From Salinivibrio kushneri (GTDB lineage: Bacteria; Pseudomonadota; Gammaproteobacteria; Enterobacterales; Vibrionaceae), in assembly GCF_005280275.1 (NCBI RefSeq), contig NZ_CP040021.1:955001-1019000 (forward strand): a DNA stretch of 64,000 nt, written 5' to 3'. Below are positions 1 to 64,000 of the stretch, in pieces. Position numbers and translations under genes: made by a program. Every line of letters starts with the position of its first letter. The first letter of the stretch is position 1. The notes beneath the pieces are model-generated. The model saw only the letters and a program-made list of their open reading frames with translations. It did not search any database and had not been told where the DNA came from.

Positions 1-112
1 CATCGGCAATTTGTATGCGTGAAATAGGCCCTTGTTGATCAATTAATCGATAAACGGCAGCTCCGTTAAGTTGCTTTACAAGATCGACATTCCCGATTTT
101 TCCGCCAGTCAT
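1..112 (-). CDS. nagC: NagC, N-acetylglucosamine repressor (5' end only)
   Basis: This is the first 37 or so codons of nagC, read leftward and cut by the window edge. NagC is a ROK-family repressor that binds DNA with an N-terminal winged helix and lets go when it binds GlcNAc-6-phosphate. The start MTGGKIGNVDLVKQL followed by YRLIDQQGPISRIQ matches the DNA-binding start of NagC. ATG lies at 112-110, with GGAC just upstream as a weak ribosome site. It begins only 7 bases after nagA stops, so the two are surely co-transcribed behind nagB. The sugar-binding domain lies outside the window. Identification rests on the short N terminus plus context, which agree well. Confidence 0.85.
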   Translation of the reverse strand, partial: MTGGKIGNVDLVKQLNGAAVYRLIDQQGPISRIQIAD

Positions 113-119
113 AGGTGTC

Positions 120-1256
120 CTAGCTTTGTAGATATTGTCCGTTTACGATCGTCGCTTGAACGTTGATTGCTCGGTCGAAAATGGCAAGATTCGCAACTTT
201 CCCCGGACGAATGCTGCCATAGTGTTGTTCGATACCGATTGCGCGAGCGGGATAGAGCGTAGCCATCCGCAAAGCTTCATCCAAGGCGATCCCTACATGC
301 TCAACACTGTTATAAATCGCTTGATCCATCGTCAGAGCCGAGCCGCCAAGCGTGCCATTTTCATCAACACACTTACCGTCACGGTAATATACTTTCTTAC
401 CTACAAAAATAAAGTGATCCATGTCGGCTCCTGCTGGTGCAACCGCATCCGTAACCAACACTAATTTCTCACCTTTTACTTTATGTGCGAGACGAATGTT
501 AGGGTATGAAACGTGAAAGCCGTCAGCAATCACGCCAGTGTAAACATCCGGTGTATCGTAGATAGCACCGACGACGCCTGGCTCACGGCCTGATATAGAG
601 GTCATCGCGTTAAACAGGTGCGTGGCAAAGGAAATGCCATGGGTAAAGCCTTGCTTAGCTTGTGCGTAAGTGGCATTGGTATGGCCAGCAGAAACCACGA
701 TACCAGCTTGCTTAAGGGCTTGAATATGTGACGCAGGTGCCAATTCAGGCGCGAGGGTGACTTTAGCAATCACATCCGCATTGTCGCACAAGTAGTTGAT
801 CATCTGATCGTTGCTTGGACGAATATAGTCAGCACTGTGTATCCCCTTTTTTTCGATATTCAAATAAGGGCCTTCAAGGTGTAACCCCAGCGCCTGATGG
901 GGGTGCTGTTGTTGGTACGTCCGCATGGCGCTGATGGCGGCTTGCATATCGGCATCAGAGCTAGTGATCAGAGTGGGGAGAAAATTGGTGCAACCTGACT
1001 TAAGGTTAGCCTGATGCATGGTCGCGATGGTGTCAGGCGTAATGGCATCATTAAACATCACCCCGCCACAGCCATTAAGCTGAAGGTCAATGAAGCCTGG
1101 GCTGACTAATGCACCGTTGAGCGCACGCGTGGCAATATTATTGGGTAGGGCGTCTTGTCGACAGACGGCGTCAATCAGGCCTTCTCGAATCACGATGGCA
1201 TGATCATCCAACACCTCATGGCCGGTAAAAATCCGGCAGTGAGTTAACGCATACAT
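120..1256 (-). CDS. nagA: N-acetylglucosamine-6-phosphate deacetylase
   Basis: NagA removes the acetyl group from GlcNAc-6-phosphate to give glucosamine-6-phosphate in the cytoplasm, the first committed step after PTS import. The protein is 378 residues, close to the E. coli length. Visible family motifs are LQLNGCGG (about 59-65), the metal ligand Glu128 in LHLEGPY, His192 in AGHTNAT, His213 in ATHLFNAM, and the catalytic Asp270 in VTDAVAPAG; these keep a constant offset of three from E. coli NagA. AAGGA sits a few bases before the ATG. It is the middle gene of nagB-nagA-nagC, with 11 bases to nagB and 7 to nagC, so it should be induced with them through NagC and CRP. Confidence 0.96.
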
Positions 1257-1267
1257 GCTTCAATTCC

Positions 1268-2068
1268 TTATAAATGGTGTATATTTTGGGCTTCAAGCTC
1301 TTGAAAATACTTCACAGTTTTTACTTTTAGTTCTGCTGTTGAAGGCGCATCACACACAATCATCGCTTTTGGGTGCAGTTGTAGCGCTGATACTGTCCAT
1401 AAGTGGTTCACTGAGCCTTCCACCGCGGCCTCAAGTGCCTGGGCTTTATTGTGTCCTGTCACCAAGATCATGACTTCTTCTGCATCTAATAAGGTGCCGA
1501 CACCAATAGTGAGCGCATGCTTAGGTACTTGATTGATATCATTATCAAAAAAGCGAGAGTTTGCCACACGGGTATCCTCGGTCAAGGTTTTGATCCGTGT
1601 TCTTGAGGCTAATGATGACGCAGGTTCATTAAACGCAATATGACCATCGTTACCTACACCACCCATAAAGAGATGGATTTTGCCGTATGCCTTGATTTTT
1701 TCTTCATAGCGTTGGCACTCGACATCGACATCGGTCGCATTGCCATCAAGCAAGTTGATGTTTTTTTCCTGAATATCAATATGGTTAAAAAAGTTTTGGT
1801 ACATAAAGGTACGATAGGCTTGTGGGTGATCAGCAGGGATCCCACAGTATTCGTCCATATTAAAGGTCACCACGTGCTTGAAGCTGACTTCACCTTGCTG
1901 GTGGAGTTTTATGAGTTGCTTATAGGTGTTGAGTGGCGTCCCCCCCGTGGGTAAGCCCAGAACAAAGGGGTTATCGGCAGTCGGCGAAAACGTGTTGATG
2001 GTATCAACGATATAGCGAGCCGACCATAGGCCGACTTGTTGGCTGGTTTGTAAAGGAATGAGTCGCAT
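1268..2068 (-). CDS. nagB: Glucosamine-6-phosphate deaminase
   Basis: NagB converts glucosamine-6-phosphate into fructose-6-phosphate and ammonia, feeding amino sugars into glycolysis. It has 266 residues, the same as E. coli NagB. The active-site set is intact and at the same numbering: Asp72 in NMDEYCG, and Asp141, His143 and Glu148 in [14 protein letters not shown]. It is the first gene of the leftward operon nagB-nagA-nagC, which faces away from nagE across a shared control region. That layout resembles the enteric nagBACD/nagE locus. In V. cholerae, from memory, nagB lies on the second chromosome instead, so its place here is a small point of interest. Confidence 0.97.
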
Positions 2069-2134
2069 GGGTCACCTCGTTCTATCAATGCGCAGTTCGT
2101 GGCCATAGCATAACGGATATGCTTATTTATTTTC

Positions 2135-2156
2135 ATCATAAAATAAGTTTTATGAT
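2135..2156. promoter_or_regulatory. Perfect 22-bp palindrome upstream of nagB, probable operator
   Basis: ATCATAAAA and TTTTATGAT form a perfect 9-bp inverted repeat around the spacer TAAG, about 66 bases before the nagB start. Position and AT-rich arms fit an operator for the leftward nag operon, NagC being the obvious candidate. NagC is known to bridge two operators in the nagE-nagB interval of E. coli, and a second NagC-like site lies at 2219-2242. Assignment to NagC is inference. Confidence 0.55.
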
Positions 2157-2188
2157 CAGGCTAACAATTTTCTCTGTATATGGGGTGG

Positions 2189-2210
2189 TTTGGTGATGAT
2201 TCTCACAAAT
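2189..2210. promoter_or_regulatory. CRP (cAMP receptor protein) site between nagB and nagE
   Basis: GGTGA at 2192-2196 and TCACA at 2203-2207 are separated by six bases, matching nine of ten positions of the CRP core TGTGA-N6-TCACA. It lies between two NagC-like palindromes, where it could serve both diverging nag transcripts, as CRP does in enterics. Confidence 0.7.
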
Positions 2211-2218
2211 AACGCGGG

Positions 2219-2242
2219 TTTAATTTGCGAGGCGAATTTATT
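2219..2242. promoter_or_regulatory. NagC-type operator at the nagE promoter
   Basis: AATTTGCGAGGCGAATTT, inside this 24-bp site, is an imperfect palindrome (AATT-GC / GC-AATT) flanked by TTT and ATT, which resembles NagC boxes. Its right edge overlaps TTGACA (2241-2246), a likely -35 element for nagE, so a bound repressor would block RNA polymerase. The matching -10 is weak (TAACAT, 2262-2267). Confidence 0.6.
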
Positions 2243-2384
2243 GACATAAACTGCAATTGACTAACATTGCTTTACAAAAGAAGTGATTTAACAAAAGTCC
2301 TTGGGCAAGCGTCCAAGTTAGATGTCTAACCGCGTAGCGAGCGCTAGCGTGGTGGACACAGAAAAATATAAAGGGGGAACGACG

Positions 2385-3893
2385 GTGAATATTCTTGGTT
2401 ATGCACAACGTATAGGTCGTGCGCTGATGGTACCGGTTGCGGTATTGCCAGCAGCTGCGATCTTAATGGGGGTCGGCTACTGGCTTGACCCAACTGGATG
2501 GGGTGGAAACAACGCCTTAGCTGCTTTCTTGATTAAATCAGGGGCAGCGATTATCGACAATATGTCAGTGTTATTTGCCATTGGTGTGGCGTATGGCATG
2601 TCAAAAGATAAAGATGGCGCCGCCGCTCTGGCAGGGTTTGTGGGCTTTATGGTTATCACTACACTGTGTGCGCCTGGTGCGGTGAGTCAAATTGGCTTGG
2701 TCGATATTTCAGTCGGCAACAATGAGCTTGCTTTTAGCAAAATCAACAACCAGTTTATCGGTATCTTGATCGGCGTGGTGTCCGCTGAGCTGTATAACCG
2801 CTACAGCGGGGTTGAATTGCCAAAAGCGTTGGCGTTCTTTAGCGGCAAGCGTTTGGTGCCGATCTTGGTCTCAGTGGTGGCGATCATCATCTCATTTGTA
2901 TTGATGTTTGTCTGGCCTGTTCTTTTTGGTGGCTTGGTTCACTTTGGCGAAAGCATCACCAATCTGGGTGCGGCGGGTGCCGGTGTGTATGGCTTCTTTA
3001 ACCGCCTACTTATCCCTGTTGGTCTGCACCACGCGCTTAACGCCGTGTTCTGGTTCGATACCGTCGGTATTAACGACTTGGGCCGCTTCTGGATGGGAGC
3101 ACAAGGCCTTGAAACAGGCGAAGCGATTAAAGGGACTACAGGCATGTACATGGCAGGTTTCTTCCCCGTCATGATGTTTGGTCTTCCAGGTGCTGCACTT
3201 GCAATTTATCATACTGCGCGTCCTGAGAATAAAGCGCGTGTTGCGTCTATCATGATTGCCGCTGGCTTTGCGTCTTTCTTTACTGGGGTGACTGAGCCGC
3301 TCGAATTCTCATTCTTGTTTGTCGCACCTTTGTTGTTTGTGTTGCATGCGCTGTTAACGGGTATTTCACTGTTCATCGCCGCCACTTTCGACTGGACGGC
3401 AGGCTTCGGCTTCTCGGCAGGGTTAGTTGACTTGGTGTTGTCATCGAAAAACCCGGTGGCTAACCAGTGGTACATGCTACCTATTTTGGGCCTTGTGTTC
3501 TTTGCGCTCTACTACGTGTCATTCCGTGCCGCGATTTCAGCCTTGAACCTGAAAACGCCAGGCCGAGAAGATGACGCAGTAGAAAGTGCACCGGCGAGCG
3601 CCAATACGGGTGAAGCGAGCGATAATCGCGAACTGGCACGTAAGTACCTTAAAGCCCTTGGTGGTCATCAAAACCTCACATCAATTGATGCTTGTATTAC
3701 CCGTCTGCGTCTGTCGGTTGCCGACCGCGAGGTGGTTGATGAAGCGAAATTGAAAGCGATTGGGGCGATGGGGGTCGTCAAGCTTGGCGAGAATAACTTG
3801 CAGGTCATTCTTGGCCCCCTAGCAGAAATCATTGCCGGTGAACTGAAACAAATCCCAGAAGATGAAGATTTGTCAAAAGTCGCGCTGCCTTAA
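2385..3893 (+). CDS. nagE: PTS N-acetylglucosamine transporter, EIICB
   Basis: NagE imports GlcNAc through the inner membrane and phosphorylates it at C6. The protein begins MNILGYAQRIGRALMVPVAV, the usual start of the EIIC membrane domain, which runs to about residue 390 with many hydrophobic segments and the GLHHALN and TGVTEPLEF sugar-site motifs. A linker then leads to EIIB with its phospho-cysteine in DACITRLRL (about residue 436). There is no EIIA domain, unlike the longer E. coli NagE, so phosphate must come from a separate EIIA such as EIIA-Glc. I chose the GTG at 2385 because GGGGGA lies just upstream and it matches the family; an in-frame ATG at 2322 would add 21 residues. Confidence 0.93.
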   Translation: MNILGYAQRIGRALMVPVAVLPAAAILMGVGYWLDPTGWGGNNALAAFLIKSGAAIIDNMSVLFAIGVAYGMSKDKDGAAALAGFVGFMVITTLCAPGAVSQIGLVDISVGNNELAFSKINNQFIGILIGVVSAELYNRYSGVELPKALAFFSGKRLVPILVSVVAIIISFVLMFVWPVLFGGLVHFGESITNLGAAGAGVYGFFNRLLIPVGLHHALNAVFWFDTVGINDLGRFWMGAQGLETGEAIKGTTGMYMAGFFPVMMFGLPGAALAIYHTARPENKARVASIMIAAGFASFFTGVTEPLEFSFLFVAPLLFVLHALLTGISLFIAATFDWTAGFGFSAGLVDLVLSSKNPVANQWYMLPILGLVFFALYYVSFRAAISALNLKTPGREDDAVESAPASANTGEASDNRELARKYLKALGGHQNLTSIDACITRLRLSVADREVVDEAKLKAIGAMGVVKLGENNLQVILGPLAEIIAGELKQIPEDEDLSKVALP

Positions 3894-3925
3894 ATGGGGT
3901 ACAGCACCACAATAATCTGAACAAC

Positions 3926-3954
3926 GCGCCCAGCTAACAGCTGGGCGCTTTTTT
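3926..3954 (+). terminator. Rho-independent terminator of nagE
   Basis: GCGCCCAGCT and AGCTGGGCGC pair perfectly around a 3-base loop and are followed by six T residues. It ends the nagE transcript before glnS. Confidence 0.9.
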
Positions 3955-4106
3955 AGGTGCGCTGTCACCATTTTCGAGCAAAAAAGTAACAAATAGGCCT
4001 GCACCGCGATGACAATGACAACAACGGGTTGAGTCGCAGCGCGGAATAGGAGATCATAGTGCCTATGTAGCTTTAAAATTCGCATTTTTGATACGAGGTA
4101 ACCTTG

Positions 4107-5774
4107 ATGAGTGATGCTGAAGCTCGTCCCACCAACTTTATTCGCCAAATCATTGATAAAGACTTGGCGGAAGGGAAACACACAGCGGTCGTGACACGTT
4201 TCCCGCCTGAGCCGAATGGCTATTTGCACATCGGCCATGCCAAATCAATTTGTTTGAACTTCGGGATCGCACAAGACTATCAGGGTGAATGTAACCTGCG
4301 TTTTGATGATACCAATCCAGAAAAAGAAAACGTGGAATACGTTGAATCTATCAAGCGTGACGTCCAATGGTTGGGCTTTGACTGGGCAGGAGAGGTGCGT
4401 TACTCCTCAAACTATTTTGACAAGCTTTATGGCTACGCGGTTGAGCTGATTGAAAAAGGGTTGGCATACGTTGAAGAGCTGACGCCCGACGAGATCAGAG
4501 AGTATCGTGGCACATTGACCGAGCCGGGCAAGCACAGCCCTTATCGTGAACGCTCGGTTGAAGAGAATTTGGCACTGTTTGAAAAAATGCGAGCGGGTGA
4601 GTTTGCCGAAGGTAAGGCCTGTTTGCGTGCTAAAATCGATATGGCGTCCCCCTTTATGGTGATGCGGGATCCGGTTTTATACCGTGTTCGTTTTGCGCAT
4701 CATCATCAGACTGGCGACAAGTGGTGCATTTATCCAATGTACGACTTTACCCATTGCATTTCAGATGCACTGGAAGGGATCACGCATTCTCTATGTACCC
4801 TCGAATTTCAAGATAACCGACGCCTATACGATTGGGTATTGGAAAACATCACTATCGACTGTACGCCGCACCAATATGAGTTCAGCCGCTTGAATCTCGA
4901 GTATACCGTGATGTCTAAACGTAAGCTGAACCAACTGGTGGAGGAGCAGTTAGTAAACGGTTGGGATGACCCGCGTATGCTGACTATTTCAGGCTTGCGT
5001 CGTCGGGGTTACACGCCTGCCTCCATTCGTGAGTTTTGTCAGCGTATTGGTGTGACTAAGCAAGATAACACCATTGAAATGAGTGCGCTTGAATCTTGCG
5101 TGCGTGATGACTTAAACGAAAATGCACCACGCGCCATGGCGGTGCTCGATCCCATTAAACTGGTGATTGAAAACAAAGCCGATGACGTGGAGTGGCTTGA
5201 TGCACCCAACCATCCCAATCAGCCAGAGATGGGGACGCGCCAGGTGCCATTTTCGCGCGAGATCTGGATTGAGCGAGAAGACTTCCGTGAATCAGCCAAC
5301 AAGAAGTACAAGCGACTGGTACTGGAGAAGGAAGTACGTTTGCGCAATGCCTACGTGGTAAAAGCGGAGCGTTGTGAAAAAGACGATGAGGGCAATATTA
5401 CCACTGTATATTGCAGCTATGATCCAGACACCCTCGGTAAAGATCCTGCCGATGGGCGAAAAGTGAAAGGCGTGATCCATTGGGTTTCTGCGGCTGAGGC
5501 GTTACCCGCTGAATTCCGTTTGTATGACCGCTTATTTACGGTGCCAAATCCGGCCAGCGCGGACAACTTCGCGGAAACCATTAATCCTGAGTCGTTACAG
5601 GTACAGCATGGCTTTGTCGAGCCAAGCATGCAAAATGCGCCTGTCGAAAAGGGCTATCAGTTTGAGCGTACAGGCTATTTTTGTGTAGATAATAAAGATA
5701 GCCGTAAGGATGCGCTTGTCTTCAACCGGACGGTGAGCTTGCGTGATACCTGGGCGAAGATAGAAGGTAAATAA
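4107..5774 (+). CDS. glnS: Glutaminyl-tRNA synthetase
   Basis: GlnS charges tRNA-Gln with glutamine using ATP. This 555-residue protein is nearly the same length as E. coli GlnRS. It is a class I synthetase: [15 protein letters not shown] carries the HIGH motif at about 41-44, and VMSKRKLN at about 268-275 is the KMSKS loop. The C-terminal anticodon-binding barrels follow from about residue 340. A TTG three bases upstream also fits the frame, but ATG at 4107 has GAGG at a proper distance and matches the family. The gene stands alone between two strong terminators, in the nagE-glnS order typical of enterics and vibrios. No charging-responsive leader is evident. Confidence 0.97.
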
Positions 5775-5775
5775 T

Positions 5776-5809
5776 AAAAAGCCGGCGTGATTATCACGCC
5801 GGCTTTTTT
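5776..5809. terminator. Bidirectional terminator between glnS and fur
   Basis: GCCGGCGTGA and TCACGCCGGC pair around TTA, with an A run on the left and six T residues on the right. It can end both glnS (rightward) and fur (leftward). Confidence 0.9.
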
Positions 5810-5827
5810 AAGACACATATTACTGAT

Positions 5828-6274
5828 TTAGTCAGCGTTGTGAATGGATGGATCGGCTTTGCAGTCACCTTCCTGACAGTGGCCATACAAATACAAACTA
5901 TGATTTGTTAGTTGCACATTAAAGCGCGCGGCGATTTCTTTCTGACGCTCTTCAATCAAATCATCAGAAAATTCAATCACTTTACCGCAGTCAAGGCAGA
6001 CCAGATGGTCATGATGATGCTGGGTCGCCAGTTCAAATACGGACTTGCCGCCTTCAAAGTGGTGACGCGTGACAATGCCTGCATCATCAAATTGGTTCAG
6101 TACGCGGTACACGGTCGCTAGGCCAATTTCTTCACCTAGATCGATTAATTTCTTATACAGGTCTTCGGCACTGATGTGCTGGCAATCTGGCTGTTGCAGC
6201 ACTTCTAGGATCTTGAGCCGTGGAAGGGTGACTTTGAGCCCAGCTTGCTTCAACGCCTGGTTATTGTCTGACAT
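5828..6274 (-). CDS. fur: Ferric uptake regulator Fur
   Basis: Fur is the Fe(II)-dependent repressor of iron uptake genes. The 148-residue protein has the winged-helix domain at the N terminus (LPRLKILEVL through GLATVYRVLNQFDDAGIV), the histidine cluster HHHDH at 86-90, and the Cys93/Cys96 pair in CLDCGK that binds structural zinc. The gene is single and convergent with glnS. In E. coli fur lies behind fldA; here the DUF4442 gene and its own promoters separate the two. I saw no convincing Fur box in its upstream region, so autoregulation is not supported from sequence alone. Confidence 0.97.
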   Translation of the reverse strand: MSDNNQALKQAGLKVTLPRLKILEVLQQPDCQHISAEDLYKKLIDLGEEIGLATVYRVLNQFDDAGIVTRHHFEGGKSVFELATQHHHDHLVCLDCGKVIEFSDDLIEERQKEIAARFNVQLTNHSLYLYGHCQEGDCKADPSIHNAD

Positions 6275-6437
6275 GTGTATCTACCTGTTTTCTGCCTGAG
6301 TTAAGACAGTTGGATTAGCAAGGAAAATATCTTATAAGCCTATCAAAATTGCACTGCTCTCGCTACTCTCGACATGCGTTCTCAGGGGGAAAATTGATCA
6401 TTTGTGGTTGCATCAATGTTTACTAGATGTAAATATT

Positions 6438-6454
6438 ATCTGGTTAGACCAGAT
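6438..6454. promoter_or_regulatory. FadR operator in front of the DUF4442 gene
   Basis: ATCTGGTTAGACCAGAT is a perfect inverted repeat (ATCTGGT/ACCAGAT, 3-base centre), extended by one base pair on each side plus one more to 6436-6456. It differs from the E. coli fadBA FadR operator, as I recall it, only at the central bases. It ends beside the ribosome site AAGGA (6455-6459), so bound FadR should block transcription. FadR control is inferred from this match. Confidence 0.8.
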
Positions 6455-6470
6455 AAGGATGTCAACTTAC

Positions 6471-6959
6471 ATGTATCGTTTCTACAAACCACGTATTGTT
6501 AAGTGGGCACTTAACAGCTGGCCACCTTTTTGGGGCGCAGGGATCCATATTGATGCCATCAGCCAGGATTTTAAACGTGTCAATATGCGCTTGAAACTCC
6601 GCTGGTGGAATAAAAATGCTAACCGTACCCAATATGGCGGTAGCATCTTCTCCTTGACTGATCCTGTCTATGCGCTGATGTTAATGGGCATTCTCGGTCC
6701 TCAGTACCATGTGTGGGACAAGCAAGCTGATATCAATTTTATTAAGCCGGGAACCACGGACTTGTACGCAGATTTTGTGATCAGCGATGCGGTGTTAACC
6801 GATATCCAACAACAAGCAGGACAGGGCGATAAGGTGTTGCCAGAGTTCGTGGTACATGTGAAAGATGCAAATGGTGACGTGGTCGCGGAAGTAAAGCGCA
6901 CCCTATACGTGAGGAAGAAACGTCAGTATCGAGATGCAGCCAGCAAACAAGCTGCATGA
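6471..6959 (+). CDS. DUF4442 hotdog-fold protein, likely acyl-CoA thioesterase-like
   Basis: This 162-residue protein belongs to the DUF4442 family, hotdog-fold proteins related to thioesterases that are mostly uncharacterised. Visible family features are WPPFWGAGIHI near the start, the RLKLRWWNKN strand, and the central helix GGSIFSLTDPVYALMLMGILG, typical of a hotdog helix over a sheet. A FadR operator covers its leader, which points to a role with long-chain acyl-CoA. ATG 6471 has AAGGA eleven bases upstream; ATG 6459 is in frame but overlaps that ribosome site. A terminator facing the other way follows. The substrate is unknown and the enzymatic call is inference. Confidence 0.8.
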   Translation: MYRFYKPRIVKWALNSWPPFWGAGIHIDAISQDFKRVNMRLKLRWWNKNANRTQYGGSIFSLTDPVYALMLMGILGPQYHVWDKQADINFIKPGTTDLYADFVISDAVLTDIQQQAGQGDKVLPEFVVHVKDANGDVVAEVKRTLYVRKKRQYRDAASKQAA

Positions 6960-6984
6960 CCGACCCGTTTGCGTTGAATTAGAC

Positions 6985-7017
6985 AAAAAACGCCAAGGTT
7001 GAGCATCCTTGGCGTTT
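6985..7017 (-). terminator. Terminator of fldA
   Basis: AAACGCCAAGG and CCTTGGCGTTT pair around an 8-base loop. On the minus strand the stem is followed by six T residues, so it ends fldA; on the plus strand the T tract is only three long. Confidence 0.85.
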
Positions 7018-7029
7018 GATAAGCAAAAC

Positions 7030-7557
7030 TTAGTCTTCAAGCTCTGCTAAACACATTTCTTCATAAACTTGTTTTACCCACTTGCTTACACGCTCGTCGG
7101 TCAGTTCAGGTTGGCGATCTTCATCCACACACAAGCCGACAAAGTGGTTGTCATCAACCAACGCTTGCGACGCTTCAAATTCATACCCTTCAGTTGGCCA
7201 GTGACCAATGATGGTAGCGCCTTTCGCTTCAATGATATCGCGGACGGTGCCCATGGCATCACAGAAGTATTCTGCGTAATCTTCCTGGTCGCCACAGCCG
7301 AAAATAGCCACGAGTTTTGTTGAGAAGTCAATTTGCTCTAACTCTGGGAAAAAGTCATCCCAGTCGCACTGCGCTTCACCGTAATACCATGTCGGAATAC
7401 CGATCAGCAGCAAATCGAAGTTATCAATATCTTCTTTGCTGCTTTTTGCGATATCCTGCACGTGAACCATTTGTTTGCCTAACTGCTTTTGAATGGTTTT
7501 TGCAATTGCTTCCGTGTTTCCCGTGTCACTACCAAAGAAGAGACCTACACTCGCCAT
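7030..7557 (-). CDS. fldA: Flavodoxin FldA
   Basis: FldA is a small FMN-binding electron carrier that can stand in for ferredoxin and donates electrons to enzymes such as IspG/IspH, BioB and anaerobic radical-SAM activases. The 175-residue length matches long-chain flavodoxins. The FMN phosphate loop GSDTGNTEA is at 9-17, the first isoalloxazine loop is at PTWYYGEAQCDWDDF, and the second at GCGDQEDYAEYFCDAMG. A palindromic terminator-like element separates it from the gene upstream, so it probably has its own promoter in 7558-7613. Its proximity to fur is conserved, but here the DUF4442 gene lies between. Confidence 0.96.
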   Translation of the reverse strand: MASVGLFFGSDTGNTEAIAKTIQKQLGKQMVHVQDIAKSSKEDIDNFDLLLIGIPTWYYGEAQCDWDDFFPELEQIDFSTKLVAIFGCGDQEDYAEYFCDAMGTVRDIIEAKGATIIGHWPTEGYEFEASQALVDDNHFVGLCVDEDRQPELTDERVSKWVKQVYEEMCLAELED

Positions 7558-7613
7558 ATAAAAAACACCCGTTTTGTCAGTGGGTTGCTGTTTGCAACTA
7601 ACTCGAATTAAAG

Positions 7614-7632
7614 AAAAAGCGTCGCTTTTTCA
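7614..7632 (-). terminator. Palindromic terminator after the DUF2788 gene
   Basis: GAAAAAGCG and CGCTTTTTC form a perfect 19-bp palindrome with a one-base centre. Read leftward it gives an A/U-rich stem and a CTTTAATT tail, placed between the DUF2788 gene and fldA. The loop is tight, so efficiency is uncertain. Confidence 0.55.
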
Positions 7633-7668
7633 AACCTATATGATTAACCAGTGACTTCAGTGCTAGGG

Positions 7669-7890
7669 TTAGCCGATGCCGACCCCCTCCCAAACCAACT
7701 GAATCACACCTTTTACGATAAAGCCGACACAGCCTAGTGTGAGCACAAACCAGACGATCCGTCGGCCGAATACTGGCACATTGCCCTCACGTAGCACGTC
7801 TTTAATTGCCATGCCGATAAAAAAGAAAATCGCGGCGAAGACGAGATCTAGACCTATTTTCTCGAGCAATTGAAAGTGCTCGTAAAGCAT
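7669..7890 (-). CDS. DUF2788 small membrane protein
   Basis: This is a 73-residue protein starting MLYEHFQLLEKIGLDL. It has two predicted membrane helices, FAAIFFFIGMAIKDVL (about 17-32) and RRIVWFVLTLGCVGFIVKGVI (about 43-63), joined by a short charged loop. The pattern and the location between ybfF and fldA match the DUF2788 family found in vibrios and relatives; no function is known to me. I chose this ATG because GGAGG lies five bases upstream; a longer frame start at 7926 has no ribosome site. It lies 60 bases behind ybfF and is likely co-transcribed with it. Confidence 0.8.
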   Translation of the reverse strand: MLYEHFQLLEKIGLDLVFAAIFFFIGMAIKDVLREGNVPVFGRRIVWFVLTLGCVGFIVKGVIQLVWEGVGIG

Positions 7891-7950
7891 GCGTGCCTCC
7901 ATTGAGCACCGACTTATGCGGCGCAATATATCACAAGGGTCACTTAACTG

Positions 7951-8724
7951 TTAACGCTCGCTCGGCATTAAAAAACGTTCGATGACGTTGGCAACCACCG
8001 CTGGCTTTTCAGCATGTAGCCAGTGACCCGTGCCTGCCACCATATGTGCTTTTGAATGCGGAAACTGAGCGGTAATGGCCTCACGGTGGTCTGGCAGAAT
8101 GTATTCAGAGTTCTGCCCTTTGACAAACAGAGTGGGGCCTGCATATTGGCCAAAATCTGTCCACCCCATGATGTCACGATAGCCGTGATAAAGATTATCA
8201 ATATTGAAGCGCCAGGCGTAGTGACCGTGATCGGTTTTATAGAGTGATTTCAATAAAAATTGGCTTACACCTGGATTTTCAATCGTTTCATTCATCATGG
8301 TTTGCGCTTGTTGGCGGCTTTCCAGTGTCACCCTTTGCGTCTGATGCAATGCCTTGAACACGTTGTCATGGCGGTTAACTTGATAATCGACTGGGGCAAT
8401 ATCCATCACCACCAGTTGTTCGACGCGCTCTGGGAAGCGCTGAGCGACGGCCATCGCCACTTTGCCACCCATTGAATGGCCAACGATAATGGCTGACTCA
8501 AGCTGTTGTGCATCCATCCACGCGACCACGGCATCGGACTGGCTTCGATAATTCGTGTCCTGTGTATGATAGGAGCGACCATGGTTAGGTAGATCAATTT
8601 GATAGACACAAAAATGCTCGGATAGTGTCTTGGCGAGCCCGCCTAAATTGTCGAGATCACCAAATAAACCGTGGATCAATACAAGCGGTGAGCCCTCACC
8701 GCGAGACTTTCCGTTTAATAACAC
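7951..8724 (-). CDS. ybfF: Alpha/beta-hydrolase esterase YbfF
   Basis: YbfF is a cytoplasmic alpha/beta-hydrolase; the E. coli enzyme is an esterase with activity on acyl-CoA and simple esters. The 257-residue protein shows the oxyanion region LIHGLFGDLDNL (16-27), the nucleophile elbow GHSMGG with Ser84, and the catalytic histidine in GTGHWLHAEKP near residue 235. The start is GTG with a GAGA-type ribosome site. It diverges from seqA, the same arrangement as E. coli ybfF-seqA-pgm, which strengthens the name. The physiological substrate is not known. Confidence 0.9.
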   Translation of the reverse strand: MLLNGKSRGEGSPLVLIHGLFGDLDNLGGLAKTLSEHFCVYQIDLPNHGRSYHTQDTNYRSQSDAVVAWMDAQQLESAIIVGHSMGGKVAMAVAQRFPERVEQLVVMDIAPVDYQVNRHDNVFKALHQTQRVTLESRQQAQTMMNETIENPGVSQFLLKSLYKTDHGHYAWRFNIDNLYHGYRDIMGWTDFGQYAGPTLFVKGQNSEYILPDHREAITAQFPHSKAHMVAGTGHWLHAEKPAVVANVIERFLMPSER

Positions 8725-8823
8725 GTTGCTTTTCTCTCAGATTACTGGCTTTAACGTAGAGTATACCTATCTATCTCTGTATAATCGCCCCGTTAAACGA
8801 TAAACAGGACGCGATGAAAAACA

Positions 8824-9369
8824 ATGAAGACGATAGAGGTTGACGACGATCTATACCGGTATATTGCCAGCCAAACTCAGCATATTGGCGAAAGCGCATC
8901 AGACATCCTGCGTCGCTTACTGCTGTCGGACTCGGCACCGCAGCCCACTCAGGCTGCGCCGACGACGCCCTCTCGTTCTAGCGGTATTGTTGTCAGTAAA
9001 GATGCTGGGCGCAGTGCGTCCGTCGATCGTGTCAAAGCGATGCGAACGTTATTGATTTCAGATGAGTTTGCGGCCCAAGAACGAGCGATTGGGCGTTTCA
9101 TGCTGATCCTCACCACCTTATACCGTGTTGACCAACAAGGATTCGCAGATGGTATGGCGCTAAAAGGGCGTACCCGTCTGTATTTTGCCGATAATCCACA
9201 AACTTTATTAGAAAGCGGCAAAACCACCAAACCCAAGCAGATTCCAGAAACACCTTTTTGGGTCATCACCAACACGAATACTGGCCGTAAGCGTCAGATG
9301 GTGGAGCAGCTTATGGAAAAAATGCAGTTCCCGAGTGATTTGACTGAGAAGGTTGTGAACGCGATTTAA
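8824..9369 (+). CDS. seqA: SeqA, negative modulator of replication initiation
   Basis: SeqA binds hemimethylated GATC sites, sequesters oriC and newly replicated DNA, and delays re-initiation. The 181-residue protein starts [16 protein letters not shown], the ribbon-helix multimerisation segment, followed by [15 protein letters not shown] variable Ser/Pro/Thr-rich linker at about 36-70 leads into the DNA-binding domain ([37 protein letters not shown]). It is followed 28 bases later by pgm, the conserved seqA-pgm pair, so both are probably one transcript. Presence of SeqA implies a Dam methylase elsewhere in the genome. Confidence 0.96.
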
Positions 9370-9397
9370 TCTATGCCACTCATGGGAGAAGAGAATT

Positions 9398-11044
9398 ATG
9401 GCAGTGCATCCTCAAGCCGGACAGCGCGCGAACCCGCAAGATTTGTGTGATATTCCGGCGCTTGTGACGCGTTTTTTCCAGACTCAACCACGTCCAGGTC
9501 ATCCGTCGCAACGTGTTGCGTTTGGGACGTCAGGCCACCGTGGAAGCGCGTTGAACACCACATTTAATCGCGACCATATTCTCGCGATTGCACAAGCAAT
9601 TTGTGATGAGCGCAGCGCGCGCGGTATTTCTGGCCCTGTCTTTGTAGGAAAAGACACTCATGCGCTTTCCGAGCCCGCCTTCGGTGCCGTGGTTGAAGTA
9701 TTAACGGCCAATCAGGTACAGGTTATTGCGCAAGCCGAGCAGGGCTATACGCCAACGCCGGGCATTTCTCAACAAATTCTGGCTTATAACCGTGATCATG
9801 CTGAGCAAGCGGATGGGATTGTGATCACCCCTTCACACAATCCGCCGCAAGATGGTGGCATCAAGTATAATCCACCTCATGGTGGCCCAGCAGAAGGCGC
9901 TATCACAAAATCGATTGAAGCACGCGCCAACGACTATATTGATGCTGGCTTAGAAGGCGTTCAACGATTGGCTATCGACGAAGCACGGGCAAGCGCTTAC
10001 TACCAGGAGCAAGACTTAGTGACGCCTTATGTCGCAGGGCTGGAGCATGTCGTTGATATCAAGGCCATTCAGGCGGCAGGATTAAAACTTGCCGTCGACC
10101 CTTTGGGGGGAGCCGGGATCCGCTATTGGCAGCAAATTGCCGCGCATTATCAACTCGATATTACCCTGATTAATGATCATGTCGACCCAACCTTTGGCTT
10201 TATGCCTCGCGATGGTGATGGCGTGATTCGTATGGATTGCTCTTCAGCATACGCCATGGCTGGACTCCTAGCGTACAAGGACGATTATGATTTGGCATTT
10301 GGTAATGATCCAGATTTCGATCGCCATGGCATTGTGACTCCGGCTGGCTTGATGAATCCTAACCACTATTTAGCGGTGTGCATCGATTATTTATTCCGTC
10401 ACCGTCCGCAGTGGTCAGCCGATTTAGGCGTGGGTAAGACCCTGGTGTCCAGTGCGATCATTGATAAGGTGGTTGGCGATCTCGCCCGTCCGCTGGTTGA
10501 AGTGCCCGTCGGCTTTAAATGGTTTGTGCCTGGCTTGAGTGAAGGAACGCTTGGCTTTGGCGGAGAAGAAAGTGCTGGCGCCTCATTCTTAACCTTTGAT
10601 GGGCAGCCATGGTCAACGGATAAAGATGGTATCATTCTTTGCTTACTGGCGGCAGAAATTCTGGCGGTAACAGGACTTACACCGCAGGCGTACTATCAGA
10701 AACTCGCCGGCAAGCATGGCGATCCAGCCTATAACCGATTACAAGCGGTTGCCAATGCAGCGCAAAAGCAGGTGCTCAGTCAGCTCAACCCCGATATGGT
10801 GACGGCAGAGACCTTAGCTGGTGATCCCATTACCGCCAAACTGACGCATGCGCCGGGCAATGGCGCTGCTATTGGCGGTTTGAAAGTGGTCACAGAATTT
10901 GGCTGGTTCGCAGCGCGCCCCTCCGGGACAGAAGATATTTACAAAATCTACTGTGAAAGCTTTAAAGGCAATGATCACTTACGTCTCATCGAGCAAGAAG
11001 CGCAACAAATTGTTGATCGTGTGTTCAATGAGCAAGGTGTTTAG
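9398..11044 (+). CDS. pgm: Phosphoglucomutase (alpha-D-glucose specific)
   Basis: Pgm interconverts glucose-1-phosphate and glucose-6-phosphate, linking glycolysis to UDP-glucose and glycogen. At 548 residues it is the size of E. coli Pgm. The phospho-serine Ser146 sits in ITPSHNPP, the magnesium loop is [10 protein letters not shown] (about 304-313), the sugar loop is GGEESAGAS, and the phosphate-binding loop near the C terminus is [19 protein letters not shown] before the ATG is a good ribosome site. The gene is the second of the seqA-pgm pair and ends in a strong terminator. Confidence 0.97.
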
Positions 11045-11079
11045 CGAGCCGCTTCTGTGTTTCGCGGCGAGCAAAACGA

Positions 11080-11106
11080 CGCGCACTGGCAAAGTGCGCG
11101 TTTTTT
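11080..11106 (+). terminator. Terminator of seqA-pgm
   Basis: CGCGCACT and AGTGCGCG pair around GGCAA and are followed by six T residues. The opposite gene ends two bases away, so it may also help stop the DUF1853 transcript, though the leftward T tract is weak. Confidence 0.88.
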
Positions 11107-11107
11107 A

Positions 11108-11914
11108 TTAGCGAGAGGGCTGTGGCGGCATATTGGCGGGCCAGTCATTTGGCACCACGAACCAAGGTGTGAGTGAGTCGTCTAATAAGTGACAGGTTCG
11201 AGAGAGCCCCTTAAGTGAAGCTCGCTCTAGCTTGGGTAGATCCGCAAAGGCGGGCAGTGATAGCCATTGATCGCGGGCTAGTACGGCAAATTCCCTGTCT
11301 GTTGGTAATGCTTCTGGCCAACACCACCACCCACCAATGCTGTCATGATTGATGGGTAGCCAGTCTGGTAGGGGCTGCTCGCCATGATGATAATGGCGAT
11401 ACAACCTTCCTTGCACCATCAGACGCTTTTTACTCGGCTGCCAGTATGGGTATTGCTGGCAAAAGCTTGGGTGACTCGAAAGCGCCAATTGATGGTCAAG
11501 CATTCGCGCCACTTTGATATCGAGCGCATCCTTGGCATTGGGGCCTAACCAACGGTTTTCATACGCGAGGTAGAATTTTACCGCTACCTCCCAGTGCTCT
11601 AATTGACCCTGATAGTTGACTAAAAAGTCGATGGCACCTTGCGTCTTGCCGCCTTCATTAATCTGTATTTCCTCAGCTTCTAGTACCAAATGAGGGTGAC
11701 AATCAATGAGCTGACTGAGCAACCATTGATAATAAAAGCCGATACGCTTTGGTCCCGTATAGGGCGTGGGAGATGGCAGTAATGGGGGTTGCCAAAGGTG
11801 ATGAGGCACAACTGGGAAGCGCTTATCGTTGAGCAGTGAGAGCTGATTTTGTACCCAGCTAAAATCGGCGTTAATTTGGGCTTGGTTACTAAATAAGGGA
11901 TAGGTGTCACTCAT
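11108..11914 (-). CDS. DUF1853 family protein
   Basis: This is a 268-residue cytoplasmic protein of the DUF1853 family, whose function I do not know. The recognisable core is RIGFYYQWLLSQLI (about 58-71), LVLEAEEIQINEGGKTQGAIDFLV, HWEVAVKFYLAYENRWLGPNAKDALDIKVARMLDHQL and a tryptophan-rich C-terminal half. The alternation of Glu, Asp and Glu-x3-Lys in two predicted strands is loosely like a PD-(D/E)XK nuclease core, but the spacing is not canonical and I do not rely on it. The gene is single and convergent with pgm; on its other side it diverges from ybfA. Confidence 0.82.
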   Translation of the reverse strand: MSDTYPLFSNQAQINADFSWVQNQLSLLNDKRFPVVPHHLWQPPLLPSPTPYTGPKRIGFYYQWLLSQLIDCHPHLVLEAEEIQINEGGKTQGAIDFLVNYQGQLEHWEVAVKFYLAYENRWLGPNAKDALDIKVARMLDHQLALSSHPSFCQQYPYWQPSKKRLMVQGRLYRHYHHGEQPLPDWLPINHDSIGGWWCWPEALPTDREFAVLARDQWLSLPAFADLPKLERASLKGLSRTCHLLDDSLTPWFVVPNDWPANMPPQPSR

Positions 11915-12060
11915 GATGTAATTTTATTACCTTGTTAAGAGACTGTTAAAGCTAAAACGGTGGTTTCTGGGTAAAAAATCACCATTAATGTAGTAAAAAA
12001 ACAAAACGGGTGGTACACTATGCTCATATTTGCAAACTGGTCAGATGAGTGAGGATGATT

Positions 12061-12258
12061 ATGTATACACCGTTCGATAAAACCCGTGTTGTGTTACGCC
12101 GCTGTGCGGTCGTGATCGCGGGCATCACTTGCCTGCCAACACTGATTGCGCCGCCAATGGCATCGCGTATATATAGCCATTTACACCAAGTCTGGCTTAA
12201 AGACAGTACCAAGCCTGTTTGGTTGGCTGAATCGGAAAAAGCCGGCGGGTTTTTCTAG
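12061..12258 (+). CDS. ybfA: YbfA family small protein (DUF2517)
   Basis: This 65-residue protein aligns with E. coli YbfA: VVLRRCAVVIAGITCLPTLI corresponds to a hydrophobic LRR...AAGVLALPF segment, and RIYSHLHQVWLKD with STKPVWLAESEKA matches the conserved C-terminal half. One membrane-spanning helix is predicted at about 12-32. GAGG is placed six bases before ATG 12061; the frame could extend 12 bases upstream but without support. YbfA lies close to the seqA/fldA region in E. coli too. Its role is unknown; in E. coli it has been linked to envelope stress in expression studies, which I recall only vaguely. Confidence 0.8.
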   Translation: MYTPFDKTRVVLRRCAVVIAGITCLPTLIAPPMASRIYSHLHQVWLKDSTKPVWLAESEKAGGFF

Positions 12259-12312
12259 TCCGTCACTGATGAGTGGCCATATAACCGCGGAACAAATTCG
12301 TGATATTCAGTC

Positions 12313-12343
12313 AGCGGTGAGACACGGTCTCACCGCTTTTTTT
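12313..12343 (+). terminator. Terminator after ybfA
   Basis: AGCGGTGAGAC and GTCTCACCGCT pair perfectly around ACG and are followed by seven T residues. It isolates ybfA from the Nif3-like gene. Confidence 0.92.
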
Positions 12344-12399
12344 ATGTTTGCTTGTCAGGTTACACTGTTGCCATTGTCTCGCAAGTGAATGTGAATGCT

Positions 12400-13158
12400 A
12401 TGAATAATTTTGAACTGGAAGCATTGATCAACGCCGAACTAAAACCGGATAGCATTAAAGACTACAGCCCGAATGGTCTACAAGTGCAAGGGCGTGATGA
12501 GATAAAAACAATCGTCACCGGGGTGACGGCCTGCCAAGATTTGATTGACGCAGCGATTGAGCAGAACGCGGATGCCATCTTGGTGCACCATGGTTACTTC
12601 TGGCGCGGCGAACCACAGCAAATTCGCGGCATGAAGTACCAACGGATCAAGAAGTTGATTGAATACGGTATCAATCTTTACGGTTATCACTTACCGTTGG
12701 ATATTCACCCGACGCTGGGTAACAACGCGCAACTTGCCAAGCGTTTAGGCATTGAACTGCTTGGGGGACTGGAGCCTGACAATCCTGTCTCGATTCCTGT
12801 TTATGGAAAGCTTTCAACCCCCATGACGTTGGCACAGTTTGAGCAACAAGTGGCCACGGTGCTTAACCGAGCGCCCCTTGTGATTGACGGTGGCCAACAA
12901 ACGCGGATTGAAACCGTCGGTCTGTGTACCGGTGGCGCGCAAGATTTTATCGACTTGGCGGCTTCACAAGGGATGGATGCGTATCTGTCGGGTGAGATTT
13001 CTGAGCGCACGACCTTTTCGGCGCGCGAGCAGGGTGTGCATTACATCGCGGCAGGGCATCATGCGACCGAGCGTTATGGCGTGAAAGCGCTAGGGGAGTG
13101 GATTGCTCAGCAGCATGGTTTGAATGTGCACTTTATTGATATCGACAATCCAGCATGA
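12400..13158 (+). CDS. Nif3-like dinuclear metal centre protein (YbgI)
   Basis: This 252-residue protein belongs to the NIF3/YbgI family, toroidal hexamers with a dinuclear metal site whose physiological reaction is still unclear; a GTP cyclohydrolase-like role has been proposed for some members. Metal ligands are visible in ILVHHGYFWRGE (about 63-74), YGYHLPLDIHPTLGNNAQLA, and GHHATERYGVKALGEW near the C terminus. It starts MNNFELEALI, as E. coli YbgI does. The frame reaches back to TTG 12352, but that lies in the tail of the preceding terminator. The ribosome site before ATG 12400 is weak. It is convergent with gltA. Confidence 0.9.
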   Translation: MNNFELEALINAELKPDSIKDYSPNGLQVQGRDEIKTIVTGVTACQDLIDAAIEQNADAILVHHGYFWRGEPQQIRGMKYQRIKKLIEYGINLYGYHLPLDIHPTLGNNAQLAKRLGIELLGGLEPDNPVSIPVYGKLSTPMTLAQFEQQVATVLNRAPLVIDGGQQTRIETVGLCTGGAQDFIDLAASQGMDAYLSGEISERTTFSAREQGVHYIAAGHHATERYGVKALGEWIAQQHGLNVHFIDIDNPA

Positions 13159-13225
13159 CGCCTAGGCATTGAGGCTAAGTGCGATAAAAGGTAGACGCAG
13201 CCATGTGATAAACTGCCGATGATAA

Positions 13226-13254
13226 ACAAAAAGCCGCCTGTTGGCGGCTTTGTT
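13226..13254. terminator. Bidirectional terminator, Nif3-like gene / gltA
   Basis: AAGCCGCC and GGCGGCTT pair around TGTT with A residues on the left and TTTGTTG on the right. Its location between two converging genes fits a shared terminator. Confidence 0.8.
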
Positions 13255-13270
13255 GTATGACATTCGCGCC

Positions 13271-14560
13271 TTAACTGCGCTTATCCATTGGGGTAAATTC
13301 GCGCTGCGTATACCCAGTGTAAAGCTGACGCGGACGCCCAATTCGCTTGTGCGGGTCGGTATGCATCTCATTCCAGTGGGCAATCCAGCCTATGGTACGA
13401 GACATCGCGAAGATCACCGTAAACATCGATGTAGGGATCCCGATTGCTTTCAGGATAATGCCTGAATAGAAATCAACGTTCGGGTAGAGTTTCTTATCGA
13501 TAAAGTAATCATCTGACAATGCGATGCGTTCCAGCTCCATCGCTACATCTAGTAGTGGATCCTGAATTTGCAACTCGTTAAGCACCTCATGGCAGGCTTC
13601 ACGCATCACAGTTGCGCGTGGGTCATAGTTCTTGTAAACGCGATGACCAAAGCCCATCAGACGGAACGGATCGTCTTTGTCTTTCGCGCGAGCAATATAC
13701 TCAGGAATGTTATCCACATGCCCAATTTGCTCAAACATGCGCAAGCACGCTTCGTTGGCACCACCGTGTGCCGGCCCCCATAACGAGGCGATCCCAGCCG
13801 CAATACAAGCAAATGGGTTAGCCCCTGAAGAGCCTGCCAGACGTACCGTTGACGTTGATGCGTTTTGTTCGTGATCGGCATGCAGGGTAAAGATCTTATC
13901 CATTGCGCGCGCGACCACTGGGTTGACTTCATATTCCTCGCACGGGGTGGCGAACATCATATGAAGGAAGTTTTCCGCGTAATCGAGGTCATTACGTGGG
14001 TAGATAAATGGCTGTCCGATTGAGTATTTGTAACACATCGCAGCCAGTGTCGGCATTTTTGACAACAGACGGAACGCCGTGATCTCACGGTGCTGGTCGT
14101 TATTGATGTCGAGAGAATCGTGATAGAACGCGGCCAGTGCACCTACAACCCCGACCATAACGGCCATTGGGTGAGCGTCACGGCGGAAGCCGTGGAAGAA
14201 GCTCGCAATTTGCTCATGCACCATGGTGTGGCGCACGATCATTGAGCGAAACTCATTATATTGCTTCGTTGTAGGGACTTCACCGTAGAGCAGGATATAA
14301 CAGACTTCTAAATAATCAGCGTTATTGGCAAGTTGATCTATCGGGTAACCGCGGTGCAGCAATACGCCAGCGGCGCCATCGATGTAGGTGATCTGCGAGT
14401 CGCATGACCCCGTTGCGACAAAACCAGGATCAAAGGTGAAATAGCCTTCGTTTACCAGCTTGCGCACATCAATGACTTCTGGACCGACGGTGCCCTCGAT
14501 AATCGGCAGTTCGATTGGTGCTTTCCCTTCAATGTGTAGGGTAGCTTTCTTCTCTGCCAT
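13271..14560 (-). CDS. gltA: Citrate synthase (type II)
   Basis: GltA condenses oxaloacetate and acetyl-CoA to citrate, the entry to the TCA cycle. The 429-residue length is that of the hexameric, NADH-inhibited gammaproteobacterial enzyme. Catalytic histidines lie in [15 protein letters not shown] and [14 protein letters not shown], and the N-terminal zinc-free domain begins [24 protein letters not shown] lies before the ATG. It is read away from sdhCDAB across a 399-bp intergenic region, the standard gltA/sdh arrangement. Carbon and oxygen control (CRP, ArcA) is expected from relatives but I could not point to definite sites. Confidence 0.97.
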
Positions 14561-14959
14561 AACAATCTCCTTTGTTATTTTATAATCCCATCCAGGATAC
14601 GGACTCGACCGTTGTACCGATCGGCCCCAATGATGTCAATTTTTAACCTATCGATGTGTGCGTCAGTTAATAACTTATTTGCAATGCGCGTTAAATATCT
14701 GTTGTGAGATTCCGGTCAATTTTGTACGTTTGTAATTGTCTGTTACGCCACGTATACTTTTCCGAGGTCTCTGGGCAAATCAGTATCCTAGAGCGTTTAG
14801 GGACTCAAACACCTTTCCTAAATGACGTGATCCATTCGCCAAGAATTGCAGTTATAAGCAATAAGGTACATGAAGCGCGTTACGCAGATGTTGCAGGTCT
14901 TACGCTTTGAGTACTGAGGTTCAGAGAGTGTAATAACTATAAATGCTCAATGGAGCTGA
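14561..14959. other. Divergent gltA / sdhC control region, no gene seen
   Basis: These 399 bases separate two diverging TCA operons and hold no ORF with codon or start-site support. The stretch is AT-rich. TTTAGG (14796-14801) and CCTAAA (14817-14822) form a short inverted repeat on the sdh side. Several -10-like TATA strings exist on both strands, but none has a clear -35 partner. Confidence 0.6.
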
Positions 14960-15352
14960 GTGGGCAATATCGTGAAAGAAAGAAAGTCAAGACCCGTAAA
15001 CCTCGACCTCCAGACGATTCGTTTTCCGATAACAGCGATTGCGTCTATATTGCATCGAGTGGCAGGTGTCATCACCTTTGTCTCGATCGCCATCCTCCTA
15101 TGGCTGCTTAGCCTGTCTCTCTCTTCTCCTGATGGATTTCAATCCGCTGCTGCCATTGTCGATAGCTTTTTCGTCAAATTGATCCTCTGGGGCATTTTGA
15201 CGGCGCTGGCTTATCACATTGTCGGTGGGATCCGTCATTTGATCCAAGACATGGGTTATTTTGAAGAACTGGAGTCTGGCGTGCAAAGTGCGCAGGTTGC
15301 ATTTGTTATCACTGGCGTGTTGTCTGTGTTGGCGGGGGTTTTAGTATGGTAA
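14960..15352 (+). CDS. sdhC: Succinate dehydrogenase cytochrome b556 subunit
   Basis: SdhC is one of two membrane anchors of complex II; with SdhD it holds haem b and the ubiquinone site. The protein (130 residues from this start) carries [27 protein letters not shown], including the conserved Ser-x2-His-Arg quinone/haem region, and three membrane helices (about 34-55, 71-92, 107-128). The haem-ligand histidine is in [12 protein letters not shown]. Both GTG 14960 and GTG 14972 are possible starts; GGAG is 4 bases before the first, while the second better matches relatives. Its end overlaps sdhD by 7 bases. First gene of sdhCDAB. Confidence 0.92.
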
Positions 15353-15696
15353 CGAAAAACATCTCATCGGTCGGGCGCAATGGCGTGCACGACTATGTGC
15401 TGATTCGCGCCACTGCGATTCTCATCACACTTTACACACTTTATATGGTCGGTTTTGCCGTTTTTGGCCCTGAGATTACGTATGCCTCATGGACAGCGTT
15501 TTTCGGCCAGACCAGTACCAAAGTCTTTACCATGTTAGCCCTGGTCTCCGTGCTGATTCACGGCTGGATCGGAATGTGGCAAGTATTGACTGACTATATT
15601 AAGCCAGCCTTGCTGCGTGGCATGTTGCAACTTGGCGTTGTGGCCGTGCTACTGATCTACGTTTTTGCCGGTTTCTTTGTATTGTGGGGTGTGTAA
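15346..15696 (+). CDS. sdhD: Succinate dehydrogenase membrane anchor SdhD
   Basis: SdhD is the second complex II anchor, a 116-residue protein with three membrane helices (about 17-38, 55-76, 92-113). The conserved segments are the N-terminal [19 protein letters not shown] and the haem ligand region [16 protein letters not shown], in which the histidine and the Asp-Tyr pair are family hallmarks (haem and quinone contacts). Its start overlaps the end of sdhC and its stop directly abuts the GTG of sdhA, so translation is tightly coupled through the operon. Confidence 0.94.
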
Positions 15697-17463
15697 GTGA
15701 GTATTCCAGTTCGCGAATTTGACGCAATTGTCATTGGCGCAGGCGGCGCAGGTATGCGCGCCGCACTGCAAATATCAGAGCAGGGCCTAACCTGTGCACT
15801 GTTATCTAAAGTGTTTCCAACCCGCTCTCACACCGTGTCGGCGCAGGGTGGTATTACGGTAGCACTGGGTAACTCCCACAAAGATAACTGGCAGTGGCAC
15901 ATGTACGACACGGTAAAAGGGTCAGACTACATTGGTGACCAAGACGCCATTGAGTACATGTGTAAGACGGGCCCGCAATCAGTGATTGAGCTAGAGAAGA
16001 TGGGGTTACCTTTTTCTCGGTTTGAGAATGGGTCCATTTATCAGCGTCCGTTTGGTGGCCAGTCTAAAGAGTTTGGTGGCGAGCAAGCTGCACGCACCGC
16101 GGCGGCAGCTGACCGAACCGGGCACGCACTGCTGCACACCTTGTATCAGCAAAACATTAAAAACAAGACCACCATCTTCTCTGAATGGTATGCGCTTGAT
16201 TTGGTGAAAAACCAAGACGGTGTGATTGTTGGTGCGACCGCCATGTGTATGGAAACGGGCGAGATTTGCTACTTTAAGTCCAAGGCAACGGTGCTGGCGA
16301 CAGGGGGAGCAGGTCGTATCTATCAGTCAACCACCAATGCCCACATTAATACTGGTGATGGCGTAGGGATGGCGCTGCGCGCAGGCGTGCCCATGCAAGA
16401 CATGGAAATGTGGCAATTCCACCCAACCGGCATTGCAGGCGCGGGTGTATTGGTGACAGAAGGTTGCCGCGGTGAAGGCGGTTACTTGCTCAATAAAGAT
16501 GGCGAGCGTTTTATGGAACGTTATGCGCCTAATGTTAAAGATCTCGCAGGTCGTGACGTTGTGGCGCGCTCGATGATGATCGAAATTCGAGAAGGGCGTG
16601 GTTGTGATGGGCCATGGGGACCGCACCTGAAGCTCAAGCTGGATCACTTGGGCAAAGACGTGCTTGAGTCTCGTCTTCCTGGCATTCTCGACTTGTCTCG
16701 CACCTTTGCGCATGTTGATCCTATCAAAGAGCCGATTCCGGTAATCCCAACCTGTCATTACATGATGGGAGGTATTCCAACGCAGGTGTCTGGTCAAGCG
16801 ATCAAACAAGACCCGCTCGGCAATGACATTGAAGTACAAGGTTTGTTTGCCTGTGGTGAGATTGCCAGCGTGTCTGTGCATGGTGCGAACCGCTTGGGCG
16901 GCAACTCACTGCTGGACTTGGTTGTCTTTGGCCGCGCGACCGGCCTTCATCTCGGGGAGACACTCGCCGCACAAGTAGAAGCGCGCGATGCGAGTGAGTC
17001 AGACATCGAGGCGTCCCTGGCGCGTGTTAATCGTTGGAATAGCACTCAACAGGGTGAAGATCCGGTTGAGATCCGCAAAGACTTGCAAGCTTGTATGCAA
17101 GAAAACTTCTCCGTGTTCCGAGAAGGCGAGGCCATGGAAAAAGGGCTGAAAGAGCTGAAGGAAATTCGTGAGCGACTCAAGTCGGCGCGTCTTGATGACA
17201 CGTCAACCGAGTTCAACACGCAGCGCGTCGAATGTTTGGAGCTGGAGAATTTGATGGAAACCGCGTACTCAACAGCGGTGTCAGCCCATTATCGTACTGA
17301 AAGCCGTGGCGCACATGCGCGTTTCGATTATCAAGATCGCGATGATGAGAACTGGCTATGCCACTCCATCTATAACCCAGAAACCGAAGCTATGTCGAAG
17401 CGCGACGTCAATATGGCGCCAGTGCACCGTGAGGCTTTCCCACCGAAAGTCCGCAGTTACTAA
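15697..17463 (+). CDS. sdhA: Succinate dehydrogenase flavoprotein subunit
   Basis: SdhA oxidises succinate to fumarate with covalently bound FAD on the cytoplasmic face of the membrane. The 588-residue protein has the dinucleotide fold [13 protein letters not shown] (12-24), the FAD-linked histidine in [12 protein letters not shown] (about 45), and active-site residues in [23 protein letters not shown] and the HYMMGGIPT and [13 protein letters not shown] blocks. The start codon is GTG placed immediately after the sdhD stop, with the sdhD end supplying GGGGTG as ribosome site. It precedes sdhB by 14 bases. Confidence 0.97.
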
Positions 17464-17477
17464 GGGGGTCGAGAACG

Positions 17478-18188
17478 ATGAATGTTAAGTTTTCTATCTA
17501 TCGCTACAACCCAGATGTGGACAATGCGCCATACATGAAAGACTACACGCTGGATGTGCCTGAAGGGTCTGACATGATGCTGCTGGATGCGCTCATCCAG
17601 CTGAAAGAGCAAGATCCTACGTTGGCTTTCCGCCGCTCGTGCCGAGAAGGTGTCTGTGGCTCTGACGGCGTCAATATGAACGGTAAAAATGGCCTCGCGT
17701 GTATCACGCCGCTGTCGTCACTGATGGACAAGTCGGAAATCGTGATTCGCCCGCTACCTGGTCTACCGGTCGTGCGTGATCTCATCATTGATATGGGACA
17801 GTTCTATGAGAACTATGAGCGCGTCAAACCTTATCTGATGAACGATGAAACGCCACCGTCGCGAGAGAACTTGCAAGCGCCGGAAGATCGCGCTGAATTA
17901 GACGGTTTGTATGAGTGCATCATGTGTGCCTGTTGTAGTACCGCCTGCCCTTCATTTTGGTGGAACCCTGACAAGTTTGTCGGGCCAGCGGGCTTGCTTG
18001 CTGCGTACCGCTGGTTGGCGGATAGCCGTGATACAGCAACCGAAGAGCGGTTATCTGATCTAGACGACGCTTTTAGTGTCTTCCGTTGCCACGGGATCAT
18101 GAACTGTGTCAGTGTATGTCCGAAGGGGCTGAACCCAACGAAGGCAATTGGGCATATCAAGTCTATGCTGATTCAGCGCGGCGTTTAA
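17478..18188 (+). CDS. sdhB: Succinate dehydrogenase iron-sulfur subunit
   Basis: SdhB carries electrons from FAD to ubiquinone over three iron-sulfur clusters. All ligands are visible in the 236-residue protein: the [2Fe-2S] set in SCREGVCGSDGVNMNG...LAC (about 55-75), and the [4Fe-4S] and [3Fe-4S] sets in CIMCACCSTACP (about 149-160) and CHGIMNCVSVCPKGLNP (about 206-222). It starts MNVKFSIYRYNPD. GGGGTCGAGA upstream gives a ribosome site. It closes the sdhCDAB unit; a hairpin with a poor T tract follows, so readthrough into sucABCD, as in E. coli, is likely. Confidence 0.97.
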   Translation: MNVKFSIYRYNPDVDNAPYMKDYTLDVPEGSDMMLLDALIQLKEQDPTLAFRRSCREGVCGSDGVNMNGKNGLACITPLSSLMDKSEIVIRPLPGLPVVRDLIIDMGQFYENYERVKPYLMNDETPPSRENLQAPEDRAELDGLYECIMCACCSTACPSFWWNPDKFVGPAGLLAAYRWLADSRDTATEERLSDLDDAFSVFRCHGIMNCVSVCPKGLNPTKAIGHIKSMLIQRGV

Positions 18189-18218
18189 AACGCACAACCA
18201 ATAACGTAGATAAAAAAT

Positions 18219-18240
18219 GCCCCGTCCTTGGACGGGGCTT
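18219..18240 (+). terminator. Hairpin between sdhB and sucA, weak terminator or attenuator
   Basis: GCCCCGTC and GACGGGGC pair around CTTG, preceded by an A run but followed only by TTAATAA. The T tract is poor, so partial termination or RNA processing between sdh and suc is more likely than a full stop. Confidence 0.5.
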
Positions 18241-18303
18241 AATAACAGGTAACCCGGCCTCAGACCGGTGTTTGGATAAATAACTAGTGGTTAAGGGATA
18301 ACA

Positions 18304-21114
18304 ATGCAAAATGGCGTGATGAAGGCTTGGATAGAGTCTTCTCATTTGGCTGGCGCCAATGCAACGTACGTAGAAGATCTCTACGAAATGTACCTCAGTG
18401 ACCCGGAGTTAGTTGATCAAGAATGGAGAGCGGTCTTCGACCAGCTACCAGTGGTGAGTGACACCGCGGTAGAACAACCCCACTCTCGTGTTCGTGATTA
18501 CTTTCGACGCTTAGCTACCGATACATCGCGTGCAAGTGCTTCAGTCAATGATCCAGACGTAGACGCGAAACAAGTTAAAGTTCTCCAACTGATTAATGCT
18601 TTCCGTTTCCGCGGCCACCAACAGGCCAGCCTAGATCCTCTCGGACTATGGAAACGTAAACCTGTACCAGATCTGTCGCCTGCTTTTCACTCTCTTAATG
18701 AGCAGGACTTCAACGAAACCTTCAACGTCGGCTCATTTGCGATTGGTAAAGACAATATGCAATTGGGTGAGCTGTATGATGCACTTGAAAAGACCTATTG
18801 TGGGTCGATCGGTGCAGAATACATGCACATTACCGATACCGAAGAAAAGCGCTGGATCCAAGGTCGCCTGGAGTCTGTGGTTGGACAGCCGCAGTTTACC
18901 GAGCAAGAGAAACTGACCTTTTTGGAAGAGCTCACCGCAGCTGAAGGCCTCGAACGTTATCTGGGGGCCAAATTCCCCGGCGCTAAGCGGTTCTCTCTTG
19001 AGGGCGGTGATTCGCTGATCCCGATGCTGAAAGAGCTGATTCGCCACGCAGGTAGCGAGGGCGCACGAGAAGTCGTGGTCGGTATGGCTCACCGTGGCCG
19101 TCTCAACGTGCTGGTGAATGTGCTAGGCAAAAAGCCCTCTGAGTTGTTCGACGAGTTCGCGGGTAAGCAAGACGATACCTGGGGCACGGGCGATGTGAAG
19201 TATCACCAGGGCTTTTCATCTGACTTCGCGACACCGGGCGGTGATGTGCACCTTGCCTTGGCGTTTAACCCTTCACACCTTGAAATTGTCAATCCAGTGG
19301 TGATGGGGTCTGTGCGTGCTCGTCAAGACCGATTAGAAGACAATACTGGGTCGAGTGTCCTCCCGATCACCATCCACGGTGATGCGTCTATTGCTGGGCA
19401 AGGGGTGGTACAAGAGACCTTCAACATGTCGCAAGCGCGAGGCTTCCAAGTTGGCGGCACCGTGCGCATCGTGGTCAATAACCAAATTGGGTTTACCACG
19501 TCGAATCCGGCTGATTCACGCTCGACGCAATACTGTACAGATATCGCTAAGATGGTGCAGGCGCCTATTTTCCACGTCAATGCCGACGATCCCGAAGCGG
19601 TGGCTTTTGTCTCGCGCTTGGCACTCGATTTTCGCAATGAGTTTAAGCGTGATGTGGTCATTGATTTGGTTTGTTACCGTCGCCACGGCCACAACGAAGC
19701 GGATGAGCCCAATGCGACTCAGCCGATGATGTACCAAAAGATCAAAAAGCATCCCACTCCGCGTAAGCTGTATGCTGATGTATTGGATCAACAAGGTGTC
19801 GCTAACCTCGAAAAAGCCACGGAGATGATCAATGAGTATCGTGATCTTCTCGACAGTGGTGAGTGCGTGGTGAAAGAGTGGCGACCCATGGTGTTGCATT
19901 CTGTCGACTGGACGCCTTATCTAGGCCACGATTGGACGGTAGAGTGGGCCAATAAGTTCGATGCTAAGCGCCTGAAAGAGCTGGGCCATCGTATTTGCCA
20001 ACTGCCAGACAGTCATAAGCTCCATAGCCGAGTCGCCAAGCTCTACAAAGATCGCAAAGCGATGGTAGAAGGTGAAAAGATGGTTGATTGGGGGATGGCT
20101 GAGACCCTTGCTTATGCCACCTTGGTTGATGACGGCAAACGTATCCGGATTACGGGTCAAGACTCAGGCCGTGGTACCTTCTTCCACCGTCATGCGGTGC
20201 TTCATAATCAAGAAGATGGCAGCACGTATTTGCCACTTGCGAATATCCATGACAAACAAGGGCCATTCGAGATCTTCGACTCCGTGTTATCGGAAGAAGC
20301 GGTACTGGCGTTTGAGTACGGTTACGCAACGGCAGAGCCAGGCGGTTTAACCGTGTGGGAAGCGCAGTTTGGTGATTTCGGCAATGGTGCGCAAGTAGTG
20401 ATTGACCAGTTCATCAGCTCTGGTGAACAAAAATGGCGCCGTATGTGTGGCCTGACCATGCTGCTTCCTCATGGCTATGAAGGGCAGGGACCTGAGCACT
20501 CGTCAGCACGTTTGGAGCGTTACTTGCAACTGTGTGCTGAGCAAAACATGCAAGTCGTTGTGCCATCGAGCCCCGCGCAGGTCTACCATATGTTGCGTCG
20601 GCAAGTGGTGCGCCCCATGCGTCGTCCTTTGATCGTGATGTCACCCAAATCACTGTTACGTCACCCACTGTGTGTGTCTAACTTGGAAGATCTGACCGAG
20701 GGTGACTTCATGCCTGCCATTGGCGAGATGGATGACCTTGAGCCAAGCAAAGTGAAACGCGTGGTGATGTGCTCGGGCAAAGTCTATTATGATTTGCTAC
20801 AAGCACGCCGAGAGCAAGAGATTGATGATGTTGCCATTATCCGTATTGAGCAGCTTTATCCATTCCCTCTAGAAGCGGTAAAAAATGCGATTGCGCCTTA
20901 TAGCAATGCGAAAGACTTTGTATGGTGTCAAGAAGAGCCACAAAACCAAGGGGCGTGGTACAGCAGCCAGCACAACTTCCGTGCAGCCTTACCCAAAGAT
21001 GCCACGTTAACCTATGCCGGACGCTCGGCATCGGCATCACCTGCGGTAGGTTATATGTCTGTACACCAGAAACAACAAAAAGCGTTAGTTCAAGACGCTC
21101 TGACCCTAAAGTAA
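18304..21114 (+). CDS. sucA: 2-oxoglutarate dehydrogenase E1 component
   Basis: SucA is the thiamine-diphosphate enzyme that decarboxylates 2-oxoglutarate and passes succinyl to the lipoyl group of SucB. It has 936 residues, near the usual 933. Features include the N-terminal E2-binding helix (MKAWIESSHLAGANATYVEDLYEMY), the RFRGH segment near 101-105, MAHRGRLNVLVNVLGK, the thiamine motif GDASIAGQGVVQETFNM...VNNQIGFTT, and the C-terminal transketolase-like pyrimidine domain (SGRGTFFHRHAV, GYEGQGPEHSSARLERYLQL). Start ATG 18304 follows AGGGATAAC. It leads sucABCD, with 28 bases to sucB. Confidence 0.97.
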   Translation: MQNGVMKAWIESSHLAGANATYVEDLYEMYLSDPELVDQEWRAVFDQLPVVSDTAVEQPHSRVRDYFRRLATDTSRASASVNDPDVDAKQVKVLQLINAFRFRGHQQASLDPLGLWKRKPVPDLSPAFHSLNEQDFNETFNVGSFAIGKDNMQLGELYDALEKTYCGSIGAEYMHITDTEEKRWIQGRLESVVGQPQFTEQEKLTFLEELTAAEGLERYLGAKFPGAKRFSLEGGDSLIPMLKELIRHAGSEGAREVVVGMAHRGRLNVLVNVLGKKPSELFDEFAGKQDDTWGTGDVKYHQGFSSDFATPGGDVHLALAFNPSHLEIVNPVVMGSVRARQDRLEDNTGSSVLPITIHGDASIAGQGVVQETFNMSQARGFQVGGTVRIVVNNQIGFTTSNPADSRSTQYCTDIAKMVQAPIFHVNADDPEAVAFVSRLALDFRNEFKRDVVIDLVCYRRHGHNEADEPNATQPMMYQKIKKHPTPRKLYADVLDQQGVANLEKATEMINEYRDLLDSGECVVKEWRPMVLHSVDWTPYLGHDWTVEWANKFDAKRLKELGHRICQLPDSHKLHSRVAKLYKDRKAMVEGEKMVDWGMAETLAYATLVDDGKRIRITGQDSGRGTFFHRHAVLHNQEDGSTYLPLANIHDKQGPFEIFDSVLSEEAVLAFEYGYATAEPGGLTVWEAQFGDFGNGAQVVIDQFISSGEQKWRRMCGLTMLLPHGYEGQGPEHSSARLERYLQLCAEQNMQVVVPSSPAQVYHMLRRQVVRPMRRPLIVMSPKSLLRHPLCVSNLEDLTEGDFMPAIGEMDDLEPSKVKRVVMCSGKVYYDLLQARREQEIDDVAIIRIEQLYPFPLEAVKNAIAPYSNAKDFVWCQEEPQNQGAWYSSQHNFRAALPKDATLTYAGRSASASPAVGYMSVHQKQQKALVQDALTLK

Positions 21115-21142
21115 GAACTAGAACATTAAGGATAAATACGAT

Positions 21143-22351
21143 ATGACAATCGACATTCTGGTTCCCGATTTACCCGAATCTGTGGCTGACGCAACCATTG
21201 CCACATGGCACAAACAGCCAGGTGACTCGGTAACCCGTGACGAAGTACTGGTTGATATTGAAACAGATAAGGTCGTGCTGGAAGTGCCTGCCCCTGCTGA
21301 TGGGGTGTTGGAGTCCATCATTGAAGATGAAGGGTCAACCGTATTAGCGAAACAGGCCATCGCTAAGATCAAAGAAGGTGCCGTCGCAGGTGAGCCAACC
21401 AAAGACGTTCCTGCACAATCAGAGTCTTCACCTGACAAGCGCCATACGGCTTCTCTTGAGGAGGAGACGAACGACGCGTTAAGTCCCGCGGTACGTCGTT
21501 TGCTCGGGGAGCATGATCTCTCAGCAGACGCAGTGAAAGGCACAGGCGTGGGTGGACGCATTACGCGAGAAGATGTTGAAGCACACCTTAAGAGCCAGCC
21601 AGAGCAGGGTGAGCAAAAAGCACAAAGCCAAGACGTGCCACCTGTGGCGGAACGCGGCGAAAAGCGTGTGCCAATGACGCGTCTGCGTAAGCGTGTCGCT
21701 GAGCGCTTGTTAGAAGCGAAAAACAGTACCGCGATGCTCACCACGTTCAACGAAGTGAACATGAAGCCAATCATGGACCTGCGTAAGCAATACCGTGACA
21801 GCTTCGAAGAGCGTCACGATATTCGCCTCGGCTTTATGTCTTTCTATGTCAAAGCGGTGGTAGAGGCCTTGAAGCGTTACCCAGAAGTCAACGCGTCCAT
21901 CGATGGTGATGATATCGTTTATCATAACTATTTTGATGTCAGCATGGCGGTATCTACACCACGTGGCTTGGTCACACCAGTGCTGCGCGATTGCGACAAG
22001 CTGGGCTTTGCGGATATTGAAAAGGGCATCCGCGATTTGGCGATTAAAGGCCGTGATGGCAAGCTCACCGTTGATGAACTGACAGGCGGTAACTTCACCC
22101 TCACTAATGGCGGTGTGTTTGGCTCATTAATGTCAACGCCGATCATTAACCCTCCTCAAGCAGCCATTCTTGGCATGCACAAGATCCAAGACCGCCCGAT
22201 GGCGGTGGATGGCAAGGTCGAAATCTTGCCGATGATGTACCTCGCGCTTTCTTATGATCACCGTTTGATTGACGGTCGTGAATCGGTAGGCTTCTTGGTG
22301 ACCATCAAAGAACTTCTAGAAGACCCAACACGTCTGCTTCTGGACGTTTAA
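21143..22351 (+). CDS. sucB: Dihydrolipoyllysine succinyltransferase (E2 of OGDH)
   Basis: SucB is the core of the 2-oxoglutarate dehydrogenase complex. The 402-residue protein holds a lipoyl domain (1-77) with Lys43 in [11 protein letters not shown], a charged linker, the E1/E3-binding domain at about 109-145 ([32 protein letters not shown]), a second linker, and the catalytic acyltransferase domain ending in [15 protein letters not shown], where His373 and Asp377 are the catalytic pair. AAGGATAAA precedes the ATG. Two GC-rich hairpins in the 105-bp gap to sucC may set relative mRNA stability. The E3 subunit (lpd) is not in this window. Confidence 0.97.
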
Positions 22352-22359
22352 TGGCGTTT

Positions 22360-22405
22360 CCCCGTGTTGGCGGGGACGTCATTTTGAGGGGGCGGAGGTC
22401 CCCTC
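22360..22405 (+). other. Two tandem hairpins between sucB and sucC
   Basis: CCCCG/CGGGG (22360-22364 with 22371-22375) and GAGGGG/CCCCTC (22386-22391 with 22400-22405) form adjacent stem-loops without a T tract. They look like intercistronic RNA structures, not terminators, and could affect mRNA processing. Confidence 0.55.
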
Positions 22406-22456
22406 ACTTGGAAAGCAAAAAGACACAATAATGGACACTAACACGGATAGAACATC

Positions 22457-23623
22457 ATGAATCTGCACGAATATCAGTCAAAGCAGCTGTTCGCTGAATA
22501 TGGTCTACCAGTTTCAGAGGGCTATGCTTGCGATACTCCACAAGAAGCTGCCGAAGCAGCCGATAAAATTGGCGGAAACAAATGGGTAGTAAAATGCCAA
22601 GTCCACGCCGGTGGCCGTGGTAAAGCGGGTGGCGTAAAACTGGCCAACTCCAAAGAAGAAATCCGCGAATTTGCGCAACAATGGCTAGGTAAAAACCTGG
22701 TGACCTTTCAAACCGACGAAAACGGTCAACCCGTAAGCAAAATTTTGGTTGAGTCATGCACCGATATTGCCAAAGAGCTTTATCTGGGTGCGGTTGTCGA
22801 TCGCGGCTCTCGTCGTGTTGTCTTTATGGCATCGACTGAAGGCGGTGTTGAAATCGAGAAGGTGGCGGAAGAAACTCCTGAGCTAATCCATAAAGCATCG
22901 ATCGATCCGCTCGTGGGTCCTCAGCCATACCAGGGCCGTCAACTGGCGTTTAAATTGGGCCTAGAAGGTGAACAAATTAAGCAGTTTACCAAAATCTTTG
23001 TGGGTATCGGCCAGCTATTTTTGGATAAAGATATCGCATTGGTTGAGGTTAACCCTCTGGTTATTACTGACCAAGGTAACTTGCACTGCTTGGATGCGAA
23101 ATTGGCCATTGATAGCAACGCTGTTTATCGCCAGCCAAAGGTACGTGCAATGCACGACCCGAGCCAAGATGATGAGCGAGAGGCCCACGCCGCACAGTGG
23201 GAGCTTAACTATGTTGCGCTCGACGGCAACATTGGCTGCATGGTTAACGGCGCGGGCTTGGCCATGGGCACCATGGACATTGTTAATTTACACGGTGGCA
23301 GCCCAGCTAACTTCCTCGATGTGGGTGGTGGCGCGACCAAAGAGCGTGTAACAGAAGCGTTTAAAATCATTCTGTCTGACAGCAACGTCAAGGCTGTCTT
23401 GGTAAATATCTTCGGCGGTATTGTGCGCTGCGATCTTATCGCAGATGGCATCATTGGTGCGGTCGAAGAAGTTGGCGTTAAAGTTCCTGTGGTGGTTCGC
23501 CTCGAGGGAAATAATGCTGATGTCGGTGCCAAGAAACTGGCCGATAGTGGTTTGAATATCATTGCGGCAACATCGCTAACCGAAGCCGCTCAAAAAGTCG
23601 TTGCTGCCGCGGAGGGTAAATAA
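22457..23623 (+). CDS. sucC: Succinyl-CoA ligase, beta subunit
   Basis: SucC with SucD turns succinyl-CoA into succinate while making ATP or GTP. The beta subunit has 388 residues, the E. coli length. The ATP-grasp domain covers about 1-238 (starting [19 protein letters not shown], with [16 protein letters not shown] for nucleotide phosphate and VEVNPLV for metal), and the CoA-ligase domain follows with the power-helix and [16 protein letters not shown] 22457 is the usual start. It lies 2 bases from sucD, so both subunits are translated in step. Confidence 0.97.
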
Positions 23624-23625
23624 CA

Positions 23626-24498
23626 ATGTCAGTGCTGATTAATAAAGATACCAAGGTGATCTGCCAAGGTTTTACAGGTGGACAAGGTACGTTTCATTCA
23701 GAGCAAGCGATTGAGTATGGAACACAAATGGTCGGCGGTGTATCACCGGGTAAAGGCGGTACGACACACCTAGGTTTGCCTGTGTTTAACACGGTGGCCG
23801 ATGCGGTCGAGGCGACAGGTGCGACCGCATCAGTGATTTATGTCCCTGCCCCTTTCTGTAAAGACGCGATCCTAGAAGCGATCGATGCCGGTATCGAGCT
23901 GATTGTATGTATTACCGAAGGTATCCCAACGCTGGATATGCTGGAAGTAAAAGTGAAGCTAGATCAAGCAGGCGTGCGGATGATTGGCCCTAACTGTCCA
24001 GGTGTGATCACCCCGGATGAGTCTAAGATCGGCATTATGCCAGGCCACATTCATCAGTCTGGCAAAGTGGGTATTGTGTCACGCTCAGGGACATTGACCT
24101 ATGAAGCCGTCAAACAAACCACTGACGAAGGCTTTGGCCAGTCTACCTGTGTCGGCATTGGTGGGGACCCTATCCCAGGCTCAAACTTTATCGACATTTT
24201 AGAAATGTTTGAAAAGGATCCGGCGACCGAGGCGATCGTGATGATCGGTGAGATTGGCGGGACAGCAGAAGAGGAAGCGGCGGCTTACATTAAGGCCAAT
24301 GTGACCAAGCCCGTTGTGGCTTATATTGCTGGGGTAACGGCACCTCCAGGTAAGCGCATGGGTCATGCGGGAGCAATTATTTCTGGTGGTAAAGGAACCG
24401 CAGACGATAAATTTGCTGCCCTTGAAGCAGCGGGCGTTACGACGGTTAAAAGCCTGGCTGATATTGGTAAAGCATTGCGCGAAAAAACAAGCTGGTAA
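23626..24498 (+). CDS. sucD: Succinyl-CoA ligase, alpha subunit
   Basis: SucD binds CoA and carries the phospho-histidine intermediate. The 290-residue protein has the CoA-binding Rossmann domain ([18 protein letters not shown], then [16 protein letters not shown]) and the ligase domain with [30 protein letters not shown] and [17 protein letters not shown]; the histidine in GHAGA, at about residue 247, is phosphorylated. It is the last gene of sucABCD and ends with a moderate terminator that also faces the oppositely oriented znuB. Confidence 0.97.
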
Positions 24499-24523
24499 GC
24501 CAGACAAGGTAATCGCATCAATT

Positions 24524-24550
24524 AAAGCCGCTCTGATGAGCGGCTTTGTT
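24524..24550 (+). terminator. Terminator of sucABCD
   Basis: GCCGCTC and GAGCGGC pair around TGAT, followed by TTTGTT; AAA on the left gives a shorter T tract for leftward transcripts from znuB. Moderate strength. Confidence 0.75.
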
Positions 24551-24568
24551 ATGCAATCAACTTTGTTG

Positions 24569-25360
24569 TCATGAGCTTGAACGACTGGGTAGTAGTTGAG
24601 CCAACATAAAGACACTGGCTGCTGCAACCACCACAGACGGGCCTGCAGGCGTGTCATAAAACCAAGAGCCTGCCATGCCTAGCATCACCGCAGCCATCCC
24701 AATGAGACTAGCAAACGAGGCCATTTGCTCTGGGGTTGACGCGATGCGCCGTGCCGTTGCCGCCGGGATGATTAACATGGAGGTAATAATCAATGCCCCG
24801 ACAAATTTCATCGCCAGCGCAATCACCAAGCCAATGAGTAGCATCAATAATAGCCGCAGCTTTTCTACCGCAATACCTTCTACCTTGGCAAGCTCTTCGC
24901 TGACGGTCATCGATAGCAGTTGCTCCCAGTAATAGGCCAACACACCCAATGTTAGGCAGGCACCGATCGCTAACCATGTAAGATCAGCAAACGAGACCGC
25001 CAACAGGTCGCCAAACAAATAAGCCATGAGATCGACGCGCATATTGTCTAAAAAACTCACCGAGACCAGTCCCAGTGACAGGGCACTGTGAGCCAATATA
25101 CCGAGCAAGGTATCAGTAGAGACCAGATGTTGGCGCTGTAGTCCCACCAATAAAACCGCTAGGAGTAAACAGGTGATCACGAGTGCGAGGTTTAAGTCGA
25201 TTTGTAGTAAAAAGCCTAACGCTAACCCGAGCAGTGAGGCGTGAGCGAGGGTATCGCCAAAGTAGGCCATCCGCCGCCAGACCACAAATGAGCCCAAAGG
25301 GCCGGCAATGGCGGCGATCAATAAGCCGCCCATGATAGGGGCAAGTAAGAACTCAATCAT
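24569..25360 (-). CDS. znuB: Zinc ABC transporter permease ZnuB
   Basis: ZnuB is the membrane subunit of the high-affinity zinc importer, of the ABC-3 permease family. The 263-residue protein is hydrophobic throughout, with about eight membrane segments, and carries the family landmarks [31 protein letters not shown] near the N terminus and [19 protein letters not shown] in the C-terminal half. Its start overlaps the end of znuC by 8 bases, so the two are translationally coupled. Transcription with znuC is expected to be repressed by Zur when zinc is ample. Confidence 0.95.
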
Positions 25361-26117
25361 GATGATGCTCTTGGTGTTCGCAGCTTACAGGTTGCCCTGC
25401 AAGATCATGTTTATGATGATGGTGGTGGTGGTAGAGCGCAAGTTGTTCACTGGTTTGGCGACCAAACATTGCCACATAAGATGGGTGCTGCGAGATAGCA
25501 TCGGGCTCACCGGAGCAGCAGACATGATGCTGCAAACAAATCACTTCATCGGTTTTAGCCATGACTAAATGCAAGTCATGTGAGACCATGAGTACTGCGC
25601 ACCCAAGGCTATCGCGCAACTGGCTAATCAGGCTATACATCTCCAACTGACCACTGACATCAACCCCTTGTACTGGTTCATCTAACACGAGCACATCAGG
25701 GTGCTTTAAAATCGCGCGGGCGAGCAGTACGCGTTGGGTTTCACCGCCAGAGAGGGTATGCATATTCGCATATTGCAAGGATTCGGCATTGACTGTTTGT
25801 AGCGCGTGGCTAATCTGCGCATTGGTATAGCGTGTGCCTAGACGAATAAAGCGATCAACCGTGAGTGGCAGGGTTTGATTCAACTGCAACTTCTGAGGCA
25901 CATAACCGATTTTTACGTCTCGGGCTATCTGTACTTTGCCAGCGCTCGGCTTAACTAAACCGATCAGTGCTTTAACAAGCGTTGATTTTCCTGCGCCATT
26001 GGGGCCAATTAGCGTGGTAATTTGCCCACGCTTTAGTTGCATTGAAACCTTGTCCAGCACATGGCGGCCATTGAAGGTCACCGTCACCGCATCGAGCGAG
26101 ACTAGCGAGTCAGTCAT
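25353..26117 (-). CDS. znuC: Zinc ABC transporter ATPase ZnuC
   Basis: ZnuC powers ZnuB by ATP hydrolysis. In the 254-residue protein, Walker A is [10 protein letters not shown] (38-47), the signature is [16 protein letters not shown], and Walker B is [12 protein letters not shown], followed by the switch histidine in [10 protein letters not shown]. The C terminus ends in two histidine clusters ([10 protein letters not shown] and CEHQEHHHD), a zinc-binding tail seen in several gammaproteobacterial ZnuC proteins, including E. coli in shorter form. It reads away from znuA across 68 bases that hold a Zur box. Confidence 0.96.
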
Positions 26118-26140
26118 AGTGAAAAAAGCATTGTGAATTA

Positions 26141-26163
26141 GAATTGTTATATTATAACATTTA
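26141..26163. promoter_or_regulatory. Zur box between znuCB and znuA
   Basis: TGTTATATTATAACA is a perfect 7-bp inverted repeat with a one-base centre. The full 23-bp site matches the enterobacterial Zur consensus, as I recall it, at all but two positions. It is placed to repress both znuCB and znuA when Zur is zinc-loaded. Confidence 0.9.
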
Positions 26164-26185
26164 TCGCCAGTGAGAAAACATAAGA

Positions 26186-27091
26186 ATGAGAGGAAAGATG
26201 ACTGCGCGTATTATTGGGGTATTTATTGCACTACTACTGGCATTGCCTGCGCAAGCCACGTCGGTAATGACATCGATTAAGCCTTTACAGCTGGTCGCGG
26301 CAGGGCTTGTGACACAAGACGATACCGTCGATGTGTTGTTGCCGCCGGGGGCATCACCGCATAGCTATGCCCTAAAGCCATCGGACATACGCGGTTTAAA
26401 CCAAGCGGATGTGACGGTTTGGGTGGGACCCGAGCTAGAGCTTTTTCTGTCTAAATTGTTGGAAGATAAACCCTCGGTATTGACCTTGACGCAGGTCGAG
26501 AATATGCCTTTGCGCCATTTTGATGGCGGGCACCATCATCATGGTCACGATCATGGTGAGCACAATATTGACCCGCACCTTTGGTTGGGACCAAAAACGA
26601 CCCGAGTCGCGGCGCAAGCCATTACAGACGCACTGATTGAGGCCGCGCCTGATAAAGCAGAGCAATATCAGGCCAACCTGACTCGCTTTAATGAACAGCT
26701 TGATCAAACCGTTGCCGATATTCAGCAAGATCTCGCCAGCCGTATTCAATCAGGGTATTTTGTCTTCCATGATGCCTATGGTTACTTTGAGGATGCTTTT
26801 GGCCTCGAAAAAACAGGCCATTTTACGGTTGATCCCAGTCAAAAGCCTGGGGCGAAAACCCTGGTGACGATTCGCCGAGGTTTGCTTAATCATGACGCGA
26901 CCTGTATCTTCACTGAGCCGCAGTTTAATCCCGCACTGATTGATGCTGTGACACGACACAATGACGTCAATGTGCTTGCCTTGGATCCATTGGCGACATC
27001 CATTCCGGTAGCGCCTGATAGCTATCAGGTGTTTTTAAAAGATTTAGGAAATCGTTTCACACGTTGTTTAAAGCATGAAACTACTGACTAA
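26186..27091 (+). CDS. znuA: Zinc-binding periplasmic protein ZnuA
   Basis: ZnuA captures zinc in the periplasm for ZnuBC. The 301-residue precursor has a signal peptide ([16 protein letters not shown], cleavage near 25). Zinc ligands include the histidine in [11 protein letters not shown], the one in DPHLWLGP, the one in FHDAYGYFE and an acidic residue near the C terminus. A charged loop [11 protein letters not shown] at about 116-126 is the typical metal-sensing loop. A start at ATG 26198 is also possible (AGAGG is closer to it), shortening the signal peptide by four residues. It is divergent from znuCB under a shared Zur box and overlaps mepM by 17 bases. Confidence 0.95.
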
Positions 27092-28409
27092 CTGGCTCGC
27101 TGTGACAGCCAGACTGCCTCGCCAGCACAAGCTGGCTCTTGCTTCATTATCTCTTTTGGTTGGTGCTGCCCTGGTGTGGCAGCCCCACCCGTTTTCTCCC
27201 AAAGAACGGCAATCACTGCCGGCGGTCAATCAACGCCAAGAGCCGGCGACAGTGGATCACAGTGAACCGATTGAGCAAAGCATGGATGCGAACGATCCTG
27301 CTTTGAGTGTGCCTGAAGACGCACTCGAGCAAGACATCACATCTGAGGCGCCCCGTGTTCATCACCACACCGTCGCGGCAGGGGATACACTCGGCGAGAT
27401 CTTCTCACAGTATGGTCTGTCTATCGGTCAGCTCTACCAAATGCTGGATGTGAACGATAAAGCTGGCGATATTCGCCGTGGCCAAAAAATGGAATGGCAA
27501 GTTGACGAGGAAGGTCAACTGTTGACGTTCACCGTTTATCAATCGATTAAATATCGTGACGACTACCAGTTCGGACAAGGTACCGTTGACTATCAGCGTT
27601 TGGAAACCAAAGGCGAGTTTGAAAGTGTGACCTTGATTGGACGGGTGAACAGTAGCTTTTATCAGCAGGCGCGCCAATCGGGACTCACGCCTAATCAGAT
27701 TCAAAATCTGGTCTCGGCGCTACAGTGGCGGTTTGACTTCGGACGTCAATCGCGTCGCGGCGACCAGTTTGCGGTACAAGTAAACAGAGAGTTTATTGAC
27801 AATAAACCCGTGTCATCGGGTAAGGTCACGGCCATGCTCTACAAGTCGGGCGGTCGAGACATTTTTGTCTATCGTCATCATGATGGACGCTTTTATGATC
27901 AGCAAGGGCAGAGTCTGGATCGCGCGCTCCGTCGTTATCCCACCGCAAAGCGCTATCGTATTAGCTCATCGTTCAACCCACATCGTAAACACCCGATCAC
28001 CGGGCGTATTTCACCGCATAATGGCACTGACTTCGCGACGCCAGTCGGTACCTCAGTATTGGCCGCCGGTGATGGTGTTGTCGTTAAAGCACGCAAACAT
28101 CGGTTAGCGGGGAATTACGTGGTGATCAAACACGGGCGTGAGTATTCTACCCGATACTTACATTTAAACCGGATTTTAGTGAAGCCGGGCGATCATGTGT
28201 CGATGGGGCAGAGAATTGGTTTGAGTGGTAATACCGGTCGCTCAACGGGGCCCCATCTTCATTTCGAATTGCTCAAATATGGCCACCCAGTCAATGCGAT
28301 GAAGGTGCCGCTGCCTGAAGCGCATCCGGTTCCTAATGACGAGCGTAGGGCGTTTCAGCGTCAAGCTAAACGTACCCATCAGGCGTTGGCGCAGCGATTA
28401 AATGGGTAA
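27075..28409 (+). CDS. mepM: Murein DD-endopeptidase MepM (M23 family)
   Basis: MepM cuts peptidoglycan crosslinks to allow wall growth. The 444-residue protein has one N-terminal membrane anchor (LALASLSLLVGAALVW, about 21-36), a variable acidic linker, a LysM-type segment beginning HHTVAAGDTLGEIFSQYG near 96-113, and a C-terminal lysostaphin-like domain with zinc ligands in HNGTDFA (His314, Asp318) and HLHFEL (about 395-400). It overlaps znuA by 17 bases, so its expression probably follows zinc starvation; the mepM-znuA link is also seen in E. coli, where the genes adjoin. Zinc control of a zinc peptidase is sensible but inferred. Confidence 0.93.
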   Translation: MKLLTNWLAVTARLPRQHKLALASLSLLVGAALVWQPHPFSPKERQSLPAVNQRQEPATVDHSEPIEQSMDANDPALSVPEDALEQDITSEAPRVHHHTVAAGDTLGEIFSQYGLSIGQLYQMLDVNDKAGDIRRGQKMEWQVDEEGQLLTFTVYQSIKYRDDYQFGQGTVDYQRLETKGEFESVTLIGRVNSSFYQQARQSGLTPNQIQNLVSALQWRFDFGRQSRRGDQFAVQVNREFIDNKPVSSGKVTAMLYKSGGRDIFVYRHHDGRFYDQQGQSLDRALRRYPTAKRYRISSSFNPHRKHPITGRISPHNGTDFATPVGTSVLAAGDGVVVKARKHRLAGNYVVIKHGREYSTRYLHLNRILVKPGDHVSMGQRIGLSGNTGRSTGPHLHFELLKYGHPVNAMKVPLPEAHPVPNDERRAFQRQAKRTHQALAQRLNG

Positions 28410-28421
28410 TGAGTGTCAATT

Positions 28422-28441
28422 ATGTGAGGCCTAGCTCACAT
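28422..28441. promoter_or_regulatory. Palindrome upstream of the AraC-type membrane regulator
   Basis: ATGTGAG and CTCACAT form a perfect 7-bp inverted repeat around GCCTAG. It resembles a CRP site, but TGTGA and TCACA are eight bases apart instead of six, so the binding protein is uncertain. It lies about 80 bases before the next start codon and may also be a mild hairpin after mepM. Confidence 0.5.
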
Positions 28442-28445
28442 TTAG

Positions 28446-28505
28446 GGTTGCAGGGTTTTATTTAGAGGCAGGTCGCACGACACTACGTCACTGAATCCTG
28501 CAACC
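28446..28505. repeat. Long-range inverted repeat in the leader of the AraC-type regulator
   Basis: GGTTGCAGG (28446-28454) and CCTGCAACC (28497-28505) are perfect 9-bp inverted repeats 42 bases apart, the second ending 17 bases before the start codon. A related AGGCAGGT lies between them. They could be paired operator half-sites for looping control, or the stem of a leader RNA. Confidence 0.6.
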
Positions 28506-28522
28506 TGTCTCTCTTCTCGTAC

Positions 28523-31240
28523 ATGAAACGCCAATGTCTCTGTTTGTTATGGCTGGCTCTCATCTTTCCTTGCCTACCTTTGCAGGCGCATGATGCGTTG
28601 CTCTCATCGTTTCAGTCATACGGCGGTCTTAATGGCCTCGGTGATGTCCGTGATGTGGCGGTGCAGTCATCTGGCGGTATGTGGCTGCTGGATAGCCAAG
28701 GACGCATTTATTTTTTTGATGGCCATCAGCGTCATCCACTCAACGATGCCCTTACCTTGCCTGATGAAAAGATACTGACCATTGCGTATGCTCACCAGGC
28801 GCTTTGGATGGCAGGGAGAGAACATGTTTATCGTTTCCAGCCAAGTACCAATACGCTTACCGCTTTCCCATTGCCCGATGCCGTTGCCCAGACGCGCACT
28901 GATCATGCGCCTCACCCCCGCCAATCGCCACGACTGGCGACGATCAATAATACGCTATGGCACATTCAAAGCGGCCAGATAAGCGTCTATCAACGGGAAG
29001 ATAAGGCATTTCACGTGTGGCGAACGGGTCCGTGGCGTGCCAATAATGTGTGGTTCACGGCGGGCCATCGACTGTTTGCGGTCGGGACAAGCTTATATCA
29101 ACTCAGCGACGGGGGAATACGCCAACTGACACGTTTTTCTACGCCGATTACAGCGATCACGGCGAAACAAGACAGAGCATGGGTCAGTACCGAAAAGCGT
29201 GTTTATCTGCTGGCATTGTCGGGCAATCAAGTACAAGCCCAGCACGTGCTGAATACACGTGGGAACTACCATAGAATGACGGTCGGCTCGGGCGGGTTGT
29301 GGGCCGCCAATCATAACGGGTTATTTCGACTTTCCCTCGATGGCGTCGCGACGCCGGCTTGGCAGCCAGGCGATCAGCGGATTGCTGGCCAAAGCATCAC
29401 TTTTTTATGGGCAGATTTTGAGGGGGGGATCTGGTTTTCAACCGATCAGGCGACACGTTACCGTGCACCAGGGCAACGTTGGATCACTCATCAACACCGC
29501 GTCTTCCCCAGCGTGTTTACTCATGGTTTTATGGCGCAAAGTAACCCTTGGGCGCTAGAGGGGGACAGTTGGCGCGATTTAAGTGGGTATCGCACTCTAC
29601 CGTCGCCCTCGGTCGTACCAAGCGACAAATACCTCAGTGCTACCCGAGACGCTCAGCGCCTTTGGTGGTCAACACCGTCAGGTACGCAAGGGATTAATAC
29701 GCTAACAGGGGCAAGCATCGTCATCCCCGATCGGTTGGCAACCCTGCCTGCTGAGCATTTGTATACTGATGCCGAGGGCACAATCTGGTTATCGGTTGAC
29801 GATCAGGTGATGCGCTACTGGCCGGACACAAAGACGTTAGTCAGTTATGGCACACGATGGCAGCCTCATCACGCGGGTAAGGTGTTAGGCTTTTATGATG
29901 ATGGCCGCGGCAATGTTTGGATCCGTGATCAGCATGGGTTAACACGGTATCGAGAGGGGCAGTTTAAGTCGGTCCCCTTGGCAAAAGACCGGCTACCTGT
30001 GCAGGATATGTATACCGACGAACGAGGTCGTTTATGGCTCACCAGTGCCCATGGCTTATACCAATACGATCCTAGCGCGCCAGACGCCGCGTCATTGGTT
30101 TACTTGTCACTACCCGGTGAGCGATTCCACTGTGTCACGGGTAACCGCGATGGCATATGGGCCTACAGTAACCAAGCATTGGTACACATTGCTCCGCGAG
30201 GGTTTGTGCGCACATTTCGTCTCCCCTCTGAGGCGGAAAAAGTAGCCTGTTACGCGACCCAAGCCCATCAGCTCACGCTGCTGGCAGGGGATTATACCTA
30301 CCAGGTAGATACTGACCAATTGGCGTTTTCTTTGCGTAAACCGCCAAACGTCGTGATTGGCGCTGTTTGGCAGCAACGTAAGCGTTGGCGTATTGGCCCT
30401 CGACAGCAAACGGCGGTGACATTACTCGAGCAAAGCCCCGCCTATCTCGCGTGGGGGAGTTGGCCACCAGAACGACAAGTGACACGCGTACATTATCAGC
30501 TCGTGCCTTATCAGCACGCTGGGCAGCCAATGGCTGATAAACTGGCTGCTTGGCAGCAAACCGGTAGTGATACGATTTCCTTGGCCAATATGGTGGGCGG
30601 GCACTATCAATTACGTATTGCTATCCCGCGTGATGGCGCCTCCCATACTGTGTTAGACATCTCTGTCTCTCTGCCTCTATTGCCTCACATTATCAATGGC
30701 ATGGTCCTGGCCTGCTTTGTGAGTGTGGTGCTTGCGGCTGTCATCTTAGCCTTGAGACAACGTCACTTGTCGGCGGTGCACATAGACACATCGAGCGTGC
30801 CCACATCTGGGTCGCGGGATGACATCTCAGCTGCCACATATCCTCTTGGATGTGAATCGCCCTCATCACTGGCACTGGATTCAGGCCAAGCCAATCAGCA
30901 ATGGACCGCCGAGTTTGAGAATGTTATCGCGGCTAGGTACCAAGATCCTGACTTTTCAATGGCTCAGATAGCTGGCGCGTTAGCGATGTCAGAGCGTAAT
31001 TTGCAACGTAAGTGTCGACAGTATTTTGGTGTGACAGTGACCGCTTATGTGACGCAGAAACGGCTGAGTGATGCCGCTACGCGCTTGCAGCATGGCCATG
31101 CCGTGGCGGATGTGGCTGAAGCGTGTGGCTATCGCGATCCGGCCTACTTTAGCCAACGGTTTAAAAGCTATTTTGGTGTCAGTCCCTCGCATTATCGACG
31201 CGCGACGACTGATGTGACCGTGGCAGATATCGATGACTAG
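28523..31240 (+). CDS. Membrane-spanning AraC-type regulator with periplasmic beta-propeller
   Basis: A 905-residue single-chain signal protein. Visible in order: a signal sequence (LCLLWLALIFPCLPLQA, about 6-22); a long region of propeller-like repeats ending in patterns such as DFEGGIWFSTD, DAEGTIWLSVD, DGRGNVWIRDQHGL and DERGRLWLTSAHGL; a beta-sandwich like Y_Y_Y (about 640-715); one membrane helix (about 722-744); and a C-terminal AraC-type DNA-binding domain (about 792-893) with FSMAQIAGALAMSERNLQRK and VADVAEACGYRDPAYFSQRFKSYFGVSP. No kinase or receiver domain is present, unlike Bacteroides hybrid sensors. So a periplasmic ligand, perhaps a glycan, probably drives DNA binding directly. 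Ligand and targets are unknown; neighbours do not suggest a pathway. Confidence 0.88.
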   Translation: MKRQCLCLLWLALIFPCLPLQAHDALLSSFQSYGGLNGLGDVRDVAVQSSGGMWLLDSQGRIYFFDGHQRHPLNDALTLPDEKILTIAYAHQALWMAGREHVYRFQPSTNTLTAFPLPDAVAQTRTDHAPHPRQSPRLATINNTLWHIQSGQISVYQREDKAFHVWRTGPWRANNVWFTAGHRLFAVGTSLYQLSDGGIRQLTRFSTPITAITAKQDRAWVSTEKRVYLLALSGNQVQAQHVLNTRGNYHRMTVGSGGLWAANHNGLFRLSLDGVATPAWQPGDQRIAGQSITFLWADFEGGIWFSTDQATRYRAPGQRWITHQHRVFPSVFTHGFMAQSNPWALEGDSWRDLSGYRTLPSPSVVPSDKYLSATRDAQRLWWSTPSGTQGINTLTGASIVIPDRLATLPAEHLYTDAEGTIWLSVDDQVMRYWPDTKTLVSYGTRWQPHHAGKVLGFYDDGRGNVWIRDQHGLTRYREGQFKSVPLAKDRLPVQDMYTDERGRLWLTSAHGLYQYDPSAPDAASLVYLSLPGERFHCVTGNRDGIWAYSNQALVHIAPRGFVRTFRLPSEAEKVACYATQAHQLTLLAGDYTYQVDTDQLAFSLRKPPNVVIGAVWQQRKRWRIGPRQQTAVTLLEQSPAYLAWGSWPPERQVTRVHYQLVPYQHAGQPMADKLAAWQQTGSDTISLANMVGGHYQLRIAIPRDGASHTVLDISVSLPLLPHIINGMVLACFVSVVLAAVILALRQRHLSAVHIDTSSVPTSGSRDDISAATYPLGCESPSSLALDSGQANQQWTAEFENVIAARYQDPDFSMAQIAGALAMSERNLQRKCRQYFGVTVTAYVTQKRLSDAATRLQHGHAVADVAEACGYRDPAYFSQRFKSYFGVSPSHYRRATTDVTVADIDD

Positions 31241-31274
31241 CGCCGGTGTGAAACCTCAGGTAACGAAATACGTG

Positions 31275-31312
31275 TAAAAGAAAACGTGGCATAACCGGGG
31301 AGCCATGCCACG
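31275..31312 (-). terminator. Leftward terminator downstream of the HIT gene
   Basis: ATGCCACG and CGTGGCAT pair over an 8-bp stem with a 12-base loop, followed on the minus strand by TTTTCTTTT. No T tract exists on the plus strand, so it does not end the AraC-type regulator gene. Confidence 0.75.
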
Positions 31313-31410
31313 GGTGTCAACGACACCTTCGCTTGCTGCCGAGGGCGGGGAACCGCCCTGGTAAAAAAGGGGCTGGTCAGATGTGTACTCCCTTAACCAG
31401 TGGCGTCAAT
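31275..31410 (-). ncRNA. Candidate small RNA or structured 3' UTR, minus strand
   Basis: Read leftward, four stems follow one another: CTGGT/ACCAG (31400-31396 with 31377-31373), AGGGCGG/CCGCCCT (31359-31353 with 31348-31342), GGTGTC/GACACC (31327-31322 with 31318-31313) and CGTGGCAT/ATGCCACG (31312-31305 with 31292-31285). The last is followed by TTTTCTTTT, a good terminator. Its loop holds CTCCCC, which could pair with Shine-Dalgarno sequences. TATATT at 31413-31408 might be a -10 box, but no good -35 is seen. It could also be the processed 3' end of the HIT transcript. I do not recognise a known RNA family. Confidence 0.4.
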
Positions 31411-31541
31411 ATACCCTAATGTGAGCTGATATTGCTATGACGAAACCGCCAATCTTATTTTGACAGATCTTCGGATAACCTATTTATAAACAATTACTTA
31501 TGCCGTTTTATTTTGGTTTTGACGAAAATAACGAAGTGCAC

Positions 31542-31970
31542 TTACGCCTTGATGACTAATCCACTGGCGGCGAGGGTCTCTCTCAGCTGGTCGATGAGGG
31601 GCTGGGCTTGTTCACGAGGACGATGCCCCACTTTTAGGTGGCCCCAAATCGGATTTGGCCATACCGGATCCGTTTTAAACCGAGCAACATGATGGAGATG
31701 GAGCTGGGGAACCAGGTTGCCAATCGCGGCGATATTGAGCTTGTCAGGGTAAAATAAACGCTCAAGACAGCGCGCGACTATGGCCGACTCTTGCCACAGC
31801 GATTGCTGCTCAGTATCGTCAAGGTGGTGAATTTCTTCGATGTCCGGCTTACGTGGGATCAGCAAGAGCCATGGACCAATATCGGCATGCGCAAGGCGTA
31901 ACTGACAAAGAGGGAAATCACCGACATACGCGCTATCGGCGGCTAATCGTGAGTGGAGAACAAAGGACAT
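31542..31970 (-). CDS. HIT (histidine triad) family protein
   Basis: A 142-residue HIT-fold protein. The triad is QLHLHHVARF (the H-x-H-x-H-x-x pattern of HIT nucleotide hydrolases and transferases, here H-L-H-H), preceded by WLLLIPRKPDIEEIHHLD, typical of bacterial HIT proteins in which the strand and helix before the active site bear PR.P. The pattern H-x-H-H is slightly compressed relative to Hint proteins. Its substrate is not known; most family members cut nucleoside phosphoramidates or dinucleotides. AGGAG five bases before ATG 31970 fixes the start; the frame extends 18 bases further without support. Confidence 0.88.
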   Translation of the reverse strand: MSFVLHSRLAADSAYVGDFPLCQLRLAHADIGPWLLLIPRKPDIEEIHHLDDTEQQSLWQESAIVARCLERLFYPDKLNIAAIGNLVPQLHLHHVARFKTDPVWPNPIWGHLKVGHRPREQAQPLIDQLRETLAASGLVIKA

Positions 31971-32135
31971 ATAAACTCCTGATTGCAATGCGAGTGCTTA
32001 GCTTACATCACAACTTGCTTTTGGGTCACAAACTCCTCACCGAATAGGCGGATTCGCCTCATAAGAAACAAAAAGCAAGTACGCTTAACACAATGTTGAA
32101 AGCTAAATGTGTCGACGAATGCGAGAGGAGGTGGC

Positions 32136-32741
32136 ATGCACTATCAAGACGTCCTAGCTTTTTGGTTTGGCGACGAGCGTAGTGAGTCGGTTCCTTCGTC
32201 CGCCGCGCAGGCACGATGGTTTGGCGGTCGCCAAGACGTTGATGATGCGATTCGCGAGCGGTTCCAATCTTGGGTCAGTGCCGCTGGCGCGGGCGCATTA
32301 AATGACTGGGCCCAGATCCCTGAGGGGCGTTTGGCATTGATTATTCTGCTCGATCAATTCCCGCGAAACTTATATCGCGGGTTGGCAGCCGCCTATCGAT
32401 ATGATGCCTTGGCGTTGGCGTTATGTAAGGCAGGGCTGGCGAAAGGCGACGACCAAGCCTTAACGCCGCTTCAGCGGGTGTTCTTCTATCTCCCCTTAGA
32501 GCATGCCGAAGAAGAAACAGACCAAGAAGAAGCATTGTTTCGGTTTGATCAGCTGCGTCAGCAAGTGAGTGGGGAGGCAACGGCTTGGTACCAACAATGT
32601 TTTGATTATGCACACCAACATTACGACATCATTGCCACCTTTGGTCGATTTCCTCATCGCAATGCGGTGATGGGACGGTTATCGACCCCCGAGGAACGAT
32701 TATGGCTTAGCGAAACGGATCAGCATTTTGGTCAGGGATAA
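32136..32741 (+). CDS. DUF924 family protein
   Basis: A 201-residue soluble, mostly helical protein of the DUF924 family, a TPR-like helical fold of unknown function. Recognisable blocks are DVLAFWFGDERS at the start, WFGGRQDVDDAIRERF, ALIILLDQFPRNLYRG, TPLQRVFFYLPLEHAE, and AHQHYDIIATFGRFPHRNAVMGR near the C terminus. The strong ribosome site GGAGGT sits four bases before ATG 32136, which I prefer over the frame opening at 32109. It is monocistronic and convergent with argS, its stop lying inside the A tract of the argS terminator. Confidence 0.9.
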   Translation: MHYQDVLAFWFGDERSESVPSSAAQARWFGGRQDVDDAIRERFQSWVSAAGAGALNDWAQIPEGRLALIILLDQFPRNLYRGLAAAYRYDALALALCKAGLAKGDDQALTPLQRVFFYLPLEHAEEETDQEEALFRFDQLRQQVSGEATAWYQQCFDYAHQHYDIIATFGRFPHRNAVMGRLSTPEERLWLSETDQHFGQG

Positions 32742-32770
32742 AAAAGCGCCCACTTGCAATAAGTGGGCGC
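32740..32770 (-). terminator. Terminator of argS
   Basis: GCGCCCACTT and AAGTGGGCGC pair perfectly around GCAAT. On the minus strand the stem is followed by six T residues; on the plus strand no T tract follows, so it serves argS and overlaps the DUF924 stop codon. Confidence 0.88.
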
Positions 32771-32814
32771 AGCGCTTCTGTGCTTATCCGAACAACACAG
32801 ATAAGCCAACCTGG

Positions 32815-34545
32815 TTACATGCGCTCAAGCGTGTCGATCCCCAACAGATCTAAGCCTTGCTTGATGGTCTTGGCCGTCAATGCCGCCATTCTGAGGCGGC
32901 TTTGGCGAGTGTCCCCTTCAGAAAGCAAGATAGGGCACGCTTCGTAGAAGCTGGAGAATAAACCAGCCAGCTCAAACAGATAGCTACACATCAGATGAGG
33001 TTGACCCTCGCGCGCCACCGATTTAACCGCTTCTTCAAACTGAAGCAGTTTGGCGACCAGCGCTTTTTCTTTCTCATGCTCAATCAGCATTTCACCGTCG
33101 AGCGCATCACGGTCAACCCCAGACTTGGCAAAGACTGACGCCACACGGGTATAGGCATACTGCATATAAGGGGCGGTGTTGCCCTCGAAGGCCAGCATGT
33201 GATCCCAGTCGAAGATATAGTCCGTGGTACGATGCTTTGACAGATCGGCATATTTGACGGCTGCCATCGCCACCGTGGTTGAGATATCGCGCTGCGTCTC
33301 AGCATCCATCTCAGGATTTTTCTCAGCGATTAGCGCTTTAGCACGTGTTTCTGCTTCATCGAGTAAGTCAGCAAGACGAACGGTGCCACCTGAGCGTGTC
33401 TTAAAGGGTTTACCGTCTTTGCCGAGCATCATGCCAAAAGCGTGGTGCTCAAGGCTGACCGAGTCCGGCACATAGCCAGCTTTGCGTACGATGGTCCACG
33501 CTTGCATCAGGTGCTGGTGCTGGCGTGAGTCAATAAAGTAGAGCACACGGTCGGCATTGAACTGCTCGTAGCGATATTTAGCGCAAGCAATATCCGTGGT
33601 GGTATACAAATAGCCACCATCACGTTTTTGGATGATCACACCCATTGGCTCGCCGTCTTTGTTTTTGTACTCGTCGAGGAAGACAACTTGCGCGCCATCG
33701 TCTTCTACGGCAATCCCTTTGGCTTTTAAGTCTTCAACAATACCGGGCAGCATATCGTTATACAGACTTTCACCCATCACGTCTTTATTGCTCAATGAGA
33801 CATTCAGGCGATCATAGTTACGTTGGTTTTGCTCCAACGTCACTTTCACCAGTTTTTCCCACTTTTCTTTGCAATAGGCATCGCCGCGCTGCAGGCGAAC
33901 CACGTAGTCGCGCGCTGTTGCAGCAAAGGCGTCATCTTCATCGTAACGGGCTTTGGATTCACGGTAGAAATTTTCGATATCGCCAAGTTCCATGGAAATA
34001 TCGTCACCGCGTGACTCGTGTAATTCTAAGTTGGCAATGAGCATGCCGAACTGGGTTCCCCAGTCACCTAGGTGGTTGGCGCGGGTGACGTTGTGACCCA
34101 AAAACTCCAGTGTGCGTACGACAGCATCACCAATAATGGTGGAGCGAAGGTGGCCAACATGCATTTCTTTCGCCACGTTGGGGGCTGAATAGTCCACCAC
34201 AATGTTTTGTATGTCTTGTTTGTCGACACCGAGGCGTGCGTCCGACAGGGCGGCATCCGCTTGCTTTGCCAGCCACTGATCATTCAAAAAGATATTGATA
34301 AAGCCAGGACCAGCGATTTCTGTTTTACTCGCCACATCACCTAAATCGAGGGCGTCCAACACTTTCTGGGCAAATTCACGGGGATTTGTACCGAGCTTTT
34401 TGGCTGCGCCCATCACACCATTGGCTTGATAGTCACCAAATTGTGGCTTCGCAGACTGACGCACTGCCGCTGGCGTGCCCTCAGGCGCACCCGCCGCAAC
34501 CATCGCGGCAGACACTTTTTCGTTAAGAAGACTTTGAATATTCAC
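32815..34545 (-). CDS. argS: Arginyl-tRNA synthetase
   Basis: ArgS charges tRNA-Arg. The 576-residue protein is class I, with an N-terminal additional domain (about 1-105), [21 protein letters not shown] containing the HIGH variant HVGH at 129-132, and the insertion [21 protein letters not shown] in place of the usual KMSKS, as in bacterial ArgRS. The C-terminal anticodon-binding domain has AYTRVASVF and ends in GIDTLERM. There is nothing in its leader that I recognise as a riboswitch or T-box. Upstream lies a 447-bp gap with a long hairpin. Confidence 0.97.
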
Positions 34546-34621
34546 TTGCTTACCTTTACTACTAGCCGGGCTGATTATGAATGACCCGTTTTGTGGGCTT
34601 CCAGCTTATTAATACAAGAAT

Positions 34622-34673
34622 CCGCCAACACTGCACTGCCACGTAACCAAGCGTGCAAACACAGTGTTGGCGG
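34622..34673. repeat. Long perfect hairpin upstream of argS
   Basis: CCGCCAACACTG (34622-34633) and CAGTGTTGGCGG (34662-34673) are perfect 12-bp inverted repeats; inside, CACG and CGTG can extend the stem after small bulges. No T tract follows on either strand, so it is not a plain terminator. It could be a small mobile-type palindrome, a regulatory RNA stem or an operator pair. Confidence 0.65.
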
Positions 34674-34829
34674 GATGCTGTATTGTTGCGAACCATGACG
34701 TCAATCGACGCGGATTATCCCTAATGATACCCATAAAACAGCAGGCATTGGCAATAGTTATTCAACACCATCCTTGATATCTTTCGCGACTGGAAGACAA
34801 CGAGCACCTTAAAACCTTGAGAGGTCACT

Positions 34830-34928
34830 GTGCATGATGCCAGCAATTGGACATCCCTGATGCGAGATCAAGCAGCTTTTACAGATAAAATCAATCAGTT
34901 GCTAGAAGTACTGGCCTTTCATCCTTAG
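34830..34928 (+). CDS. Possible 32-residue small protein
   Basis: GTG at 34830 opens a 32-codon frame ending in TAG; AGAGG lies five bases upstream, a good ribosome site. The product, starting MHDASNWTSLMRDQAAF and ending VLAFHP, has an amphipathic helical look (TDKINQLLEVLAF) but no motif I know. There is an in-frame stop just upstream, so it is not the tail of a longer intact gene. Fur, Zur or other operators are not seen. It may be a real small protein, a remnant of a larger gene, or chance; only the ribosome-site spacing speaks for it. Confidence 0.3.
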   Translation: MHDASNWTSLMRDQAAFTDKINQLLEVLAFHP

Positions 34929-34992
34929 CACTCGCGCCAATCATTACCAGCGAAGCCAGTGCTTAAGCACTGGCTCAACCAATGTTGTCGTT

Positions 34993-35826
34993 TTACAAGA
35001 TCACGGTTTTATTGCCATGGACAAACACACGGTCCTCGGTGACAGACTCGATGGCCTGACTCAATACGCTCTTTTCTACATCTCGACCCGCTTTGGCCAT
35101 ATCTTGTGCGCTAAAGCTGTGATCAACATGAATCACGTCTTGGCCAATAATCGGTCCCTCATCTAAATCATTAGTGACAAAATGCGCCGTCGCGCCAATG
35201 ATTTTAACCCCACGCTCGAACGCTTGGTGGTAGGGACGGGCCCCGATAAACGCAGGCAAAAAGCTGTGATGGATATTGATGATGCGATGCGGATACTGAG
35301 CGACAAAGTCAGGCGTCAGAACTCGCATGTATTTCGCGAGAATAATGTAGTCAGGCTGATGGGATTGAATCGCTTTGAGCATGGCTTGCTCGTGCTCTTC
35401 ACGGCTCAGACCTTCATGGCTGACATAATGAAAAGGAATATCAAAGCGCTCAGTCAGATGTTGTAGTTTGTCGTAATTACCCACCACTGCGGCAATATCA
35501 ATCTCGAGCGAGCCATCATAAGCTTTCATTAGAATGTCGCCGAGGCAGTGGGATTCTTTGGTGACCATGATGACGACGCGTTTGCGGCGCGAGCTAATCA
35601 GCTGGCGCTGGCTGCCAGGCGGTAGCGCATGGTCAAGGTCGAGAAGCAGGGTGTGATCGTTAAAAATCCCCTCTAGCTCAGTGCGCATATAAAACTGCCC
35701 AGTGACATTATCAACATACTCTCGGTTGTGAATAATGTTGAGCTGATGTTTATAGCAAATGTTGGTGATGGTCGCGATGAGCCCTTGGGCGTCAGGACAG
35801 TCCGTGAGAAGTGTTTTTCGTTCCAT
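34993..35826 (-). CDS. purU: Formyltetrahydrofolate deformylase
   Basis: PurU hydrolyses 10-formyl-THF to THF and formate, balancing the one-carbon pool and supplying formate for PurT. The 277-residue protein has an N-terminal ACT domain (about 1-85, LLTDCPDAQGLIATITNICYKH), which in E. coli senses glycine and methionine, and a C-terminal formyl-transferase fold with KYMRVLTPDFVAQYPHRIINIHHSFLPAF, where the histidines and the Asp in DEGPII are catalytic. ATG 35826 fits the family. It diverges from yoaA. Confidence 0.96.
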   Translation of the reverse strand: MERKTLLTDCPDAQGLIATITNICYKHQLNIIHNREYVDNVTGQFYMRTELEGIFNDHTLLLDLDHALPPGSQRQLISSRRKRVVIMVTKESHCLGDILMKAYDGSLEIDIAAVVGNYDKLQHLTERFDIPFHYVSHEGLSREEHEQAMLKAIQSHQPDYIILAKYMRVLTPDFVAQYPHRIINIHHSFLPAFIGARPYHQAFERGVKIIGATAHFVTNDLDEGPIIGQDVIHVDHSFSAQDMAKAGRDVEKSVLSQAIESVTEDRVFVHGNKTVIL

Positions 35827-35985
35827 GTTGGTCGTGTACTGCTGATGACTAAACCCTCGGTTGTACCCTGTCTCAGCCGCAAGGTCAAAGTGATTTTACG
35901 ATGCGCCAGCGGTTTCTCTGGGGAGTGGTTTCATCCCGAAGAGGGGTTTGGCATAATGGCGGCTTTCCCCCTGTGTATTTATACA

Positions 35986-37950
35986 ATGATCCGTAAGGTT
36001 TTCTCAGACACCGGTGCGCTGTCTAAAGCGATTGATGGTTTTGTGCCTCGCCAGCCGCAAACAGATATGGCGATTGCTGTTGATACGGCCATTCGTGACC
36101 AAGGCCAGCTCGTGGTGGAAGCGGGCACAGGAACCGGGAAAACCTATGCCTATCTGGCTCCTGTTTTATTAAGTGGTAAAAAGGCCATCATCAGCACTGG
36201 CTCGAAAAATCTGCAAGAGCAGCTTTACCACCGTGATTTACCGCTGATGACGTCAGCCTTGGGCTACACAGGGACGACCGCCTTATTGAAAGGTCGCGTT
36301 AATTACCTGTGTCCAGAGCGACTCGAGCGACAAATTAGTGAGTGCCACCGCCCCGACAGCGAGCCTGGGCAATTGAGTCAGCTGGTTAAAATTCGTGAGT
36401 GGTCGTCCCATACCGAGTCGGGGGATCTAAGTGAATGTGACGCACTGGCTGAAGACAGCCCCCTGATCCCTGTGGTGACGTCCACCAATGACAATTGCCT
36501 TGGTAAAGATTGCCCGAGCTACGAAGATTGCTACGTGGTCAAAGCGCGGCGTCGTGCGATGGATGCCGACGTGGTGGTGGTTAACCATCACCTCTTTTTG
36601 GCTGATGTGGCCATCAAAGAGACGGGGTTTGGCGAGCTGATCCCAGAAGCAGACGTGATGGTGTTTGATGAAGCGCACCAGCTGCCCGATATCGCCAGTC
36701 AGTATTTTGGTCAATCGCTATCTAGTCGACAATTGCAAGATGTTGCCAAAGACATTCATATCGCCTATCGCACTGAGCTACGGGATACGCGTCAACTGGA
36801 AAAAGTCGCTGATCGCCTTTCGCAAGCGGCGATGGATATGCGCTTGGTGATGGGCGAGCCCGGATATCGAGGTAATTGGCGTGAACTTCAGGCTTCGCCC
36901 AGCGTAGAGAAAGAGTTGGTACGATTGGCTGACGCGCTCGAACTTGCCCATGACGTGGTAAAACTATCACTCGGCCGAAGTCAATTGCTTGACGCTGCGT
37001 TTGATCGGATTACCTTATTTAAAGCGCGGCTTGCACGCTTAAAAGATACCTCAATCACCGGATACTCCTATTGGTACGAATGTACGCGGCATCACTTTAG
37101 CCTTAATATCACGCCCTTGTCGGTGGCGGATCGTTTTCGTGAGCAAATGGCCGAACAGGGGGGCGCTTGGATTTTTACCTCCGCAACCTTGGCTGTTGAA
37201 GGGGACTTTGCGCACTTTAACCACCGCCTAGGGATTGACGCTAAGCAGCAAATGACGCTGGAAAGCCCCTTTGATTATCCCAATCAGGCGAGGCTTTGCG
37301 TGCCCCGACACGTGCCGGAAACCAATAGTTTTCGTCGAGCCAACAAACTGGCCGCATTATTGGGACCGGTTATCGAACGTAACCAAGGGCGTTGCTTTTT
37401 CCTATGCACGTCGCATCAAATGGTACGAGAGCTATCAGCCCTGTTTCGTGAGCAGCTGTCATTGCCCGTCCTCATGCAAGGAGAGATGCCCAAGCAGCGC
37501 CTATTGAAAGAATATTTGTCGTTGGGCAATGCTTTGCTGGTGGCGACGGGCGCCTTTTGGGAGGGCATTGATGTGCGTGGGCAAGCGCTTAGTTGTGTGA
37601 TCATCGATAAACTCCCGTTTGCCTCCCCCGATGATCCTTTATTAAAAGCACGAATAGAAGATTGTAAATTGCAAGGGGGCGATCCCTTTGCTCAGGTACA
37701 GATCCCCGAAGCGGTGATCACCCTAAAACAAGGGGTGGGGCGTCTTATTCGGGATCAACAAGATTTTGGTGCACTGGTTATTTGTGACAACCGATTGGTG
37801 ACCCGCGCATACGGCGCAACCTTTTTGCGCAGTTTGCCGGCGATCCCTCGCACGCGGGACTTACACCACATCGACGATTTTTTGTCGGGCAGTGACACCA
37901 ACAGCAACATAATGAACTCGTATTCATTCGATCAACCGATAGAGGGTTAA
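35986..37950 (+). CDS. yoaA: ATP-dependent DNA helicase YoaA (DinG family)
   Basis: YoaA is an XPD/DinG-type 5'-3' helicase with an iron-sulfur cluster; in E. coli it works with the HolC clamp-loader subunit to help repair stalled forks. From ATG 35986 the protein has 654 residues. Walker A is AGTGTGKTYAYL (46-57), the cluster cysteines are spread over VNYLCPERLERQI through NCLGKDCPSYEDC, the DEAH box is MVFDEAHQLPD (about 226), and helicase motif VI is VGRLIRDQQDFG. The frame continues far upstream over a likely -10 box (CATAAT at 35952), so longer starts are unlikely. It abuts tsaB. Confidence 0.93.
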   Translation: MIRKVFSDTGALSKAIDGFVPRQPQTDMAIAVDTAIRDQGQLVVEAGTGTGKTYAYLAPVLLSGKKAIISTGSKNLQEQLYHRDLPLMTSALGYTGTTALLKGRVNYLCPERLERQISECHRPDSEPGQLSQLVKIREWSSHTESGDLSECDALAEDSPLIPVVTSTNDNCLGKDCPSYEDCYVVKARRRAMDADVVVVNHHLFLADVAIKETGFGELIPEADVMVFDEAHQLPDIASQYFGQSLSSRQLQDVAKDIHIAYRTELRDTRQLEKVADRLSQAAMDMRLVMGEPGYRGNWRELQASPSVEKELVRLADALELAHDVVKLSLGRSQLLDAAFDRITLFKARLARLKDTSITGYSYWYECTRHHFSLNITPLSVADRFREQMAEQGGAWIFTSATLAVEGDFAHFNHRLGIDAKQQMTLESPFDYPNQARLCVPRHVPETNSFRRANKLAALLGPVIERNQGRCFFLCTSHQMVRELSALFREQLSLPVLMQGEMPKQRLLKEYLSLGNALLVATGAFWEGIDVRGQALSCVIIDKLPFASPDDPLLKARIEDCKLQGGDPFAQVQIPEAVITLKQGVGRLIRDQQDFGALVICDNRLVTRAYGATFLRSLPAIPRTRDLHHIDDFLSGSDTNSNIMNSYSFDQPIEG

Positions 37951-38646
37951 ATGACGCTACGAATACTGGCCGTAGATACGGCGACCGAAAACTGCTCTGT
38001 CGCACTGTGCTGTGATGACCAGATTATCACGCGCAGCGAAATTGCACCGCGTGAGCATACCAACAAGATCCTTCCCATGGTTGATGAAGTATTGGCAGAA
38101 GCGGGGGTTGAACTGGCGCAGTTAGATGCGCTGGCGTTTGGCCGCGGGCCAGGAAGCTTCACCGGTGTGCGTATTGGCATTGGTATTGCACAAGGTTTAG
38201 CGTTTGGGGCGGATGTACCCATGATTGGTGTCTCAACATTGGCGGCGATGGCAGCACAAAGCTATCGGCTACACAACGCGACCCAAGTACTGGCGGCGAT
38301 TGATGCGCGTATGAGTGAACTCTATGTCGGCCAATATCGGCGGACTGACACTGGCGCATGGCAGTGTGTCGGTGAAGAGAGGGTCGTCGCCCCGGAAGCA
38401 CTCACCCCTGACTGTACTGAGGGAGTGTGGACATTGGCAGGAACCGGTTGGGCAGCCTATCCTGATCTAGCCTCTCGCTTGGCATTGCAGACGGCGTCGT
38501 CAGAGGTGTTATACCCCCAAGCACAAGATATGCTGGAGATTGCTAAGCATGCGTATCATGCGGGAGACATGGTCGCAGCGGAACTTGCTAGCCCCACATA
38601 TCTGCGGGACAAAGTCACTTGGAAAAAGTTACCCGGGCGCGAATAA
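37951..38646 (+). CDS. tsaB: tRNA threonylcarbamoyladenosine protein TsaB
   Basis: TsaB (YeaZ) is part of the complex with TsaD and TsaE that places threonylcarbamoyl on A37 of ANN-decoding tRNAs. The 231-residue protein has the ASKHA fold start [15 protein letters not shown], the helix with [17 protein letters not shown], and [23 protein letters not shown] (about 64-86), the best-conserved segment, used for dimerisation with TsaD. Its ATG directly follows the yoaA stop, the same pair as in E. coli and Vibrio. A short unknown gene follows after 32 bases. Confidence 0.95.
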
Positions 38647-38678
38647 CCCCCATGAGGCCGGCAGCATAGGACGTGAAT

Positions 38679-38981
38679 ATGGTATCGATTAACGGTGTAT
38701 CCTCCCCACAGACAAACCGGCCTAACCACCCCCAGCGCACAGGCAAAAAGCCGCAAACCACGCGCAAGCAAACGCCCAAGACGACACAGGTGGCTAAGGC
38801 GGTGCGCCAAGGTGTCGATCCCGCCGCGATTGCGCAAGCCGAGCAGGCGAAGCAAGAGTACGTGCAATATGATTTGCCGGACGGTCGCGGCCGTCAAGCG
38901 ATGGCTTCCTATTTCGCGGTGTTAAATCAAGCCAGGCGAGAGGAACTGATCAACTTAGTGGGCGTCGATATCTATGTATGA
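38679..38981 (+). CDS. Small conserved hypothetical protein
   Basis: A 100-residue protein I do not recognise beyond its place: in vibrios a small unknown ORF lies between tsaB and slp. The N-terminal half is basic and low in complexity (rich in Pro, Thr, Gln, Lys) and probably disordered. The C-terminal half, AIAQAEQAKQEYVQYDLPDG then MASYFAVLNQARREELINLVGVDIYV, looks helical and likely folded. No signal peptide or membrane helix. AGGA seven bases before ATG 38679 sets the start. It is co-directional with tsaB and slp, and probably in one operon with them. Confidence 0.75.
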   Translation: MVSINGVSSPQTNRPNHPQRTGKKPQTTRKQTPKTTQVAKAVRQGVDPAAIAQAEQAKQEYVQYDLPDGRGRQAMASYFAVLNQARREELINLVGVDIYV

Positions 38982-39003
38982 TGTGGCGTGAAAGGAGCCT
39001 GAT

Positions 39004-39549
39004 ATGAAATCTTACTTGTTTGCCTTATGCGGCGTGCTATTACTGAGTGGCTGTACCAGTTTGCCTGAGTCATTAAAAGGCCGGATGGACCAGCCCGTGA
39101 CCGAATACCCGGTGGTCGCGAAAATGACCCAAGCAAATCAAGGAGAAGAGGTACGCCTTGGGGGCTTGATTGTCGGGGTGAATAATCGTGAGCAGGACTC
39201 CGTGGTTGAAATCGTGGCCTTGCCCACGTCGACAGCGGGTCGGCCTGATATCGATGCCTCTTCACTGGGGCGCTTCAAAGCGATTTTTACTGGCTTTATT
39301 GAACCGGCTGATTATGCCAAAGGCCGGCCAATAACGGTGTTGGGCGACTTTCAGGGCCGTCAGGCGGGAAAGGTGGGGGATTATTCCTATGATTACCCCG
39401 TGCTTAAGGTAAAAGGGCATCAGCTTTGGGATATTGAACAGCATGTGGTTGATGATGACAGACCTTATTGCTATGGCTTGTACTGCTCCCGAGTGCGCAT
39501 TGGCGTTGGCACGGGACGGGTGCAAAGCGTGATTAGTTTACCTTATTAG
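39004..39549 (+). CDS. slp: Slp family outer membrane lipoprotein
   Basis: Slp is a starvation- and stationary-phase-inducible outer membrane lipoprotein in E. coli; its biochemical role is unclear. The 181-residue precursor has a signal peptide ending in the lipobox LLSGC (Cys17), and the mature part carries EEVRLGGLIVGVNNREQDSVVEIVALPT, ARFKAIFTGFIEPADYAKGRPITVLGDFQG and DYPVLKVKGHQLWD, the Slp core. GGAG precedes the ATG. It lies 22 bases after the small unknown gene and 18 bases before a hydrolase. Function in this context is not clear from sequence. Confidence 0.9.
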   Translation: MKSYLFALCGVLLLSGCTSLPESLKGRMDQPVTEYPVVAKMTQANQGEEVRLGGLIVGVNNREQDSVVEIVALPTSTAGRPDIDASSLGRFKAIFTGFIEPADYAKGRPITVLGDFQGRQAGKVGDYSYDYPVLKVKGHQLWDIEQHVVDDDRPYCYGLYCSRVRIGVGTGRVQSVISLPY

Positions 39550-39567
39550 CCCTCAAATGGGATCGTG

Positions 39568-40542
39568 ATGATGACACCGCCATTGACGGAGACATTCGAG
39601 GCATTATTGGCGTCTGATCCGGCAGCACTCGGGTTATCGTCTGGCTTAACGCCGACCTCGATGCGACTTAATGATGTGACAGTGGCCGCGGCAACACGCC
39701 CGGCGACCGGCTTAGCGCCAACATTGGTTTTTTTACATGGTTGGCAAGACAACCTGGCGAGTTTTCATTCGCTGATCCCCATGCTGGCCCAAGACTACGG
39801 GTTACTGATGTTTGATTGGCCTGGGCATGGTTTGTCTGAGCATAAAGCCGGGGATTATCATTACCCGTTTTTCGATTATCTCGACAGTTTGCATCAAATC
39901 CTTCACCAGACACCTTGTTCGCAATCGGAGAATTCGCAATCGGAGCAAACAGGGCCCGTCATATTGGTGGGGCATTCATTGGGAGGCCTAGTGGCCAGCT
40001 GTTATGCAGCCAGCTTTCCAGCATCAATCGCGGGGGTTATCTCGATAGAAGCATTGGGGCCTATTGTTGAGCCTGAACATAAAATCACCGAACGCATGGC
40101 GAAAAGTCTTAATCAGCGCTTAAATTCAGTGCAAAAAACACCACGTCTCTTTGATTCTGCGATGAAGGCGCTACAATTGCGCGCATCCATTAATAAAGTC
40201 GCCGGTCAGTTATTGATGCCACTGGTTGCTCGCGGGATTGAGACATGCAGCCATGGTGTGCGTTGGCGTCATGATCCCAAACTTGGTGGTGAGCCCCTGT
40301 ATCGCATGGCGCCCGGCCATGGAGAGTCGATTATTCGAGCGATTGAATGCCCTGTGCTGGCGATTCGCGCGACAGATGGGTATCCTGCGCTTCGCTCTGC
40401 CGATGCCGCGCAACGAGCCACGTGGTTTAAGCAATTGACACTCATTGAGATCCCCGGGACACACCATTGTCACCTTCAGCAACCGCAACAAACTGTGTCG
40501 TTAATAACGGATTTTGTGACCAAAATTCAAACGCGCACTTAA
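39568..40542 (+). CDS. Alpha/beta hydrolase
   Basis: A 324-residue alpha/beta-hydrolase with the oxyanion loop FLHGWQDNLASFHSLIPML (about 52-70), the nucleophile elbow GHSLGGLVASCYAA (near 131), and the catalytic His in PGTHHCHLQQP near the C terminus. A cap domain of about 80 residues lies between. Vibrios keep this gene immediately before fadD, which suggests a role with acyl substrates, but that is association only. Three starts are possible in a row (GTG 39565, ATG 39568, ATG 39571); GGGA spacing favours the middle one. The gap to fadD (121 bp) holds an operator-like repeat. Confidence 0.88.
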   Translation: MMTPPLTETFEALLASDPAALGLSSGLTPTSMRLNDVTVAAATRPATGLAPTLVFLHGWQDNLASFHSLIPMLAQDYGLLMFDWPGHGLSEHKAGDYHYPFFDYLDSLHQILHQTPCSQSENSQSEQTGPVILVGHSLGGLVASCYAASFPASIAGVISIEALGPIVEPEHKITERMAKSLNQRLNSVQKTPRLFDSAMKALQLRASINKVAGQLLMPLVARGIETCSHGVRWRHDPKLGGEPLYRMAPGHGESIIRAIECPVLAIRATDGYPALRSADAAQRATWFKQLTLIEIPGTHHCHLQQPQQTVSLITDFVTKIQTRT

Positions 40543-40583
40543 AATGCTCGTGTAAAAATAATGTTAACGCTATGGTGGGCAGG

Positions 40584-40599
40584 TTAAACACCTGTTTGA
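40584..40599. promoter_or_regulatory. PsrA-like palindrome upstream of fadD
   Basis: TTAAACACCTGTTTGA contains the AAAC-N4-GTTT core described for PsrA, a fatty-acid-responsive TetR-type repressor, and lies about 65 bases before fadD. It overlaps another inverted repeat, CAGGT/ACCTG. No FadR-like box was found here. Assignment is tentative. Confidence 0.35.
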
Positions 40600-40621
40600 A
40601 TTATGCCTCGCGTCGATCGAA

Positions 40622-40639
40622 GCAGGCAAAATAGCCTGC
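40622..40639 (+). other. Leader hairpin of fadD
   Basis: GCAGGC and GCCTGC pair perfectly around AAAATA, 24 bases before the fadD start. There is no T tract, so it is a leader stem, not a terminator. Confidence 0.4.
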
Positions 40640-40663
40640 AAGTTAACACATAGGAGAAAGCCA

Positions 40664-42355
40664 GTGGAAAAGGTATGGCTTAATCGTTACCCGTCGGACG
40701 TGCCGGCGGAAATAGATCCAGATGCCCATCGCTCTCTGGTCGAGATGTTTGAACATTCTGTCCAGCAGTACGCGGATCAAACTGCCTTCATGAATATGGG
40801 GCAGGTCATGACATTTCGTAAACTGGAAGAGCGCAGCCGTGCGTTTGCTGCCTATCTACAAAACGAGCTGAAACTGAAAAAAGGCGATCGCGTTGCCATT
40901 ATGATGCCAAACTTGCTGCAATATCCGATTGCCTTGTTTGGTATTTTACGAGCCGGTTGTGTGGCCGTGAACGTGAACCCGTTATACACCCCTCGTGAGC
41001 TTGAGCACCAATTAACGGATGCCGGAGCAAAAGCGATCGTGATTGTGAGTAACTTTGCTCACACGCTAGAGAAAGTGGTCGACAATACGCCGGTTAAACA
41101 TGTGGTACTGACCAGTTTGGGCGAACAGTTGCCACGTGCCAAAGGGACTCTGGTTAACTTCGTGGTCAAATACGTCAAAAAAATGGTGCCTAAGTATCAT
41201 TTGCCGCATGCCACCTCCATGCGCCAAGCGCTGCGCCGAGGCCGACGTATGCAATATGTGAAGCCTTTTTTGAAAGGCGAAGACATTGCGTTTTTACAAT
41301 ATACCGGTGGCACCACGGGGTTGGCGAAAGGCGCCGTACTCACTCACAGAAATATGCTGGCTAACGTTTATCAAGCTAAAGGGACGTATCAGCCGGTACT
41401 TAATGCAGGTGAGGAGTTGGTGGTCACCGCATTGCCGCTTTATCACGTCTTCGCGCTCACGGTGAATTGCCTATTGTTTATTGAAATGGGTGGGCAAAAT
41501 CTACTGATCACCAATCCACGCGATATTCCAGGTTTTGTCAAAGAGCTACAAAAGTACCCGTTTACAGCCATCACAGGTGTGAACACGCTGTTTAATGCGC
41601 TGCTCCATAACGAAGACTTCCATGAGTTGGACTTTTCTAACTTGCGCTTGACCGTTGGTGGTGGCATGGCCGTGCAAAGGGCGGTTGCGGAAAATTGGAA
41701 AAAGCTGACTGGCAAGCATCTGCTTGAAGGATACGGGTTAACGGAATGTTCGCCACTGGTAGCGGCCTATCCTTATGATTTACGTGACTACAACGGCTCC
41801 ATTGGATTGCCCGTGCCATCGACCGAGGTGCGCATCGTCGATGATCAGGGTGACGATGTGGCGGACAACCAGCCGGGTGAGTTGTTAGTGCGTGGCCCGC
41901 AAGTGATGCAAGGGTATTGGAATCGTCCAGAGGCGACACGAGAAAGCATCGACGAACAAGGTTGGTTAGCCACTGGTGATGTGGTGCAGTTCGATGATGA
42001 TGGTTTCTTGCATATTGTCGATCGCAAAAAGGACATGATCCTTGTCTCTGGTTTTAATGTGTATCCCAATGAAGTGGAAGATGTCGTTGCGTTGCATGAC
42101 AAGGTGCTAGAAGTTGCCGCCATTGGCCAGCCAGATGAGAATTCTGGGGAAGTGGTTAAAATTTGTGTGGTCAAAAAAGATCCGTCGCTTACGCGAGATG
42201 ATCTTGTGGCGCACTGTCGCAAACACCTCACTGGATACAAGGTGCCACGGGTGGTGGAATTTAGAGATGAACTGCCTAAAACCAATGTGGGTAAAATTCT
42301 GCGTCGAGAGCTACGCGATGAACCACAAGCCACCGAGCAAAAAGCGTCAGCTTAA
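40664..42355 (+). CDS. fadD: Long-chain fatty acid CoA ligase
   Basis: FadD activates incoming long-chain fatty acids to acyl-CoA at the inner membrane, the entry to beta-oxidation and the source of the ligand for FadR. The 563-residue protein is the size of E. coli FadD. The AMP-binding loop is [12 protein letters not shown] (about 213-224), the adenine motif [10 protein letters not shown], the FACS signature region [31 protein letters not shown], and the C-terminal lysine is in [13 protein letters not shown]. The start is GTG with AGGAGA nine bases upstream. Ends in a strong terminator. Confidence 0.96.
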
Positions 42356-42400
42356 TGCGAACCGATCCAGAAAAGGGTAAACTGTCGATAACGAATCACG

Positions 42401-42427
42401 AAATGCCGGCCTCGCCGGCATTTTCTT
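42401..42427 (+). terminator. Terminator of fadD
   Basis: AAATGCCGGC and GCCGGCATTT pair around CTC, followed by TTTTCTTT. The rnd start codon lies immediately after, inside or just past the T tract. Confidence 0.88.
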
Positions 42428-42440
42428 TATGGGCTTTTTT

Positions 42441-43592
42441 GTGAACTATCAACAAATCACCACCGATCAACAGCTGGTCGATATCTGCGCACACTTCCGT
42501 GACCAAGCCGTTGTGATGCTTGATACCGAGTTTGTCCGTACGCGTACCTTTTATGCACGACTGGGGCTGGTTCAGATTTATGATGGCGAGCAACTGGTGC
42601 TGGTTGACCCGCTAGCCATTGATGATCTTTCCCCGTTATGGGCGCTGTTGACTGACACCCAGGTCACCAAGGTGTTACATGCGAGTAGCGAAGACTTAGA
42701 GGTTTTTCAGCACTACGCGGGCGTATTGCCAACTCCCATGATAGACACCCAAATCGTCGCCGCTTTTTTAGGTCATGGCGTCTCCGAGGGCTTCGCAAGC
42801 TTAGTGGAGCGTTATGTCGGCGTGAGCTTAGATAAAGGAGAATCGCGCACTGATTGGTGTGCGCGTCCCTTAACCGAAAAGCAACAACAGTATGCGGCCG
42901 CTGATGTCTATTACTTGCTGCCGCTTTATCAAGCGCTGACGCAAGCCCTATCCGATACGCAGTGGCATGACGCCATGGTAGAAGAGTGTGGTCTGTTGTG
43001 CCGTAAAAAGCAGTGGGTAAAGCCGGATGAAGCGGCTTATCTCGATATTAAGTATGCGTGGCAGCTTAAGCCTCAACAGTTAGCGGTATTGCAAACCCTT
43101 GCCAAGTGGCGAGCAAAGGAAGCGCGTCGCCGGAATATGGCTCTTAATTTTATCGTTAAAGAGCAAAACCTCTGGAAAATGGCGCGTTATGGTATTCGTA
43201 CCGTTGAGCAAATGAACGAGCATGGGTTCGACAAATTTGAAGTACGCTATCATGCGCAAACCTTGATAAAGTTGGCCACCCAAGCGGATAAAACCCCGTT
43301 AGCCAAATGCCCGCCGGCCATCACACGTTTAGTTGATGAACCCGGGTATAAGTCGGTGATTAAAGCGATGAAGGAGCAGGTGCAAGCCGAGGCCGATAGA
43401 TCAGGCTTAGCGCCTGAGTTTATTGGCTCCAAAAAGCAGCTTAATCAATTGATGACTTGGGTATGGCGAGAGGAGTGTCAAGAAGATAAACGCCCTGACT
43501 TAGCCTCGGGGTGGCGCTTTCGATTAGTGGGAGAAACATTGCTGACGATGATCCCTAACGCCCCAGGGGCATCGTCATCATCTCGCGCATAA
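42441..43592 (+). CDS. rnd: Ribonuclease D
   Basis: RNase D is a 3'-5' exonuclease that trims tRNA and other small RNA precursors. From GTG 42441 the protein has 383 residues. The DEDDy catalytic residues are visible: LDTEFVRTRT (Asp28, Glu30), LHASSEDLEVF, and QYAAADVYYLLPLY. One HRDC domain follows the exonuclease domain (about 210-290), with a second HRDC-like part at the C terminus. ATG 42429 is in frame but stands in the T tract of the fadD terminator; the GTG gives MNYQQITT, the family start. Ribosome sites are weak, in line with low Rnd levels. Confidence 0.92.
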   Translation: MNYQQITTDQQLVDICAHFRDQAVVMLDTEFVRTRTFYARLGLVQIYDGEQLVLVDPLAIDDLSPLWALLTDTQVTKVLHASSEDLEVFQHYAGVLPTPMIDTQIVAAFLGHGVSEGFASLVERYVGVSLDKGESRTDWCARPLTEKQQQYAAADVYYLLPLYQALTQALSDTQWHDAMVEECGLLCRKKQWVKPDEAAYLDIKYAWQLKPQQLAVLQTLAKWRAKEARRRNMALNFIVKEQNLWKMARYGIRTVEQMNEHGFDKFEVRYHAQTLIKLATQADKTPLAKCPPAITRLVDEPGYKSVIKAMKEQVQAEADRSGLAPEFIGSKKQLNQLMTWVWREECQEDKRPDLASGWRFRLVGETLLTMIPNAPGASSSSRA

Positions 43593-43594
43593 AC

Positions 43595-43622
43595 AAAAGC
43601 GGTGGCCTTGAGCCACCGCTTT
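43595..43622. terminator. Bidirectional terminator, rnd / minE
   Basis: AAAGCGGTGGC and GCCACCGCTTT pair perfectly around CTTGA, with an A run to the left and TTTCTG to the right. It lies between converging genes. Confidence 0.85.
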
Positions 43623-43648
43623 CTGTATTCGCCCGTTGTGATTGAGAG

Positions 43649-43918
43649 CTAGCTCTCTTTTCCCTCTTCGGGCAAGGTGACGTTCAGCTCCAAGACGGAC
43701 AGATCATCATCGCCTTGTTCGAGGCTGACAGACACCTGGTCCGGTGCGATATCCACGTATTTTCGGATCACATCTAGAATATCTTGCTTGAGCTGGGGCA
43801 AATAAGTCGGCGCAGGACTATCCGCACTGCGACGCTCGGCAACAATGATTTGTAAACGCTCTTTGGCAATATTGGCCGACTTTTTCTTTGATGGGCGGAA
43901 GAATTCAAGCAGTGCCAC
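43649..43918 (-). CDS. minE: Cell division topological factor MinE
   Basis: MinE drives pole-to-pole oscillation of MinCD by stimulating the MinD ATPase, so that FtsZ assembles at mid-cell. The 89-residue protein has the N-terminal membrane/MinD-binding part ([30 protein letters not shown]), with the hydrophobic LLEFF membrane-targeting start, and the C-terminal topological domain with [18 protein letters not shown]. It starts one base after the minD stop, the last gene of minC-minD-minE. Confidence 0.96.
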
Positions 43919-43919
43919 A

Positions 43920-44732
43920 TTAGCCTCCGAATAAGCGTTTTAGGAAACCTTTGCGCTCTTCCTCAATAAAGCGGAAGGGACGCTCTTCACCCAGCAGGCG
44001 CGCAATAGCATCTTCATAGGCTTGGCCGGCATCAGACTCTTGATCCAGTACCACTGGCTCACCTTTGTTAGAAGCGTGCAATACAGACTGACTTTCAGGG
44101 ATGACCCCTAACAGTGGAATACGCAGGATATCTTCTACATCCTCAACACTGAGCATTTCACCGTTGGTCACACGCGCGGGGTTATAGCGAGTGAGTAATA
44201 AGTGATGTTTTACCGGATCCTCGCCGTTTTCTGCGCGGCGTGACTTAGAATCGAGAATACCAAGAATACGATCAGAGTCGCGCACGGATGACACTTCTGG
44301 ATTGGTGGTCACAATCGCTTCGTCAGCAAAATACAGCGCCATTAATGCGCCGGCTTCAATGCCTGCGGGTGAATCACAAATAATGTATTCAAAGCCAAGT
44401 TCATCCATGTCTTTTAAAACGCGCTCGACACCTTCTTTCGTTAACGCATCTTTGTCGCGCGTCTGAGAGGCGGGCAGAATAAACAAATTTTCTACGCGTT
44501 TGTCTTTAATGAGTGCTTGATGCAGATTGGCTTCGCCGTTAATGACGTTAACAAAATCGTAGACCACGCGGCGCTCACAGCCCATCACCAAATCGAGGTT
44601 ACGTAGGCCAATATCAAAATCAACCACGGCGGTTTTTTTGCCTGTCATGGCCAACCCGGTCGCCAATGCCGCACTCGATGTTGTTTTACCAACACCGCCT
44701 TTACCGGAGGTAATTACAATGATTCGTGCCAT
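43920..44732 (-). CDS. minD: Septum site-determining ATPase MinD
   Basis: MinD is the membrane-bound ATPase that recruits MinC to the poles. The 270-residue length equals that of E. coli. The deviant Walker [14 protein letters not shown] starts at Lys11, the switch is in [12 protein letters not shown], and Asp-Ser-Pro-Ala in [11 protein letters not shown] is the second loop. The C-terminal amphipathic helix [13 protein letters not shown] is the membrane-targeting sequence. It lies 17 bases after minC and 1 base before minE. Confidence 0.97.
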
Positions 44733-44749
44733 TCCTCTTCCTTATTCTC

Positions 44750-45412
44750 TTATAGCGTGAGGGGGTCAATGTGTAAGCTTTCTTGATTAAGCGAGACCAT
44801 AGAAGGCCGCTCTATATGTTCTGATGGAATTTTATCACTGAGCCAATAGCTTCCTGCTACGGACAATAATTCTGACTGAAGGTTCTGACAATAAATACGC
44901 GCTTGTTTTTGTCCACTTGCACCGGCAATGGCTCGGCCACGCAAAACGCCATAGATATGGATACTGCCATCGGCAATCACTTCCGCGCCGGCACTCACAT
45001 GATTGAGGATCACCAGGTCGGCGTTTTTTGCATAGATTTGCTGACCTGAACGCACAGGGGCGGTGACCACTTTTGCAGGCGGCTGAATCGGATCGGCAAC
45101 TCGGGATTGCTTGCTCGACTTGAGCACGGCTAATTGCGCATCCAGCGCAAGCTCACGCGTATCATTGTGGGTGACGCCGGTCAGCCCAACGAGAATCATG
45201 CCTGTGGCTTGTAAGCATTGCTTTAAGGCACCGATATCAGGGCATTGTGATAGACGGCTAATGTCAGCGACAACAGGAGCGCCTTGAAAAAAGGCCGGTG
45301 CTTGGGTGACTTTCTCTGTCAAAACATTGGCAGCGGCAGCAAAATTATCGTCAACGAGGTGGAGGACGGAAAGGGTAAAGGTTGAGCCTTTCAACTCCGG
45401 TTGTTTGAGCAT
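44750..45412 (-). CDS. minC: Septum inhibitor MinC
   Basis: MinC blocks FtsZ polymerisation away from mid-cell. The protein has an N-terminal FtsZ-binding domain (from LKGSTFTLSVLHLVDDNF) and a C-terminal beta-helix that binds MinD and FtsZ (GQQIYAKNADLVILNHVSAGAEVIADGSIHIYGVLRGRAIAGASG). From ATG 45412 it has 220 residues, the length of V. cholerae MinC; an upstream ATG at 45436 adds eight residues but has no ribosome site, while GGGA lies nine bases before the one chosen. First gene of minCDE. A 245-bp region with palindromes precedes it. Confidence 0.94.
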   Translation of the reverse strand: MLKQPELKGSTFTLSVLHLVDDNFAAAANVLTEKVTQAPAFFQGAPVVADISRLSQCPDIGALKQCLQATGMILVGLTGVTHNDTRELALDAQLAVLKSSKQSRVADPIQPPAKVVTAPVRSGQQIYAKNADLVILNHVSAGAEVIADGSIHIYGVLRGRAIAGASGQKQARIYCQNLQSELLSVAGSYWLSDKIPSEHIERPSMVSLNQESLHIDPLTL

Positions 45413-45681
45413 GTTATTCGATCCCGGTTTTGTCATTTAAACACGAGTCAGACGCGCATTATCAGACGTTGGATAGCATGGTATATTCACAGCGCCAATG
45501 CGGCAAGCAGGGTTTGCCGTTGATGCGGCATTTCTCCCTTTAATGGTGTTTTTTTAACATTTGAATGAGAAATGGCAGCAGAAACGTGTTTTGACACACT
45601 TTGCTGCAAAGCTTAACAAACCTTTACCCCAAGATGACAATCTATCGCCTGTAATATGGCACGCTCATGAGGACTTTTGAG

Positions 45682-45957
45682 ATGTATTGCGCAATTTATC
45701 GTAGTAAAAAGAAAGAAGGCACCTATCTTTATCTTGCAGAGAAAGATAAATTTGATGATGTGCCCGAGGCACTCATGAATAGCTTTGGGCAGCCCGAATT
45801 TGCCATGATGATCAACTTAGACAAGCGCGATAAACTGGCAGCAGTTGACATCAATAAGGTTAAACAAAGCCTGCAAAGTGATGGCTTTTTTGTGCAATTG
45901 CCCCCGCCACCTGACGCGGCATTGCAGGCCATTCGTAATAAAAACGAAAAACTGTAA
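45682..45957 (+). CDS. YcgL domain protein
   Basis: A 91-residue protein of the YcgL family (alpha/beta, about 75-residue core), starting MYCAIYRSKKKEGTYLYL, with VPEALMNSFGQPEFAMMINLDKRDKLAAVDINKVKQSL and FFVQLPPPPDA. E. coli YcgL, next to minC, has the same order, as here (divergent from minC). The function is unknown; it has been discussed as linked to RNase D or membranes, which I cannot confirm. GAGGA eight bases before ATG 45682 sets the start. It lies 12 bases before the transglycosylase gene, so the two are likely co-transcribed. Confidence 0.9.
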   Translation: MYCAIYRSKKKEGTYLYLAEKDKFDDVPEALMNSFGQPEFAMMINLDKRDKLAAVDINKVKQSLQSDGFFVQLPPPPDAALQAIRNKNEKL

Positions 45958-45969
45958 AAAAGGATGACT

Positions 45970-46941
45970 ATGCGCAAAGGTATGATTTCAGCCTCTATCG
46001 CGGCGGCACTCTTGGTGAGCCCTGTGATGGCCAAGCCCGGATTCGAGCAGTATGTGACCACCTTAAAAGCCGAAGCACGTGAGGCGGGCATCAGTGATGC
46101 GTTACTTGAGCGTGCCTTTAAGGACGTTGAATACCATGAGCGTGCAGTCAGCTCCGATCGAAATCAACCTGAGCGACGTCTCACGCTGGATGAGTATATT
46201 CCGCGTGCTGTGCCTGATTGGAAAGTCGCTCAAGCGAAACAACTGTATCGTGAACATTATGACACTTTGAAAGCCATTGGTGAGCAGTACCAGGTTCAGC
46301 CGCGTTTTATTGTGGCTTTATGGGGTGTAGAAAGTAATTTTGGCAAACTTCAGGGTAGTTATAATGTCATTGAAGCCTTATCAACATTAGCCTTTGATGG
46401 CCGTCGTGAGGCTTTTTTTCGCAAAGAGACCATGGCCGCACTGACGATATTAGAGCAAGGGCACATTGCGCCTGAAGCGATGAAAGGCTCTTGGGCTGGG
46501 GCGATGGGTCAATGCCAGTTCATGCCGAGTTCGTTTATTAACTATGCGGTCGATGGAAACCAAGATGGCAAAAAAGATATTTGGCAAACGGAAGCTGATG
46601 TCTTTGCGTCTGCTGCAAATTACTTAAAAAAAGCGGGATGGGATGATACCTACACGTGGGGACGGCAGGTCCAGATCCCTGAAGGCATCGATCGTACTTT
46701 GCTTGGCACCAACAGTGAGAAAGCACACTCATTGAGTGAGTGGCAGACGCGTGGGGTACGGCGAATGAATGGTCAGGCGTTACCGGCCGTCGATATCAAC
46801 GCTTGGTTGATTCAGCCTGATGATGGTAAAGGCAGGGCTTATCTTGTTTATAATAACTACCAGAGCTTATTGAAATGGAATCGCTCGCACTACTTTGCGT
46901 TAGCGGTGAGCCATTTGGCGGACAGAATTAAATTTGGTTAA
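45970..46941 (+). CDS. Lytic murein transglycosylase, MltB-like
   Basis: This 323-residue enzyme cuts the glycan strands of peptidoglycan to give 1,6-anhydroMurNAc ends. A signal peptide (ISASIAAALLVSPVMA, cleaved near residue 21) directs it to the periplasm; there is no lipobox, so it is probably soluble. The catalytic glutamate is in VALWGVESNFGKLQGSYNV (about 110-128), and GSWAGAMGQCQFMPSSFINYAVDGNQDGKKDIW is the other family hallmark. It resembles MltB more than Slt70. ATG 45970 with AGGA five bases before it is preferred over ATG 45964. Ends at a strong terminator. Confidence 0.93.
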   Translation: MRKGMISASIAAALLVSPVMAKPGFEQYVTTLKAEAREAGISDALLERAFKDVEYHERAVSSDRNQPERRLTLDEYIPRAVPDWKVAQAKQLYREHYDTLKAIGEQYQVQPRFIVALWGVESNFGKLQGSYNVIEALSTLAFDGRREAFFRKETMAALTILEQGHIAPEAMKGSWAGAMGQCQFMPSSFINYAVDGNQDGKKDIWQTEADVFASAANYLKKAGWDDTYTWGRQVQIPEGIDRTLLGTNSEKAHSLSEWQTRGVRRMNGQALPAVDINAWLIQPDDGKGRAYLVYNNYQSLLKWNRSHYFALAVSHLADRIKFG

Positions 46942-46946
46942 GGGAT

Positions 46947-46977
46947 AAAAAAAAGAGGCTGAGCGCCTCTTTTTTTA
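46947..46977. terminator. Bidirectional terminator, transglycosylase / hns
   Basis: AGAGGC and GCCTCT pair around TGAGC with eight A residues before and seven T residues after. It lies between converging genes and can serve both. Confidence 0.85.
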
Positions 46978-46992
46978 TGTGGGAATATGGAC

Positions 46993-47418
46993 TTAGGCTT
47001 CCTGACCTGGGATGAGGAAGTCTTCCTGCTTGGCCGCGCCGCTTTCAATCGCTTCGCGAATCACTTTAGGCATACGGCCTTGGCCCGTCCAGGTTTTTTG
47101 TGAGCCATCTTCGCCCGTATATTGATATTTTGCTGGACGTGTTGCGCGTTTACCCGATGCTTTACTCTTCGAAGCACCACCTAACAATGCCACGATTTCT
47201 TCTGGGCCAATACCGTCGGCTTCTAACATAGCACGGTATTTTTCTAACTTCTCTAAACGTTCTTTTTCTTTTGCCTCGGCTTGACGGTCAAGCTCTTTAC
47301 GCTCTTCAACAACCGTTTGAAGTTTTTCTAATGCTTCATTAAGTTGTTCGGTTGACATTTCTTTGGCAAGTGCGCGCAAGCTACGCAAATTGAGTAAGGC
47401 TTTCATTGCATCAGACAT
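46993..47418 (-). CDS. hns: H-NS family nucleoid protein (VicH-like)
   Basis: H-NS binds AT-rich DNA and silences acquired genes. The 141-residue protein has an N-terminal oligomerisation region of charged coiled coil (about 5-70, LRALAKEMSTEQLNEALEKLQTVVEERKEL), a linker with KSKASGKRAT, and the C-terminal DNA-binding domain with the AT-hook-like loop TWTGQGRMPKVIREAI. The tail after that, SGAAKQEDFLIPGQEA, is slightly longer than in E. coli. The upstream region is AT-rich with a CAATATG/CATATTG palindrome (47481-47510), fitting autoregulation. Vibrios have a single chromosomal hns of this kind (vicH). Confidence 0.93.
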   Translation of the reverse strand: MSDAMKALLNLRSLRALAKEMSTEQLNEALEKLQTVVEERKELDRQAEAKEKERLEKLEKYRAMLEADGIGPEEIVALLGGASKSKASGKRATRPAKYQYTGEDGSQKTWTGQGRMPKVIREAIESGAAKQEDFLIPGQEA

Positions 47419-47696
47419 TATTGGTTCCTATTTGATTTATATGTTAATTGAAAGAATGATAGCAGTATAATTGAAATATACAATATGGCCTATATTAATA
47501 CGTCATATTGCGCATTAATTGCAAGTTAACTGCAAATTTGACTTTAATTCTATTGTCTTTTTGAAGCGAATGTCTAAAAAAATAGAAGATGAGACGTATT
47601 TTATTGGTATCGCGTAAGCTGGGGTTTAATCGATGCTTTTTCAACCATAAAGAGTTGCGATGGTAAGCACGTTGTGTAGAATGCACCACGCTTAAC
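47419..47696. other. AT-rich control region upstream of hns
   Basis: No gene is supported. The first 170 bases are very AT-rich, as expected for an H-NS-autoregulated promoter. CAATATG (47481-47487) and CATATTG (47504-47510) form a perfect inverted repeat. The rightward promoter of the lysine-riboswitch transcript should lie in about 47600-47690. Confidence 0.55.
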
Positions 47697-47866
47697 GTAG
47701 AGGTGCGTTGTTTATCAGTCGTGCGCAAGAGGGTGATTCCGATGAGAGTGCATAAAAGGAAGCAACGCCGAAGCCAATCAGGTCATCACACCGATTGAGC
47801 TGGGGCTGTTACCGAATAGGGGCAGCACTGCCATAGTACTTGGAAATACACTATGGAGCGCTACTG
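47697..47866 (+). promoter_or_regulatory. Lysine riboswitch (L box)
   Basis: The aptamer is recognised by conserved pieces in order: GAGGTGCG (47700-47707) after the 5' strand of P1, AAGAGGGTGATTCCGATGAGA, AACGCCGAAG (47764-47773), GCTGGGGCTG, and the final stem CCATAGT/ACTATGG (47831-47837 with 47850-47856) followed by GAGCGCTACTG, which closes P1. The 3' P1 strand CTACTG (47861-47866) is complementary to CAGTAG (47924-47929), a likely alternative pairing that switches expression. It precedes an NhaC-type transporter, the usual arrangement in vibrios for a lysine carrier. Confidence 0.88.
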
Positions 47867-47959
47867 TATGTAGGAGGCAAGCTGTTTGCCGTGTGATACC
47901 ACGCCTTACCGTCTTCATTTCTGCAGTAGATCTCCAACCACCTGGTTGACACTGAGATC

Positions 47960-49543
47960 ATGAATTTAACAGATTTTTCTTCATCCGCTTTATCACTGCT
48001 TCCCCCTTTATTGGCTCTGGGCCTCGCGATTGCTACACGACGGGTTTTATTGTCCTTGGGTATGGGAATCGTACTGGGTACGGTATTACTGACCGATTTT
48101 TCTATCCTCTCTTCCGGACAGTACCTGCTTGAGGTGATTACTGGGCTATTTATCGCTGATGGAGGCTTAAATAGTTGGAACTTAAGTATTCTCGCGTTTC
48201 TTATTTTACTTGGGATGATCACCGCGCTTCTGTCTCTTTCTGGAGGTACCCGCGCGTTTGCCAATTGGGCGCAAAGCCGGATCAAGAGTAAACGTGGGGC
48301 GAAACTGCTCGCGGCGTTTCTCGGCGTATTTATCTTTGTTGATGATTATTTCAACAGCTTAGCGGTGGGGGCCGTCTCTCGCCCCGTCACAGACAGGTTT
48401 CACGTCTCTCGAGCGAAACTGGCTTACATTCTTGATTCCACGGCCGCCCCCATGTGTGTGATCACGCCGGCATCAAGCTGGGGGGCTTATATCATTACCG
48501 TGATTGGCTCTATTTTGGTGGCACATGGCGTCACAGATTACACGGCGCTAGGGGCATTTGTCACCATGATCCCAATGAACTTTTATGCCATTTTTGCCTT
48601 GCTGTTAGTGTTTGCGGTGGTTTGGTTTCAACTGGATATTGGCCCGATGCGTCAGTTTGAATATCAGGCGAAAAAAGGCAGCCGACTGGGCGATGAAAGT
48701 GAAAACTGCGCTGATATTTGCGACGACCTCGGGATTGAGGAAAGTGATAAAGGCAGCGTGGCTGATTTGGTCGCTCCCATTATTGTACTCGTCGTGGCGA
48801 CGGTGGGTGCAATGTTATATACCGGCGGGTTGGCATTGGCAGCCGAAGATCAATCCTTTTCTCTGCTCGGGGCGTTTGAAAATACCGATGTCGGGATGTC
48901 ATTGCTATGGGGTGGACTCGCGGGTTTAGCCGTATCCTTGGTGATGACAGCGAAACAAGGTATAGCGGTATCAGATATTGCGAAAACCCTTTGGGTGGGC
49001 GCAAAGTCTATGTTTGGCGCTATCCTCATTCTGTTATTTGCTTGGTCGATTGGTCATATTATTGGCGACCTACAAACAGGTCAATATTTGTCGTCCTTAG
49101 TGGAGGGGAACTTACCGGCGCAACTCTTGCCTGTAGTGCTCTTCTTGTTGGCGGCAGTGATGGCCTTTGCCACAGGGACGTCGTGGGGGACGTTCGGTAT
49201 TATGCTTCCTATCGCGGGCGATCTTGCCGCGGCGACAGACATTGCACTGATGCTACCTATGCTCTCAGCAGTATTGGCAGGGGCGGTATTTGGCGATCAT
49301 TGCTCACCGATTTCTGATACCACTATCTTGTCTTCAACAGGGGCACGGTGTGGACATATTGACCACGTCGCGACTCAGCTCCCTTATGCCATTGGTGGGG
49401 CGACTGTCTCAACCGTCGGCTTCGTGGTGTTAGGCTTTACCGCGTCACTTTTCTGGTCATTGGTGGCGTCCGTGTTTGCGTTCGTTGCACTATGTGCTGG
49501 GTTAATGTGGCTTAAAAAGCGCCCGTGTAAATTGATGGGTTAA
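47960..49543 (+). CDS. NhaC-family transporter under lysine riboswitch control, probable lysine transporter
   Basis: A 527-residue inner membrane protein of the NhaC/ArsB-type ion transporter superfamily with about 11-12 membrane helices. Family blocks include FIFVDDYFNSLAVGAVSRPVTDRF, AYILDSTAAPMCVITPASSWGAY, FATGTSWGTFGIMLPIAGDLA and FGDHCSPISDTTILSSTGA. Sequence alone would say Na+/H+ antiporter, but the lysine riboswitch upstream predicts a lysine carrier (the LysW class). The stop TAA is followed by a terminator. A cytoplasmic loop of about 30 acidic residues occurs near residue 235. ATG 47960 has only a weak ribosome site (GAG), as expected where RNA structure controls access. Confidence 0.9.
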   Translation: MNLTDFSSSALSLLPPLLALGLAIATRRVLLSLGMGIVLGTVLLTDFSILSSGQYLLEVITGLFIADGGLNSWNLSILAFLILLGMITALLSLSGGTRAFANWAQSRIKSKRGAKLLAAFLGVFIFVDDYFNSLAVGAVSRPVTDRFHVSRAKLAYILDSTAAPMCVITPASSWGAYIITVIGSILVAHGVTDYTALGAFVTMIPMNFYAIFALLLVFAVVWFQLDIGPMRQFEYQAKKGSRLGDESENCADICDDLGIEESDKGSVADLVAPIIVLVVATVGAMLYTGGLALAAEDQSFSLLGAFENTDVGMSLLWGGLAGLAVSLVMTAKQGIAVSDIAKTLWVGAKSMFGAILILLFAWSIGHIIGDLQTGQYLSSLVEGNLPAQLLPVVLFLLAAVMAFATGTSWGTFGIMLPIAGDLAAATDIALMLPMLSAVLAGAVFGDHCSPISDTTILSSTGARCGHIDHVATQLPYAIGGATVSTVGFVVLGFTASLFWSLVASVFAFVALCAGLMWLKKRPCKLMG

Positions 49544-49549
49544 TAATCT

Positions 49550-49578
49550 AGCCCCGTCGTCTTGGCGGGGCTTTTCTT
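49550..49578 (+). terminator. Terminator of the lysine-transporter gene
   Basis: AGCCCCG and CGGGGCT pair around TCGTCTTGG, followed by TTTCTTTTT. Confidence 0.82.
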
Positions 49579-49653
49579 TTTCTGCTAGTGCGGTAGCATG
49601 CCTGTTTATTTAATCCAGCTCGCCCACAATGGGCATTACGTGTAGAGACAGTT

Positions 49654-50235
49654 ATGGCTCAGTTATACTTTTATTATTCGGCAATGAACGCGGGTAAGTC
49701 GACCACCTTGTTACAATCGGCCTTTAACTACCAAGAGCGCGGTATGCAGCCTCTACTTTTTACCGCCGCGATTGATAACCGCTATGGGGTTGGAAAAATC
49801 AGTTCGCGAATTGGCTTAGAAGCTGATGCTCACCTGTATGACAATCAAACGTCGCTGTTCGAGCACGTCGCGACCATCTTGGCGCAAGAGAAAGTTGACT
49901 GTTTATTGATTGATGAGAGCCAATTTTTAACCAAACAGCAAGTGCTCGAGTTGACTGATGTGGTGGATAAGCTGCGGATCCCCGTATTGTGCTACGGATT
50001 AAGAACAGATTTTCGTGGTGAGCTGTTTGAAGGGTCACAATACTTGCTGGCGTGGGCCGATAAGCTCGTTGAACTGAAAACCGTGTGTCATTGTGGGCGT
50101 AAAGCGAGTCGAGTCATTCGCCAGGATAGCGAAGGCAATGCCATTGCCGATGGTGATCAGGTGGTGATTGGAGGCAATGAACGGTATGTCTCTGTGTGTC
50201 GCCGACATTACAAACAGATGCTCGGCTTACTCTAG
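49654..50235 (+). CDS. tdk: Thymidine kinase
   Basis: Tdk phosphorylates thymidine in the salvage pathway. The 193-residue protein is of the type II class: the P-loop is [16 protein letters not shown] (about 9-24), the Walker B-like DES is LLIDESQFL, the lid loop is at [27 protein letters not shown], and four zinc cysteines lie in [10 protein letters not shown] and CRRHYK. The start is ATG 49654 with AGAGAC upstream. It stands alone between two terminators. Confidence 0.96.
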
Positions 50236-50262
50236 ACAGGATTGAGTGCGGTAAAGAACAAC

Positions 50263-50288
50263 AAAGGCGAGCCGTAAGCTCGCCTTTT
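50263..50288 (+). terminator. Terminator of tdk
   Basis: AAAGGCGAGC and GCTCGCCTTTT pair perfectly around CGTAA; the T tract is TTTTCTATTT. cspD ends just beyond it from the other side. Confidence 0.87.
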
Positions 50289-50312
50289 CTATTTGGCCGA
50301 CCGGATTCAGCG

Positions 50313-50534
50313 CTATTTCGCCGCTTCTTGATCGACTGGCACAATTTCACTGGCATGGTAGCCTTTGGGTCCTTCCTGAACCTCATAGTTGACGGTTTGT
50401 CCCGCCTTTAATGTCTTATATCCGTCCATCTGGATGGTAGAGTAGTGGGCAAACACATCGCCTTCCCCTTCTACCGGACAAATAAAGCCAAATCCTTTTG
50501 CATTGTTAAACCATTTTACTGTACCAGTTTCCAT
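50313..50534 (-). CDS. cspD: Cold shock-like protein CspD
   Basis: CspD is a 73-residue cold-shock-domain protein; E. coli CspD is induced in stationary phase and inhibits DNA replication by binding single-stranded DNA. The RNA/DNA-binding motifs are KGFGFI (about 15-20) and VFAHYS (about 30-35). The protein starts [10 protein letters not shown]. An in-frame ATG nine bases upstream has no ribosome site, while AAGGA lies eight bases before the one chosen. Position next to clpS-clpA, in opposite orientation, is the normal gammaproteobacterial arrangement, although the gap here is unusually long. Confidence 0.93.
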
Positions 50535-51342
50535 GCGACACATCCTTCTTGCATCAAACTTTGCATACCTGTGATAAACGCGTTCATTTCACCTCGTCAA
50601 TTTGACCAGCGCGGTACTGTCGCACCCTCGCCCGTGCCAATAAACAGAAGTGATATGGTGAGTTTATCGACCACATGTTTCACTTTAGTAGATACTTTTA
50701 GGCAGTCAAGTGTGGGGTATAACTTATAACAGTAATGTAATATCAAATCGAAAAAGTGTGAGGAAGTGGCAATTATTCATTCAGAAACAGACATCTTAGT
50801 TGCATAGTTTTTTAGGGTTTTCTCCGGATGTTTTCGCTATTAAAAAAGTGTGATTGCAGTGATAGATACGCGATAACAGGCCGTAACTATTACTTTTTAT
50901 TCTAATAACTGGCTCTTTTCCCCCTTAAGTGTATGGATTAGTGTGAGCGCTATTGGCATGATTCACGCAGTCTGCCTGCTTAAAAATGAAAATGAAGTGA
51001 ATATTCTCGAGTCGAGAGAGGTGTGTGTCTATGCTCACCTATCACGCTTGATGCGATCCGCTAACTGGCTTGTCGTTAGTCGGTATGCCTTAATTTTTAT
51101 GCATTCTAGTGCAGGCACGAATGGTAGGTTTTTGTCGTACTCAGTGAACGAAATTCTGCGCGAGAGACTAGTGTGTAATACGGTGATTAACAATTGCTCA
51201 GGCAAACGATGTTCGCAATGAAAAGGTTGCTGGAATACAATCTGTGGCTTAACTTTAAGTATAGGTGGACGGGAAACGTGGATGGCAGTAGTGCCCCGCC
51301 ACATCTTTTACCGAGACACCCTAACAATGCATTGAATGAGTT
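50535..51342. other. AT-rich intergenic region between cspD and clpS
   Basis: An 808-bp stretch with no convincing gene. It is visibly AT-richer than its neighbours, and one 92-codon frame (50943-51221, GTG start) lacks a good ribosome site and recognisable protein features. A short palindrome CTCGA-G-TCGAG lies near 51006-51016. It holds the promoters of cspD and clpS, which need far less room. It could be a decayed gene or a region of unknown regulation. Confidence 0.5.
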
Positions 51343-51663
51343 ATGAGTAATTGGAACCAGTGGGGTTTGCCTGACGCGGAGGCCGAAGCGTCAGAAAAAA
51401 CAAAGTTGCAACCACCATCAATGTACAAGGTGGTGCTAAATAATGATGACTACACTCCGATGGAGTTTGTGATCGATGTGCTCCAGACGTTTTTTGCCAT
51501 GGATGTGGACAAAGCGACGCAAGTCATGCTGACGGTGCACTATGAAGGAAAAGCGGTCTGTGGCGTATTTACCGCCGAGGTTGCTGAAACGAAAGTGGCA
51601 CAGGTAATGATGTATGCCAAAGAGCATGGCCATCCGCTACTGTGCACGATGGAGAAAGCTTAG
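51343..51663 (+). CDS. clpS: ClpS, adaptor for ClpA
   Basis: ClpS is the N-recognin that binds N-terminal Leu, Phe, Trp and Tyr and hands the protein to ClpAP. The 106-residue protein has a flexible N-terminal arm ([19 protein letters not shown]), then the core [25 protein letters not shown], in which Asn, Asp-Asp-Tyr and Met form the ligand pocket, and the ClpA-binding segment [24 protein letters not shown]. It is followed by clpA after 45 bases, forming the clpS-clpA unit. Confidence 0.96.
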
Positions 51664-51708
51664 CCGGCTCCATCACGCTTTAGCGCGGTTTTTGAGGGAG
51701 GTGCCTTT

Positions 51709-53964
51709 ATGCTTAACAAAGAACTTGAAGCCAGTTTGAATGGCGCGTTTGCACGAGCGCGTGAAAAACGCCACGAATTCATGACGGTGGAGCACCTGCT
51801 TCTCGCGTTGATCGATAATGCGGCCGCGCACGATGCGCTGGTCGCGTGCCGTGCAGATTTGGAGGCGCTGCGCAAAGAACTTGATGCGTTTATTGAGCAA
51901 ACCACACCGCTAATCCCTGCGGACGATGAGTCGCGAGAGACGCAGCCAACGCTGAGTTTCCAGCGCGTACTCCAACGAGCTGTTTTTCATGTGCAGTCAT
52001 CCGGTCGTAGCGAAGTAAGCGGTGCGAACGTATTGGTGGCGATCTTTAGCGAACAAGAATCCCACGCCGCTTATCTGCTTAAAAAGAACGACGTGAGTCG
52101 CCTTGACGTGGTCAACTATATCTCTCATGGCACCACGAAAGATGAAGGCGACGATCTACCCAGTAGTGACATGGGGGCTGATGAGGCTGGTGCGGAGCCG
52201 GGTGAAGATCGTTTGGAGAACTTCGCAACCAACCTCAATCAGCTCGCACGTGTTGGCGGTATTGATCCACTAATCGGTCGTGATAAAGAGCTTGAACGCA
52301 CCATCCAGGTATTGTGTCGCCGTCGCAAGAATAACCCCCTGTTGGTTGGCGAAGCCGGGGTCGGTAAAACAGCGATTGCGGAAGGACTCGCGTGGCGCAT
52401 TGTTGAAGGGCAAGTGCCAGATGTGATCAAAGATTGCGTGATTTATTCGCTCGATATTGGCTCTTTACTCGCGGGCACCAAATACCGTGGCGACTTTGAA
52501 AAGCGCTTTAAATCGATCTTAAAGCAACTCGAAAAAGAGGATCACGCGGTACTCTTTATCGATGAGATCCACACCATCATTGGCGCTGGTGCGGCGAGTG
52601 GTGGCCAAGTCGATGCCGCAAACTTGATTAAGCCGCTATTGAGTAGCGGAAAGTTACGCTGTATTGGCTCGACGACCTACCAAGAGTATGGTTCTATCTT
52701 CGAAAAAGAGCGGGCACTGGCGCGCCGTTTTCAGAAAATCGATGTGATTGAGCCCTCTATTGATGACACCACCAAGATTTTGATGGGTCTGAAGCCGAAA
52801 TATGAGGCTCACCACGAAGTGCGTTACACCAACAAGGCGATTCGTGCCGCGGTCGAGCTGTCGGCAAAATACATTAATGAGCGTCATTTGCCAGATAAAG
52901 CGATCGATGTGATCGATGAGGCGGGGGCGCGGTGCCGGATGGCGCCAGCCAGCAAACGCAAGAAGACGGTCAATGTCCCTGACGTTGAGAGTATGATTGC
53001 GAAAATGGCCCGTATTCCTGAGAAGTCGCTCTCGTCGTCCGATAAAGACGTGCTGCAATCACTGGATGACAAGCTCAAAATGCTGGTGTTTGGTCAAGAT
53101 ACTGCCATCACGGCGCTGTCTGAAGCGATCAAGCTGAGCCGCGCAGGCTTGGGCGATGAGAACAAACCGGTCGGCTCGTTCTTGTTTGCCGGACCTACCG
53201 GGGTTGGTAAAACCGAGGTCACGGTACAATTGGCTCGCGCCATGGGCATTGAGCTGCAGCGCTTTGATATGTCGGAGTACATGGAGCGTCACACAGTGAG
53301 TCGCTTGATTGGCGCGCCCCCAGGTTATGTGGGGTACGATCAGGGTGGGTTGCTGACTGATGCGGTGATTAAACACCCATACAGTGTGGTGCTGCTTGAT
53401 GAAATCGAGAAAGCGCACCCAGACGTGTTTAACTTGCTCTTGCAAGTAATGGACAATGGCACTCTGACTGACAATAACGGGCGCAAAGCCGATTTCCGAA
53501 ATGTCATCTTGGTGATGACCACTAACGCCGGCGTCGCCGAGACGGTGCGTAAGTCTATTGGCTTGATTCAGCAAGATCACAGTCATGATGCGATGTCGGA
53601 AATTAAAAAGGTGTTCTCGCCAGAGTTCCGTAACCGCTTGGACAACATCATTTGGTTTAACCACTTGGACGAACAGGTTATCTTGCAAGTGGTAGATAAG
53701 TTCATTGTTGAGCTACAAGCCCAACTGGACGCCAAAGGGGTGTCGCTTGAGGTGACGTCAGAGGCTAAGCGCTGGCTAGCGGAAGAAGGCTATGACAAGG
53801 CAATGGGCGCACGGCCGATGGGACGTGTTATCCAAGATAACTTGAAAAAGCCACTGGCTAACGAGCTGCTGTTTGGCTGTCTGGTTAACGGGGGGACAGT
53901 TCGTGTGGTATTGAAAGATAACCGATTGGACTTCCAATTCAGTGATCAAATGGAGCCGGCTTAA
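51709..53964 (+). CDS. clpA: ClpA, ATP-dependent protease unfoldase
   Basis: ClpA is the AAA+ unfoldase of the ClpAP protease. The 751-residue protein has the N-terminal repeat domain that binds ClpS (1-140), the first AAA module with Walker A GEAGVGKT (near residue 214), Walker [13 protein letters not shown], and the second module with Walker A GPTGVGKT (near 495) and Walker [15 protein letters not shown]. The ClpP-docking loop contains the IGL-type tripeptide (Ile-Gly-Leu) in [18 protein letters not shown] is a strong ribosome site. It ends at a terminator shared with infA. Confidence 0.97.
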
Positions 53965-53981
53965 TCGGTTCGAGAAAAAGC

Positions 53982-54009
53982 AAAACCCGGCATCGCTGCC
54001 GGGTTTTTT
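53982..54009. terminator. Terminator of clpSA, also facing infA
   Basis: AAAACCCGGC and GCCGGGTTTT pair around ATCGCT, followed by T residues to 54009. On the minus strand the tail is TTTTGCTTTTT, so it can also end infA. Confidence 0.88.
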
Positions 54010-54025
54010 GATCGCGTTCGGAGGA

Positions 54026-54253
<228 letters not shown>

Positions 54254-54373
54254 TTAGGCCTCTTCTGGTAGCCAATTTTTTGACCGACAGATAATGCCTC
54301 TATTCTGAAAGTCTGTAAAGTTCGGGTGCGAATTTTACCCTGTTGGGGCGCTCCTTGCTAGAAAAAATAGCCA

Positions 54374-55099
54374 CTATTGTGGAATAACCGGCCAGGAAAA
54401 CGCCCGCCATTGCTGGTTGATAAAGCGTTGATGTGGATAATAGTCTGCTTTGTAGCGCATTGCTGAGCAGGCATCGATTTGATAGCCCAAATAGAGCCAA
54501 GGTAATTCGAGTGAGTTCGCCAGTTGTAGTTGTGCTTGAATACTGACGCGTCCGAGTGAGAAGCGGTGCTCTGGCTCGAAAAACGTATAAAGTGCACTTA
54601 ACCCGTCGTCGACGACATCAGTTACGGCGATGGCAACCAGCGTGAGTTGGTGATGATCGCGTTGATACAAATGGATAAAGCGCGGGGATAACCAGTCACT
54701 ACCGATAAAGTCGAGAAACGCTTGACGCTTGGCTGGATACATATTGCCATCGGCATGGCGAGCGGCGATATACCGTTGAAAGAGCGCAAACCAGTTAGCA
54801 TCAAGCTGATCACGCACTTTAACCTCCAAGCGATTGAGCTGGCTGCGATGACGCTTTTGGCTTTTTGAGGGTTGATATTGGTTCACATCAATCCGAATCG
54901 CTTGGCAAGCCTGACATTGTGGGCAGTGCGGCCGGTAAATAAGGTTGCCACTACGACGAAAGCCAGCCGCTAATAGAGCGGCATATTTCTCGGGCGTGTG
55001 GTAATCCGCCGACATTACCACCGCCAGTTGCTCTTGCTGATCAGGCAAGTATTGGCAAGATGCTGCAGGCGTGACGCCAACTTGGATTCCCACACTCAT
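54374..55099 (-). CDS. bpt: Aspartate/glutamate leucyltransferase Bpt
   Basis: Bpt transfers leucine from Leu-tRNA to proteins with N-terminal Asp or Glu, making them ClpS substrates. The 241-residue protein is of the ATE1-like type: SCQYLPDQQEQLAVVM, then the zinc/redox-like cysteines in YRPHCPQCQACQAIRI (about 55-70), and the transferase half FFEPEHRFSLGRVSIQAQLQLANSL with YLGYQIDACSAMRYKADY. The ATG overlaps the aat stop by one base (TAATG), so the two are translationally coupled. This enzyme is absent from E. coli but was characterised in Vibrio vulnificus. Confidence 0.93.
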   Translation of the reverse strand: MSVGIQVGVTPAASCQYLPDQQEQLAVVMSADYHTPEKYAALLAAGFRRSGNLIYRPHCPQCQACQAIRIDVNQYQPSKSQKRHRSQLNRLEVKVRDQLDANWFALFQRYIAARHADGNMYPAKRQAFLDFIGSDWLSPRFIHLYQRDHHQLTLVAIAVTDVVDDGLSALYTFFEPEHRFSLGRVSIQAQLQLANSLELPWLYLGYQIDACSAMRYKADYYPHQRFINQQWRAFSWPVIPQ

Positions 55100-55809
55100 T
55101 ATGCTCTCCAATCTGCGATCTGCTGCGGTTGGCTGCTCTGGATAATGGGCTGGTCACGGTGTGCTTGCAACGCGGTGATAAACGCGTCTCGGGTCCAAGG
55201 TTTGGCACCCAAAGAGGCTAAATGTGGCGTCATCATTTGGCAGTCAATATAACGGCCACCCTGCTGCGCAAAATATTGACTGAATTGCCAAAGTGCAAAT
55301 TTAGAGGCATTGGTGGCTTTGGAAAACATGGATTCACCACAGAATACGCGGCCCACGCAGACACCGTAAAGCCCGCCGACAAGCTTTGCGCCGTCCCACA
55401 CCTCGACACTGTGAGCATCCCCTTGCTGATGAAGCTGGCAGTAGGCAACTTGCATCTCATCGGTAATCCAGGTCTGCTCAGGCCCACGAATGGCCGCACA
55501 GGTAGCAATCACCGTCTCGAATGCGCGATTGAGCGTGATGGTATACGCAGACTTTTTGGCGGCTTTACGCAAACTGCGACTGGCATGAAAATCAGCGGGC
55601 TGAATCACAGCCCGTTCACTTGGCGACCACCACAATAAAGGATCATCTTCGCCAAACCAGGGGAAAATACCACTGCGATAAGCCGACATTAGCCGCGCAG
55701 GTGATAGCTCTCCCCCAATGGCGAGCAGGCCATCGGGGTGAGAGAGCGCTTCGCTCACGGGCGGAAAGCGAAAGTCATCTTGCGCTAAAGGCGGTAAAAA
55801 AAGGGTCAT
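55099..55809 (-). CDS. aat: Leucyl/phenylalanyl-tRNA-protein transferase
   Basis: Aat adds Leu or Phe to proteins with N-terminal Lys or Arg, creating N-degrons for ClpS-ClpAP. The 236-residue protein carries LAIGGELSPARLMSAYRSGIFPWFGEDDPLLWWSPSERAVI near the N terminus and EVWDGAKLVGGLYGVCVGRVFCGESMFSKATNASKFAL and IDCQMMTPHLASLGAK in the GNAT-like catalytic core. It lies 14 bases after cydC and overlaps bpt, the usual cydC-aat neighbourhood. Together with Bpt and ClpSA the whole N-degron route is in this window. Confidence 0.96.
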   Translation of the reverse strand: MTLFLPPLAQDDFRFPPVSEALSHPDGLLAIGGELSPARLMSAYRSGIFPWFGEDDPLLWWSPSERAVIQPADFHASRSLRKAAKKSAYTITLNRAFETVIATCAAIRGPEQTWITDEMQVAYCQLHQQGDAHSVEVWDGAKLVGGLYGVCVGRVFCGESMFSKATNASKFALWQFSQYFAQQGGRYIDCQMMTPHLASLGAKPWTRDAFITALQAHRDQPIIQSSQPQQIADWRA

Positions 55810-55823
55810 ATCACACGCTCTCG

Positions 55824-57542
55824 TTACAAGCGGTTCATGAGTTGCGCATAGCGACCGTTACGTGCCAGCAAGTCTTGATGTGTGCCTTGCTCAATAATGC
55901 GGCCAGCATCCATTAAACACACAGTGTCCATATGTGCCAAACCAGCCAATCGATGGGTAATGATCACCACGGTTTTATCCTGACAATGGTCTTGCAGTAA
56001 GGATAGGATCTCCGCCTCGGTTTGCACATCTAGGCCTTCGGTTGGCTCATCAAGTAACATAATCGGCGCAGGGTGCAAGAGGCCACGAGCAATCCCCAAG
56101 CGGCGGCGCTCGCCGCCTGAAAGCTGTCGTCCGCCATCGCCCAGCCACGCATCGAGTCCTTGACCCTCTAACAGTCCACCCAAGCCAACGCGCAGCAAGA
56201 CAGTGGCGAGGGCATCGTCTGATGCCTCTGGGCAAGCCAGGGTGAGGTTGTCGCGCAGTGTGCCATTGAACAGATCAACACTTTGCGTCACCACAGACAT
56301 GGCGTCACGCAGCGCGGTTTCTTGCCATTGCGAGAGCGGCACCTCATCAAGGGTGATTTGACCTTGCGTGGGATCCCACGCACGGGTAAGCAAGCTCAAT
56401 AAGGTTGATTTGCCACATCCCGTTCTTCCTAACAGGGCGAGTGTTTGTCCTGGTGTGATGCGAAGAGAGATGTTTGAAACCGCGTCTTGTGCTGCGCCTG
56501 GGTATTGGTAACTGACATTATCAAAGCTAATATCGCCGACAGCGGGGCCAGTATGTCCTTGTGAGGGGAAGGGGACACTGGGCGCGCGCTCCGTGATCGC
56601 ATTCAGTCGTTTCGCGGCGGTAAGCGTTTTGCCGAGGTATTGGAAGGCGGCAGTGATCGGCATCATCAACTCAAAACTGGCCATGGTCGTAAAGGCCACC
56701 ATAGCAATCAGGGGGCCAGGCCTATGATCACCGACACCATCTGCCGCCAGCCAAATCATCGCCACCAGTGTTAGCCCTGTGGCTGCGACGAGCACAGCAT
56801 TGGCTAATCCGGTGATGCGCGCCATATTGGCTTGTGCGTGCAGCATGGCTTGCTCGCTGTCATCGATGCGGGCGCGATAGCGGTCACGTGCGCCAAATAA
56901 AGCCAGCTCGGCGTGGCCTTGTAACCAATCAAGCAATGCGATGCGCGTGGCTGCATTTTGTTCCAACTGTGCACGGCCTTGATCATTACCCAAGCGATAA
57001 AAAAGGATCGGCAGCCCAATCAGTAACCCGAGCAAGATCAGTCCAAGCGCCATGCCAAGCATTGGGTCAAACCAACCCAGGAAGAAACTTACCGCCAGGA
57101 TGCCCACGATACCAACCACCATCGGGCTGACTAGGCGCAGATAAACGTGGTCCATGGCATCGACATCGGCGACCATGCGATTAAGTAAGTCGCCATCACG
57201 CATATTCAGCCCTTGACCAGGAACTAATGGGGCGAGTTTACGAAAAAATGATACGCGTAAATCGGCCAATAGTTTGAAGGTGGCATTGTGGCTGACCACA
57301 CGTTCAGCCCAACGGCCGAAGGTACGACCAATGGAAAAGCCACGCACACCGGCGGCGGGCAGCATGTAATTAAAGGTGGCAAGGCTCGCCAGGCCGGCGA
57401 CAGCCGCAGCGGCAATAAACCAACCGGAGAGGGTGAGTAGGCCAATGGCGGCAAACAAGGTAGCAAACGCCAGCACCATACCTAGACTCAAACCGAACCA
57501 GTGGCGCTTATAGAGGCGGAGATAGGGCAGTAGTTCACGCAT
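55824..57542 (-). CDS. cydC: Heterodimeric ABC exporter CydC
   Basis: CydC pairs with CydD to move cysteine and glutathione into the periplasm, which is required for assembly of cytochrome bd and c-type cytochromes. The 572-residue half-transporter has six membrane helices (about 15-310) and an ATPase domain with Walker A GRTGCGKSTLL, signature LSGGERRRLGIARGLL and Walker B IMLLDEPTEGLD. Its start overlaps the end of cydD by 8 bases, ensuring equal synthesis. Some recent work assigns haem binding to CydDC. Confidence 0.95.
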   Translation of the reverse strand: MRELLPYLRLYKRHWFGLSLGMVLAFATLFAAIGLLTLSGWFIAAAAVAGLASLATFNYMLPAAGVRGFSIGRTFGRWAERVVSHNATFKLLADLRVSFFRKLAPLVPGQGLNMRDGDLLNRMVADVDAMDHVYLRLVSPMVVGIVGILAVSFFLGWFDPMLGMALGLILLGLLIGLPILFYRLGNDQGRAQLEQNAATRIALLDWLQGHAELALFGARDRYRARIDDSEQAMLHAQANMARITGLANAVLVAATGLTLVAMIWLAADGVGDHRPGPLIAMVAFTTMASFELMMPITAAFQYLGKTLTAAKRLNAITERAPSVPFPSQGHTGPAVGDISFDNVSYQYPGAAQDAVSNISLRITPGQTLALLGRTGCGKSTLLSLLTRAWDPTQGQITLDEVPLSQWQETALRDAMSVVTQSVDLFNGTLRDNLTLACPEASDDALATVLLRVGLGGLLEGQGLDAWLGDGGRQLSGGERRRLGIARGLLHPAPIMLLDEPTEGLDVQTEAEILSLLQDHCQDKTVVIITHRLAGLAHMDTVCLMDAGRIIEQGTHQDLLARNGRYAQLMNRL

Positions 57543-59304
57543 CGAGATTTCTCCTATCGGCGGAAGCCAGCATCTCAGCCAGCGGGCCGGTTTCAGCGAG
57601 AGTATGATAGGGGCCTTGTTGTACTAACTTTCCGTCCATCATCACCCAGACTTGGTCACTGTGGGTGAGCGAGTCTAAACGGTGCGACACCTGGACACAG
57701 GTTTTGGCTTGGGTTGCCGCACTCAAGGTTTCTAGCACGCGGTTTTCGCTATGTGCGTCTAGGCTTGCGGTTGGCTCATCCAGTACCCAGAGCGCACCAT
57801 CTTGTAATAGCGCTCGCGCGACCGCAATACGCTGAGCTTGACCCACTGATAACCCGCCATTTCGGTCACCGACAGGATGCGCCAAGCCATCGGTCAGCCG
57901 CATCACGAACTCATCCACGTACGCTTGGGTCATCACTTGGTTGATGGTCTCAGGCGTTGCCTCAGGGTTAGCGAGGGCGATATTGTCGCGAATACTGCCA
58001 TGGAACAGTTGTGGGTTTTGCCCGACCCAGCTTATCGACTGACGCCAATGCGTTAAATCAAGTTCACTGCGTTCATAGCCATTAATGGTGAGGCTACCAC
58101 GGTAGGGCAGAAAACCAAGCAGAGCGTTAAGAAGGCTAGATTTGCCCGCGCCACTGACGCCAACAAGCGCAACCTGTTCACCGGGTTGGATAGAAAAGCA
58201 CATTGGCCCTGCCAATACGTGACCGTCGGGACTGAGTACCTCCAGGTCGTGCGCGATGATAGTAACGGTGGATAAATCAGGCGTGGCTTCACCTTGGGTG
58301 CCGGTATCTGGCTGGGCATCGAGAAATTCCACGATCGACTCGGCCGCCCCAATTGCTTGTGCCTTAGCGTGATAAAAGGTGCCGAGATCGCGCAATGGCT
58401 GATAAAACTCGGGGGCCAGCACTAAGACGAATAAACCGGTAAACAGCGAAATAGAGGCACCATAGTGACCAAAATCAAGCTCACCAATAAAGCTAAACCC
58501 AAAATAGACGGCGACAACGGCAATGGAAATGGCGGTGAAAAATTCCAGCACGGCCGATGATAAAAAGGCCAGGCGCAGCACTTCCATTGTTCGTTGGCGA
58601 AATGTGTGTGATGCGAGATGAAGCTGCTCGGCCTCCGCCTCAACGCGATTAAACAGCTTGAGAGTGGGCAGTCCACGTAAGCGGTCGTAGAAGTAACCGG
58701 ATAAACGTTGCAGTGCCTTAAAGTTTTTCCGGTTGGCATCAGCGGCTTTAATGCCAACTAAGGCCATGAAAAAGGGGACCAGCGGCGCGGTGACTAAAAA
58801 GATCACGCCCGACGCCCAATTGATTGGGAAAACGGCAACCAAGATCACCAAGGGGATCAGCACGGCGATGGCCATTTGCGGCAAATAACGGGCAAAAAAG
58901 TCTTGTAACTCCTCTACTTGCTCTAAAATCAGGCTCGCCCAGCTACCTGCTGGGCGTCCTTGAATGCTCACCGGCCCCAACGCCTCGAGGCGATTCAGGA
59001 TTAAATGACGAATATGTTGGCGAATCACTTCACCACAGCGGTAGCCCGTTTGCTCTTTGGCCCAGCTGCATGCTGCACGTGCTAATACGACGCCAGCTAA
59101 CGCCAGAAAACTGGGGAGTAGGGTGAATTTATCCGTTTGTTCAATAATCAATTGGTGCAGCAGGTGGGCGAGAAGTGCTGCTTGGGCAATCAAAAGCACA
59201 CCGGAGAGGAGTGCAATACTAATCGTCGCAACTAACCAGGGTTTGGCTAACGAGCTCTGCGACTTGAGCCATTGGGTTAGCGCCCGCTGTTTAGATTTAT
59301 CCAT
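57535..59304 (-). CDS. cydD: Heterodimeric ABC exporter CydD
   Basis: CydD is the other half of the cysteine/glutathione exporter. The 589-residue protein matches E. coli CydD in length and has six membrane helices and an ATPase domain with Walker A GVSGAGKSSLLNALL, signature LSVGQAQRIAVARALL (with Val for the usual Gly in the second position) and Walker B LWVLDEPTASLD. It starts MDKSKQRALTQWLKSQ. It follows trxB after a 77-bp gap with two hairpins and starts the leftward set cydD-cydC-aat-bpt. Confidence 0.95.
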   Translation of the reverse strand: MDKSKQRALTQWLKSQSSLAKPWLVATISIALLSGVLLIAQAALLAHLLHQLIIEQTDKFTLLPSFLALAGVVLARAACSWAKEQTGYRCGEVIRQHIRHLILNRLEALGPVSIQGRPAGSWASLILEQVEELQDFFARYLPQMAIAVLIPLVILVAVFPINWASGVIFLVTAPLVPFFMALVGIKAADANRKNFKALQRLSGYFYDRLRGLPTLKLFNRVEAEAEQLHLASHTFRQRTMEVLRLAFLSSAVLEFFTAISIAVVAVYFGFSFIGELDFGHYGASISLFTGLFVLVLAPEFYQPLRDLGTFYHAKAQAIGAAESIVEFLDAQPDTGTQGEATPDLSTVTIIAHDLEVLSPDGHVLAGPMCFSIQPGEQVALVGVSGAGKSSLLNALLGFLPYRGSLTINGYERSELDLTHWRQSISWVGQNPQLFHGSIRDNIALANPEATPETINQVMTQAYVDEFVMRLTDGLAHPVGDRNGGLSVGQAQRIAVARALLQDGALWVLDEPTASLDAHSENRVLETLSAATQAKTCVQVSHRLDSLTHSDQVWVMMDGKLVQQGPYHTLAETGPLAEMLASADRRNLDA

Positions 59305-59325
59305 ATCGTCTTATTGTTTTATGAG

Positions 59326-59367
59326 AGCCTACAAATAGGCTGGGCAGGCCACCGAATGGCGGCCTGC
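59326..59367. other. Two hairpins between trxB and cydD
   Basis: AGCCTA/TAGGCT (59326-59331 with 59336-59341) and GCAGGCC/GGCCTGC (59344-59350 with 59361-59367) lie side by side behind trxB. Neither has a T tract leftward, so they are leaky stops or processing sites between trxB and cydDC. Confidence 0.45.
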
Positions 59368-59381
59368 ATGAGAGCGTGGGC

Positions 59382-60344
<963 letters not shown>

Positions 60345-60410
60345 TCACGTCTCCGAGCAGGAAAAGAGGTTCGTTTTTTGAATGGACTGATTGTAGGTAA
60401 ATTAGAAAGG

Positions 60411-60437
60411 TAAAGAAAGGGCACCGTGATGGTGCCC
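60411..60437 (-). terminator. Terminator of ald
   Basis: GGGCACC and GGTGCCC pair around GTGAT; on the minus strand the stem is followed by TTTCTTTA, a fair T tract. It ends ald before trxB. Confidence 0.78.
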
Positions 60438-60463
60438 TCGATTTCTATGATTGGTGTGGCCGA

Positions 60464-61588
60464 TTAATGCGCGGCCTTTAGCGCGTCCATGGCATCAACA
60501 TACGGCAACTCAAAGCCTTCTGCGACCTCTTTGATGGTCACTTGACCGCCAATCACATTCAGACCGTTGCGTAGGTGCGCATCTTCTACCAAGGCATCGC
60601 GATAGCCTTTATTCGCCAGTTTGACGATATAAGGCAGTGTGGCGTTGTTCAATGCGACGGTAGACGTGCGGGCCACCGCGCCAGGCATGTTGGCGACACA
60701 GTAGTGAACGACATCATCGACGATATAGGTGGGATCCGCATGAGTGGTCGCGTGTGAGGTCGCGAAACAGCCGCCTTGATCAATAGCCACATCCACAACC
60801 GCTGCGCCGGGCTTCATACGTTTAATGTGGTCTTCGTTAACCAGTTTGGGGGCGGCCGCACCTGGGATCAGTACCGCACCGACAACCAGATCGGCGTTCA
60901 ATACGTGCTGCTCTAGGGTTTCTTCTGTGGAGTAGACCACTTTGGCACGTCCTTGGAACTCTTCATCGAGGCGACGTAAGGTATCGACATTTTTGTCGAG
61001 AATCGTGACGTCAGCACGCAGACCAACGGCCATACGAGCGGCGTTCGAGCCGACAACACCACCGCCGAGTACCACGATTTTCGCAGGCTCAACCCCGGGC
61101 ACACCGCTGAGCAACATGCCCGAACCGCCGTGTGATTTTTCTAGCGCTTGTGCACCTGCTTGAATAGACATGCGGCCAGCGACCTCAGACATAGGCGCAA
61201 GGAGTGGCAATCGACCTTTAGAATCTGTTACCGTTTCGTAGGCAATACAGATGGCTTTACTTTTAATTAAGTCTTCTGTTTGCGGAAAATCTGGTGCAAG
61301 ATGCAAATAGGTGAACAAAATCTGTCCTTCGCGGAGCATCGCACGCTCAACGGCTTGTGGCTCTTTTACCTTGACGATCATTTCTGCTTTCGCAAAAACG
61401 TCAGCAGCAGTGGGAAGGATAGACGCGCCGGCGGCTTTATAGTCGTCGTCAGAGAAACCAATACCATTACCTGCGTTGGTCTCGATGTAAACAGAGTGGC
61501 CGTGAGAAATAAGCTCGCGAACACTCGCGGGTACCATACCAACGCGGTACTCATGGTTTTTGATTTCTTTTGGAACGCCAATGATCAT
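60464..61588 (-). CDS. ald: Alanine dehydrogenase
   Basis: Ald interconverts L-alanine and pyruvate plus ammonia with NAD. The 374-residue protein begins [20 protein letters not shown], has the catalytic Lys in VKVKEPQ, the His in TYLHLAPD (about 96), the NAD loop [15 protein letters not shown] (about 173-187) and the substrate Asp in [10 protein letters not shown]. Lrp commonly regulates ald, and lrp lies divergently upstream, separated by 166 bp. Presence of Ald is normal in vibrios but not in E. coli. Confidence 0.96.
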
Positions 61589-61754
61589 GCTGTCACCTCG
61601 TGTTTATTCAGTGTTATCGGCTGGCTTTTTATTGATATTGTCAATTTTCAGGCTAGTATAAAGGCAATAAACCAGTATTTGATGCTAAAGATCATTTAGA
61701 TGTTATTTAATTTGGTATATCTTTTTGCAAGGAAGTAACAAGGTGGAATAAAAA

Positions 61755-62249
61755 ATGGTAGATACCAAAAAAAAGCCCTCCAAGGAATTGGACCGCATTG
61801 ACCGCAACATCCTGAACGAGCTTCAAAAGGATGGGCGAGTCTCTAACGTTGAGTTATCAAAACGTGTTGGTCTTTCTCCTACCCCCTGTCTAGAACGTGT
61901 ACGACGTCTTGAGCGTCAAGGTTATATCCTTGGCTATACAGCACTGCTTAACCCCCAGTATTTGGATGCATCACTGTTGGTGTTTGTCGAAATCACACTC
62001 AACCGCGGTGCGCCTGATGTGTTCGAGCAATTTAATAAAGCCGTGCAAACGCTTGAGGATATTCAAGAGTGCTCGTTGGTGTCAGGGGATTTTGACTACC
62101 TGCTTAAAACACGAGTAGCGGATATGTCAGCTTATCGCAAGTTATTGGGTGAAACCTTGCTGCGTTTACCCGGTGTGAATGACACTCGCACGTATGTGGT
62201 GATGGAAGAGGTGAAACAGAGTAATCATCTGGTTATCCATACCCGTTAG
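61755..62249 (+). CDS. lrp: Leucine-responsive regulatory protein Lrp
   Basis: Lrp is a global regulator of amino-acid metabolism, working as an octamer or hexadecamer and sensing leucine and alanine. The 164-residue length equals E. coli Lrp. The helix-turn-helix is RNILNELQKDGRVSNVELSKRVGLSPTPCLERVRRLERQGYI (about 18-59), followed by the RAM ligand domain with VFVEITLNRG and VSGDFDYLLKTRVADMSAYRKLL. AGGTGGA upstream sets the start. It diverges from ald and is followed by ftsK. Confidence 0.97.
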   Translation: MVDTKKKPSKELDRIDRNILNELQKDGRVSNVELSKRVGLSPTPCLERVRRLERQGYILGYTALLNPQYLDASLLVFVEITLNRGAPDVFEQFNKAVQTLEDIQECSLVSGDFDYLLKTRVADMSAYRKLLGETLLRLPGVNDTRTYVVMEEVKQSNHLVIHTR

Positions 62250-62292
62250 CCAGGTGATAAAATGGGGTGCGACGCACCACTTGTCGAGACTG

Positions 62293-62322
62293 AAGCCGAG
62301 CGTCATGCTCGGCTTATTTTTT
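62293..62322 (+). terminator. Terminator of lrp
   Basis: GCCGAGC and GCTCGGC pair around GTCAT and lead into TTATTTTTT. A shorter hairpin, GGTGC/GCACC (62266-62278), precedes it. Confidence 0.88.
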
Positions 62323-62450
62323 GTGCGGATAGCACAAGATTGTGTGATATCTCGGTAAAGATTTGGCGTAGGCAGGCATCATGCCTGCCCTCACGGCATG
62401 AATGTGATAAAGTCAGGGCAACATAAGCAAGCCTCAGAGTAGGATGAGGA

Positions 62451-64000
62451 ATGCGGTTCACGAACAGTATTAAACAGGTGATGATGGAGTTTTCTTTACG
62501 TCGGGAGCCCAAAGCGGCTCGTGCTAAAGCGCGTTTAGATGGCGTTCAGCGATTAAAAGAGTGTGGGTTTATTTTGGTACTCGCGGCAGCCGTGTTCACC
62601 ATGGTCGCCCTATTGTCTTTTAATCCGGCCGACCCATCCTGGTCGCAAACCGCTTGGCATGGTGATGTCCACAATGCAGCAGGTGCCATGGGCGCGTGGC
62701 TCGCCGATAGTCTCTTCTTTTCGTTTGGTATCTTAGCGTATCCGCTGCCACCAGCGGCGATTCTCGGGGGGTGGGTGTTCTTGCGTCGCCGCAGCGACGA
62801 TGAACCCATCAATTATACCATTATCGGCGCGCGTATCTTGGGACTGTTTATCCTGTTTTTAACCAGCTGTTCGTTGGCCGATTTGAATTTTGACGATTTT
62901 TGGCATTTTTCCTCTGGTGGTGTAATGGGGGATGTCACCAACAGTTTGGCGCTGCCGCTATTTAACGTATTAGGGACGACCTTGGTGATGCTGTTTGGCT
63001 GGGCGGCCGGCTTTACGCTCTTTACAGGCATTTCTTGGTTGACCATTGTTGATAATCTCGGTGCCATGACACTAAAAGGCGTCACCTGGGCGGTCAATCG
63101 GATTCGCGGTGACGCGCCTACCGAGTTAGGCGTTCCAGACACCGACACACAGAGCACCGCAGCCAATGCGTCTGAGCCGATGGAACTTAGTGACCTACGC
63201 CGCCTGACGCCGTCAGCGCCGGAGAAGGCGGAGAATTCCGCCAACGATGAGCAGGCACAGAACAAGGCAGCGTCGCCTATTATCTTTGGTGGACAAGCGC
63301 GTTCGGCAACAGACTCGGATGTTGCCGATGATCAGGGCGCTACCGATAGCGATGATGCGCAACCCGAGGAACCCTCATTGGGGCAGTGGCACCTTGCTAT
63401 CGAGCACGAGGAGGAGCATGAAGAAGCTGCGCCTGTATTGTCTTCGCGCGTTGAGGTGGACACGCCACATCTTGATACTGGAACTGCTCCCTCTATTGAA
63501 ACGGGCGAAGAGACACCATCTGATGATCTGCACAGTGCACCAATCGCACCGAGTCAGCATCACGCCGACACAACTTATGGCAATCAAGATGGGCTGTCCG
63601 AGCTTGAGCGTGCAGAACAAGCGAGCAGTGGCGCGGATGAGGATGACGACCCGTTTCAGGAAACCATTCGCCAAGCGCAAAAAAATCAGCAGCAGGCGGC
63701 TGGACTGGATCATCCGTTCCTAGTCAAAGATGAGCCGGATTTACCCACGCCGAAAGAACCTTTCCCGACCCTCGATCTGCTTGACCCCGCTCGCCATACC
63801 GCAGAGCAGGCGACGCGTGAAGAGCTCGAGAAGATTGCTCGCCTGGTCGAAGCACGACTGGAAGACTTTAAAGTTCAGGCGCGCGTAGTGGGCGTATATC
63901 CAGGCCCGGTGATCACCCGTTTTGAGCTCGATCTTGCGCCTGGGGTTAAAGTTTCACGCATTTCTGGCTTATCTAAAGACTTGGCGCGTGCTTTGTCGAC
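62451..64000 (+). CDS. ftsK: DNA translocase FtsK (5' part)
   Basis: FtsK anchors at the septum and pumps chromosome ends to dif for XerCD recombination. The gene starts at ATG 62451 behind AGGATGAGGA and remains open to the window edge, giving about 516 codons. Seen so far: MRFTNSIKQVMMEFSLRREP, then four membrane helices (about 38-180) in two pairs, a long Asp/Glu/Ser/Pro/Gln-rich linker from about residue 225 to 415, and the start of the alpha motor domain (LDLLDPARHTAEQATREELEKIARLVEARL, VGVYPGPVITRFELDLAPGVKVSRI). The Walker motifs and the gamma domain lie beyond the edge. lrp-ftsK is the usual order. Confidence 0.95.
   Translation, partial: MRFTNSIKQVMMEFSLRREPKAARAKARLDGVQRLKECGFILVLAAAVFTMVALLSFNPADPSWSQTAWHGDVHNAAGAMGAWLADSLFFSFGILAYPLPPAAILGGWVFLRRRSDDEPINYTIIGARILGLFILFLTSCSLADLNFDDFWHFSSGGVMGDVTNSLALPLFNVLGTTLVMLFGWAAGFTLFTGISWLTIVDNLGAMTLKGVTWAVNRIRGDAPTELGVPDTDTQSTAANASEPMELSDLRRLTPSAPEKAENSANDEQAQNKAASPIIFGGQARSATDSDVADDQGATDSDDAQPEEPSLGQWHLAIEHEEEHEEAAPVLSSRVEVDTPHLDTGTAPSIETGEETPSDDLHSAPIAPSQHHADTTYGNQDGLSELERAEQASSGADEDDDPFQETIRQAQKNQQQAAGLDHPFLVKDEPDLPTPKEPFPTLDLLDPARHTAEQATREELEKIARLVEARLEDFKVQARVVGVYPGPVITRFELDLAPGVKVSRISGLSKDLARALS

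Follow-up and report, generated by a model that had tools for sequence, protein, structure and literature searches.

A TfoS ortholog lacking the kinase segment in Salinivibrio kushneri, and the range of kinase segments in TfoS of Vibrionaceae

Introduction

TfoS is a regulator that was reportedly described in Vibrio in 2014. Two kinds of regulator resemble it: hybrid two-component systems (HTCS), in which the usual domain order is sensor-kinase-receiver-AraC, and the group formed by ToxR, TcpP and CadC, which carry winged-helix domains. On chitin, TfoS is a direct activator of the small RNA tfoR (PMC11856585). V. cholerae requires both TfoS and ChiS on chitin, each of which binds the tfoR promoter (PtfoR) (PMC11856585, PMC13316777); in that species ChiS recruits TfoS and also brings the promoter to the membrane, and the source leaves undecided whether chitin is sensed by TfoS itself (PMC11856585). 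V. cholerae tfoS is VC2080, and VP0854 is likewise listed as tfoS (PMC12282291); TfoR lies between VC2078 and VC2080 (PMC8545128), and VC2076-2078 are feoCBA (PMC5816637). The purified DNA-binding domain of V. cholerae TfoS comprises residues 997-1114 (PMC13316777). Two-component systems have been suggested as a possible origin of hybrid regulators, in a source that also lists TfoS (PMC10269533).

Here we analyse a 64,000-nucleotide stretch of Salinivibrio kushneri DNA (hereafter referred to as the window; contig NZ_CP040021.1) that encodes a TfoS protein with very little between its membrane helix and its DNA-binding domain, and compare this protein with TfoS across the family Vibrionaceae.

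Results

Identity and genomic slot

The gene is an intact ORF of 905 codons (Table 1). Orthologs of tfoS share a slot in Vibrionaceae beside znuBCA, and usually also beside mepM; outside Salinivibrio, feoB usually follows. Judged from its sequence and surroundings, the window protein is an ortholog of Vibrio TfoS (VC2080) in a form without the kinase segment. The slot, the HTCS-type sensor, the helix, the AraC domain, the convergent tfoR gene and ChiS are common to Salinivibrio, V. cholerae (VC2080) and V. parahaemolyticus (VP0854), whereas the long segment that separates helix and AraC domain in Vibrio and Aliivibrio TfoS is absent from Salinivibrio. V. cholerae TfoS is thus about 200 aa longer than the window protein, given where its DNA-binding domain lies (PMC13316777). 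Identity between the window protein and Vibrio TfoS is only ~20%. In PMC12282291, clustering places the VC2080 gene family almost entirely in V. cholerae; in our view this results from clustering such diverged sequences, because identity between genera is about this low and the same source lists VP0854 as tfoS too.

Protein matches at E 1e-12 were obtained in 30/61 genomes, 4 of them outside Vibrionaceae and to the AraC part. Within Vibrionaceae, 26/37 genomes have a TfoS match, which includes the DNA-binding domain in 24. A second collection comprised the best 80 of 485 confirmed TfoS loci; the genomes behind it and the set of 61 overlap. Synteny by itself would point to a role in feo or znu regulation, a reading rejected because VC2080 is tfoS and tfoR is present.

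Domain architecture of the window protein

The protein has only two hydrophobic segments by hydropathy, residues 5-23 (signal-like) and the membrane helix. In addition to HTH_18, Pfam returned HTH_AraC and Reg_prop (E 1.7e-6); HisKA, HATPase_c and Response_reg were absent from the matches listed up to E 1, and Y_Y_Y was undetected by Pfam. A profile of 5 Salinivibrio sensors matched the solved sensors of Bacteroides HTCS (3ott, E 7e-16; 3v9f, 7e-11; 4a2l, 1e-10), these E-values being sums of stretches that are individually weak (best single 3ott stretch, 0.0015); one 3ott stretch covers the C-terminal part of the sensor (profile 457-719). The same profile aligns over residues 46-718 with the sensors of five kinase-bearing Photobacterium orthologs (hhalign 99.8%, E 5e-29; hhalign E-values here are pairwise, from single comparisons rather than database searches), and a profile of 41 TfoS family members matches 4a2l at E 9e-72. 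The predicted propeller is therefore supported by homology to solved structures.

The window protein has in common with the Bacteroides hybrid two-component systems (4a2l, 3ott, 3v9f) a propeller/Y_Y_Y sensor, by profile, and an AraC output, but has no kinase, receiver or phosphotransfer domain; its linker occupies the place of the kinase segment in other TfoS. Like ToxR, TcpP and CadC (transmembrane transcription regulators; PMC10269533), it would be a single chain that has its sensor outside and binds DNA while anchored in the membrane, and unlike them it combines a propeller sensor with an AraC domain; Pfam assigns the DNA-binding domain to the AraC type, and a winged-helix domain as in ToxR is absent. 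This architecture is not new, TfoS having already been described in Vibrio.

A preliminary description, made from the sequence of the gene, had proposed a propeller and Y_Y_Y-like sensor, one membrane helix and an AraC output in one chain, with no kinase, phosphotransfer or receiver domain. The HTCS-sensor profile matches, hydropathy and HTH_18 bear out the former, and the Pfam results agree with the latter. Its further proposal, a membrane-anchored regulator working like ToxR or CadC, is probably right too. As a whole, its reading of the architecture stood; the identity as TfoS, the adjacent target tfoR and the likely chitin cue had been missed.

Selection differs along the gene. Against the window gene, dN/dS was 0.08-0.11 for the sensor (computable in 2/4 pairs), 0.04-0.13 for the DNA-binding domain (3/4 pairs, one with saturated dS) and 0.41-0.83 for the linker (3/4 pairs). 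Within the genus, tfoS is under purifying selection where this could be computed.

Two observations concern related features. Cysteines C537 and C576, both periplasmic, are invariant in all 41 aligned TfoS and could form a disulfide. The other Reg_prop protein of the S. kushneri genome (L058:8921-11896, G000 C2) has 991 aa, with Y_Y_Y and, at its end, GGDEF.

Table 1 Features of tfoS, tfoR and the region between them and the candidate operator in the window
Feature	Position	Strand	Evidence
tfoS, 905 aa	28523..31240	+	ORF; orthologs in same slot of Vibrionaceae
Signal-like N-terminus of TfoS, residues 1-23	28523..28591	+	Hydropathy; predicted only
Periplasmic sensor of TfoS, residues 24-722	28592..30688	+	Profile matches 3ott, 3v9f, 4a2l, Photobacterium TfoS; Reg_prop
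Y_Y_Y-like region within TfoS sensor	residues ~645-718	+	Profile matches
Membrane helix of TfoS, residues 726-744	30698..30754	+	Hydropathy mean 2.84
Short cytoplasmic linker of TfoS, residues 745-793	30755..30901	+	Linker lengths in 41 sequences; relaxed dN/dS
AraC DNA-binding domain of TfoS, residues 816-893	30968..31201	+	Pfam HTH_18 E 6e-23
tfoR small RNA, convergent to tfoS	31275..31366	-	Rfam RF02100, 70.6 bits, cut-off 70, E 5.5e-17
Terminator-like hairpin of tfoR	31285..31312	-	12 pairs, then T-rich tail
-10-like box TATATT of tfoR	31408..31413	-	39 bp after conserved element start
Candidate TfoS operator upstream of tfoR	31434..31452	-	Conserved element, 17/17 and 67/67 promoters

tfoR beside tfoS

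The preliminary description had seen no obvious target operon adjoining the gene; the target is instead an RNA gene, tfoR, separated from the tfoS stop codon by 34 bp. The window tfoR lies only 0.6 bits above the Rfam cut-off, and it folds better than 200/200 shuffles. Matches to tfoR occur in 27/61 genomes, 26 of the 27 over the cut-off. In all 24 Vibrionaceae genomes in which the DNA-binding domain was matched, tfoR is encoded by the other strand, no more than 438 bp from where the TfoS match ends, a count compared by hand that includes a tfoR below the Rfam cut-off (G023) and two broken TfoS frames (G019, G022). Among the best 80 of 485 loci, 67 have an exact tfoR core within 1.2 kb, convergent with tfoS, and 8 further loci have tfoR by Rfam (7 of these 8 at ~2.5 kb); at 2 of the 80 only 111 and 136 bases of sequence follow tfoS.

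Exceptions are found in both directions. Three loci (L115, L116, L121) encode TfoS with a DNA-binding domain, yet have no tfoR at the Rfam cut-off in the fetched DNA. Conversely, 3/61 genomes (G010, G011, G046; loci L188, L189, L187), one of them outside the family, have tfoR in the znu/mepM-feoB slot without a TfoS match, and tfoR must therefore be driven by something else there. Two genomes of the window's genus (G003, L043:2699-5095; G006, L045:9094-11361) lack both the DNA-binding domain and tfoR: the frame is open through sensor and helix, and the ORFs end in the linker, with similar ends 5-6 bases before a HIT-family gene. This joint absence may reflect one deletion, and it lends no separate support to the link between the two genes because the DNA-binding domain and tfoR lie together.

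A candidate operator

Upstream of tfoR, an element of the form nTG[GT]CG...TnATA precedes a -10-like box by 38-40 bp in 67/67 promoters (shuffled mean 1.4), namely those loci of the best 80 of 485 with an exact tfoR core within 1.2 kb. Because a first set (17/17) that overlaps the 67 had supplied the motif, 67/67 is no independent test; moreover, the species are related and the shuffles preserve single-base content only. We consider this element a likely TfoS operator, with binding by TfoS predicted from its conserved sequence and position. The three tfoR promoters without TfoS (G010, G011, G046) lack the element (0/3), a weak comparison given that absence is often expected by chance and that one promoter sequence has only 126 bases. 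A promoter scan returned no sigma-70 match at the window tfoR.

Further upstream, at ~31515-31525 (-), lies the motif CGTCAAAA, similar sequences of which are found in several relatives; it may belong to a ChiS site. A ChiS-site motif common to PtfoR and the cbp promoter is only suggestive, the cbp match being loose.

The kinase segment across TfoS

Lengths, tree and Pfam content were obtained for 41 mostly full-length sequences, comprising the window protein and 40 hand-picked from the best 80 of 485. The distance between helix and AraC domain is 52-59 residues in Salinivibrio (n=4; 52 aa in the window protein), 75-92 in Enterovibrio and Grimontia (n=5), 72-83 in V. albus and Vibrio sp. HA2012, 122 in P. 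jeanii, 250-298 in Vibrio and Aliivibrio (n=24), 303 in P. lipolyticum and 422-429 in other Photobacterium (n=4). The kinase-free domain order noted in the preliminary description thus recurs within Vibrionaceae, in Enterovibrio, Grimontia, V. albus with Vibrio sp. HA2012, and P. jeanii. At E 0.001, Pfam found HTH_18 in all 41, Reg_prop in 36, Y_Y_Y in 10, HATPase_c in 7, HisKA in 4 and Response_reg in 4.

The four long Photobacterium proteins (L118, L121, L123, L174) have a homologous sensor and AraC domain, and tfoR lies beside three of them (not found in L121). All four contain HATPase_c and a receiver (below the Pfam cut-off in L121), and three contain HisKA. By eye, the phosphoacceptor histidine is missing in L174 and the receiver aspartate in L121, both residues being present in L118 and L123 only. 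These two, from Photobacterium aphoticum (L118) and P. obscurum (L123), are apparently complete sensor-kinase-receiver-AraC forms of TfoS beside tfoR. P. lipolyticum TfoS has HisKA and HATPase_c and no receiver. Taken together as a profile, 16 of the Vibrio segments can be aligned to the ATPase portion of two true kinases (hhalign 94.6%, pairwise E 6.7e-8), and we therefore read the Vibrio segments as decayed kinases.

In a quick tree built without the linker, midpoint-rooted and with a long Salinivibrio branch, three changes between presence and absence of the segment are reconstructed; well-supported branches force at least two for the kinase-free group.

A predicted chitin pathway in S. kushneri

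A ChiS-like protein of S. kushneri contains HAMP, HisKA, HATPase_c and receiver domains; its gene precedes a chitobiose-type operon (binding protein, GH9, GH20) by ~1 kb. The genome also encodes two GH18 chitinases, whose genes flank an LPMO gene, two TfoX-family genes, one behind a c-di-GMP-I riboswitch, and members of the ComEC and DprA families, which are common outside competent species too. A near full-length ChiS match is present in 6/8 members of the genus (the G001 copy has three internal stops); ChiS is in pieces in G003, and G006 has no ChiS match at E 1e-150. In Salinivibrio, feoB is no longer in the tfoS slot; in 6/8 genus genomes a TfoX-family gene is found no more than ~5 kb from it (L105, G000 C1 ~1725-1730 kb).

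Pairing between tfoR and the tfoX leader was unsupported by simple duplex energies: in the core test on the window's own genome, 424/1000 shuffles were as good. In the best of six tfoX cases, one of which paired tfoX and tfoR from different genomes of one genus, 27/1000 shuffles were as good, and in the full-length duplex test 53/300. We found no description of competence in Salinivibrio, and no relevant experiment in this genus, in the literature searched, which was mostly without subscription papers.

Discussion

The window protein is very probably TfoS acting on tfoR together with ChiS, a kinase-free regulator leading from chitin to competence. By analogy, we infer that the action of TfoS and ChiS at PtfoR in V. 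cholerae would hold in Salinivibrio too, with chitin as the likely cue. The periplasmic sensor would respond to chitin oligosaccharides, directly or through partners, and the signal would reach the AraC domain by way of the one membrane helix and the short linker that follows it; the switch would probably consist of an altered pairing or position of two AraC domains or subunits at the operator. Bound to the element (31452-31434), the AraC domain would start tfoR transcription together with ChiS, and TfoR RNA would permit TfoX translation and hence DNA uptake.

The neighbourhood could instead indicate that this TfoS homolog regulates metal genes, znu for zinc uptake or feo for iron, since znuBCA and mepM adjoin the window gene and feoB follows in relatives. 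This is scarcely credible: in S. kushneri tfoS and tfoR have kept their place although feoB lies elsewhere (C1:1725354), three genomes (G011, G017, G031) have znu and feoB together without TfoS, and the conserved element is kept by tfoR, not by feo. That Salinivibrio tfoS is a relic that no longer works also seems very improbable. The sequence has diverged far, and 2/8 genus members (G003, G006) share the deletion of DNA-binding domain and tfoR along with a fragmentary or missing ChiS, although both assemblies are themselves fragmented; the other 6/8 have intact tfoS ORFs, dN/dS is low in sensor and DNA-binding domain, and tfoR and the promoter element are kept.

The direction of change in the kinase segment is a separate matter. 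The kinase-free form most likely arose by loss of the segment from an HTCS-like ancestor. We infer this direction from the usual order of domains in HTCS and from the linkers of Enterovibrio and Grimontia, which start like a kinase segment and retain a stretch resembling the pre-kinase stretch of Photobacterium. Two points favour the kinase-free form as the older one, with segments gained by other TfoS rather than lost in Salinivibrio: the midpoint root sets nine kinase-free rows of Salinivibrio, Enterovibrio and Grimontia on one side, and the Salinivibrio linker has no recognizable kinase remnant. We nevertheless regard such a gain as unlikely: besides the linkers and the usual HTCS order, two further kinase-free cases are nested inside kinase-bearing groups in the tree.

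With segment loss as the preferred direction, a reasonable though not firm case can be made that living Vibrionaceae TfoS preserve the steps from a phosphorelay hybrid to a direct membrane regulator, in which movement of the sensor alone would drive the AraC domain. The series would run from kinase and receiver (four Photobacterium) through kinase only (P. lipolyticum) and a decayed kinase (most Vibrio) to none, the last step being represented by Salinivibrio/Enterovibrio/Grimontia, by V. albus with Vibrio sp. HA2012, and by P. jeanii, with target RNA and promoter element little changed throughout. A tree that forces no more than two changes, and whose root is not firmly placed, slightly lowers the odds of such a stepwise series. 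No description of a kinase-loss series in TfoS was found in the literature searched, mostly without subscription papers.

Because the segment can be missing while the target and the promoter element stay, the signalling step of TfoS would require no enzyme and no phosphate transfer. As to the regulator itself the finding is settled, in that it is known and its target lies in the same window; the evolutionary series of the kinase segment is what is new and worth keeping, and it suggests signalling without phosphorylation. The conserved element provides a candidate operator for the whole TfoS family, and the kinase-free form is the smallest version of TfoS to study. This natural series bears on the means by which a periplasmic signal reaches DNA through TfoS, and on whether the cytoplasmic segment matters.
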